39,551 nt of DNA from Cenarchaeum sp. SB0675_bin_21 (GTDB lineage: Archaea; Thermoproteota; Nitrososphaeria; Nitrososphaerales; Nitrosopumilaceae): assembly GCA_009843815.1 (NCBI GenBank), contig VYCS01000035.1:11283-50833 (forward strand). Direction: 5' to 3'. The notes beneath the pieces are model-generated. The model had not been told where the DNA came from and searched no databases. It worked only from the letters and a program-made list of their open reading frames with translations. Below are positions 1 through 39,551 of this stretch, piece by piece. The translations under genes and the position numbers were made by a program. Each line of letters starts with the position of its first letter. Position 1 is the stretch's first letter.

Positions 1-124
1 CAGTTGTGGAGAAGGAGGTAGCACCTCCAAAGAAGAGTGCAGGTCTACTTCCAAAAGGGTTCGACCAGCCAGTTGTGGAGAAGGAGGTAGCACCTCCAAA
101 GAAGAGTGCAGGTCTACTTCCAAA
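1..124 (+). repeat. 69-bp coding tandem repeat
   Basis: Bases 1-69 are repeated from base 70. The first 55 nt of the two copies (1-55 and 70-124) are identical. The copies then diverge only at synonymous positions before the stop codon. The window edge cuts the array, so the copy number is unknown. Confidence 0.95.
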
Positions 125-134
125 GGGCTTTTGA
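1..134 (+). CDS. C-terminal end of an unidentified protein with 23-residue repeats (5' partial)
   Basis: Only the last 43 codons are visible, read in frame from base 3 to the TGA at 132-134. The translation is two copies of a 23-residue unit. Each copy begins VVEKEVAPPKK and continues SAGLLPKGF. The first copy is followed by DQP and the second ends at the stop codon. The unit is rich in Pro and Lys and looks like a flexible linker carrying a short hydrophobic motif (GLLPKGF). I do not recognise the protein. The frame is supported by the repeat period being a multiple of three and by third-position differences between copies that leave the protein unchanged (AAA/AAG, GGG/GGC, TTC/TTT). It converges on the peroxiredoxin gene with 11 bp between stop codons. 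More copies may lie upstream of the window. Confidence 0.7.
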   Translation, partial: VVEKEVAPPKKSAGLLPKGFDQPVVEKEVAPPKKSAGLLPKGF

Positions 135-145
135 TAAATTTTTCT

Positions 146-598
146 TTATTTTATGAATGCTTCCAAGACTTTTTGCGCATGTCCTTTTGGTCTTACGTTT
201 TTATATGCTTTGAATATTTTGCCAGACTCATCTACCAAAAATGTGCTTCGTTGGACTCCCATATACTCTCTACCCATAAACTTCTTCTGCCCCCACACAC
301 CAAAGGCATTTGCCATGATCTTGTCAGTATCTGCGAGTAAGGGATATGGTATACTCAATTTACTGCAAAATTTTGCGTGGGATTCAACCGTGTCGGGACT
401 GACGCCAATTATCTGTATGCCCGCATCGATAAATTCAGCATGTGCTTTGGTGAATTCATCAGCTTCTGTAGTACAACCAGATGTAAAATCTCTCGGGTAA
501 AAGTATATGACATGTTTTTTGCCTAATAGATCAGTTGAACTTATAACACTGCCATCATTACTTTTGCATTCAAAGGTAGGAACATCTTCGCCTTCCAT
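146..598 (-). CDS. bcp: Peroxiredoxin, Bcp/PrxQ family
   Basis: This is a 150-residue thiol peroxidase that would reduce H2O2 and organic hydroperoxides in the cytoplasm, at a normal length for the family. The peroxidatic cysteine is C42 in DFTSGCTTEADEF. The usual resolving cysteine five residues later is absent (Asp47 there). C78 in AKFCSKL lies where some Bcp proteins carry the resolving cysteine in the following helix, so I infer an atypical 2-Cys enzyme. The conserved Arg follows in GVQRSTFLVDESG. The ATG at 598 lies 26-27 nt from a TATA-like box at 621-628, which suggests a leaderless transcript. Together with the SOD at 9496 it forms part of the oxidative-stress defence. Confidence 0.93.
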   Translation of the reverse strand: MEGEDVPTFECKSNDGSVISSTDLLGKKHVIYFYPRDFTSGCTTEADEFTKAHAEFIDAGIQIIGVSPDTVESHAKFCSKLSIPYPLLADTDKIMANAFGVWGQKKFMGREYMGVQRSTFLVDESGKIFKAYKNVRPKGHAQKVLEAFIK

Positions 599-620
599 AT
601 CAATTTGCCACCTCGCCCAA

Positions 621-628
621 ATAAATGG
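621..628 (-). promoter_or_regulatory. TATA box of the peroxiredoxin gene
   Basis: The minus strand reads CATTTATT, centred about 26 nt upstream of the ATG at 598. This is the archaeal spacing for a leaderless message. Confidence 0.5.
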
Positions 629-716
629 TTTTAGAGACTATACAGTGATGGGTTGTCATAGTTTGATCTTATTTTCATAGACCGCCACGTAAGACAAGTC
701 TGAGTCTGTAATTTTA

Positions 717-1100
717 TCATCTGATGTATTGATATTTTATGCTCCGTCTTACATATGGCCTAAAAGTGGACCCCCTCAACCCCTTCTTCACAATATTATT
801 GAATCGTTTACCGTGTGCCAGATACGGAAATCTCAGGTGGGCAATCTCATGGACTATTGTCTTCTCCAGTACCTTCATATCTGAAATTTTTCTTATATTG
901 AGAAACACTACGTTATACTGCATATATGCGACACCATAGTACTTGTAGGCAGTAGTCCTTCGACCAGCAGTCACATGTTTTGGCATGTTCAAGACCTCCC
1001 GGGTACTAAGTAGTATGCGTGGAGCTGGCACACTAAATCTGGTAGCATACGTCTCCACCATCTCCAATACAGATGCCCGAAGGTTCGGCGTAATCTTCAT
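717..1100 (-). CDS. Small HExxH zinc metallopeptidase (SprT/WLM-like)
   Basis: This predicted protein of about 127 residues has a gluzincin-like active site. The motif VHEIAHLRFPYLAHGKRF supplies two His and the catalytic Glu in HEIAH (H84, E85, H88) and a third His eight residues later (H96 in AHGKRF). That arrangement resembles the YgjP/WLM and SprT-like minimal metalloproteases, some of which act on DNA-protein crosslinks. The substrate here is unknown. I prefer the ATG at 1100 to the TTG four codons upstream (1112), because an ATATTTA box on the minus strand (1127-1133) is about 30 nt from the ATG and too close to the TTG. It lies 96 bp downstream of the dephospho-CoA kinase gene and may have its own promoter. 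Confidence 0.7.
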   Translation of the reverse strand: MKITPNLRASVLEMVETYATRFSVPAPRILLSTREVLNMPKHVTAGRRTTAYKYYGVAYMQYNVVFLNIRKISDMKVLEKTIVHEIAHLRFPYLAHGKRFNNIVKKGLRGSTFRPYVRRSIKYQYIR

Positions 1101-1196
1101 GCGTAAACACAATGGAGGTACGTGGCTAAATATCGTTTTGCCGATAGCATACAGATTGCTGAGGGTCAGATCCGCTGTGCTTTTTTCATCATCGCA

Positions 1197-1712
1197 TCAT
1201 ACAGCCACCGTCTCATCATCCCTCTCCAGCAATTCCAATAATTGTTGAGCCCGGTTCCTAGTTACCGGATCTGCCCGCACCAACACTAGGCCGTGATTTG
1301 GTTGGCCATACATCAACAAAGAGTGATCCGGTGCATGAATTAATGCGGGGATCAACAACAAGTCTTCCTCACCGTGCACCCGTATACAGATTGGGCGCTC
1401 AGACGCATATGCTTCGATTATTGTAGATATAGCATCATCAGTGATGTGGGATGGGGGATTTTTACACGTTACAATATAAGCCGAGCTCTGCGGGAGAGGG
1501 CGGGCTCGTCTCTTTTCTAGGCCATCCACTATCTGCAAGTCTGGAATTATACCAAACGATAGCAGCCTCTCAGTAGTTCGGTCACCCACGGTAATTACAT
1601 GGGGAGCGTTATCAATCTTTTTTATGATGTAGTCACGACTTACTTTAGAATCATCAATCAACTCACCCATCGGGTTTGTAAAAAGATGCCTGTGCTTCTC
1701 GGGCAGTATCAA
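1197..1712 (-). CDS. GTP-dependent dephospho-CoA kinase (DUF359)
   Basis: This 171-residue protein matches the archaeal DUF359 family, which performs the last step of CoA synthesis by phosphorylating dephospho-CoA with GTP. It replaces the unrelated bacterial CoaE. Visible family motifs are ITVGDRTTERL (34-50 region), GIIPDLQIVDGLEKR (53-70 region) and, near the C-terminus, the acidic VHGEEDLLLIPA and YGQPNHGLVLV segments. The start is a TTG at 1710-1712 that overlaps the Mrp stop codon by 4 nt, so translation is probably coupled to Mrp. The family assignment comes from motif recall rather than a search. Confidence 0.82.
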   Translation of the reverse strand: MILPEKHRHLFTNPMGELIDDSKVSRDYIIKKIDNAPHVITVGDRTTERLLSFGIIPDLQIVDGLEKRRARPLPQSSAYIVTCKNPPSHITDDAISTIIEAYASERPICIRVHGEEDLLLIPALIHAPDHSLLMYGQPNHGLVLVRADPVTRNRAQQLLELLERDDETVAV

Positions 1713-2788
1713 GATGCCTCAGCGTCTACTTCCTCACGTAATTTGGCTGCGACAATGCTACACTGTGCTGCAATGTTCTGTGCAGCGTTTTTAAATGCGG
1801 CAGCACCTTCTGACTTTGGACTGGTTATCATGATAGGTTTTCCCAGATCAGAACCAGACATTATACCCGAATTTAGTGGAATCTCACCCAGAAATGGTAT
1901 GCTAAATTGCTCAGCAATTTTTTGAGCACCGCCCTGACCAAATATGTAATGCGAGCTAGAACAGGTTGGGCATATAAATTGGCTCATATTTTCCACAACC
2001 CCCAGAATAGGAACATTTAGTTTTTCAAACATACCAATAGCCTTGACAGCCACATTACTCGCCACATCCTGAGGTGTGGTGACTACCAATATGCCCGTAA
2101 TAGGTATCGTTTGTGCCAATGTCAGTGGAATATCGCCTGTGCCCGGAGGCAAGTCTACTATCAGATAGTCCAGATTGGACCAGTTCGTATCCACAAGAAA
2201 TTGTCTTAGGACTCCAGATATTATAGGTCCTCTATATATGGCCGCTTGATGAGACTGTTGAGAGAAGAATCCAAACGAGATTACACGAAGTCCGTGGGAT
2301 GTAGCAGGCTGCAGTTTGTTGTCTTCAACCTCCAAATCGCCATCAGCCATACCCAGCATTAGAGGTATGCTAGGACCATAAATGTCCGCATCCAATAGAC
2401 CTACTTTAGCTCCACTTTGTTGTAGTGCCAGTGCCAAATTAAGAGAGACCGTGGACTTTCCCACACCTCCCTTTCCACTAGCCACTCCGATTATATTTTT
2501 GACTGTCTTCATGGTGGTATCATCCTCTAGAGATCTACCCTCCATTACCTTTGCCGTTACACTCAGATCAAAATTGTTAATGCCATCTAGCTCGCCTATA
2601 GCCTTACGTACATCTTCTTCAATTTCTACATTGAATGGACAGGCGGGGGTGGTCAACTCCAATGTGAAACGTAAGTTGCCCGCGTCTAATTCCATATCTT
2701 TGATCATCCCCATGGACACAATATCCTTTTTGAGGTCGGGATCAATCACAGTACTTAATTTTTCCAAAACCTGATCTACGCCCACCAT
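1709..2788 (-). CDS. mrp: Mrp/ApbC family Fe-S cluster carrier ATPase with N-terminal MIP18 domain
   Basis: This 359-residue protein has two domains. Residues 1-90 are a MIP18/DUF59-type domain (TTPACPFN around 46-53). The rest is a MinD-like ATPase with the deviant Walker A GKGGVGKST at 105-113, LLDADIYGPS and IVDLPPGTGD. The cysteine pair C271/C274 (CPTC) is the conserved site for a bridging Fe-S cluster in the dimer. The family binds Fe-S clusters and passes them to apoproteins in the cytoplasm, so it probably works downstream of the SUF genes at 19443-24210. It is the first gene of the operon with dephospho-CoA kinase. A TATA box at 2811-2819 sits 27 nt from the ATG. Confidence 0.93.
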   Translation of the reverse strand: MVGVDQVLEKLSTVIDPDLKKDIVSMGMIKDMELDAGNLRFTLELTTPACPFNVEIEEDVRKAIGELDGINNFDLSVTAKVMEGRSLEDDTTMKTVKNIIGVASGKGGVGKSTVSLNLALALQQSGAKVGLLDADIYGPSIPLMLGMADGDLEVEDNKLQPATSHGLRVISFGFFSQQSHQAAIYRGPIISGVLRQFLVDTNWSNLDYLIVDLPPGTGDIPLTLAQTIPITGILVVTTPQDVASNVAVKAIGMFEKLNVPILGVVENMSQFICPTCSSSHYIFGQGGAQKIAEQFSIPFLGEIPLNSGIMSGSDLGKPIMITSPKSEGAAAFKNAAQNIAAQCSIVAAKLREEVDAEAS

Positions 2789-2810
2789 GGTGTTTTAGAT
2801 ACAATCACGT

Positions 2811-2819
2811 TATTTATAA
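2811..2819 (-). promoter_or_regulatory. TATA box of the mrp operon
   Basis: The minus strand reads TTATAAATA, centred 27 nt upstream of the ATG at 2788. No ribosome binding site precedes that ATG. Confidence 0.6.
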
Positions 2820-2986
2820 TTGAAGGTTTTCACGGCTGTGTCCCACAAGTATACACCACAACAGTAATGTAGTTCGTCCGACGGCGGTAGTTCAAACGTC
2901 ATACATTATACAGTACTACATGAGGCGTAGGAGAGACCATGGTAGTATCGATGACACATGGTAAGATACATCACGCCGCAAAGTTC

Positions 2987-3305
2987 GGTTCTCGGACAAA
3001 CACTGTGGATCAGGTAAATTACGTACTTTATGCGTATTGCGTGATTTACTCTATTGCGAATCGGTGTTGCTGACCAGAATCTGATCGTTTTGTATGGTGT
3101 ATCTGACTCTTTTGGAACTGCCCATCTTGGTCAGTATGGGCTTGGGTACGCAATTGTGGCTACTCTCAGCCCCGATTACGAACGACATGGATGCGACAAA
3201 TTTGGTCGCGTCCTTGGCCTAGATACTCCGTTTCGCAATAAAACAGATCGTACAATACGAATGAAGTATGTAATTTACCTAATCCACAGTGTTTGCCCGA
3301 GAACC
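2987..3305. repeat. Imperfect inverted repeat, arms 2987-3045 and 3247-3305
   Basis: The reverse complement of 2987-3045 matches 3247-3305 at 51 of 59 positions without gaps. Weaker similarity continues inward, with ATTGCGAA near 3053 matching near 3230. Both arms translate to related peptides of the form FS-x-KHCG-x-GKL-x-T, the left on the plus strand and the right on the minus strand. It therefore looks like an inverted duplication of part of the adjacent transposase remnant. The spacer is 201 bp. Confidence 0.85.
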
Positions 3306-3870
3306 ACGGCGCACGCCATGCCGTGCAGTGTGTGCATGGTGTGCAGTTTGCAGAACAGTTTCATGCTAAGCGTGCCGTACGTTGCATTCTGCCAGTCCAT
3401 GTATTTGGTTATGTTGAAAACCGCTGGAGTCGACCAGTGGGGTACTGTGGACTGCATCGCCGGCCATCCGGGCGATAAGCTTCTGCAGTACTGCTGGATC
3501 TATATCCGATATGCGGAGCTGATACCATGATGTATAATACGGCCCGGCAGCTCGCACAGCCCCGGTCATCGGGGTGCCTATCAAAGTGTTTGATTAGACT
3601 CCAGTAGGAGAGATTCTCTTCGCTTTTGAATATGGACATCAATATGGTTGACACGCGCCGATCGCGCGTGCCTGGCGCTGTACCCAGTATATCACGTGTA
3701 ATGTCGGCTATCCGACACATCCGCCGGACGAATCTTTGACCTTTCGAATGACGGCCCTTGTTGTACTCGGTCCAGTCCATCTGTGGGTCGTTTTTTATCC
3801 TGTTGGGATTGTTCTCGCTTCTGGTTCGGTTGGGGCTAGTCTGCCTTGTCTTTACATATTTTTTGCTCAT
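3060..3870 (-). pseudogene. Decayed DDE transposase remnant (IS5-like)
   Basis: Three minus-strand segments in different frames line up as one transposase. Segment 3870-3564 begins MSKKYVKTRQ and contains DWTEYNKGRHSKGQRF and YWSLIKHFDRHPDD, typical of the N-terminal part. Segment 3545-3425 contains YYTSWYQLR and LVDSSGF, where the Asp matches the first catalytic Asp of DDE enzymes. Segment 3415-3301 contains KLFCKLHTMHTLHG, the usual strand after that Asp. Less certain similarity (GKHCGLGKLHT, then ICRIHVVRNRG) continues to about 3170 in a further frame. At least three frameshifts separate the parts and no intact catalytic triad remains, so the element is dead. I could not find terminal repeats or a target duplication. 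The family name is tentative. Confidence 0.7.
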
Positions 3871-4007
3871 TTGGTGATGTTACGATCCTCAGATCAAAAT
3901 ACTTTTCGGTAGACTGGCCGTTGTTTGACGAACATCCAGATTTGGTAATTAAACATCACTAGTGATTTTTAGGGTTTTTGGACAAGGCCACACATCCCGA
4001 AAGGTTC

Positions 4008-4015
4008 ATAAAATA
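4008..4015 (+). promoter_or_regulatory. TATA box of the rpoE'-spt4-nadC operon
   Basis: The ATAAAATA box is centred 27 nt upstream of the TTG at 4039. This spacing decides the start of rpoE'. Confidence 0.6.
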
Positions 4016-4038
4016 AAACTTTGACAAAGCTATCACAG

Positions 4039-4611
4039 TTGTTTTCGATATCTACAATGGTTGATGTGGTAAGAATACCTCCGAACCTATTTGGATCTGC
4101 GCTACGAAATGCAGCCATAAGCACGCTCAAGAACAAGTACGAGTTCGTCATAACACAGGAGTTGGGATACATCATTATGATATTAGACGCAAATGTAGAC
4201 GGAATGGGCAAGATGGTATCTGGCGATGCGGGCACATTTCACAAAGTAGAGTTTGAAGCGCTCACGTTTCTGCCAAAGATAAACGAAATAGTACACGGCG
4301 AAATAGTGGATATTACCGACTTTGGTGCATTTGTCAGAATAGGGCCTACCGATGCCTTACTACACCTCTCTCAAGTAATGGATGACTACCTAAAGAGTGA
4401 TGTTAAAGCAGGTATGATAATAGCCAATCAAAGTGGTCGCACACTCCGCGTAGGATCCACACTCAGGTCTCGTATAACTGCCGTATCACTAAGCAAGGGT
4501 GCAGCCATGGGTAAGATAGGAATTACGTGTAGGCAGCCATTCTTGGGAACAGATGAATGGATCAAAGAAGAGATAGACAAATCTTCTGATCAATCAGAGG
4601 TGAAAAAATAA
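4039..4611 (+). CDS. rpoE1: DNA-directed RNA polymerase subunit E' (Rpb7 homologue)
   Basis: This is the stalk subunit Rpo7, which with Rpo4 binds emerging RNA and helps promoter opening. The N-terminal tip domain begins FSISTMVDVVRIPPNLFG. An S1-type OB fold follows (EIVHGEIVDITDFGAFVRIGP, split at the GE). I chose the TTG at 4039. It places VRIPP at the same distance from the N-terminus as in other archaeal Rpo7 proteins, and it lies 27 nt from the TATA box. A TTG at 4021 would add six residues and an ATG at 4057 would remove six. The product is about 190 residues, normal for the family. It is followed by spt4 and nadC in one operon. Confidence 0.95.
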   Translation: MFSISTMVDVVRIPPNLFGSALRNAAISTLKNKYEFVITQELGYIIMILDANVDGMGKMVSGDAGTFHKVEFEALTFLPKINEIVHGEIVDITDFGAFVRIGPTDALLHLSQVMDDYLKSDVKAGMIIANQSGRTLRVGSTLRSRITAVSLSKGAAMGKIGITCRQPFLGTDEWIKEEIDKSSDQSEVKK

Positions 4612-4623
4612 TTGGTGCGAGAG

Positions 4624-4800
4624 ATGGCTTGTCGTCGATGCAAATTCGTAACTCCTGGTAAAGTATGTCCTGCATGCAAGTCATCGGACTTGACGCCAGA
4701 TTGGGCTGGCATAGTTCTAGTTGTAGAACCCGAAATATCCCAGATAGCGCAGACTCTCGGGGTTAGCCGCAAAGGCAAGTATGCTCTTAAGGTAACATGA
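4624..4800 (+). CDS. spt4: Transcription elongation factor Spt4 (RpoE'')
   Basis: This 58-residue zinc protein has two Cys pairs, ACRRCKF and CPACKSS. It is followed by the Spt4 core with DWAGIVLVVEPE and the C-terminal LGVSRKGKYALKV. Spt4 binds the NGN domain of Spt5 and raises polymerase processivity. The start is taken at the ATG at 4624, 12 nt after the rpoE' stop. In-frame TTG and GTG codons at 4612 and 4615 would add four residues. The stop overlaps the nadC start by 4 nt (ATGA). The link with rpoE' matches the arrangement in other archaea. Confidence 0.94.
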   Translation: MACRRCKFVTPGKVCPACKSSDLTPDWAGIVLVVEPEISQIAQTLGVSRKGKYALKVT

Positions 4801-5606
4801 ACATACGCGCAATATTAGAGTCGTTCATACATGAGGATCTTGTAGATGGGGATTCTACAAGTGCCCTTTTAGACAAAACTACAATTCAGGCACGCATAAT
4901 AACAAGACAAGATGGCATCATATCTGGGACGAAGTATGTATCAACCATATTCGACATGAGAGACTGTCAGACCCATGTAATCATACAGGATAGAGAGTAT
5001 GCACATAGTGGAGATACCATAATGGGTATACAGGGTAATGCTGCTGACATACTGTCACTAGAACGTACTGCCCTGAACCTAATGTCCCGCATGAGTGGTA
5101 TTGCTACACTGACAAAACAGCTGGTATCAAACATACCAAAAGACGTGCGGTTGTTGGCTACACGCAAGACTGCTCCGGGACTACGAATATTCGATAAGGA
5201 GGCAGTAGAGGATGGTGGAGGTATGCGTCACCGTATGAATCTAGGCGAGATGATCATGATAAAAGACAACCACATATCTGTAGAAGGATCTTTGGAGTGT
5301 CTTATAAAAAAGGCCCAACTACAAAAAAGGCAGTTCGAGGTAGAGGTGGACACACCATCAGACTGCATGTTGGCCGCCACGCTAGGAGCCCCCATCATTC
5401 TATTAGATAACTTTACCCCAGACCAGATACAGAATGCCATACTAGAGTTAGAAAGAGTAGGCCTACGAAACTCTGTAAAACTTGAAGCCTCTGGCGGCAT
5501 TACTGCTGAAAATATTACATTATATGGTGCAACAGGAGTAGATTATATATCATTAGGATATATTACAAATTCGGCGCCATCTCTGGATATGAGTTTAGAG
5601 GTTTAA
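4797..5606 (+). CDS. nadC: Nicotinate-nucleotide pyrophosphorylase (quinolinate phosphoribosyltransferase)
   Basis: This 269-residue enzyme makes nicotinate mononucleotide from quinolinate and PRPP with loss of CO2, a step in de novo NAD synthesis. Family landmarks are LNLMSRMSGIAT, the active-site ATRKTAPGLR, HRMNLGEMIMIKDNH and the C-terminal LEASGGIT plus GVDYISLGYIT phosphate-binding elements. Length is normal. The ATG overlaps the spt4 stop, implying coupled translation. No other NAD synthesis genes are in the window. The 3' end overlaps the convergent TPR gene by 12 nt. Confidence 0.96.
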   Translation: MNIRAILESFIHEDLVDGDSTSALLDKTTIQARIITRQDGIISGTKYVSTIFDMRDCQTHVIIQDREYAHSGDTIMGIQGNAADILSLERTALNLMSRMSGIATLTKQLVSNIPKDVRLLATRKTAPGLRIFDKEAVEDGGGMRHRMNLGEMIMIKDNHISVEGSLECLIKKAQLQKRQFEVEVDTPSDCMLAATLGAPIILLDNFTPDQIQNAILELERVGLRNSVKLEASGGITAENITLYGATGVDYISLGYITNSAPSLDMSLEV

Positions 5607-5969
5607 TTCGCGCCTCGCCTCGTCGTTTTTAGGATCTACCTCCAATATGTCTTGCCAACAGTTATTGGCTTTTTTAGTCTCGCCTAGACGCTTGTGGCAT
5701 CTACCCTTTAGTAGCAACACCTCAGTATCATAGCGGCCTATCTGTAAGGCCTTTTCAAAGTATGGCACTGCTGATTTGTGTTTATTTTTCATGTAATATA
5801 TGCTACCTACTATAAAAAGAACATCAGGATTCTCGGGCACATTGTGCAAATATTTGATTCCCACATTTAGTGCTTCATCGTAATCTTTTTTTTTGATTAA
5901 TTTTTTTATCTCTTTGATTTTTTGAACGTTTTTTTTCTTTTGTGGGTCACCGCCACCAAACAACTTCAT
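5595..5969 (-). CDS. Small TPR-repeat protein
   Basis: This is a protein of about 124 residues starting MKLFGGGDPQKKK, then a Lys-rich helix (IKEIKKLIKKKDYDEAL). The rest consists of about three TPR-like helical pairs with typical spacing of Ala, Gly and Tyr (LFIVGSIYYMKNKHKSAVPYFEKAL, quoted only as landmark ends LFIVGSIYY and AVPYFEKAL, then LLLKGRCHKRLGETKKA). TPRs are protein-interaction scaffolds and I cannot name a partner. The ATG at 5969 is preferred over upstream in-frame Met codons because the upstream segment lacks TPR character. Its last 12 nt overlap nadC on the other strand. Confidence 0.75.
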   Translation of the reverse strand: MKLFGGGDPQKKKNVQKIKEIKKLIKKKDYDEALNVGIKYLHNVPENPDVLFIVGSIYYMKNKHKSAVPYFEKALQIGRYDTEVLLLKGRCHKRLGETKKANNCWQDILEVDPKNDEARRELNL

Positions 5970-6582
5970 TACACATACATGTATAATGCTACAAGTTAAA
6001 ATGCTATTCCTGTGGTGCAGGTTTAGCACTATCATCATAATCCACTAGACGTTTTATGCCAGACCAAGACATCCCTACTTACATCCAAATTATCATCAGT
6101 AGTGACGTCATGGTTTTGTTTATTCTAATTAGTTTTTGATTAGCCTCATATTTACAGCATCATAAATCCTCTTGCATATTAGATGTAAACGTATAGTCTA
6201 TTAATCGAAAAATTATTCAGGCATGATATTTCATCACCATCACACTACGACGATACACGTACAACGCCATTTGCACATATTAATATGTACAACAACAATA
6301 ACATAACCTGTTTGATCTTGTAGTATATTACGTAGTCATTTCTTAAATGACTTTTGTATAAAGCAGAGGGTTGTTCTATTGATCATATACTACGTTTAAG
6401 TGATTTTTGTACCAATTTTAGCCGAAATTACATCTACAATGTATGGGCTTTAGTCAAGTTTATTATATATCAGTCGAATTTGTAATTACACTCATATTTT
6501 GTAGGTATTTGTGGCTGGGGAACCTGGTATGGGCTCGAATATTTGACATGTTTAAAAATATTATAACAGTTTTTTGACACAA
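5970..6582. other. AT-rich intergenic region
   Basis: About 610 bp without a supportable gene; stop codons are dense in all frames. It holds the upstream region of the TPR gene and the downstream region of the GTPase-like gene. A 14-bp perfect palindrome is at 6275-6288 (ACATATTAATATGT). There is also an imperfect direct repeat: TTAAATGACTTTTGTAT near 6343 against TTAAGTGATTTTTGTAC near 6393, each preceded by a TA-rich stretch ending TACGT. No tRNA or recognisable ncRNA was seen. Confidence 0.5.
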
Positions 6583-7497
6583 TTAGTTGGATACTGTACC
6601 TCCACCCATTATACGAATTTTATATTCTGGTTTCAGTATGATACAGTTTGAGTATACACCATAAGATACCGGTCTATCTGTTTTTATTGACACTGGATTT
6701 GTGGAGACAAACTTGCCAGATACCACCTGCAATCCCAGATTGACAAGGCACATCTGACCACGTATCACATCGCCATCATAGTATGGAGTCTTTGTAAAGT
6801 CAACGCTTAGTGTAGATGCCACAGGGCACTTGTAATTGCACAGCATATCACCCCGACGAACATCATCTGGCTTTACACCTTTTATAGCAAGTCCTACTCG
6901 GGCTGGCGAAGATGCGGTATCAACGGGATCATCATGCATCTGTATAGACTTGACCAACACCGAAGTGTCAGCAGGATACAGTGTGAGTTCATCATACTTT
7001 GAGACAGTTCCAGACATCACCTTGCCCAGTATTATTGTCCCCGCTCCCTGCACATCAAAGCAATGATCCACAACAATGTTGGTATCTCCAGCAGAATGTA
7101 ATGGTTCAAAGTCCATTGTTGCACGGCGTATATCATCAGGTTCAACATACCTATAGTTTTCCAGAACTGTACCGCGTATCGCTCGAAGTAATGAATTGTG
7201 GTCCACATCATGTGTATGACTCAGTATACCATCTTTTACACTCAACAGGTCCAGGGCCAATATCTGCTCCCCCGCAAACTTGTCCAGAGCATCAAGACAG
7301 AGTATAGCATATTCGCCCAAATTTATCGCCTGCATAAGGGGTTGTATCTTGTCAGGAAATCCATGGGGGCGCACCCATGTTCGTATTGTATCACGCTCCT
7401 TTCTATCATATAATGTAATATCTGATTGGGTACCTCTCTTACCCAGTGTATTTGCAATTTTTTGATTGGCTAGTAGAGAAAAGTTTACTGATTCCAT
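6583..7497 (-). CDS. Translation-GTPase-like protein lacking the P-loop (EF-Tu/SelB domain paralogue)
   Basis: This 304-residue protein has an N-terminal region resembling a shortened G domain. It has none of the nucleotide-binding motifs: no GHVDHGKT-type P-loop, no DxPGH, and ALDKFAGEQ where a distant NKxD/DK element might fall. The C-terminal half is clearer. It shows an EF-Tu domain-2-like beta barrel (FDVQGAGTIILGKVMSGTV, VKSIQMHDDPV, ARVGLAIKGVKPDDVRRGD) and then a domain-3-like region ending KPEYKIRIMGGGTV. I infer a pseudo-GTPase that keeps the tRNA- or factor-binding barrels. The ATG at 7497 is 26-27 nt from a TATA box that overlaps an inverted repeat. Its exact role is unknown. Confidence 0.7.
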   Translation of the reverse strand: MESVNFSLLANQKIANTLGKRGTQSDITLYDRKERDTIRTWVRPHGFPDKIQPLMQAINLGEYAILCLDALDKFAGEQILALDLLSVKDGILSHTHDVDHNSLLRAIRGTVLENYRYVEPDDIRRATMDFEPLHSAGDTNIVVDHCFDVQGAGTIILGKVMSGTVSKYDELTLYPADTSVLVKSIQMHDDPVDTASSPARVGLAIKGVKPDDVRRGDMLCNYKCPVASTLSVDFTKTPYYDGDVIRGQMCLVNLGLQVVSGKFVSTNPVSIKTDRPVSYGVYSNCIILKPEYKIRIMGGGTVSN

Positions 7498-7506
7498 GAG
7501 TCTTCC

Positions 7507-7527
7507 ATATAATTCTGAATTATATAT
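7507..7527 (-). promoter_or_regulatory. TATA box overlapping a 19-bp inverted repeat
   Basis: Bases 7507-7525 form a perfect inverted repeat: ATATAATTC, one T, then GAATTATAT. The minus-strand TATA-like box (7520-7527), centred 26-27 nt from the ATG at 7497, lies over its right arm. A repressor bound here would block TBP, so an operator is possible. Confidence 0.45.
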
Positions 7528-7832
7528 GTGACCTGATACACCTCATTTTAAGGCCAATGTATAGCGATAAAGGTACGTATGTGATAAAGAACTTGTTCCA
7601 TGGAGCATAAATTATGAATTCTCTATATTTGTGGGACGTCACACATTGACATCAAATTATTTTGATTATGTATAAACTCTGAAGTCTACATAAATACAGA
7701 TTATTGCATATGCAGTGGCCTACCTGGTATTATCTATATCGTCCCATGCCGATATTTTTCATGCTTTTATGACTCTACAAATCAGTTAGCAGGATCAGTG
7801 ACATCTAAATATACTGGCAACGTCGCATTGTT
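7528..7832. other. Divergent intergenic region upstream of leucyl aminopeptidase
   Basis: About 300 bp with no open frame that I can support. Near its right end CTAAATATACT (7806-7816) is placed correctly to be the TATA box for the GTG at 7833. I saw no RNA gene. Confidence 0.4.
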
Positions 7833-9284
7833 GTGAATGTATCGTCGGTTGTAGCAAACCCTCTAGATGTAAAGACAGACCTACTGTGTCATATCATAAA
7901 CCCAGAGTCCAATGACGCATTGGAGTTAAAGTCTGCCACATATGACATAAAATCTATTGTAGATCAGTGCATTGGTGATTTGGACGGAAGATTAGGCAAG
8001 GTTGTAACCACCACAACTCATCTAGAAGACACTCCTCGACTTTTGTTTGCGGGGTCAGGTTCCAACATTACTCCGGATACTATACGTGACATTGCGGGGG
8101 TTATATCAAAAAGAGCTCGGGAACTAAAGGTAAAACAGTTTGCCATTGTGTGTCCAGATACAAAAGGCCATCATAATGTAGTATCACAGATTGTAGAGGG
8201 AGCTATGCTTGCACTGTACGATTTTGATGACTACAAAATCGAAAAAGCTGATCCAAAGCCGGATCTCACCATAATATGTAAACAAGATGTAGAGGAGGCC
8301 GTAAGAATGGCCAAATTAACGGCGGAAGGAGTAATATTTACTCGAAACATAGCAAATCAGCCTCCCAATTTGTGCCCACCAGCAAAGTTAGTTGAATTTG
8401 CGGATGCCATATCACAAAATGAGAAGGTAAAGTGCACCGTACTGTCCGGCTCTGATCTGACAGAGGGGGGTTTTGGCGGAATCAGTGCGGTAGGACAGGG
8501 TAGTGCCAACACTCCACGCCTCATAGTTTTAGAGTATAACGGTGGAGATGGACCTCCCGTAGCCTTAGTAGGCAAGGCAGTCACATTCGATACTGGTGGC
8601 ATATCACTAAAGCCCGGCGAACGGATGGATGAGATGAAGTTTGACAAATGTGGTGGCTGCGCAGTGCTTGGAACTATAAAGGCCATATCGGAGATTGGTC
8701 TACCGATTAATGTAGTAGGATTAATACCCGCAGTTGAGAATATGCCTGGAGGTCAATCGTATCGCCCAGGAGACATAATACGCTTGTATGGAGGCAAGAC
8801 TGCCGAGATACTAAACACTGATGCTGAAGGAAGGTTAATTCTTGCTGATGCTATAGCATATGCAGAAGAGCAGTTCTCTCCCAGATGTATAATAGACTTG
8901 GCCACATTGACTGGTGCAAGCATAATAGCACTAGGATGTGATACTGCAGGGATGTTGTCCGATAATGATGATTTGGCTTCGGATGTGTACGAGTCTGGTA
9001 TACGGACTGCCGAGAATGTATGGCGTTTACCCCTAAATTCAGATTACATGGAGATGATCAAATCAAAGGTTGCGGACATTAGAAATCTAGGGTTAGGAAA
9101 AGCTGCTGGGACCATAGTAGCGGCCGCATTTCTCAAAAGTGCAGTAAAGAGTACACCATGGCTACATTTAGACATTGCAGGTACAGCATGGATGCAGTCT
9201 CCATCAAAGAAGCGTTCCTACAATGTGCCAGGAGCCACGGGATTCGGTGTCAGATTGCTGTTGGATTACCTGCGCAACATATAG
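7833..9284 (+). CDS. pepA: Leucyl aminopeptidase, M17 family
   Basis: This 483-residue cytosolic metallopeptidase removes N-terminal residues from peptides using two metal ions. The C-terminal catalytic domain is intact. GKAVTFDTGG gives Lys248 and Asp253, GISLKPGERM gives Lys260, and MKFDKCGG gives Asp271. The signature NTDAEGRL (329-336) gives Asp330, Glu332 and Arg334. These match the E. coli PepA metal and bicarbonate residues in order. The N-terminal domain (1-170) is divergent, as usual. The start is a GTG at 7833, with a TATA-like box centred 22-24 nt upstream. The gene stands alone. It probably recycles peptides from proteasomal or other proteolysis. Confidence 0.96.
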   Translation: MNVSSVVANPLDVKTDLLCHIINPESNDALELKSATYDIKSIVDQCIGDLDGRLGKVVTTTTHLEDTPRLLFAGSGSNITPDTIRDIAGVISKRARELKVKQFAIVCPDTKGHHNVVSQIVEGAMLALYDFDDYKIEKADPKPDLTIICKQDVEEAVRMAKLTAEGVIFTRNIANQPPNLCPPAKLVEFADAISQNEKVKCTVLSGSDLTEGGFGGISAVGQGSANTPRLIVLEYNGGDGPPVALVGKAVTFDTGGISLKPGERMDEMKFDKCGGCAVLGTIKAISEIGLPINVVGLIPAVENMPGGQSYRPGDIIRLYGGKTAEILNTDAEGRLILADAIAYAEEQFSPRCIIDLATLTGASIIALGCDTAGMLSDNDDLASDVYESGIRTAENVWRLPLNSDYMEMIKSKVADIRNLGLGKAAGTIVAAAFLKSAVKSTPWLHLDIAGTAWMQSPSKKRSYNVPGATGFGVRLLLDYLRNI

Positions 9285-9320
9285 AGTAGATAAAACCATA
9301 CGTACAAAAAAAATCAAAAT

Positions 9321-9452
9321 TCAGTATCCACGACTATTTCTATCGGGTTTTCCCACATTGGGGTTTCTAAATCCGTGTTTTTCCATCATATGGTTCAGAA
9401 ACTGTATATCATCCCTACATGACTTTCCACAAACTGCACAGTTTGGCAACAC
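9321..9452 (-). CDS. 43-residue C2H2 zinc-finger microprotein
   Basis: This short minus-strand frame lies between leucyl aminopeptidase and SOD. It encodes a single classical zinc finger. With a GTG start at 9452 it reads MLPNCAVCGKSC, then RDDIQFLNHMMEKHGF, then a basic tail ending RNSRGY. The ligands C5, C8, H21 and H26 give C-x2-C-x12-H-x4-H, the exact C2H2 pattern, with Phe18 and Leu19 in the hydrophobic core positions. An in-frame stop lies a few codons upstream, so the start must be the GTG or the next TTG. A TTTTTATTAT box (minus strand, 9471-9480) lies about 24 nt upstream of the GTG. It is 43 nt downstream of SOD on the same strand. Small C2H2 proteins occur in archaea as candidate regulators. 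The function here is unknown. Confidence 0.62.
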   Translation of the reverse strand: MLPNCAVCGKSCRDDIQFLNHMMEKHGFRNPNVGKPDRNSRGY

Positions 9453-9495
9453 AGAGAGAGTAAATCATACATAATAAAAAACTACAATATTGTAA

Positions 9496-10116
9496 TCAAG
9501 TAGCATCTGCTAGTCTCTTTTCAACTTCGTTCCAATCCACTACATTCCACCAAGAGGAGATATAGTCTGGACGACGATTTTGATATTTGAGATAGTATGC
9601 GTGTTCCCATACATCACAACCCAATAGTGGTACTAGACCCTCGGTTCTAGGACTGGTTTGATTTGGCATCGACGTATACTCAACAAGTTTTGAGGTTGGA
9701 TTGTATACTAACCATCCCCAACCACTACCCTGTATCACAGCAGTAGTAGATGAAAACTTTTCCTTGAACTGGCTAAATCCACCAAAGGATTTTGATATAG
9801 CGTCAGCAACAGCACCGCCGGGTTCCCCTCCACCAGAACCGCTCATGCTGTTCCAGAATAGACGGTGATTGTCGTATCCGCCACCGTTAAAGTTTATAGC
9901 TCTTCGTTGCGCATCTGGCACCTTGTCCAAGTCAGACAATATATCCAGTATATCCATATCCTGAATATCTGTAGAGCATTTTCCCAATGCGGCATTTAGG
10001 TTGTTCGTATATGCCTGATGATGTTTTGTGTGGTGTATCTCCATGGTTTGGGCATCAATGTGTGGTTCCAGAGCGTCATATGCATATGGCACCTCTGGAA
10101 GTGTATATTCTACCAT
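9496..10116 (-). CDS. sod: Superoxide dismutase, Fe/Mn family
   Basis: This 206-residue enzyme converts superoxide to H2O2 and O2 in the cytoplasm. The four metal ligands are visible: H28 (EIHHTKHHQAY region), H84 (GGYDNHRLFW), and D168 and H172 in DVWEHAYYLKYQNRR. GSGWGWLVY is the usual mid-protein landmark. I cannot decide between Fe and Mn from sequence alone. The ATG at 10116 is 28 nt from a GTATAAAT box (10141-10148), so it is leaderless. H2O2 it produces would be handled by peroxiredoxins such as the one at 146-598. The zinc-finger microprotein lies immediately downstream. Confidence 0.97.
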   Translation of the reverse strand: MVEYTLPEVPYAYDALEPHIDAQTMEIHHTKHHQAYTNNLNAALGKCSTDIQDMDILDILSDLDKVPDAQRRAINFNGGGYDNHRLFWNSMSGSGGGEPGGAVADAISKSFGGFSQFKEKFSSTTAVIQGSGWGWLVYNPTSKLVEYTSMPNQTSPRTEGLVPLLGCDVWEHAYYLKYQNRRPDYISSWWNVVDWNEVEKRLADAT

Positions 10117-10140
10117 GCATCAGAAGGTATGATGTTGTCA

Positions 10141-10148
10141 ATTTATAC
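10141..10148 (-). promoter_or_regulatory. TATA box of the SOD gene
   Basis: GTATAAAT on the minus strand, centred 28 nt upstream of the ATG at 10116. Confidence 0.6.
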
Positions 10149-10220
10149 GTTGTTCGATGAAATTTCTTTATACAACATTATATAATGATCTAAATTGCAC
10201 GATTGATGGCTGGAACGGGT

Positions 10221-10343
10221 TCACACAATCCTACAAGAGCAGTTTTGTTGATAAAGTCCGACCACAAATACGGTGTGATTTTGAGTATGTTTTTTGAGCA
10301 AATTCATACATGACGGGCAAAATCTAGTGCCAGCGCGACTCAT
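10221..10343 (-). pseudogene. Probable remnant of a zinc-ribbon transcription factor gene (TFS/Rpb9-like N-terminus)
   Basis: A minus-strand frame of 40 codons starts MSRAGTRFCPSCMNLLKK. The FCPxCxNLL pattern is typical of the N-terminal zinc ribbon of TFS/RPB9-type proteins. The expected second cysteine pair and YQQ region appear only across frames: HRICG in one frame and LYQQ in another, near 10240-10260. A run of six A residues near 10295 is a likely frameshift site. No C-terminal zinc ribbon follows. I therefore read it as a decayed copy. A short plus-strand frame overlaps the same bases and is the main alternative explanation. Confidence 0.35.
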
Positions 10344-10688
10344 TGTATCAACATAAACCACTATGCATCAGTATGTTGTCGACTTTGGTTGTGGTCCTAC
10401 CACCGCGCCACGCCGGCTCATCTCTGGTGTGATTATATCAGGCACATAGTCGCCAAGGCCCGCTGAACAGAAGACATTAAGAGGTATACTTTTTGATCAA
10501 CACACATCTAATCGAAGAGTGCACTACACATATCTTTAAACTGGCAAAATTCAAGTCAAAAGACGCGGTACTACACGTAACTCATAATGCAATCTACTTT
10601 TTGGTGCCTGACACAAAATACAAAATATTCACACATAACCTATTGTGCAAGTCCCAACAATTTTTAGATAGTTTACATTACCAATACT

Positions 10689-12713
10689 ATGCGACTATAT
10701 TTTTTGATGGTTATTGGTCTAATATTTACAGTATTACTATACAGCACAATACAATTTGAAGTAGAGACACCTCTAATGCCATACCTTGAAAAGAGTGTTC
10801 CGTATATCGGTGCGGTTCCCACAATAGGAGGATTAGATGGGGAGGGTATTCTAGTAGCAGTCATAGATACGGGTATTGATTATACGCATCCAGATATGCT
10901 AGGATTTGGACCGAATGGTAAGGTTGTGGGTGGTTTTAACTTTGTCGACCCAAATCAATTACCCCTAGACACCAACGGGCATGGAACCCAGGTTGCAGGC
11001 ATAATTGCTGCAGAAGGAGGTATAAACGGTGTGGCTCCAGCCGTGCGGTTATTAGCATATAAGGTATCCGAGGATGGTGAAGGGGTAAGATCTGACTTGA
11101 TCACCAGATCAATACAGAGGGCCATTGAAGATGGTGCAGACATCATCAATATCAGTCTAGGCGTAAATAAGACTAATAATGCCATAGATAAAGCAATAGC
11201 CGAGGCGGTAGACAAAGGCGTAATAGTAATCGTTGCTGCAGGCAATGATGGTTCTCAGCAGAGTACAATTGGCAGTCCTGGACGTAGTCCGCCAGCAATA
11301 ACAGTAGGCGCCACATACAATAATCTAACATCTAGTAGTGTAGCCATACTGCAGATTAACAATATTCCATATGTTGCCATACCCATGGTTGGTTCGGCAG
11401 TACCTCCAAGCCCTGTCGAGTCCCACATCGTGTACGCCGGGTATGCAAGGGAGAGTGACTTTACAGAGTTGAATGTAACCGGTGCAGTGGTATTGGCAGA
11501 GCGTGGTAGTGACATGCCAGGTGAATTGTTATACTTTTCCATAAAAGAGAATAATGCTGCAAATGCAGGAGCAGCGGCAATAATGATATTCAACAATAAA
11601 GAAGGTATGTTTTATGGTGAGTTGATACATAATTTTACAGAACCAGATTATATGCCTCGAATACCAACAATATCTATAAGCCAAGAAGATGGGCGAGATA
11701 TAATAGAGATGCTGCCCGATGCGCAAGCCCGCCTGCTGTTTTTACATGATCCGGATCATGTAGCACCGTTTAGTTCCCGAGGGCCGACATTACCATTCAT
11801 CAAACCAGACATAATGGCTCCGGGAGTACATATCAACACCACTGCCATATCTGGTGGATACGAGATAGTTTCTGGAACTAGTTATGCCACACCTCATGTC
11901 ACTGGCGCCGTCGCACTGTTACTTCAACAACACCCATCACTAACCATAGAAGATATACGGTCTATATTGACCAGTACTGCAGATGCTGTAATCGACCAAA
12001 AGGGATCATGGGAAGACCCCCACAATGCAGGCTCTGGGCGTCTTGATGTCTACTCTGTGCTGACTACAGATTTAATCACATATCCGTCCATATTATCTGC
12101 TAGTATAACACCACTACAATCATCAGACATCATACCCATACACCTTCGAACCATATCTGGTAATGCGTTGGAGGATATATCAATACATTTTGAACCAAAC
12201 AGTGATTACATTGCACATAAAATTATAGATGATACAATATTGGTAACAGTAGAGGGTGAGATGACAGCCGATGCCCGTATGATCTTAACATATGACGACA
12301 TAACACACACTGTACCCATAAAAGTTCGACACAGTAATGGGACCATACACGTGAATCAAGAGAATGGCATACTACATCTAGAGGTATCATATATAGACAG
12401 ATGGGACTTTGCAAAGATAACGCTCAGTAGTCGCAGTGGTCACACTTATGAGTCATCAGTAACTCCGAGTAAGAGTGCATCTGTGAGGGTTTATGAAAAT
12501 GGCGTATACCAGATACAAGTAGATATATCCATAGGTACACAGAGTTACACCACCTACGACTCTATAATAGTCGATACCGTTACCGAAGAGAGATCAATAT
12601 GGTCTGACATAATTATGCCGTGGCGGCAGGTGATCATAGTAGCCATCATATCTGGAATGTTAGGAGTTTTTGCGGTGTTTGTTCCTAGAAGGGCCCGCGT
12701 TACGGATATCTGA
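10689..12713 (+). CDS. Membrane-anchored subtilisin-like serine protease (S8) with PA-domain insertion
   Basis: This 674-residue extracytoplasmic protease has an N-terminal hydrophobic segment (3-20) that acts as signal or anchor. The catalytic triad is D60 (VIDTGIDYTHPD), H98 (NGHGTQVAG) and S398 (SGTSYATPHVTGA), with oxyanion N186 (AAGNDG). Between N186 and the Ser block a protease-associated insertion occupies about 215-345 (VTGAVVLAERG, NAGAAAIMIFNN). From about 460 a beta-rich stalk precedes a C-terminal membrane helix (648-668) and a basic tail RRARVTDI, so it is anchored with the catalytic domain outside. There is no obvious long propeptide. Its last 54 nt overlap the convergent PEPCK gene. 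It probably processes or degrades envelope proteins. Confidence 0.95.
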   Translation: MRLYFLMVIGLIFTVLLYSTIQFEVETPLMPYLEKSVPYIGAVPTIGGLDGEGILVAVIDTGIDYTHPDMLGFGPNGKVVGGFNFVDPNQLPLDTNGHGTQVAGIIAAEGGINGVAPAVRLLAYKVSEDGEGVRSDLITRSIQRAIEDGADIINISLGVNKTNNAIDKAIAEAVDKGVIVIVAAGNDGSQQSTIGSPGRSPPAITVGATYNNLTSSSVAILQINNIPYVAIPMVGSAVPPSPVESHIVYAGYARESDFTELNVTGAVVLAERGSDMPGELLYFSIKENNAANAGAAAIMIFNNKEGMFYGELIHNFTEPDYMPRIPTISISQEDGRDIIEMLPDAQARLLFLHDPDHVAPFSSRGPTLPFIKPDIMAPGVHINTTAISGGYEIVSGTSYATPHVTGAVALLLQQHPSLTIEDIRSILTSTADAVIDQKGSWEDPHNAGSGRLDVYSVLTTDLITYPSILSASITPLQSSDIIPIHLRTISGNALEDISIHFEPNSDYIAHKIIDDTILVTVEGEMTADARMILTYDDITHTVPIKVRHSNGTIHVNQENGILHLEVSYIDRWDFAKITLSSRSGHTYESSVTPSKSASVRVYENGVYQIQVDISIGTQSYTTYDSIIVDTVTEERSIWSDIIMPWRQVIIVAIISGMLGVFAVFVPRRARVTDI

Positions 12714-14285
12714 TGATACATCTTTGAATTTTGCAAAGTTAGTCAAAAATTTATCTGCCAAACGGTTTGCCTGCGCATAGTATGCATCTTTATCCGTCCA
12801 CGTATTTTTAGGATCCAAGAGTTCATCAGGGACTCCAGGACATGTCATTGGGACATCGAGATTAAATATGGAGTCGTGACGATATTCCACGCATTTTAAA
12901 TCTCCGTTTAGTGCAGCAGTAACCATAGCCCTACTATACTTTATAGAGATTCTATGTCCTACTCCGTATGGCCCTCCAGACCATCCGGTGTTTATCAAGT
13001 ACACCTCGGTATTATGTTCTGTTATTTTTTTAGCCAACATATTGGCGTATAATTCAGCAGGACGAGGCATAAAGGGAGCACCAAAACATTCTGAAAATAC
13101 AGATCTGGGCTTCTTTACACCCTGCTCGGTGCCCGCCAGCTTGCTGGTATATCCAGACATAAAATGATACATTGCGCCCTCCCGAGTAAGTTTAGATATA
13201 GGCGGCAGCACACCCTTGGCGTCGGCGGTTAGAAATATCACGACAGATGGATGAGATCCGACACTAGGTATTACTGCTCTGGGTATATGATGTAATGGGT
13301 ATGCAACTCGAGTATTCTCCGTAATGGAGCTGTCATTAAAGTCCGGATTACCATCTGAGTCTACAATTACATTTTCAAGTATGGCACCATCCCTAATAGC
13401 ATTCCATATTTGAGGTTCATTTTCGTACGTTAGATTGATACACTTTGCATAACAGCCACCCTCAAAATTGAACACTCCGCTCTCAGACCAACCATGTTCA
13501 TCATCTCCTATGAGCATGCGATTGTTGTCTGCAGACAAAGTAGTCTTTCCGGTTCCAGACAGTCCAAAAAATAGAGCTGTGTGATTCTTTGCATCGGTGT
13601 TGGCTGAGCAGTGCATGGGAAAGACATCTCTAGCAGGCAACAAAAAGTTCATTACAGAAAACATTGATTTTTTTAGTTCGCCAGCATATTTAGTGCCAGC
13701 AATAAGCACTACTCTTTGGGCTAAATTTATCAAAATAAATACATCTTTTTTGGTACCATCAATTTCAGGAACTACCTTAAAGTCATTTAGTGAGATTATG
13801 GTAAATTCGGGTTCATGACCTTCCAACTCCTCTTTGGTAGGCCCAACAAACAGCCTGCTGGAAAAGAGGCTCTGCCACGCATGGTCAGTTATTGCACGAA
13901 TTTTAAGGCGATGCTGAGGATCCGCACCAACAAACCCATCAAAGACATACACATCTTTATCAGTTATATGAGATTTCATCCTGTTCAGTATTTTGTTAAA
14001 CGCTTCAGTTGAAAATTTGTGATTTATTTTGTTCCAATTTACTGTGTCTTTGGTGACATCATCATACACTATAAATCGATCGTTGGGGGCGCGTCCGGTG
14101 AATCTATCGGTCCTTACTGCCACAGCTCCGGTTGTGGTACGAACACCATTGTCGTTTTTTATCGAAACCTCGGTAAGACGTTCAGCAGATATGTTACGAA
14201 ACACTTTACGAGGCTTCAGGCCAAACGCCTCTATCTGTGACATAAGCTTTTGAGACTTTGTGTGATCTCCATCGGTATCTGTCAT
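12660..14285 (-). CDS. pckA: Phosphoenolpyruvate carboxykinase (ATP)
   Basis: This 541-residue enzyme converts oxaloacetate plus ATP to PEP, CO2 and ADP, the entry to gluconeogenesis. Landmarks are RTDRFTGRAPNDRFIV near 58-73, FPMHCSAN (222-229), the kinase-1a P-loop GLSGTGKTTLSAD (241-253), the metal site IGDDEHGW (259-266) and NTGWSGGPYGVG. This is the ATP-dependent type, not the GTP type of many other archaea. With PGK in this window it fits sugar synthesis by an autotroph. The ATG at 14285 lies about 26 nt from a GTATTATCTA box (14306-14315). The 3' end runs 54 nt into the subtilase gene. The overlap is past the normal end of the fold (DVSSDIRNAGPS). Confidence 0.97.
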   Translation of the reverse strand: MTDTDGDHTKSQKLMSQIEAFGLKPRKVFRNISAERLTEVSIKNDNGVRTTTGAVAVRTDRFTGRAPNDRFIVYDDVTKDTVNWNKINHKFSTEAFNKILNRMKSHITDKDVYVFDGFVGADPQHRLKIRAITDHAWQSLFSSRLFVGPTKEELEGHEPEFTIISLNDFKVVPEIDGTKKDVFILINLAQRVVLIAGTKYAGELKKSMFSVMNFLLPARDVFPMHCSANTDAKNHTALFFGLSGTGKTTLSADNNRMLIGDDEHGWSESGVFNFEGGCYAKCINLTYENEPQIWNAIRDGAILENVIVDSDGNPDFNDSSITENTRVAYPLHHIPRAVIPSVGSHPSVVIFLTADAKGVLPPISKLTREGAMYHFMSGYTSKLAGTEQGVKKPRSVFSECFGAPFMPRPAELYANMLAKKITEHNTEVYLINTGWSGGPYGVGHRISIKYSRAMVTAALNGDLKCVEYRHDSIFNLDVPMTCPGVPDELLDPKNTWTDKDAYYAQANRLADKFLTNFAKFKDVSSDIRNAGPSRNKHRKNS

Positions 14286-14744
14286 CTAGCACATCCACTC
14301 CATCTTAGATAATACGATTCGGTGAAATATTCCTTATTATCTCTTTGCAATCCACATGCTTACTACAAATTATAGGATATATCAACCAAACGCAAAGACA
14401 TACACATATTCAAGACTCAAGAAGGAATCTGTTGCCTCAGCATCATAATAATAAGTTACTAGTGTAGACATATGTATACTAACATACTTAGTAATGACAT
14501 AATTCTGTAAATTTAAAGTTGTAAATAAATTATATTTAAAATAATTATTTTGGTATAAGTGTGGGTTATTTAGGTCATATAAAAAAATACAAAAAAATAG
14601 TTTATACTGCATCATATAGATTAAACTCGATCTATCTTTCAACTTTAAATAAATCACCATTGGTGCAAGTATGTTGCTGTAGGGTGGCATAACACAGGGG
14701 TTTTGTGAATATGTTTTTATCACATTTTATTACATAATCATAGT
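14286..14744. other. AT-rich intergenic region
   Basis: About 460 bp between divergent genes. It contains the PEPCK promoter at its left end and very AT-rich sequence at 14510-14640. An open minus-strand frame of 113 codons here is rich in Tyr, Leu and Asn, as expected from composition, and shows no domain. I see no RNA gene. Confidence 0.45.
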
Positions 14745-15383
14745 ATGCTGCGCAATCTAGACTTAAAGATAGGATATGACAGCGAATCTGATGACATCAT
14801 ACAGGATTTTTTTATTCCATGCATACAGAACTGCACAATGCTTTCTAAATCCACAAACTCTTTCTCTTTGGAGACATTAACATCAATCATAGGTGCGCGT
14901 GGAGGCGCACCAATAGACTTTACTATGAACATAGTCGTAGGTCGTACATTTCGTGTTAAAGATTCTGAGATGGTATCCAATGTACTTTTAAGCCAGGGCC
15001 AAACACGAAATCAAACATCAAAAGAGTTATACCATGTAGAGAAGATGTTACGAAATCAGCAGATAATAATTCGTATAGCCACACCGCACGAAGACGAGGA
15101 TTCAGATAATACATTGGAGGAGATGGGATTCTTTGAGGACAATAGTGGGAACGTTGTACTGTATGATGGAATTATATCAAAATCGTTTTTAAAGAGACGG
15201 AAAAAATTCGAGAGTGTGAATGTATTTACTTCATGGGAAGACGAGAAGAGATTACAAAGAAAGAAGAGTTATTTTCAAGATTTGTGGGAGAATAATGTAA
15301 GGCGGTTTGACGTTTATGACTTTGCAGATGCATCTGAAAATGGGTTAATAAAATACTCATTTGGGTGGGCCATAGATGGTTAA
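14745..15383 (+). CDS. Stand-alone PLD-like domain protein with degenerate active site
   Basis: This 212-residue protein resembles the phospholipase D-like domain found at the N-terminus of some DEAD/SNF2-type helicases. It begins LRNLDLKIGYDSESDDII and DFFIPCIQNCTM. Near the C-terminus MGFFEDNSGNVVLYDG is followed by VNVFTSWEDEKRLQRK, then FQDLWENNVRRFDVYDFADA. In active relatives the first of these segments carries an HxK motif and a GSxNET element. Here LEEMGFF and DGIISKS occupy those places, so I infer loss of nuclease or phosphodiesterase activity. No helicase or methylase lies next to it. It converges on the EndA gene with a 4-nt overlap. The family assignment is from motif memory. Confidence 0.5.
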   Translation: MLRNLDLKIGYDSESDDIIQDFFIPCIQNCTMLSKSTNSFSLETLTSIIGARGGAPIDFTMNIVVGRTFRVKDSEMVSNVLLSQGQTRNQTSKELYHVEKMLRNQQIIIRIATPHEDEDSDNTLEEMGFFEDNSGNVVLYDGIISKSFLKRRKKFESVNVFTSWEDEKRLQRKKSYFQDLWENNVRRFDVYDFADASENGLIKYSFGWAIDG

Positions 15384-15916
15384 GGCTTGTTATTCTCAAA
15401 GGTAATCCTGTTTGTTTTGTAATAGATTATTTCTCCCCTGCTCTCAATGACAGCAACTACAGGCTCCTTTCCCATCTTTGTTATCTCATCTATTGAATCA
15501 CAAAACTTTCCGGCCCGCTCACGATCGCCCTGATCCAAACCAAATACCAAGAATTGTGCACCCCTTACTCCAAAGTCACCCCGATCATACACACGAAAGT
15601 CCACACCAAAGCCAAACCCGTCCTTTGCCACATAGCCCCGGGTGCGCAGATCTCGATATATTAGATACTTGGAGAGTATATCAGGATCCTCTTCTTGACA
15701 AAACTCTAACAGGTCATCAAATCCCAGCAAAACATCATCCTGTGTAATCGACATTTTATTCATGGCCATAAGATATAGTGCCTCAAACGGTTTTAGATTA
15801 TAACCCCCATCCTCATCATCGCCGTATCCATCTAGGCTCAACTTTTGGGCGGAGGATTTATCACTTACACGAATACAGTCTCCCATCAGTACACCTTGAA
15901 TTACAATACTGTCCAA
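15380..15916 (-). CDS. endA: tRNA splicing endonuclease family subunit, catalytic His apparently lost
   Basis: This 178-residue protein has the archaeal EndA fold. The N-terminal part is VIQGVLMGDCIRVSD. The central EALYLM and YLIYRDLRTRGYVAKDGFGFG (landmarks YRDLRTRGYV and GFGFGVDFRVY) are the canonical C-domain entry. The catalytic triad in the family is Tyr, His, Lys. Tyr110 (DFRVYDRG) and Lys167 (IIYYKTN) are present. The His usually found in an EHAPFLV or HSKYLV context is replaced (GVRGAQFLVF, Gly119/Ala120). It may be the structural subunit of a heterotetramer whose catalytic partner is elsewhere. The start is a TTG at 15916 with a TATA-like ATAG element about 30 nt upstream. The intron-containing tRNA-Leu at 32946 would be a substrate. 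Confidence 0.8.
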   Translation of the reverse strand: MDSIVIQGVLMGDCIRVSDKSSAQKLSLDGYGDDEDGGYNLKPFEALYLMAMNKMSITQDDVLLGFDDLLEFCQEEDPDILSKYLIYRDLRTRGYVAKDGFGFGVDFRVYDRGDFGVRGAQFLVFGLDQGDRERAGKFCDSIDEITKMGKEPVVAVIESRGEIIYYKTNRITFENNKP

Positions 15917-16525
15917 CTTCTCGATGTCAAAATACTATTACACTATAAGGTTCTTTCAAATATGCAGAATAATCCAAAGGACTAGGATCTAGCATCATGT
16001 AATAGGGTGGGCTCTGAAGAACGAAATCTGTCAAATTATCTGCAGATATGTTATGACTCTTGTAGTGGCTTTTGACTGTAGAATGATTTTATCATATAAT
16101 ACACTCTGCCAACAGTTCTCCAAGACAGGTCCAATAACACATAGTCCATCAATTCACAGGAAAGCCTCACATATGTGTAGACAGAGATGCTTTTGACAAC
16201 ACATAGTATGTATCCATTTTTGAAGAATCAATTCTCACCACTAACTGTGTATTTTGGAGTAGGCTTCAGTACATTCTGTTGCTACGTTACACGGCAAGTA
16301 ATCATGACAACACAGAGGCACATACTGCAGGTTTGCCAAGATCAGAATTCGAGTGGTATATTTACCACCATAACAATCCACCAATGTGGAGATTGATCCT
16401 CAATTGGAACGAATATTCTGGATTGTCACATTAGTGGTAGGTTCAGTGATTTTGTGGCGCATATACAAAAAGTATCCCAGAGATTCAGCCAACCATTAAA
16501 ATACACCCATATTGCTACAAATGAT
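15917..16525. other. Intergenic region upstream of L10e
   Basis: About 600 bp with the EndA promoter at the left and the L10e promoter at the right. A plus-strand frame without a start codon (about 16208-16436) includes PRSEFEWYIYHHNNPPMW. It could be debris but matches nothing I recognise. No tRNA or stable RNA was seen. Confidence 0.4.
16496..16504 (+). promoter_or_regulatory. TATA box of the L10e gene
   Basis: TTAAAATAC is centred 26 nt upstream of the ATG at 16526. It supports that start over an in-frame upstream codon at 16454. Confidence 0.55.
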
Positions 16526-17023
16526 ATGCATGGTGCTAACTATAGAAAGTGGTCAGGGCAGCCTTTCACACGCAAGGAGTACATCAAGGGAAAGCCGCAG
16601 CCCAAGATAGCCAAATTCCATGGTGGCAAACGGGGCGACTACAAGTACTCGGTACAATTGCTCATAAATGAGAAGGTCCAAATCCGACATATGGCCATTG
16701 AGGCATGCCGTCTTACTGCAAATAAGGCTCTAGAGAAGACCACTGGCGAATCGGCCTACTTCTCCAGACTACGCATATATCCACACAATCTACTACGGGA
16801 GAACAAGATGATTGCTACTGCAGGTGCCGACAGGCTTCAAGAAGGAATGCGACGCGCCTGGGGCAAGGCGGTAAGCCTAGCAGCTCGGGTAAAGCGAGGC
16901 CAGATAATCATGGAGATGCATGTAAATGAACCTCACATTGAGGCTGCCAAAAGAGCACTCAAGAATGCCTGTGTAAAATTACCAGGTACTCCCACTATTC
17001 GTGTTGTGCCGCTAAAACCATAG
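16526..17023 (+). CDS. rpl10e: 50S ribosomal protein L10e (uL16)
   Basis: This 165-residue ribosomal protein sits near the A site and peptidyl transferase centre. The N-terminus MHGANYRKWSGQPFTRKEY is the archaeal form, followed by GKPQPKIAKFHGG and the family core (RLRIYPHNLLRENKM, ADRLQEGMRRAWGKAV, RVKRGQIIMEMHV). The ATG at 16526 gives the normal family length and is placed correctly behind the TATA box. A longer frame to 16454 would run through the promoter. The gene is monocistronic here. Confidence 0.96.
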   Translation: MHGANYRKWSGQPFTRKEYIKGKPQPKIAKFHGGKRGDYKYSVQLLINEKVQIRHMAIEACRLTANKALEKTTGESAYFSRLRIYPHNLLRENKMIATAGADRLQEGMRRAWGKAVSLAARVKRGQIIMEMHVNEPHIEAAKRALKNACVKLPGTPTIRVVPLKP

Positions 17024-17083
17024 CGTATTATCTTCACAGGTCCCTCCAGCAGCGTTTAGCTATGAAAAAATCAGAGTTAGCTC

Positions 17084-17101
17084 TTAGACATTTTTGTCTA
17101 A
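17084..17101. terminator. Hairpin between convergent genes
   Basis: TTAGACA, a TTTT loop, then TGTCTAA form a perfect 7-bp stem about 60 bp after the L10e stop. The position fits transcript-end formation for L10e. Archaeal termination mainly depends on T-tracts, so the role is uncertain. Confidence 0.3.
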
Positions 17102-17177
17102 AGACATAGCAACAACATCCCACTAGATTATGGGTTAGTGTGTGATGTATGATGTTTTATCCTTGTAGAAGTACTTT

Positions 17178-17426
17178 TTAGTATATACGCCAAACGGATT
17201 TGATCAGATCAGAAAACTCGTCCATTTCATCGTTGGTGGGATTGCGTTTTTGTAGTCTTCGACTTTGATATATAAACGAGTTATATAACCTGCCTGTTAT
17301 CATTCCGCGTATGAATTCTTCGGTGGGATCATAGCCCAGCATCTCTGCAAGCACGCGCATCTGCGATACTTGTTCAGTGATCTCTTTGACCTTTTGAGAC
17401 ATCTTTTCGTACAGTATAGGATTCAT
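17178..17426 (-). CDS. Conserved-looking small helical protein of unknown function
   Basis: This protein has 82 residues from the ATG at 17426, or 84 from an ATG two codons upstream. It is mainly alpha-helical and charged: KVKEITEQVSQMRVLAEMLG, then DPTEEFIRGMITGRLYNSF, then a basic stretch QSRRLQKRNPTNDEMDEF and a C-terminal SVWRIY. No Cys/His metal site, signal peptide or membrane segment is present. I do not recognise a family. The composition is that of a normal soluble protein, and the frame lies where no other gene competes. It is flanked by L10e and tRNA-Gly. Confidence 0.65.
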   Translation of the reverse strand: MNPILYEKMSQKVKEITEQVSQMRVLAEMLGYDPTEEFIRGMITGRLYNSFIYQSRRLQKRNPTNDEMDEFSDLIKSVWRIY

Positions 17427-17489
17427 ATACATTACATCATAATATGGACACTAAAAACAATTATACCCCATTCCCCGCATGAAGTCAGA

Positions 17490-17563
17490 GCAGTCGTAGT
17501 ATAGTTTGGTTATTATGCGAGCTTGCCAAGTTCGCGGCCCGGGTTCAAATCCCGGCGACTGCA
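17490..17563 (+). tRNA. tRNA-Gly(GCC)
   Basis: The acceptor stem GCAGTCG (17490-17496) pairs fully with CGACTGC (17556-17562), with discriminator A at 17563. The anticodon stem CGAGC/GTTCG encloses the loop TTGCCAA, giving anticodon GCC. The T arm is CCGGG, TTCAAAT, CCCGG. CCA is not encoded and there is no intron. An ATTATACC element about 30 nt upstream (near 17460) is a likely TATA box. The final base abuts the stop codon of the convergent gene at 17564. Confidence 0.93.
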
Positions 17564-18031
17564 TTATAACTGCAGTCCTTTTTTTATTAGCTCCAAGGCG
17601 TCTTCAGCCCTCTGTCTTTGTGGAATCTGGATCGTCATCATTTTGTCTTGTAATGTAGGGTCGCCATCTGTATGGATGGCCAATATTCCTGATTCTGCCA
17701 ATATCTCAAAGAATGACAAATGCTTGCTGGCATCAATCAGTATACGTTCAGTCTTGCCATTTCTAAAGGACAGGTATAGCCATACAAATGTATGCCCCAA
17801 TCCATCAGAGAGTATATTCAAATTGGTATCTATACTTGAGGACATGGAGCCAGACTCTTCATACCACCCCATCGTCTTGGCGAACCTATCTCTATCAAAT
17901 GTTATAAGTGATATGGGAATGCCATCCATATCAAAAGAGCCAACATCATCATGTGCCAAACTCAACAACTCCTCCAGAGCAAGATTATGTGGGTCGTTCT
18001 TTTTACGTAAACCCCCAAACCACCTACGCAT
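17564..18031 (-). CDS. Hypothetical protein coupled to the antiporter gene
   Basis: This soluble protein of about 155 residues begins MRRWFGGLRKKND. It has acidic helices (LALEELLSLAHDDVG) and a central beta-rich region (GLGHTFVWLYLSFRNGKTER) and ends RAEDALELIKKGLQL. I do not recognise it and see no catalytic motif. The ATG at 18031 overlaps the 3' end of the antiporter gene by 8 nt, so the pair is likely translated together. A regulatory or accessory role in ion transport is possible but unproven. Its stop codon is directly adjacent to the last base of the convergent tRNA-Gly. Confidence 0.7.
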   Translation of the reverse strand: MRRWFGGLRKKNDPHNLALEELLSLAHDDVGSFDMDGIPISLITFDRDRFAKTMGWYEESGSMSSSIDTNLNILSDGLGHTFVWLYLSFRNGKTERILIDASKHLSFFEILAESGILAIHTDGDPTLQDKMMTIQIPQRQRAEDALELIKKGLQL

Positions 18032-19343
18032 TTTCAACCTCTTTTGTTGAGACAACCTTATCTCCGGCTTTCATGACAAATGGTGTCATGAATGATGTAA
18101 TTATAGATATGACACCAATCAATGGGAACAAAAATGCACTTGCAGCACCAATCTCCACACCCGCCTTTACTATGACAATTGAAAACTCACCTCTGGGTGC
18201 GGCAAGTGCAGTAGACACACGTATGGATGATGAACGACTCTGTTTGAATAGTAGGTTTCCAACAATACTTCCTCCAAACTTCATAAACGTAGCCACACCG
18301 ATCAAAGCTGCAATCAACCATATGTAGTCACCTAGTTGTGACATGTCCATAAGGGCCCCTGTCGAGATGAAGAATATTGCCACAAACATATCTTTGATCG
18401 GACGTGTCAATATCTTGGATACGTTGGCAGATTTTGACTCGGCCACCAACACGCCAGCTAGAAACGCACCTATAGCAACAGACAGGCCTACCATATTAGC
18501 CAGTAGAGCATAGCCAAAGCATAGTCCCAACACGGACAGTAACAGTATCTCACGATGTTCAGTGGATGCCACGCGGTCTATGAGTGATGGGATTATGCGC
18601 ATACCTATCGTAAAGGTACCCACAATCAAACCCACACCTACTACAACCACCACAATCAGCCCTTCGACAGATATTGTTCCGGCCAGTCCCACTGACTGGA
18701 GTGTTGATATTAGTATAACTGCTATGACATCCTCAACGATTAGAATGCCCAAGATCATCAGCGAAGATTTGTTTTCTATACGACCCATATCTTCCAGCAT
18801 CTTTACTATTACGGCGGTACTTGATATCGACAATGCCGCAGCAATAAACAAAGAGTCCATAAAACTCAGACCCAAGGCGCTGGCCACATAAAAGACCGCC
18901 CCTAATGCAGAGAACAGCCCAATGGAACCTGCCCCTATAGCCACACCACCTATACGACGAATCTTTGCATATGGAAACTCAATTCCTATAACAAACAGTA
19001 ATAGTATAACACCTATATCCGCAAAGATGTGTAATGTAGTGAGATCACCTAGAATACTACCGCCCTCACTCAGTGTCCATGACACACCAAACTCTTGAAA
19101 TATCAAAGTCCACAGTGGCGATATGGGTCCCAAAAGCATTCCGGCAAACAGGTACCCAATAATGATAGGTTGATTTATCTTGAAGAATGCGAGGGTCACT
19201 ATGGCGCCAACAATCATAATAAAAGCCATATCTGTAATAAAGTCTGAATGAGGTAGTTCGGGGGTGAGCTCATTCATTATGCGTGTAGCAGTTTGAGATA
19301 CGGTATTACCAAAATTAGATTCTTGAAGAAAAAAACTCTGCAT
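18024..19343 (-). CDS. Cation:proton antiporter, CPA2 (KefB/NapA-like) family
   Basis: This 439-residue membrane protein has about 12 predicted helices. Motifs characteristic of CPA2 are IGYLFAGMLLGP (helix 2), LLLFVIGIEFPY, ALSISSTAVIVKML (helix with the discontinuous STA region), GILIVEDVIAVILI (the ED ion-binding acidic pair region), AIGAFLAGVLVAES and FFISTGALMDM. It lacks the C-terminal TrkA-N/RCK regulatory domain of KefB/KefC, ending soon after the last helix (STKEVENA). It would exchange Na+ or K+ for protons. The ATG at 19343 is about 24-27 nt from a TTTTTATAG box in the divergent promoter shared with sufB. Confidence 0.92.
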   Translation of the reverse strand: MQSFFLQESNFGNTVSQTATRIMNELTPELPHSDFITDMAFIMIVGAIVTLAFFKINQPIIIGYLFAGMLLGPISPLWTLIFQEFGVSWTLSEGGSILGDLTTLHIFADIGVILLLFVIGIEFPYAKIRRIGGVAIGAGSIGLFSALGAVFYVASALGLSFMDSLFIAAALSISSTAVIVKMLEDMGRIENKSSLMILGILIVEDVIAVILISTLQSVGLAGTISVEGLIVVVVVGVGLIVGTFTIGMRIIPSLIDRVASTEHREILLLSVLGLCFGYALLANMVGLSVAIGAFLAGVLVAESKSANVSKILTRPIKDMFVAIFFISTGALMDMSQLGDYIWLIAALIGVATFMKFGGSIVGNLLFKQSRSSSIRVSTALAAPRGEFSIVIVKAGVEIGAASAFLFPLIGVISIITSFMTPFVMKAGDKVVSTKEVENA

Positions 19344-19442
19344 ATAATAGATATGTTTTTCGCTATAAAAATAGTTTCATAATATATTTAGCTAAACCTA
19401 TTTTTGCTAGTATTTTTATTATGGTATGTGGTATCAAAGAGT
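19344..19442. promoter_or_regulatory. Divergent promoter region, antiporter and SUF operon
   Basis: The 99-bp gap carries two TATA-like elements. One is TTTTTATAG on the minus strand around 19363-19371 for the antiporter. The other is TATTTTTAT on the plus strand (19411-19419), 28 nt from the sufB ATG at 19443. The stretch is very AT-rich. I see no clear operator between the boxes. Confidence 0.55.
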
Positions 19443-20843
19443 ATGGCTACTGAAAACTTTGAGATGGATTATTCGAAGTATGACTTTAAAGACTCCACCG
19501 AGATGTATGTACATCTAAGCAAGAGGGGATTGTCGCGAGATACCGTAATAGGAATCAGCAAGATGAAGGAAGAGCCACAGTGGATGTTAGATTTTAGATT
19601 GAGATCCTTTGATATATTCATGAAGAAGTCAATGCCAAGTTGGGGAGCAGATCTCTCAAGTATAGACTTTCAAAACATATACTACTATGCAAAGGCTGCT
19701 GATAAGACAGAAAAAAATTGGGATGACGTACCCGAAGATGTAAAGAATACATTCGACAAGTTGGGCATACCCGAAGCCGAGAAGAAGTTTTTGGCGGGCG
19801 TGGGTGCACAGTACGAATCCGAGGTGGTATACCACAATCTGCGCGAAGATTTAGAGAAGCAGGGAGTAATATTTCTAGACACAGACACTGCCCTAAAAGA
19901 GAAACCAGATATATTTAGAAAGTACTTTGGCAAGATTATTCCCCCAGAGGACAACAAGTTTGCTGCTCTAAACAGTGCAGTATGGAGTGGCGGGTCTTTC
20001 ATATATGTGCCTCCAGGCGTAAAGGTCGACATGCCCCTCCAAGCATACTTTAGAATTAATGCGGAGAATATAGGACAGTTTGAGAGAACATTAATTATAG
20101 TGGATGAGGGTGCCGAAGTGCATTACATTGAAGGGTGTACTGCGCCAGTATACTCATCTGAGTCATTACACTCAGCAGTGGTAGAGTTGGTGGCGCTTAA
20201 AGATGCCCGTCTGCGTTACACCACAATACAAAACTGGAGCAACGACGTGTATAATTTGGTGACAAAACGCGCATATGCGTATGATGGTGCCACCGTAGAG
20301 TGGATTGATGGTAATATAGGTAGTAAGATAACTATGAAGTATCCTGGAGTATACATGCTAGGCGAGCGTGCATATGGTGAGACGCTATCCATAGCCTTTG
20401 CAGGTAAAGGCCAACATCAGGATACAGGTGCAAAGATGGTTCATTTAGCACCCAATACCACCTCCAAGATAACATCAAAGTCGGTAAGTCGTTTAGATGG
20501 TCGCGCAACATACAGGGGACTACTCAATGTAGCTCGTGGAGCCACTGGTGTCAAGTCCACCGTACGTTGTGATGCGCTCCTTTTAGATGACACATCAAAG
20601 ACAGATACCTACCCATACATGGAGATAAATGAAAACGATGCCACCATCACACATGAGGCCACGGTCGGTAAGATTGGAGATGAGCAGATATTCTATCTAA
20701 TGACACGAGGATTTAGTGAAGAGGATGCATTATCACTTATAGTAAATGGATTCATGGAGCCGTTCACAAAAGAACTCCCTATGGAATATGCCGTAGAATT
20801 AAATCGTCTGATAAAACTAGAGATGGATGACGCGGTGGGCTAG
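19443..20843 (+). CDS. sufB: Fe-S cluster assembly protein SufB
   Basis: This 466-residue scaffold subunit normally forms SufBC2D and builds Fe-S clusters. SufB identity is shown by [13 protein letters not shown], the [18 protein letters not shown] block, [18 protein letters not shown] (Cys region), [13 protein letters not shown], the [14 protein letters not shown] stretch and the C-terminal [18 protein letters not shown] chose the ATG at 19443 because it gives the usual N-terminus and sits 28 nt from its TATA box. An upstream in-frame codon at 19404 would place hydrophobic residues from the promoter into the protein. sufD follows 6 nt later. No sufC is adjacent. Confidence 0.96.
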
Positions 20844-20849
20844 GCCTAC

Positions 20850-22241
20850 ATGACAAAATCGTTATCGCTGCTGGATGTGCAACATATAAAATCAATATCA
20901 GCCCTATCAAACGAGCCTCAGTGGTTGCGCAAGTACCGTCAAGACTCTCTTGCCACATACGACAATCTGCCGTTGGAGACATCACCGTTGTACAACAAAT
21001 ATACAGATGCGGCAAAGATGAACCCTCAAGATATATCCGTATCAAACGATACAAATGAAGGCAGGCCGCCCATACTAGTACGGCGTCTTGAAGATTTAAA
21101 GACAGAGTCGTATGCGTTGCAGACCGGCACTCAGGTACAAGTACAACTGACCGAAGATATGTTATCAAAAGGAGTTACCATATTACCCATATCAGAAGCA
21201 GTATCAAAGTATTCAGAGATCCTCCAGTCAGCTTTAAAATCATCATCATCGTCCGAAGATAGGTTCACTGCTTTGAATAATGCGGCCTTCAATACAGGTG
21301 TTTTTGTTCATATACCAGACAACACAATAATATCAGAACCAATCCATATAGTATCGGCACTTACTGATGATGGCATATCAGTAATATCACGAAATGTCAT
21401 ATCAACAGGGGCGAACAGTGATGTCAAGGTAGTACAGGAGTTATACGGGGGCGACACCAATCAAGCATATCTAGAACTTCTAAACTGCATAATAGGTGAA
21501 GGTACCCAGATGGATATCACCACATTACAGATGATGAATCTAGAGTCATACAATTTTTCTACGCGGAGAACTGAGTTGGCACGGGACTCCAAAACAAATT
21601 CGTATTTAGGACTGTTTGGATCACAATTATCCAGATACAGAGTAGCGCATCATCTAAACGGCAGTGGTGCCTCTGCCAATGACTCAGAAGTTGTATTTGG
21701 CAATAGTTCTCAGTCATTTGACATACAGTCGGAGATGATACACAGCCAGCCACATACGGAAGGTCGTATTACCGAAAAATCCATACTGCGAGACAAGTCT
21801 CGGTCTTTATTCAAGGGGATGATAAGAATAAATCCGGATGCAACAAAGTCGAATTCGTATCTGTCAGGCAGATCAATATTACTTAGTCGTGATGCCAAGT
21901 CGGACGCCATACCTGGCCTAGAGATACTGACCAACGATGTGAAGGCCACCCACTCTGCATCTGTGGCCCAGATAGATGAAGAACAAATATTCTATCTAAT
22001 GTCCAGATGTTTGAGTCGTGAGGGCGCCGAGAGGGTTATTGTGGAGGGGTTCTTAGAGCCACTATCTCGTCGTATGTCCACACAAATTCGTGCTTGGATT
22101 TCTCATCTTATAGAGTCAAAATGGAAGGGTCGCAGCTTATCCATAAACACCGATGAGGAGTTGAGAAAGTTTGTAGAGGTGGAAGAGGTCCGCTACAATG
22201 AAAATGCCGAAATCGAACAACATTACAAGTATAGGAGATGA
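20850..22241 (+). CDS. sufD: Fe-S cluster assembly protein SufD
   Basis: This 463-residue SufB paralogue is needed for iron entry and SufB stability in the family. It starts MTKSLSLLDVQHIKSI. It shares the beta-helix core (FTALNNAAFNTGVFVHIPDN), the ELLNCIIGEGTQMDITTLQM region and the C-terminal EEQIFYLMSRCLSREGAE motif parallel to SufB. It has the more divergent N-terminal arm (NEPQWLRKYRQDSLATYDNL, 20 residues) typical of SufD. It is the second gene of the operon, and its stop lies 1 nt before the ferredoxin ATG. Confidence 0.94.
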   Translation: MTKSLSLLDVQHIKSISALSNEPQWLRKYRQDSLATYDNLPLETSPLYNKYTDAAKMNPQDISVSNDTNEGRPPILVRRLEDLKTESYALQTGTQVQVQLTEDMLSKGVTILPISEAVSKYSEILQSALKSSSSSEDRFTALNNAAFNTGVFVHIPDNTIISEPIHIVSALTDDGISVISRNVISTGANSDVKVVQELYGGDTNQAYLELLNCIIGEGTQMDITTLQMMNLESYNFSTRRTELARDSKTNSYLGLFGSQLSRYRVAHHLNGSGASANDSEVVFGNSSQSFDIQSEMIHSQPHTEGRITEKSILRDKSRSLFKGMIRINPDATKSNSYLSGRSILLSRDAKSDAIPGLEILTNDVKATHSASVAQIDEEQIFYLMSRCLSREGAERVIVEGFLEPLSRRMSTQIRAWISHLIESKWKGRSLSINTDEELRKFVEVEEVRYNENAEIEQHYKYRR

Positions 22242-22242
22242 C

Positions 22243-22545
22243 ATGTGGGAAAAGATATGTAACCAAGATGAGATTAGTGACAACAGTGTTCTAGCAAAGG
22301 ACATTGCAGGTCGTCAGTTGATGGTATGTCGCATATCAGATACTATATCCGTTACAGATCGTATATGCACACACGAAGATGCGGACCTTAGTTGTGGTTT
22401 TGTCTCACCAGATGGCGTACGTTGCCCCCTGCATCTATCTGTCTTTGATGTGAATACGGGTGAGCCTTTAAACCCTCCAGCTATAGAGCCAATATCAGTA
22501 TTTAACGTTAAAATAGAGTATGGGGAGGTATATGTGGAGGTATAA
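22243..22545 (+). CDS. Rieske-type [2Fe-2S] ferredoxin
   Basis: This 100-residue soluble protein has a Rieske cluster-binding site. Ligands are C42 and H44 (ICTHEDADLS) and C61 and H64 (CPLHLSVFD). It lacks the disulfide cysteines of the high-potential cytochrome bc Rieske proteins, so it resembles the ferredoxins of dioxygenase systems. Inside the SUF operon it may supply electrons for cluster assembly. The ATG at 22243 is chosen because GGAG lies six bases upstream. An upstream in-frame ATG at 22198 would overlap sufD by 44 nt. The stop overlaps the sufS start by one base (TAATG). Confidence 0.92.
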   Translation: MWEKICNQDEISDNSVLAKDIAGRQLMVCRISDTISVTDRICTHEDADLSCGFVSPDGVRCPLHLSVFDVNTGEPLNPPAIEPISVFNVKIEYGEVYVEV

Positions 22546-23783
22546 TGCAAGTCAGTCTGCTTAATATACGAAAGGATTTCCCCATACTAGCCAGAACTGT
22601 TCGAGATGGCAAGCCGCTAGTATACCTAGACAATGCGGCCACGACTCAAAAGCCAAACTATGTGGTGGATGCCATCTCAAATTACTATAAAGGTTACAAC
22701 GCCAATATACACAGAGCCGTATACGCTTTGGCCGAAGAAGCAACTGAAAAGTACGAGTCAGTTAGGGACCGCATTGCCAGATTCTTAAACATACAAGACA
22801 GAAGGCAGGTAATATTTGTAAGAGGTACAACTGAGGGGATCAACCTAGTGGCGTACGCATGGGGTCGGCCCAACATCGCTAAAGGAGACACCATTGTAAC
22901 TACAGAGTATGAACACCACTCCAATATAGTGCCATGGCAGCTACTGTGCAAAGAGAAAGGCGCCACACTAAAGTACATACCCATAGATGACCAAGGTCGA
23001 CTCATATTAGATAAGTTAGACGACTACATAGCAGAAGGCAATGTAAAGATGGTAACATTTAGTTTGATGTCCAACGTTTTGGGCACAATTACAGACGCTC
23101 CTGCAATAATGTCCAAATGTAAGGAGGCAGGCATACACACGCTAGTTGATGCGGCACAGGCAGTACCACACATGAGAGTGGATGTGAGTTCGCTTGGGTG
23201 TGACTTTTTTACATTTAGTGGACACAAAATGATGGGACCTACTGGAGTAGGTGTTTTATATGCAAGTCACAATATGTTGGAGAAGATGAGTCCGTTCCAT
23301 GGGGGCGGAGATATGATTCGTGAGGTCCACAAGCAAGAGTCCACATGGAATGACTTGCCGTATAAATTTGAAGCAGGAACTCCCAACATAGCAGATGTAA
23401 TAGGGTTAGGTGCGGCCGTGGACTATCTTGAAGGCATAGGTATGGACAATGTAAGAATGCATGAGATGGAGCTTACATCCTACGCACTAAATCGTATGCG
23501 CAAAATTCCAGGAATTACCATATACGGTCCTACAGATATAAAAGAACGGGGAGGAGTCATATCATTCAACTTTGCAGATGTACATCCTCATGATGTAGCA
23601 CACATAATGGATGAGGAGGGAGTAGCCATCAGATCAGGACACCATTGCGCTCAGGTATTGATGGAAGAGTTAGATGTGGCCGCCACTTCCCGAGCCAGTT
23701 TCTACATATACAACACCACCGATGAGATAGATGTACTAATTGACGCACTACAAAAGGTAGCAAGGGTGTTCAAACTTGAGTAG
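22545..23783 (+). CDS. sufS: Cysteine desulfurase SufS
   Basis: This 412-residue PLP enzyme takes sulfur from cysteine as a persulfide for Fe-S assembly. PLP residues include TEYEHHSNIVPWQ, VDAAQAVPH (Asp and Gln) and the Schiff-base Lys228 in FSGHKMMGPTG. The persulfide-bearing Cys368 sits in RSGHHCAQVLMEEL, the SufS-type (class II) loop. The N-terminal YLDNAATTQKP is standard. GGAGG at 22536-22540 is a good ribosome binding site, consistent with an internal operon gene. It is followed by sufU with an 8-nt overlap, the usual SufS-SufU pair. Confidence 0.97.
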   Translation: MQVSLLNIRKDFPILARTVRDGKPLVYLDNAATTQKPNYVVDAISNYYKGYNANIHRAVYALAEEATEKYESVRDRIARFLNIQDRRQVIFVRGTTEGINLVAYAWGRPNIAKGDTIVTTEYEHHSNIVPWQLLCKEKGATLKYIPIDDQGRLILDKLDDYIAEGNVKMVTFSLMSNVLGTITDAPAIMSKCKEAGIHTLVDAAQAVPHMRVDVSSLGCDFFTFSGHKMMGPTGVGVLYASHNMLEKMSPFHGGGDMIREVHKQESTWNDLPYKFEAGTPNIADVIGLGAAVDYLEGIGMDNVRMHEMELTSYALNRMRKIPGITIYGPTDIKERGGVISFNFADVHPHDVAHIMDEEGVAIRSGHHCAQVLMEELDVAATSRASFYIYNTTDEIDVLIDALQKVARVFKLE

Positions 23784-24210
23784 TCGAGACATATATCATG
23801 AGATGATTATAGACTATTCTCGAAATCCTGTAAACTTTGGCAAGATGGATAATCCGGATGCAACGCATCATGATGCCAATCCACTCTGCGGCGACAGTGT
23901 AGATATAGATCTAAAGATAGACGACTCCAAAATATCAGACATCAAATTTCATGGCAAGGGGTGCGCCATATGTATGGCCTGCTCGTCTGTACTAACAGAG
24001 ATTACAAAGGGTAAGAGTCTAGATGAGGCGCGTGACATATCAAAACATGATTTACTTGGCGAGTTGGGACTTGAACATCTACAGGCCGTCAGGATAAAGT
24101 GTGCCTTGCTACCACTAAAAACGTTAAAGTTTGCTCTGTATACGTATCTAGCCAAACATAATCATGATTCTGTAGAGTCACTCAAAGAAGAAGCTGCAGG
24201 ATTATACTGA
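23776..24210 (+). CDS. sufU: SufU-type sulfur-relay/Fe-S scaffold protein
   Basis: This 144-residue IscU/SufU family protein would receive sulfur from SufS. The three conserved cysteines are C38 (NPLCGD), C63 (GKGCAIC) and C109 (IKCALLPL), with Asp40 in place. Extra cysteines C66 and C69 in CAICMACS differ from the common CAIS pattern. The start is the TTG at 23776, giving the standard N-terminus (RDIYHEMIIDYSRNP). It overlaps the sufS stop by 8 nt, and the stop overlaps the next ATG by 1 nt. The insertion between the second and third cysteines favours SufU over IscU. Confidence 0.94.
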   Translation: MSSRDIYHEMIIDYSRNPVNFGKMDNPDATHHDANPLCGDSVDIDLKIDDSKISDIKFHGKGCAICMACSSVLTEITKGKSLDEARDISKHDLLGELGLEHLQAVRIKCALLPLKTLKFALYTYLAKHNHDSVESLKEEAAGLY

Positions 24211-24533
24211 TGGATGCTTCGCTGGCCATACGGCACGTGATATATAAACACTTTAATGATCCTGATCTGACGTTTACCAACGATCAAGTTTTAGACATCA
24301 TGATAAAAGATGACATGGTTGAAGCAGCATGCTCAGTAGATGATGTGGAAGACGACTTTCAAAACTTGTGCAGGGCAGGAGTAGTTCGAAATATCGCTCA
24401 AAATTTTACTACCATGTATCTGAAACTGTTTACACCTCTGCAACTAGTACAGTGCAAAGAGTGTGGTCAGATTCCACTACATTCAGAAGAGCCTCGCGTC
24501 TGTATAATCTGCGGCGTTTCTGTTACGCAGTAG
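24210..24533 (+). CDS. Helical and zinc-ribbon protein, last gene of the SUF operon
   Basis: This 107-residue protein has an acidic, helical N-terminal region that could be a winged helix (residues 8-70, LAIRHVIYKHFNDPDLTF and VDDVEDDFQNLCRAGVV). A C-terminal zinc ribbon follows with two Cys pairs, VQCKECGQIP and RVCIICGVS. Such a layout fits a small DNA- or protein-binding regulator or an Fe-S sensor, because the four Cys could bind zinc or a cluster. The gene starts inside the sufU stop (TGATG), so it is translated with the operon. Its 3' end overlaps PGK by 11 nt on the other strand. I do not know a named family. Confidence 0.7.
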   Translation: MDASLAIRHVIYKHFNDPDLTFTNDQVLDIMIKDDMVEAACSVDDVEDDFQNLCRAGVVRNIAQNFTTMYLKLFTPLQLVQCKECGQIPLHSEEPRVCIICGVSVTQ

Positions 24534-25731
24534 ATAATCGTTCACTTGCACTCTCAAGTGCCTGTATCATGGGCAGTTTGGCGCCGGTAAGATACAACAC
24601 CAAAGCCCCGCCCGCAGTGCTGATATGATTTATGTGTGCATCCATGCCATATTTTTTTAGAGCGGCAGTTAGATGCCCCCCGGAGACTATTGTGGTGGCC
24701 ATGGATTTGGAGACGGCCCGTAAGAGATCCCTTGTTCCCACATCAAAGCCCTCCATCTCAAAGTTCCCGGCAGGTCCACTGATAAATACAGTTCCCGCAC
24801 TAGAAATTATCTTTGAATAATGCTCTACAGTTTTGGGGCCGACATCGACTATCTGTTCACCCTCCACAAGTTTGCGGACATCCATCTCCAGGCGTGTGTC
24901 ATTCTCACGTACTGCCACATCTACGGGTGTTGAGAAGACATCAGGATATTCACCAATCAAACGATGGGCTTTTCGCACCACATCATCCTCAAACTTTATT
25001 CCCAGGGGGTATCGTATACGTCCCTGCGCCCGCATGAAGACATTTCCAATAACGCCGGTCAGTAATATATGATCGGCACGACCATTTTGTATGAGTAATC
25101 GAATTGCCTCAAGTCTGTCTGGAACTTTAGCTCCACCCAGTACTACAACGTGGGGAGCCTTTGCAACGGTCATTATCTCGTTGAGATTTCTTATCTCTCT
25201 TTCAGCTATGCGACCTGCGCATGCAGGCATTACTTGCGGAAAGCCCACTATGGACGGGTGGGACCTGTGGGCGCTGGGAAACGAGTCCAATACGCACAGG
25301 TCGAATAGTTTTGCCAAACGTTGCACCATAATAGTTTTGGCAGCGTTGTGTGGAGTAAACTCGTAATTCTCTTCGGCACACAATCTTAGATTGTCCAGTA
25401 ATAGAATGTCTCCATCTTCTAGGTCTTTTATTGTGTTATGAGCGGCCACGCCAATAACATCTTGTACATATTTGACCTTTCGATTAAGCATACGCTCTAG
25501 AACAACGGCATGTTTGTTCATTCCAATATAGTCACTATTTCCCACACGGCCTTGATGTGATACCAGAACCACTTTTGAGTCTTTCATGGTATGGAGTGTC
25601 TCTGCCACCTCCTCGATTCTTTTGGTACCAATTATATCACCTGTAAGTGGATCTATGGGGCAGTTCATGTCGACTCGAAGATATATTGTCTTGCCCGCCA
25701 GATCAAAGTCGTCAAGTGTGCGAACTTTCAC
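24523..25731 (-). CDS. pgk: Phosphoglycerate kinase
   Basis: This 402-residue enzyme interconverts 3-phosphoglycerate and 1,3-bisphosphoglycerate, here probably in the gluconeogenic direction together with PEPCK. Landmarks are LRVDMNCPID (substrate site), VVLVSHQGRVG, DILLLDNLRL, DSFPSAHRSHPS, HVVVLGGAKVPDR and TTIVSGGHL near the C-terminus. The RVDMNCP form and SHQGR in place of the bacterial SHLGRP are common in archaea. The start is a GTG at 25731 with a CATTTAAAC box about 25 nt upstream. It overlaps the zinc-ribbon gene by 11 nt at its 3' end. Confidence 0.96.
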   Translation of the reverse strand: MKVRTLDDFDLAGKTIYLRVDMNCPIDPLTGDIIGTKRIEEVAETLHTMKDSKVVLVSHQGRVGNSDYIGMNKHAVVLERMLNRKVKYVQDVIGVAAHNTIKDLEDGDILLLDNLRLCAEENYEFTPHNAAKTIMVQRLAKLFDLCVLDSFPSAHRSHPSIVGFPQVMPACAGRIAEREIRNLNEIMTVAKAPHVVVLGGAKVPDRLEAIRLLIQNGRADHILLTGVIGNVFMRAQGRIRYPLGIKFEDDVVRKAHRLIGEYPDVFSTPVDVAVRENDTRLEMDVRKLVEGEQIVDVGPKTVEHYSKIISSAGTVFISGPAGNFEMEGFDVGTRDLLRAVSKSMATTIVSGGHLTAALKKYGMDAHINHISTAGGALVLYLTGAKLPMIQALESASERLSTA

Positions 25732-25769
25732 AATATATTTTCTCTTAACCCGTTTAAATGCCTAATCTT

Positions 25770-26702
25770 CTATAGAACCAAACTACTTGCAATATACACC
25801 ACGTAACCGGCCACCAAGCCCATACCTACCCTATAATCTAACTTGCCAGACTTTATAGACACGAACAACGCCATGCTAAACATGATCATTATCACATAAT
25901 CCTGAAATATTGTAGGGGCCACATGTATACCTGCAATGGTGGCAGACACACCCATGATCATCAATATATTGTATATGTTGCTCCCGATTATATTACCCAC
26001 TCCAATATCGATTTGGCCTTTTCGTATTGCCAGTATTGATGTGATTAGTTCAGGTAATGACGTTCCAATTGCAATTACAGTTACTCCTATGATCATTTCA
26101 GGGATCTGGAACGCTTCGGCGATGGTCACTGCATTATCCACAGTCAGTATGGCTCCAACATATAACAGACCCACCCCAATGCCCAGTAAGCCAAAAGACT
26201 TGAGATTGGACTGTTTTGGTTTTGAGGAATCAGTATCAGGTTGTACATCACGACGAGATCTCCTGATCGTATATATCGTAAATCCACCCAGTGTCAATAT
26301 CAATATTATGCCGTCAACTTGTGATATCTCACCATCTATAGACAGTACAACCAACAAAACCGAAAAGCCCACCATTATTGGTACTTCCCGCAGGATTGTC
26401 TGGCGACTTATTACCAGTGTCACCAGCAATGTAGATACACCTATCACCAGTCCTATATTGGCAATATTGCTCCCCACAATATTTCCCAGTATTATATCGC
26501 CATGGTCTCCTGCTGCAGCAATACTGGCAGCAAGTTCAGGGGTCGATGTACCATATGCAACTACGGTCATACCAATCACCAAACTCGATATGCCCATGCG
26601 CCTAGCAATACTTTCGCCACCATTGACAAGACAGTTACCGCCATAACACAGCATCAATATTCCCACCACCGTTAGTGCTACATTTATCAGTAAATCCATC
26701 AT
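25770..26702 (-). CDS. Calcium/sodium antiporter (CaCA family, YrbG-like)
   Basis: This 310-residue membrane protein has about ten helices and the two internal alpha repeats that define the family. Repeat one is YGTSTPELAASI followed by GNIVGSNIANIGLVIG. Repeat two is IGTSLPELITSI followed by GNIIGSNIYNILMIMG. The Glu in each TPEL/LPEL and the Asn in each GSN form the ion sites. A short cytoplasmic loop (RRSRRDVQPDTDSSKPKQ) divides the halves. There are two ATG codons at the start (26702 and 26699). It probably exports Ca2+. It is 38 nt upstream of PGK's start side, on the same strand, and independent of it. Confidence 0.94.
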   Translation of the reverse strand: MMDLLINVALTVVGILMLCYGGNCLVNGGESIARRMGISSLVIGMTVVAYGTSTPELAASIAAAGDHGDIILGNIVGSNIANIGLVIGVSTLLVTLVISRQTILREVPIMVGFSVLLVVLSIDGEISQVDGIILILTLGGFTIYTIRRSRRDVQPDTDSSKPKQSNLKSFGLLGIGVGLLYVGAILTVDNAVTIAEAFQIPEMIIGVTVIAIGTSLPELITSILAIRKGQIDIGVGNIIGSNIYNILMIMGVSATIAGIHVAPTIFQDYVIMIMFSMALFVSIKSGKLDYRVGMGLVAGYVVYIASSLVL

Positions 26703-26900
26703 GCCTTTACGTATACAAAGTCCATATTATACGTCTAGGGGCTCTCTAGAAAGTACAGTTGATGGTTATTTTACGCATGGAGCACGTCGTTCGACTTTGG
26801 GATGATGTGTAAGATGTCACATCAACCGCGTTTGCGACAGAACCCGTCTAGGGATGTAGAGAACAGAGTTATCTTGATTACGCACACTCCCCATCATACA

Positions 26901-28154
26901 TCACTCTCTTGGATTTTTGTATCTGTACTTGTCTATCTTTACTAGTTCAGCGTATGAGCCGAATTTAGATGAGTCTACCATGTCCAATTTATCCTCGCTG
27001 GTTTCAGTATCAAAACGTCTCTTTATCTTGTATAAGGTGGTGCGTTCGGCCGGTATACGATTCATATCCAAAATTAATCTGCGTATATATGATGGTCGAA
27101 GAATTTGACCGTGTGCAGCTCCCGCTGCTGTGGATATGCTCTCGTTTATCAGCGTACCGCCAAAGTCGTTTGCCCCCCACAACAACAACAGTTGAGCCAT
27201 TTTGCCACCTTCCTTGACCCATGACATCTGTATGTTGTCTATATTGTGTAGCATAATACGGGATATGGCATGGGTCAGTAGTACATCTACGCCGCCAGCT
27301 CCGGCCCTCATAGAATCATGTAGTCTGTTTTTGTACATGGGAGCCTCCTGTGCTATAAAGTCCAGTGGAACAAACTCGGTAAATCCACCAGTCTCTCTTT
27401 GAATATCACGTATCAGTGCCATGTGTTGTACACGCTGCGCCATAGTCTCCATGTGGCCAAACATCATGGTCGATGTTGTGCGAATTCCCAGTGAGTGGGC
27501 AGTCCGGATCACCTCTTTCCAGGATTCGACGGTGATACGTCCGGGGGATATCTTATCTCGAAGTTTTTGATCAAGAATCTCTGCTGAGGTTCCCGGCAGT
27601 GTGTCAACGCCCGCTTCCTTGAGCCGTAAAAGATATTCACGGATTGTGGTGTTAGATCTCTGGGCACCATACTGCACCTCTTCTGGTGAGAAACCATGTA
27701 TGTGTATATCAGGTAGTTCAGACTTTATGGCGAGGCATATACTCTCGTATGTGTCTGGAGCCATGTCTGGCGGCAGTCCTGCCTGTATGCACACCTCGGT
27801 CGCCCCTAAATTGTGAGCTTCGGTTGCACGGCGCACTATCTCGGGGACAGGGAGCATATAGCCCTCGGTCTCTCTAAAATCTCTGCTAAATGCACAAAAA
27901 CCACACTGCCTGATGCAGACGTTAGTAAAATTGATGTTACGATTTACCACGTATGTAACAACATCACCCACTCTGTCGTGTCGCAGTTTGTCTGCCACCA
28001 TTCCCACCAGATGAATGTCTACATCTTTAGCAGAATACAATTGGATACCTTCAGAGGTTGTGACTTCTCTTCCAGATAGGGCGCCATCTAGTATTGAGGC
28101 AATTATTGGATCTGCCTCTCTAAACATTGAGTCTGTACGAGCATTCAACGCCAA
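26901..28154 (-). CDS. cofH: FO synthase subunit CofH (5-amino-6-(D-ribitylamino)uracil-L-tyrosine transferase)
   Basis: This 417-residue radical SAM enzyme joins tyrosine to the ribityl-uracil precursor of the deazaflavin chromophore of F420. The cluster motif is C80, C84 and C87 in NVCIRQCGFCAFS, preceded by VVNRNINFT. Other family landmarks are CIQAGLPPD, HIHGFSPEEV, LPGTSAEILDQ and MFGHMET. The start is a TTG at 28154 that overlaps the cofG stop by 10 nt, so the two subunits are expressed together. Confidence 0.95.
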   Translation of the reverse strand: MALNARTDSMFREADPIIASILDGALSGREVTTSEGIQLYSAKDVDIHLVGMVADKLRHDRVGDVVTYVVNRNINFTNVCIRQCGFCAFSRDFRETEGYMLPVPEIVRRATEAHNLGATEVCIQAGLPPDMAPDTYESICLAIKSELPDIHIHGFSPEEVQYGAQRSNTTIREYLLRLKEAGVDTLPGTSAEILDQKLRDKISPGRITVESWKEVIRTAHSLGIRTTSTMMFGHMETMAQRVQHMALIRDIQRETGGFTEFVPLDFIAQEAPMYKNRLHDSMRAGAGGVDVLLTHAISRIMLHNIDNIQMSWVKEGGKMAQLLLLWGANDFGGTLINESISTAAGAAHGQILRPSYIRRLILDMNRIPAERTTLYKIKRRFDTETSEDKLDMVDSSKFGSYAELVKIDKYRYKNPRE

Positions 28155-29311
28155 TATGACGCCTCCACAAGCATCTCTGAATCCGCGATTGTAGACATTC
28201 TTTCTTTGAGATGTGGCGATACCATCTGTGCAAATTCAGGATATACAGGGAACCTACACTTTAAGTTATAACCAAAATCACTACATCTCTGCGAGACATC
28301 CTGTATATGCGGCCATGAGAATTCTGGATTTACATAGTCTTGGGTGAGTGGTGATATTCCACCCCAGTCGTTTATACCTGAATTGATATATGATGGGTAT
28401 ATATCCGGTGATAGATTTGGGGGTATCTGTATATTCATAGCCGGAATCATGATTCGTGTTAGGGCCACCAGTATCATAAATTGTGTCATGTCTGCTGCAG
28501 CATTATTCCTCATCGCAGTGTCGTTCTTTGGGTGAAAGTTCTGCAGTATTATCTCTTGTATGTGTCCGTATCGGCGATGTATGTCACGTATTGTAATTAT
28601 AGAGTCAATATACTCCTCGATACTCTCCCCTATGCCCACCAGCACACCAGTAGTAGTGGGAATTTTCTCTCTTCCCATATCTTCTAGAACTCTTATGCGT
28701 TCTTTGGGCCTCTTACTAGGAGCCAAATGATGCGGCATGCCACTCCCGGTGAGTCGTTCACTGGAGCTCTCCAGCATCAGTCCCACCGAGACGTTTGTAT
28801 CAGATAACATGCGAATCTCATCTCTCTCCAGATTGCCAGCATTTGTGTGAGGAAAGAGCCCGCCTTTCAGACATATCTCAGATATATGTGCTAGATATTC
28901 GGGTGTAGAAGAGTATCCCTCGCCTCTTAACCACTCTTTGGCTTCAGGGTACGCCTCCTCAGGCCGTTCACCGGTCACCAACAGTGCTTCCACACACCTG
29001 TATCTTTTAGCCAATCGTATAATCTGTTTTGCTGTATCAGTACTCATCATAGAAAGTTTGGATTGTGTCAGTTGCGCCTTGTAAGTACAGTACGAACATG
29101 TGTCTCGGCACAGGTTTATCACATTCAAAAACACTTTCTTTGAGAATGTAATTGTGTTACCCTTGTATTCGTCTCGAAGTTTAGTTGCAGCCGCAAATAT
29201 ATCGGCGGGGTTCTGCAATGCATCATAGTATGCTTGAAGATAGTCTGTTTTGTAAGTACGACCCTGTACAATACGATTTAAGATCTCTGAATCAAATACA
29301 AGATTACTCAA
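28145..29311 (-). CDS. cofG: FO synthase subunit CofG (7,8-didemethyl-8-hydroxy-5-deazariboflavin synthase)
   Basis: This 388-residue radical SAM enzyme closes the deazaflavin ring on the CofH product. Its cluster motif is C68, C72 and C75 in INLCRDTCSYCTYK. TGERPEEAYPEA, HTNAGNLERDE, TGVLVGIGES and EIILQNFHPK are family landmarks. The start is TTG at 29311. A TTAAATATG box on the minus strand, centred about 25 nt upstream, supports it. With cofH it forms a two-gene operon. The cofactor F420 serves oxidoreductases and, in some archaea, photolyases. Confidence 0.95.
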   Translation of the reverse strand: MSNLVFDSEILNRIVQGRTYKTDYLQAYYDALQNPADIFAAATKLRDEYKGNTITFSKKVFLNVINLCRDTCSYCTYKAQLTQSKLSMMSTDTAKQIIRLAKRYRCVEALLVTGERPEEAYPEAKEWLRGEGYSSTPEYLAHISEICLKGGLFPHTNAGNLERDEIRMLSDTNVSVGLMLESSSERLTGSGMPHHLAPSKRPKERIRVLEDMGREKIPTTTGVLVGIGESIEEYIDSIITIRDIHRRYGHIQEIILQNFHPKNDTAMRNNAAADMTQFMILVALTRIMIPAMNIQIPPNLSPDIYPSYINSGINDWGGISPLTQDYVNPEFSWPHIQDVSQRCSDFGYNLKCRFPVYPEFAQMVSPHLKERMSTIADSEMLVEASYWR

Positions 29312-29374
29312 TATGTCTTACGCGTAGTAGTACATATTTAATCCTGCGGAGGCTGGGTGGGTTTTAAATTACTA

Positions 29375-30508
29375 TTATTCAGCAGGTCTCTTATCAAGAA
29401 TCAGTACCTTTTCAATCAAGTCACCATCACGTAACAGTTGAATCACCAATTCATCACCCACAGTCTTTGAGCGCTGTAAGTATATCAGTATATCAGATAT
29501 CTTGCGAACTTCAACATCATCAACACGCATGACAATGTCTCCACCTATCAGAATCTCATTGCCATCATGAATAACAGTGGTGTTTGAGCCTATCAGGCCT
29601 GCGCGACTAGCAGGGCTGTTTTCGACTACACCTATTATCAGGAAACCACGACTGTCAGTGAGGTTCAATATACGAACCAGTGTGGGATTAATATCCAATC
29701 CAGATACGCCAATCCAAGGATGATCATACTTTCCTTCAGATATTAGGGTGGGAATTATCTTTACAACAGTTTGAGATGGTACGGCAAACCCCACACCATT
29801 AAAGTTGCCTGTGTTTGTCTGTATGGCGGTATTTACGCCTATCAGCTCCCCCCGCATATTCAAGAGTGGGCCGCCCGAGTTTCCGGGATTTATAGCGGCA
29901 TCTGTCTGTATCACATCAGGTATGGAGAAGCCCGTAGATTCAGTAGCCAGTAGTCTATCAATCTGGCTAACTATACCCGAGGTCATGGAGCCGGACAGCC
30001 CAAAGGGGTTTCCTATGGCGGCCACCGACTGTCCCACCTTTAGCATACCAGAATCACCAACCATTATTGGTTGCAATAGCTCCGGGTCCACATCCACATT
30101 GACCACCGCCAAGTCAGTGTGCACATCAACACCCACTATCTTGGCCTCATATGTTCGTCCATCCAAAAATGTCACCTCAGTCTTTAAGGAATCTTCGACA
30201 ACGTGTGCATTGGTAACTATATTACCCATCCTATCAAAGACAATTCCTGAACCTAGGCTGTCACGATTAGGGTCCAACACATCAGTGGAGTTTCTGTCCA
30301 CAATTATTCGGACCACACTGGCTTCTGTGTTTTCAAATATCTCCACTAGTGTGAGATCTTCAAACTCAATCGCATCTGCAGGAGTCAGTGTTATATTAGC
30401 AGATACGACCTCTTCGGGCACATCTGTAGTAAAGACATATGCAGCCACCAGTATTGCCACTGCCAAAGCGGCCATTCCGCCACCTATGTAGACTGCACCA
30501 TTCATCAC
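29375..30508 (-). CDS. HtrA/DegP-like serine protease with one PDZ domain
   Basis: This 377-residue membrane-anchored protease has its N-terminal helix at residues 5-27. The trypsin-like domain has H102 (VTNAHVVED), D132 (HTDLAVV) and S211 (NPGNSGGPLLN) as the triad, all intact. A single PDZ domain follows from about 265 (PWIGVSGLDI, SPASRAGLIG, GGDIVMRVDDVEV). The topology places the protease outside the membrane, so it is a likely quality-control protease of the envelope. The start may be the GTG at 30508 or the ATG at 30505. It is the second envelope protease in the window. Confidence 0.95.
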   Translation of the reverse strand: MMNGAVYIGGGMAALAVAILVAAYVFTTDVPEEVVSANITLTPADAIEFEDLTLVEIFENTEASVVRIIVDRNSTDVLDPNRDSLGSGIVFDRMGNIVTNAHVVEDSLKTEVTFLDGRTYEAKIVGVDVHTDLAVVNVDVDPELLQPIMVGDSGMLKVGQSVAAIGNPFGLSGSMTSGIVSQIDRLLATESTGFSIPDVIQTDAAINPGNSGGPLLNMRGELIGVNTAIQTNTGNFNGVGFAVPSQTVVKIIPTLISEGKYDHPWIGVSGLDINPTLVRILNLTDSRGFLIIGVVENSPASRAGLIGSNTTVIHDGNEILIGGDIVMRVDDVEVRKISDILIYLQRSKTVGDELVIQLLRDGDLIEKVLILDKRPAE

Positions 30509-30756
30509 ATAGTATAACCAAATTACAATATCTAAAAATCTTACGAAATTTGACTTCTGTGAGTATTAATGATGTATAGGCCAAGAGTGAACCCGTATGT
30601 ATGCTCCCAAAGCAATGTGTGGCCATATTAAACCAAGATATAGACATTCCAGAATAGTTATCGTCTCAGGATACCACCAATAAAACATCATAGATTTCAT
30701 GAGTCATAGTCATGTTTGTTGTCTGTCTTTGCAGGAGTATTGTATCTGCAGAAACC

Positions 30757-31953
30757 CTAAACGTCCATTGGGTTTTGAGAGGTGTGTCTTAGCGTATATT
30801 CTCTGCCCCGCCAAGATACAGAGTTTTGCTTGCCCACACTCAATATGCCTGCAAAAAACCCTGCGACTATTACGGCTCCACCCAGAGGACAAGCCAAGGC
30901 ATTGTACAGATTTATCTTTAACACGCGAGACTCTATTATTGCCCCACATAATATCATAAAAGATGCAGCAAGGGAGCTCCACCACAATACTTCTGATAGT
31001 ATATTACTGTCCAGTGTAACAGAGTAGAGAAGTGTGGGAAATGGTAAAAATAACAGAGACAGTACTGCCACAAATATGCCAACAGCGGTCTTGGAGCACT
31101 GCAGGTATAGTGGTATCATGAGTCTTTTAAGAGCATGCCACAATGTTGAGCCATCCCGCGCCCATATGGCCTCAAACATATCATCGGCCAGGACCATTTT
31201 GAGGTTATACCCCATATCTTTTACTTTTCGTCCCAGAGAGCCATCTTCGATTATCTCTTGACGAACACCTTTGTGTGTCCCCACCGATTCATACACATCC
31301 TTTGGCATTACAAAGAAGCTGCCAAAAAAGTAGCCGGTTTTTTTATTTGGATCATTTACGTTTAGTGCAGAGAAGCGTGTATGTAAAAATGTCGATATCA
31401 TGGGTAGCGTTATACGTGTCCAAAATTCATTGGTTCGAATTAATGGAATCGCCGTTAATGCGTCAAGACTCTCTGCATTTAAATGATCTATCGCCACGGA
31501 TATCATATTAGGCGAAAATACGGTATCTGAGTCTGTAAATAGCAGTATTTGACCGGTGGCGTTGTCATACCCCTCCATGCAAGCCCAGTTCTTTCCCATC
31601 CACCCCTCTGGTTTGGGCCGTGCATTTACCAATCGTATTTTGGTGTGTTTGTTTGCATAGTCAGAGATTATACTCTCTGTGGAGTCATCAGACGAATCAT
31701 TAACAGCAATAACTTCGTATTCGTCATAGTCTTGTTTTACCAGACTGTCTAGACAGCGTCCAATGTACTTCTCCTCGTTCCGCGCAGGTAAGATGACCGA
31801 TACTTTGGGTCTTACCTGGGAACTCTGTGAATACATACGAATATGTGGTGTAAGACGAAATGTTCGTATAATTCCACGGAGTAGTACAAGCCAGGCTATG
31901 GTCACCATCACCATTATACCTGCCAAGATACCGTGCAGTACTTCCAACATCAC
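30757..31953 (-). CDS. Membrane-anchored family 2 glycosyltransferase
   Basis: This 398-residue protein has an N-terminal membrane helix (8-27). A GT-A domain follows with VSVILPARNEEKYI, VIAVNDSSDDSTESI and the metal-binding TDSDT (DxD type). GSFFVMPKDVYESVG and IIEDGSLGRKVKDMGY (ED motif) come next, then three or four C-terminal helices (315-382). It resembles HpnB/CrtQ-like transferases that modify lipids or carotenoid-like isoprenoids, but the acceptor is unknown. The start GTG at 31953 overlaps the stop of the upstream SRPBCC gene by 4 nt. An ATG follows one codon later. Confidence 0.9.
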   Translation of the reverse strand: MMLEVLHGILAGIMVMVTIAWLVLLRGIIRTFRLTPHIRMYSQSSQVRPKVSVILPARNEEKYIGRCLDSLVKQDYDEYEVIAVNDSSDDSTESIISDYANKHTKIRLVNARPKPEGWMGKNWACMEGYDNATGQILLFTDSDTVFSPNMISVAIDHLNAESLDALTAIPLIRTNEFWTRITLPMISTFLHTRFSALNVNDPNKKTGYFFGSFFVMPKDVYESVGTHKGVRQEIIEDGSLGRKVKDMGYNLKMVLADDMFEAIWARDGSTLWHALKRLMIPLYLQCSKTAVGIFVAVLSLLFLPFPTLLYSVTLDSNILSEVLWWSSLAASFMILCGAIIESRVLKINLYNALACPLGGAVIVAGFFAGILSVGKQNSVSWRGREYTLRHTSQNPMDV

Positions 31954-32375
31954 TCTGTATTTCCCTCAGCCTCATGTTTTATTGAAGATAGCGCCTGCCT
32001 TGTGCCATTCTCTATATGACCAGCTATCATTTTAGTAAACATCTTCATCATACCCGACAACTCTATGTTCCATGTTACGCTCAGTGTGGTGGCCTGTTCA
32101 TCGCCAGCAACCACAATCTCCTTGTTGCCTTTAATTATCCCTTTTACAAATTGAGCATCTATTCTGTTGGGAGGATACAGTGTTACATCTTGTATGCATT
32201 TTTGATCTCTGAAAGCTATGGTTATCTCGCGATGCACCCGGTCTCCATCTTTAGATATATTTCTAATACTTTTTGTTCCCTTCCAGAATTTAGGTTCGGC
32301 ATCCAAATCCGAGACAATCTCCCAGACAGTTTCAGATGGAGCCCTAATAGGCATGACCACATTAATTACCGCCAT
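31950..32375 (-). CDS. SRPBCC/START-like lipid-binding domain protein
   Basis: This 141-residue protein has the polyketide cyclase/START fold pattern. It starts MAVINVVMPIRAPSETVWEI with VSDLDAEPKFWKG. Beta strands follow (HREITIAFRDQ, RIDAQFVKGIIKG, TTLSVTWNIELSG), then a long C-terminal helix (GHIENGTRQALSSIKHEAE). The fold binds hydrophobic ligands in a cavity, and no catalytic residue can be named. The ATG at 32375 is preferred over one ten codons upstream. A TTTATGTA box (32401-32408, minus strand) lies about 28 nt from it. It is translationally coupled to the glycosyltransferase, which suggests a shared lipid or isoprenoid substrate. Confidence 0.82.
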   Translation of the reverse strand: MAVINVVMPIRAPSETVWEIVSDLDAEPKFWKGTKSIRNISKDGDRVHREITIAFRDQKCIQDVTLYPPNRIDAQFVKGIIKGNKEIVVAGDEQATTLSVTWNIELSGMMKMFTKMIAGHIENGTRQALSSIKHEAEGNTE

Positions 32376-32480
32376 TGTTAGATGTATGATGTAAACGTCA
32401 TACATAAATTGCGCTTACTTGTACTCATATCACCCGTGATGGGCATTGTGCTTAAAATCCGGAACCGTAACTCCAGTTTC

Positions 32481-32496
32481 AATGGCACGTGCCATT
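32481..32496. promoter_or_regulatory. 16-bp perfect palindrome upstream of the tRNA-binding protein gene
   Basis: AATGGCACGTGCCATT is a perfect palindrome ending 16 nt before the TATA box at 32512-32519. The position suits an activator or repressor dimer. It is also the start region of a 21-codon minus-strand frame (32430-32495), so its role is not settled. Confidence 0.4.
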
Positions 32497-32511
32497 CTTC
32501 CGTCACGGCAG

Positions 32512-32519
32512 ATTATATT
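32512..32519 (+). promoter_or_regulatory. TATA box of the tRNA-binding protein gene
   Basis: ATTATATT is centred 26-27 nt upstream of the ATG at 32542 and decides that start. Confidence 0.6.
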
Positions 32520-32541
32520 GTCCCTTGTATTTCATATACTC

Positions 32542-32868
32542 ATGGAAGAGATATCATACGACGACTTTGCCCGACTAGACATACGAGTAGCCCGCATAGT
32601 ATCTGCAGATACAATGCCAGGAAAGAGTAGAATATGTCAGGCGGTCATAGATGTGGGAGGTCAGACAAGAACCATAATAGTTGGCGGAGCTCAATATTAC
32701 ACACCCGACAGCCTCATAGGCAAGACCGTCGTGGTGTTGCTTAATTTAGAGCCTAGAACGATATCAGGTGTGACATCCGAGGGGATGCTGTTGGCAGCAG
32801 ATGTAGACGATAAGCCTTTTTGGCTGAGTGTGCCAGAAGAGGTTCCATCCGGTAGTCGTGTACTATAA
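32542..32868 (+). CDS. tRNA-binding OB-fold protein (MetRS C-terminal/EMAPII-like)
   Basis: This 108-residue stand-alone domain is like Trbp111 or the C-terminal extension of methionyl-tRNA synthetase. It starts MEEISYDDFARLDIRVARIV, the standard entry of the fold. GKSRICQAVIDVGGQTRTIIVGG, given here by its ends GKSRICQAV and TRTIIVGG, follows, then LIGKTVVVLLNLEPR and SEGMLLAAD. It binds tRNA without sequence specificity and may help MetRS in trans. Here it is not fused to a synthetase. The start at 32542 fits both the family N-terminus and the TATA spacing. A longer frame from 32446 would cross the promoter. Confidence 0.9.
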   Translation: MEEISYDDFARLDIRVARIVSADTMPGKSRICQAVIDVGGQTRTIIVGGAQYYTPDSLIGKTVVVLLNLEPRTISGVTSEGMLLAADVDDKPFWLSVPEEVPSGSRVL

Positions 32869-32945
32869 CATGACATTATGATCATATGTTAGATTGAATC
32901 TATATTTTTTAGTCTATGATTTGATTCGTACCAAATAAGATGTAG

Positions 32946-33043
32946 TGCAGAAGGTGGGATTTGAACCCACGAACCCCTAAAGGAAAGGATTTCTTATGAT
33001 GATCTTGAGTCCTTCTCGGTTGACCGGGCTTCGATACCTCTGC
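32946..33043 (-). tRNA. tRNA-Leu(CAA) with a 13-nt intron
   Basis: The acceptor GCAGAGG (5' end at 33043) pairs with CTTCTGC, with discriminator A at 32946. The T arm is GTGGG, TTCAAAT, CCCAC. The anticodon stem AAGGA/TCCTT encloses 20 nt instead of 7. Removing 13 nt (32991-33003) after the base 3' of the anticodon leaves CTCAAGA, so the anticodon is CAA (33005-33007). A long variable arm (14 nt, TCCTTTAGGGGTTC) confirms a class II Leu tRNA. CCA is not encoded. The intron sits at the canonical 37/38 position and needs the splicing endonuclease. Confidence 0.9.
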
Positions 33044-33127
33044 AATATAGTTTGACATATTATGTTATATATCTGAAACCGCCAGCGGGGGCGTATCTCA
33101 CAGGGATAAGTTCCCCAAGATATTGTT

Positions 33128-33135
33128 AAATATAA
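33128..33135 (+). promoter_or_regulatory. TATA box of the GC-rich solute-binding protein gene
   Basis: AAATATAA is centred about 24 nt upstream of the ATG at 33155. The AT-rich archaeal promoter contrasts with the GC-rich coding sequence after it. Confidence 0.5.
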
Positions 33136-33154
33136 TCAAGAATACTACTTGCAT

Positions 33155-34825
33155 ATGAAGCCGCCCATCCGTACGTGGAACCGGCAATCCGACGTGATGG
33201 CGTGCGCCGTATTGGGGATGGTGGTAGCTATGATGGTGGTGGCGGTTGCCCAGGCGGCATCCCCGGACGGATACGGCTCGCATGCACCGCCGGCACACCA
33301 ACAGGGGGTACCGTCCTCCGGGGTGCAGTGCAACGAGCCCAGGGAGTTATACCTGGACGACTCGCGGCCCCTCTGTCTATTCCCTGGTACCGCTGATATT
33401 CTGATGTCCCGCGGGATTGATCTGGAGAGAGGTCCTATGCAGCCACCCGCCGCAATCCTGGGGCTGACCCCTGAAGAGCAGGCGTGGTTGGCAGAGCGCC
33501 CGGTGATCCGGGTGGCACACGACCCGGGATGGTTTCCGATAGAGTACGCCGACGAGCACGGCCAGATAGCCGGGGTCACTCTGCACTATATAATCAAGTT
33601 TGAGGAGCTCACCGGGGCCGACCTCCAGCCGGTTCTGACGGATGACTGGACGGGTGCCTTGGAGGCCATCCGGGATAGGGATGCTGATGCCATGTTCATG
33701 GTGGCGCACACGCCCGAGCGGTCCGAGTACATGGGGTTCACCAGCCCCCACCACACCCTGGAGACCAGGCTGGTGGCCGCCGAAGACAGACAGATGAGTC
33801 TGGACGAGCCCGGGCTACAGGTGATCACCATCCGTAACTACGAGATAGAGGACTGGCTGGATGAGAACCACCCAGACGTCGTGTACGTATCAGTGGACAG
33901 TTTTGAAGAGGGGTTGGCCCTGCTACAGCAGGGCGAGGCCGATGCCTTCGCCGCCACTTGGCCGGTGGTCCGCGCCACCGCCGAGCAGGAGGGGATGACC
34001 GTCTACAACGCCGGGCCCACCGGCCACTCGTACCCGCTCTCGGTGGGGTACCGCGGCGACCAGCCCGTCCTGGGGACCATCCTGCAGAAGGCGCTGGATG
34101 CCTCCCCGCCCCTGTTGGAGATCTTTGAGGGTACGCCGGGCCTGATGCTGACCGCCGAAGAGAAGACGTGGTTGGCAGAGCACCCGGTGATCCGGGTGGC
34201 ATACGACCCAGGATGGTTTCCGATAGAGTATCTTGACGAGTCAGGCATGCTGGCCGGCGCCGCTGGCAGATACATGTCAGAGTTTGAGAGGATCATCGGT
34301 GTCGACTTTCAACAGGTTCCCATAGATGACTGGTCACATGCCTTAGAGTCCGTTCGGGCGAGGGATGCCGACCTGGTCTTTCTGGCTGTCGAAACCGACT
34401 CCAGGTCCGAGTACATGGGATTCACCACCCCCCACTACACCATCGAGTCTGTCCTGGTGACCGCCCAGGAGATGCAGTTGGCCATGGACGAGCCCGGGCT
34501 ACAGGTGATCACCATCCGCGACTATGCCATAGAGGACTGGCTGGACGAAAACCACCCTGACGTCGGGTACGTATCAGTGGACAGTTTTGAAGAGGGGTTG
34601 GCCTTGCTTCAGCAGGGCGAGGCCGATGCCTTCGCGGGTGTCTGGTCGGTGGTCCAGGCCATCGCAGAGCGAGAGGGAATGACAGTCTACAACGCCGGGC
34701 CCACCGGGTACTCGTACGATTTGTCCGTCGGATATCGCAGCGACCAGCCCGTCTTGGGGGCCATCCTGCAGAAGGCGCTCTACACCATCCCTGCATCCGC
34801 GCTGGAGCGGATTCAGGGCGAGTAG
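33155..34825 (+). CDS. Secreted protein with two tandem periplasmic binding domains (BvgS-type VFT), GC-rich
   Basis: This is a 556-residue protein. It has a signal peptide (MKPPIRTWNRQSDVMACAV, hydrophobic 15-33, AQA cleavage near 34) and a short Cys-containing linker. Two family 3 solute-binding (Venus flytrap) domains of about 228 residues each follow. Each begins with LTxEExxWLAExPVIRVA, then PGWFPIEY, and has SEYMGFT, LQVITIR, EDWLDENHPDV and EEGLALLQQGEADAFA. This is the sensor layout of BvgS-like histidine kinases, yet no transmembrane, kinase or receiver part follows and the protein stops after domain two. It is probably secreted or loosely surface-bound. Base composition is far from its neighbours (44 G/C in 34021-34080), indicating recent transfer or a GC-rich source. 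The ATG at 33155 suits the promoter; a TTG lies two codons upstream. The ligand is unknown. Confidence 0.88.
   Translation: MKPPIRTWNRQSDVMACAVLGMVVAMMVVAVAQAASPDGYGSHAPPAHQQGVPSSGVQCNEPRELYLDDSRPLCLFPGTADILMSRGIDLERGPMQPPAAILGLTPEEQAWLAERPVIRVAHDPGWFPIEYADEHGQIAGVTLHYIIKFEELTGADLQPVLTDDWTGALEAIRDRDADAMFMVAHTPERSEYMGFTSPHHTLETRLVAAEDRQMSLDEPGLQVITIRNYEIEDWLDENHPDVVYVSVDSFEEGLALLQQGEADAFAATWPVVRATAEQEGMTVYNAGPTGHSYPLSVGYRGDQPVLGTILQKALDASPPLLEIFEGTPGLMLTAEEKTWLAEHPVIRVAYDPGWFPIEYLDESGMLAGAAGRYMSEFERIIGVDFQQVPIDDWSHALESVRARDADLVFLAVETDSRSEYMGFTTPHYTIESVLVTAQEMQLAMDEPGLQVITIRDYAIEDWLDENHPDVGYVSVDSFEEGLALLQQGEADAFAGVWSVVQAIAEREGMTVYNAGPTGYSYDLSVGYRSDQPVLGAILQKALYTIPASALERIQGE
33440..34807 (+). 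repeat. 684-bp internal tandem duplication in the binding-protein gene
   Basis: The two binding domains are offset by exactly 684 nt (33485 against 34169, and 33803 against 34487). Several stretches are identical at the base level, including a 37-nt run starting GTACGTATCAGTGG and a 32-nt run starting GACGAGCCCGGG. The spacer parts are more diverged. Confidence 0.85.
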
Positions 34826-34974
34826 AGTGGAACCTGACCAGAAGAAGAACCCACCGCCACCATCATACACGACATAGCAAGACAATCCGGCGGCCAGACT
34901 GTTCAGGTCGCGTCAGGTCACGAATTATGAAACGTTGTCGGTACAACTACAAAGTATGTAATACTATGAATATT

Positions 34975-35011
34975 TGTGGGAAAGCCCACATTATGTAAAA
35001 AATCAAAAAAG
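34975..35011 (-). terminator. T-tract and hairpin after the OB-fold gene
   Basis: Reading the minus strand after the stop at 35012, there is a T-rich tract (CTTTTTTGATTTTTTACATA). A perfect 6-bp hairpin then follows, TGTGGG, loop, CCCACA (34975-34990). The T-tract alone would suffice for archaeal termination. Confidence 0.5.
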
Positions 35012-35314
35012 TTACGAGTCACTCTTTACAACTGTAATCTCGCCATTCTTTCGTGGTACACTGAGTTGTATCTCGTTACGAAATTCACTGGTGTATCCGC
35101 CACGAATTTGGACTTTGTCACCATCATTGACTTTTTTAATGTCATCACCCCACAATGTGAGTTTTATTCGATCCTGATCGTCGGTCAGATATGCATCGCA
35201 TACCTGAGCTTCGCCATACTTTGTTCTTACCGTTCGTGGTTCGGAGAGTTCTTTAATTATACCCTCTACGTCTATGTTGTCGCGTCTTGATTTCGCTTCT
35301 GCTATGCTGATCAT
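35012..35314 (-). CDS. Single OB-fold nucleic-acid-binding protein (RPA/SSB-like)
   Basis: This 100-residue protein has one OB fold: MISIAEAKSRRDNIDVEGII, then EPRTVRTKYGEAQVCDAYL, then DRIKLTLWGDDIKKVNDGDK, then QIRGGYTSEFRNEIQLSV (each under 20 residues). This is the archaeal RPA/SOSS-B type OB, in which aromatic and basic residues contact single-stranded DNA. It is short and lacks a zinc finger or acidic tail, so it is a minimal member. It might serve in DNA repair or bind RNA. The ATG at 35314 has TATA-like sequences at about 18 and 30 nt upstream. It is a single-gene unit ending in a T-tract. Confidence 0.82.
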   Translation of the reverse strand: MISIAEAKSRRDNIDVEGIIKELSEPRTVRTKYGEAQVCDAYLTDDQDRIKLTLWGDDIKKVNDGDKVQIRGGYTSEFRNEIQLSVPRKNGEITVVKSDS

Positions 35315-35442
35315 GTAGAAAATTTTATAATCAATAATATATTCTTTTTATATCGAATACCGTGCGTCTTCATTCTTTGGCCATATAATGGCAATAATGT
35401 ACAAGTTAATTGAATTGACACAACGCCCAGTGTAAAACCCTT

Positions 35443-36567
35443 ATGGTATCTGTTTCAAGGTATGTCATGCCCGAAGTATGGTTGAGTTATGGTCCCGGTC
35501 ATTCGATTCTAGACATCAAATCAGAGAATTTGGGGACTGTGTTTGAGGCAGACTCCAAACCCATCTCAGAAGAGAGGTTAGATGAGATGTTATCAAACAT
35601 ATCAGGTACGTTAGTCATACTACAGAACACTCCAGCAGTACGTCAAGCTATATCTCACATACACAGTATGTGTGAGCAGAGGTCCTCACCATTTCCAGCT
35701 ATATTATCTGACAAATACATGATACCGTCTTTAAAGGAGGGTTTGCCCGAAGGGTGCCGTGTGGACTCATTTCAAGGTACAGACTCTCCGGATACCAATA
35801 TGATCTTTGTATCCGAGATAATGCCCGATGGCCTGTTCGGATATGAGAGTGCATGTACAAGGTTACTACGTAGATTTGGAGAAGATATGATGTTAAAGGC
35901 ATACAACAGAAGAGTGGCAGATACGCCATCACCCAATGGCAATACACCGTCCTACCAGATAGCCCAAAAATTTGCAGATAACTTTGAGATACAGTCCATC
36001 GACATATTAGGGTGGCAGGGGGGTATCGAGGACCTACATGTGGGACATCCCGCATCATCAGAGATAAGACAGTTGGCAAGTCGGCGCATACAACAGGGTG
36101 CACATAGATTCTCTACTGTGGTCGGGAGTGTGGGGGATGTATTTGCAGGAAGTACATTGTCAGGATCACTGTCATCTTTATGGAATGTGTGGTCATCTTT
36201 AAAGTCCAAAGGTCGAGCAATACTGCTGGCCGAGTGCGGGATGGGTTTGGGTTCAGAGGCATTGCGTCAATATATAGATGGACGACTGACATTAGAATAT
36301 CTACGCCAACCATCCCAATATGTCTACGGTATGGAAGAGTTGTTGTTTTTAGAGTCCATAAACCATACAATAGACATAACATTAGTATCGGCGCTGCCAA
36401 AGATGTACGAATCGCCTCTCAAGATGAAGTTTGCGCGCATGTCGCAGCAGGTCATAAACGACATTGTAAAAAATAGTCCGCGCCACAAAATCACCATAAT
36501 TCCCGATGCAGCCCGAATATCATTAGGGGAGTATTCCAGCCGGGATGGGGGCACAGACAATGGCTAG
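35443..36567 (+). CDS. LarA-like (lactate racemase C-terminal domain) protein of unknown function
   Basis: This is a 374-residue soluble protein. The C-terminal half resembles the second domain of LarA/DUF2088 proteins: KGRAILLAECGMGLGSEAL, a YVYGMEELLFLESIN segment in the place of the GGHKA helix, DITLVSALPKM, and NSPRHKITIIPDAA. The N-terminal half is divergent. It lacks the HxxGxH-type and Lys residues that carry the nickel-pincer cofactor in true lactate racemases, so racemase activity is unlikely. Start choice is uncertain: ATG 35443 or ATG 35467. Its final 45 nt overlap the convergent protease gene. No lar maturation genes are nearby. Confidence 0.5.
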   Translation: MVSVSRYVMPEVWLSYGPGHSILDIKSENLGTVFEADSKPISEERLDEMLSNISGTLVILQNTPAVRQAISHIHSMCEQRSSPFPAILSDKYMIPSLKEGLPEGCRVDSFQGTDSPDTNMIFVSEIMPDGLFGYESACTRLLRRFGEDMMLKAYNRRVADTPSPNGNTPSYQIAQKFADNFEIQSIDILGWQGGIEDLHVGHPASSEIRQLASRRIQQGAHRFSTVVGSVGDVFAGSTLSGSLSSLWNVWSSLKSKGRAILLAECGMGLGSEALRQYIDGRLTLEYLRQPSQYVYGMEELLFLESINHTIDITLVSALPKMYESPLKMKFARMSQQVINDIVKNSPRHKITIIPDAARISLGEYSSRDGGTDNG

Positions 36568-37614
36568 GCCCACCACTCCCAGATATACCATCTTTCTGTT
36601 GGAGGGCAGAGGTGAGACGTCATCTAAAGGTGTAGCTGCCAAGTTTCTCCAGCTAAGAACCAATATCAACATGGCCATTATCCAATAGTTCAAGAGTACC
36701 AGTACCACTATACTGGCATATGTTGCGTACTGATGCGCAGATCTTCCCAGTATGGTTCTAGCCATATGTCCCCCATCGAGTTGCCAGGCAGGTAAGAGAT
36801 TTAGAAATGTGATTAAAAACCCAATCCAAGATGCCCATAGTATTGGTGTCAATATCACCACTCCCGAGGAAGACTTTCCAAATAGCTCCAAGGAGCCATA
36901 CATCAGTATCGATTCGCCAAACTGGAACTCAGATAGTATGCCCTGAGATCCCAGTATTTCAGCAGTCTCCTCGTCAATCACCGGTGCGGTCCATGCACCA
37001 ATTACAACCACAATAACGGCCACCACTGCTCCAGCCAGAGGCCCAGCGACAGCCACATCAAATAATATTTTACGATTTATTGTCAAGCCGCTGGACTGTA
37101 TAAAGGCGCCCAAAGTCGGAATTCCAATTATTGGGAGTCCGGGAATAAAGAATGGCCATGTCGTCTTGAGGCGATGAATCTTGGCGGCCACCAAATGACC
37201 CATCTCATGTATGCCCAATATACCCAATAATGCAATAGTGTATATTATCGCCATCTGTATTGGGTCCCCTATGTATGTAATTTGATTAGTCTGCACAGTG
37301 CGATAGTATCCATCTATCATCACAAAGGCGCATACTACAGCAAAGAGTACTCTAGGAGTGATTGAAGAGCCCAGTATTCTACCGGGTTTGGACGGAGTGA
37401 ATTTTTGTATCACAATGTATCGGTCTCCATCTCGCTCTAGTAGGCGGCATACGTATTTACCACCTTCCAGTATTCTTGCCAAATCTGCAAATCTATCTGT
37501 GCAATCCGAGTCCAGTATACGAAATTCTTGTGAGTACATATTCATCTGAGAGTCGGCTACAAAAAATTTAGAGCGTACCATCGCTTCAACTTGTTCTCGC
37601 GTAATCTCGCTCAT
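36523..37614 (-). CDS. Site-2 protease family zinc metalloprotease (M50)
   Basis: This 363-residue intramembrane protease has a soluble N-terminal domain of about 80 residues (FRILDSDCTDRFADLARIL). A membrane region follows with the zinc motif H136-E137-x2-H140 (GIHEMGHLVAAK), a further helix pair (FDVAVAGPLAGAVVAV) and the third ligand D280 in NLLPAWQLDGGH. About six or seven helices are predicted. There is no PDZ domain. Such enzymes cleave membrane-bound regulators or signal remnants. The N-terminal domain may position substrates. The ATG at 37614 is preceded by a CATAAATCC element. The 3' end overlaps the LarA-like gene by 45 nt. Confidence 0.93.
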   Translation of the reverse strand: MSEITREQVEAMVRSKFFVADSQMNMYSQEFRILDSDCTDRFADLARILEGGKYVCRLLERDGDRYIVIQKFTPSKPGRILGSSITPRVLFAVVCAFVMIDGYYRTVQTNQITYIGDPIQMAIIYTIALLGILGIHEMGHLVAAKIHRLKTTWPFFIPGLPIIGIPTLGAFIQSSGLTINRKILFDVAVAGPLAGAVVAVIVVVIGAWTAPVIDEETAEILGSQGILSEFQFGESILMYGSLELFGKSSSGVVILTPILWASWIGFLITFLNLLPAWQLDGGHMARTILGRSAHQYATYASIVVLVLLNYWIMAMLILVLSWRNLAATPLDDVSPLPSNRKMVYLGVVGLAIVCAPIPAGILP

Positions 37615-37742
37615 GTATCAAGTAGGATTTATGGTATTATGTCTTTTGTGGAAGATAGTTGTGTTATATGTTAGAGATTATACTGGCGAATACGCCTGCA
37701 AATTATCTGGAGTCAGGGTTGTTTGGAGACACATGCTTCTGG

Positions 37743-37759
37743 GACGTATCCAATACGTC
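37743..37759. promoter_or_regulatory. Inverted repeat upstream of the prefoldin-ftsY promoter
   Basis: GACGTAT, CCA, ATACGTC form a 7-3-7 perfect inverted repeat whose right edge is 8 nt before the TATA box. This position suits a regulator that interferes with or helps TFB/TBP. Confidence 0.4.
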
Positions 37760-37766
37760 AATTTAG

Positions 37767-37773
37767 TTTATAA
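37767..37773 (+). promoter_or_regulatory. TATA box of the prefoldin-ftsY operon
   Basis: TTTATAA is centred 27 nt upstream of the ATG at 37797. Confidence 0.6.
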
Positions 37774-37796
37774 CCGCCAACCTTATCAAACATATT

Positions 37797-38219
37797 ATGA
37801 GTGAGGAAGGTGCCAAACTACAATACGAAAAGATGCAGTTAGAGAGAATACTTGTTGATGTTCGTAAACAAGAACTGGATGTTCGAACATACATTACAGG
37901 CGCCCATAGTACAATACGTGCCATAACTGCAATAAAGAATGGAGAGAGTTCAAGTTCCATGATATCACTAGGTGCAGGCGTTATGGTAAAAGCCAATATT
38001 CAAACAGATAGTACATTGTTGATGTTCGTTGGAGGGGAGACCGCCATAGAGATGAGTATTGATACTGCGACAAGTTACCTAGAGACTCAGATATCTGAAA
38101 AAAATGCAACACTGAACAACATTGTTGCTTTTCAAAAGAATGCCACTGATAGATTGAATTTTGTAAATGATAGTTTGAATAAATTAATCGAGTCAGAAGG
38201 ACATTCCTCTGGTAATTGA
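37797..38219 (+). CDS. pfdA: Prefoldin alpha subunit
   Basis: This 140-residue chaperone subunit forms the hexameric prefoldin with beta subunits and hands unfolded proteins to the thermosome. The two long coiled coils are visible, residues 5-40 (KLQYEKMQLERILVDVRKQE) and 93-135 (LETQISEKNATLNNIVAFQK). They are joined by the beta hairpins (SSSMISLGAGVMVKANIQ and TLLMFVGGETAIEM). It is leaderless from the TATA box at 37767. ftsY starts one base after the TGA. Pairing of prefoldin alpha with ftsY is found in other archaea. Confidence 0.94.
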   Translation: MSEEGAKLQYEKMQLERILVDVRKQELDVRTYITGAHSTIRAITAIKNGESSSSMISLGAGVMVKANIQTDSTLLMFVGGETAIEMSIDTATSYLETQISEKNATLNNIVAFQKNATDRLNFVNDSLNKLIESEGHSSGN

Positions 38220-38220
38220 C

Positions 38221-39551
38221 ATGTTTGATAGTCTACGTAAGTCTTTTACCCGATTTTCAAAAACGTTAGCAGAAAAAGATCTAAGTGAGTCTGACATTGA
38301 AGAGATTCTAGAAGATTTAGAGATGTCGCTTTTACAATCCGATGTGGCATTAGAGGTTGTCGAGGACATAAGCTCAGATCTAAAGAGACAACTGGTAGGA
38401 GTATCTGTGAACAAAAAACAGTTGGAGTCTTTTGTAAAGGGGGCCCTGTCAGAATCCGTATCACAGTTATTTCAAAAGACCGGTAGTTTGGACTTGCTTG
38501 AACGCATACGTGAAAAAAATGAGAATGATGAACCATACACCATTGTATTTCTAGGTATTAATGGCACGGGTAAAACCACTACGCTAGCAAAGTTTGCACA
38601 TATGTTGAAGAAGAACAAATTCACAGTGGTCATAGCTGCCGCCGACACCTTTCGGGCTGGCGCCATAGAACAAATACGCAAGCATGGAGAAAGACTGCAA
38701 GTCAAGATTATTGCGCAGAATTACAACTCAGATCCCGCTGCCGTCTGTCGGGATGCGACATTGTATGCAAAATCACACCGTATAAACTGCGTGCTGATTG
38801 ATACGGCGGGTCGTATACAGACTAGCACCAACCTAATGCAACAGATAGAAAAGATTACAAAGGTAGTAAATCCTGATCTAAAAATATTTGTAGGCGACTC
38901 TCTAGCAGGAAATGATGCCATCAGTCAGGCTCGTGAGTTTCATGAATATACTGACTTTGATTGTTCCATACTTACCAAAAGTGATGCCGATACCAAAGGC
39001 GGCTCTGCTTTATCAATTGTAAAGATCACATCTAAACCTATACTCTATCTAGGAGTAGGTCAAGAATATCCGGATTTGAAAGAGTTCAGATGGGAGTCGT
39101 TTGTTGAATCAGTATTGGGCGAACGTGATAGTATGGATGGTGAGCTTGCAGCAAAAATACAGACAGTATTAGAGACCCCACTCGCTGTAAACACAAGCAC
39201 GCATGATACAGCACCAGAGGTAGTTACATCACCAGAGTCAGCTGATGTTTTAGAGTCAGAGGCAAAAGGAGAGATAGATGAAGATATTGTAAAAGAGGAG
39301 TCAGAGGAGATACAAGAGTCAGAAGACGTAGATATAGATCCATTCGAGGGAATAGATGACTCTGATATTGCAACATATTCAGATATACATGATGTACCGC
39401 CTCCGGAATCTGATAATACAGCACGGGTGTTAGCCGCAGAGATCAAAGAGTGGATATCTCAGGGCCGTCCGATATCAGATGGGCCATCCATCAGTGAAAA
39501 GAGTGTGAAACATGAGAGGGATGTTACAGATCAGTCCGATGATACAGCAGA
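38221..39551 (+). CDS. ftsY: Signal recognition particle receptor FtsY with long acidic C-terminal extension (3' partial)
   Basis: At least 443 residues are visible, without a stop in the window. FtsY is the membrane-side GTPase that docks SRP-ribosome complexes. The NG domain is complete. It has the N helices (1-95), G1 GINGTGKTTT (112-121), AADTFRAGAIEQ (140-151), G3 DTAGR (194-198), G4 TKSD (252-255, usually TKxD), GGSALS and the closing LGVGQEYPDLKEF near 277-289. Archaeal FtsY normally ends soon after this. Here at least 140 more residues follow, rich in Glu, Asp and Ser. They contain a compact motif DPFEGIDDSDIATYSDIHD, then VPPPES, then helical AAEIKEWISQGRP. The N-terminal acidic A domain of bacterial FtsY is absent. 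The extension may replace it for membrane or translocon contact. Confidence 0.93.
   Translation, partial: MFDSLRKSFTRFSKTLAEKDLSESDIEEILEDLEMSLLQSDVALEVVEDISSDLKRQLVGVSVNKKQLESFVKGALSESVSQLFQKTGSLDLLERIREKNENDEPYTIVFLGINGTGKTTTLAKFAHMLKKNKFTVVIAAADTFRAGAIEQIRKHGERLQVKIIAQNYNSDPAAVCRDATLYAKSHRINCVLIDTAGRIQTSTNLMQQIEKITKVVNPDLKIFVGDSLAGNDAISQAREFHEYTDFDCSILTKSDADTKGGSALSIVKITSKPILYLGVGQEYPDLKEFRWESFVESVLGERDSMDGELAAKIQTVLETPLAVNTSTHDTAPEVVTSPESADVLESEAKGEIDEDIVKEESEEIQESEDVDIDPFEGIDDSDIATYSDIHDVPPPESDNTARVLAAEIKEWISQGRPISDGPSISEKSVKHERDVTDQSDDTA

Follow-up and report, generated by a model that had tools for sequence, protein, structure and literature searches.

In the sensor kinases BvgS and EvgS, the periplasmic region consists of two consecutive SBP_bac_3 Venus flytrap (VFT) domains that follow a signal peptide, and among proteins of solved structure double VFTs occur in both sensors and importers. 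GlnPQ uses two consecutive SBP_bac_3 domains (SBD1-SBD2; 6h30) for uptake and carries them fused to its own ABC permease. The membrane c-di-GMP enzyme RmcA of Pseudomonas aeruginosa has one VFT, and this PBP domain (7ejg) is reported to recognise L-arginine (PMC9028604). Sponge ammonia-oxidising archaea (AOA) are reported to carry LivFGHMK systems together with multi-domain or tandem LivK proteins (PMC6790972, PMC7848895), in which extracellular binding domains of the PBP1 fold (ANF_receptor/Peripla_BP_6) are tandemly duplicated (PMC6790972). Finally, GrrP (TIGR04262) denotes SBP_bac_3 proteins that are called orphan in the name of the model.

The protein described here is encoded in an archaeal window (the whole stretch of DNA analysed, 39,551 nucleotides) from a host genome of 1.61 Mb, a draft in 48 contigs (G000), whose relatives are Nitrosopumilaceae. 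The gene and the parts of its product are as follows.

33155..34825, + strand: coding sequence of a 556-residue secreted tandem-VFT protein (complete ORF, Pfam)
33155..33259, + strand: signal peptide, residues 1-35 (the sole segment with mean hydropathy >1.6)
33299..33418, + strand: WING-49 (NF058652), a module with Cys residues that occurs in secreted proteins of the Nitrosopumilaceae (borderline at 26.2 bits in the genome search and 21.7 in hmmscan, cut-off 22)
33464..34108, + strand: VFT1, an SBP_bac_3 domain of the BvgS/RmcA type (350.9 bits against the family profile A1)
34148..34822, + strand: VFT2, of the same type (354.3 bits against profile A1; AlphaFold2 model)

The reading frame is complete, running from TTG at 33149 or ATG at 33155 to a stop at 34825, and a single Pfam family, SBP_bac_3 (PF00497), matched the protein twice (101.7 bits against a gathering cut-off of 26.4; E 3e-29). 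Its only hydrophobic segment lies at the N-terminus (approximately residues 12-35), with probable signal-peptide cleavage after AQA as judged by eye, and a hydropathy scan of the 556 residues found no lipobox, no C-terminal anchor and no second transmembrane segment. The mature protein is acidic (pI 4.25). There is no kinase domain, the stop codon coming straight after VFT2. A secreted double VFT of the BvgS type lacking a kinase had been proposed in a sequence-only reading of this DNA, and the Pfam matches, hydropathy and stop position bear this out. The protein is not, as that reading had it, exactly the outer half of BvgS, since residues ~49-88, between the signal peptide and VFT1, belong to WING-49. 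This module is clear in the homologues (35-59 bits), where the two Cys of the region are invariant; it was found in 29 of 61 relatives, nearly all Nitrosopumilaceae, and 14 control genomes gave no match at E 0.01. The architecture of signal peptide, WING-49, VFT1 and VFT2 is a new variant within a known fold family. With respect to gene conversion between the coding regions of VFT1 and VFT2, a 37-bp exact run was unusual (permutation p 0.006), whereas runs of synonymous codons were not (p 0.12).

We built an AlphaFold2 model of VFT2 on 20 family members, and it was confident (pLDDT 96.6, pTM 0.90). The closest solved single VFT was the RmcA PBP domain (TM 0.90, 32% identity), followed by VFT2 of BvgS (TM 0.86), and amino-acid solute-binding proteins (SBPs) including ArgBP were matched as well. 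The full-length model was poor (pLDDT 57.5, pTM 0.35), and we drew no inter-domain geometry from it; its best fold matches were BvgS and EvgS, with GlnPQ SBD1-SBD2 third. Unlike BvgS and EvgS, the window protein has neither a transmembrane segment nor a kinase, and it carries the N-terminal WING-49. The match to the GrrP profile was weak, and at 50 bits, far below the cut-off of 190, the window protein is not a member.

In an alignment of the binding sites, both window VFTs retain the classical carboxylate Arg but have Thr or Val in place of the classical Asp, followed by a near-invariant Trp. From amino-acid SBPs, we take the Arg to contact the ligand carboxylate and the Asp to contact the alpha-amino group. 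The loss of the Asp, which is shared with VFT2 of EvgS and sets both window VFTs apart from RmcA, where the residue is retained, leaves room for a ligand other than an amino acid. The pockets look conserved rather than decayed.

A protein search of 61 genomes detected a homologue 69% identical over its full length (79% within VFT1) in a GC-rich (62%) congener, G001, as well as the gene in Cenarchaeum-type genomes and a second, diverged member of the family in the host genome. By profile search, 7 of 250 Nitrosopumilaceae genomes, from 3 of 22 genera, contain the family. A pattern scan of 84,980 species, run with the narrower profile A2 rather than A1, returned no relative outside the Nitrosopumilaceae, and SBPs of other Thermoproteota reached 60-80 bits with the family profile, as against 180-354 bits for the family. 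The distribution is patchy, and lies mostly in sponge-type AOA. Our literature search for this Nitrosopumilaceae family found no description of it.

All members examined were of the secreted type and kinase-free, and their domains were variously combined: WING-49 with one VFT in G003 and G160, WING-49 with three VFTs in G024, and WING-49 with Cache and a VFT in G171. G024 also encodes a secreted protein of 4,053 residues (L028 4589-16747), with five intact VFTs, interleaved split VFTs and a PBP1-like stretch. It is built of five units of ~610 residues, each comprising an intact VFT and a VFT split by an insert of ~100 residues; a repeat-rich stretch and then a LivK-like PBP1 region follow. On contig 160 of G001 (L025 1903-3076), a gene for WING-49 and a single VFT has an in-frame TAG and lies beside a proteasome subunit gene, and is possibly a decaying paralogue. 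Contig 40 of the host genome encodes a protein that joins a LivK-type (PBP1) domain with two VFTs of the same family. There, three adjacent genes (L031 5783-11843) have raised GC (0.56, 0.53 and 0.51), and two of them encode predicted secreted binding proteins, one PBP1+VFT+VFT and one LivK-like. The VFT1 part at this locus seems to resemble contig 158 of G001 more closely than core genes do, suggesting that additional exchange has occurred.

The VFT gene in the window is solitary, with no transporter or permease gene adjoining it. PAAT permeases are the class normally paired with SBP_bac_3 proteins. Genome-wide, BPD_transp_1 was matched six times: by an Opp/Nik/Dpp-like pair, PhnE, a nitrate/sulfonate-type permease and a pair on C4. 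No PAAT permease was among the four typed matches, the C4 pair being left untyped, and the protein differs from GlnPQ in that the host genome yielded no such permease. A LivHM pair and DppBC are present.

Taken together, we favour, with a probability of roughly 0.55, a secreted tandem solute-binding protein that captures solutes at the cell surface, in preference to a signalling role. This preference rests on the LivK-type domain fused to two VFTs in the host genome, and on the presence of only two HisKA kinases among its four HATPase matches. The fusion is the best clue that the VFTs help to capture solutes on behalf of a shared importer. The tandem duplication of extracellular binding domains within the same archaeal group is a feature shared with the LivK proteins of sponge AOA, although those belong to a different family. 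A free binding protein, one of the roles put forward from the sequence, is supported to this extent as the likely role. In the mechanism we propose, the signal peptide would export the protein, which would probably be retained at the surface as WING-49, VFT1 and VFT2; retention via WING-49 is a guess. Each VFT would close on a small organic solute, most likely one bearing a carboxylate, and the acidic protein could concentrate this solute in the space under the S-layer. The solute would then be handed to a shared importer, for example LivFGHM or a Dpp/Opp system, which we propose because no PAAT permease was identified in the genome.

By both fold and sequence, the closest counterparts of the VFTs are the sensors RmcA, BvgS and EvgS and not transporter SBPs, and the gene comes without a permease of its own. 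Both features would suit a detached sensor module: once loaded with its ligand, the protein would dock on some other membrane-bound kinase or receptor, and its role would be signalling, not nutrition. Periplasmic binding proteins are known to dock on LuxQ or on chemoreceptors. A partner could be sought in L114, a HisKA kinase with N-terminal hydrophobic segments and an extracytoplasmic-looking stretch. However, none of the four HATPase proteins is encoded near the VFT gene, the arrays in which relatives carry several copies of this VFT fit bulk binding better than one-to-one signalling, and the gene has been gained patchily without a linked receptor. We therefore consider signalling by such a module rather unlikely.

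A role in host interaction, with arrays of secreted VFTs serving not to feed the cell but to bind metabolites of the sponge or to protect the cell as decoys, appears improbable. It would agree with a distribution that includes Cenarchaeum and GC-rich lineages, and with the 4,053-residue relative and its five intact VFTs and PBP1-like region. Against it, no adhesion or anchoring domain was recognised in the 556-residue protein, and the conserved appearance of the pockets is not that of decayed binding sites.

We then considered the ancestry of the tandem, using a tree of 44 VFTs, 24 of them thaumarchaeal, in which the bacterial sample was small and taken from plasmid records only, and which was unrooted with regard to the source of the archaeal clade. 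All 24 thaumarchaeal VFTs, including both from the window, formed one clade (support 99/99). Window VFT1 paired with VFT1 of the G001 homologue (100/99) and window VFT2 with its VFT2 (83/68), and this domain-by-domain pairing indicates that the duplication predates the split of the two genes. The nearest neighbours of the two window VFTs were one another and the archaeal VFTs of congeners, and in AU tests on this small sample a grouping with VFT1 or VFT2 of EvgS-type kinases was rejected (p 0.0045 for VFT1, p 0.0018 for VFT2). On these phylogenies the tandem pair is shown to have arisen inside the archaea. The nearest outside relatives by score are bacterial sensor VFTs, which may be the ultimate source of the archaeal clade, in an event older than the window gene.

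These results bear on the central proposal of the sequence-only reading, namely that a bacterial BvgS-type sensor was captured, lost its kinase half and was converted into a decoy or free binding protein. BvgS and EvgS ectodomains are indeed among the best matches by sequence profile as well as by full-length model, and the gene has high GC. Nevertheless, both VFTs sit in a single archaeal clade as close paralogues of one another and are not orthologues of a kinase VFT1 and VFT2, the N-terminal WING-49 is archaeal, and kinase-free homologues exist in three genera. For the sampled kinases, capture of a BvgS ectodomain is ruled out by the tree and AU tests, and we regard the proposal as largely refuted and very improbable. 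No match that would indicate phage or viral carriage was found in 50,697 phage records or in viral contigs, and viral fold matches were remote.

The foreign composition of the gene, which the sequence-only reading had also noted, was confirmed. Region 33155-34825 has a GC of 0.62 and a GC3 of 0.79, compared with a GC3 of 0.34-0.45 in the 21 other genes of the window. Scored as the per-codon log-likelihood under the host table minus that under the G001 table, the VFT gene gave -0.25, the 21 window genes +0.47 to +0.70 and 12 genes of G001 -0.24 to -0.59. Codon usage thus falls within the range of G001 and outside that of the host, and is foreign. Since the family member in G160 is at native low GC (GC3 0.40, region GC 0.36), high GC is not inherent to the family. 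Sponge AOA are reported often to have raised GC (PMC6790972, PMC7848895, PMC6697440).

The surroundings of the gene contain the following features.

32945..33043, - strand: type II tRNA gene, left border of a variable site (ARAGORN; Rfam RF00005, 40.6 bits)
33085..34972, no strand assigned: inserted lineage-specific segment (BLASTN borders against contigs of a second congener, G002; empty site in G001)
33125..33136, + strand: AT-rich archaeal TATA-like element, GTTAAATATAAT (sequence)
34921..34939, - strand: unpaired end of a terminal inverted repeat, GACAACGTTTCATAATTCG, from a dispersed element resembling a transposon or MITE (repeat matches in the host genome)

The spacing of GTTAAATATAAT suits a leaderless start at ATG 33155. 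The G001 homologue, on a contig of 63% GC, has a near-identical element, GTTAAATACAAT, upstream, the element common to the two genes being GTTAAATAYAAT; the promoter has therefore probably travelled with the gene. An AT-rich archaeal promoter had been recognised from the sequence and is present, but its occurrence in front of the G001 gene removes its value as a sign of conversion.

In BLASTN comparisons with G002, alignment of the left flank ended at 33084 and that of the right flank began at 34973, with ~79% identity outside the segment. The tRNA is conserved in G002 and, at 90% identity, in G001; ARAGORN gave it an unreadable anticodon call (aaga), and by eye it is Leu-like. On C17 of G001 the same flanking genes and tRNA are found with no more than ~100 bp separating the tRNA from the gene that follows, an empty site which, together with codon usage, rules out a native gene with a local GC peak. 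The G002 flanks lie near contig ends, and absence of the gene from that genome is accordingly likely but not certain. They carry a transposase-like fragment on one side and, on the other, a gene for a 944-residue TPR-repeat protein (contig 102, L064 13287-16121) at the same variable site as the window VFT gene.

Flanking and other genes are 57-75% identical to those of G001. The 69% of the VFT gene falls within this range of vertical inheritance, so that identity is no proof of transfer, and composition and the empty site carry the argument. It also follows that the immediate donor is not among the sampled genomes; G001 itself was rejected as donor at only 69% protein identity. On these grounds we strongly infer that the gene, together with its promoter, was recently transferred from a GC-rich congener into a variable site next to a tRNA. 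Of the origin suggested from the sequence, the GC-rich source is upheld by codon usage and the empty site, but the bacterial BvgS source is not. That reading had held that a relative with the gene at the same locus and of matching composition would speak against capture; in G001 the composition matches, but the homologue is at a different locus and the orthologous site is empty.

The region of 34921-34939 matched six other places in the host genome at 78-88%, two of the copies being bounded by inverted copies of the motif, and GACAACGTTTCATAATTCG itself has one match in the window, with 0.04 expected. It is possible that this repeat end is the right border or the vehicle of the insertion. No matching left end was found in the window, so that the repeat suggests a transposon vehicle without demonstrating one. 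The RNA fold of 34870-34990 was not clearly better than shuffles. Elsewhere in the host genome, dispersed repeats of 119 bp (L141 1502-1620) and 538 bp (L143 1014-1551) are bounded by inverted GACARYGTTTCATAATTYG motifs, and are probably an undescribed MITE-like element of the host archaeon.

An assembly chimera or contaminating contig piece, for which the sharp compositional break at both ends and the draft state of the genome might be cited, is hardly credible, and the sequence comparisons gave no sign of one. On a single 50.8-kb contig the flanks follow the gene order of G001 and G002, so that two misjoins would need to restore synteny exactly; the right border bears a repeat belonging to the host genome, and related GC-raised VFT genes occur elsewhere in it.

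Beyond the solute-capture role favoured here for the window protein, it is possible, though we put this tentatively, that sponge-type AOA have a modular surface system of VFT proteins without kinase or permease. In such a system, WING-49 would be joined to one or many VFTs, sometimes with LivK-type or Cache fusions and up to 4,053 residues in length; the genes would move between GC-rich and GC-poor species, and their products would capture or sense host-derived metabolites. Because its GC stands out, the VFT gene is a clear marker for exchange within one genus, between species rich and poor in GC. Ammonia oxidisers are usually regarded as autotrophs with a small repertoire for sensing and uptake. 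If the proposal is true, a laterally exchanged and expanding family of secreted binding proteins would provide a handle on the organic molecules that these archaea take up or read.
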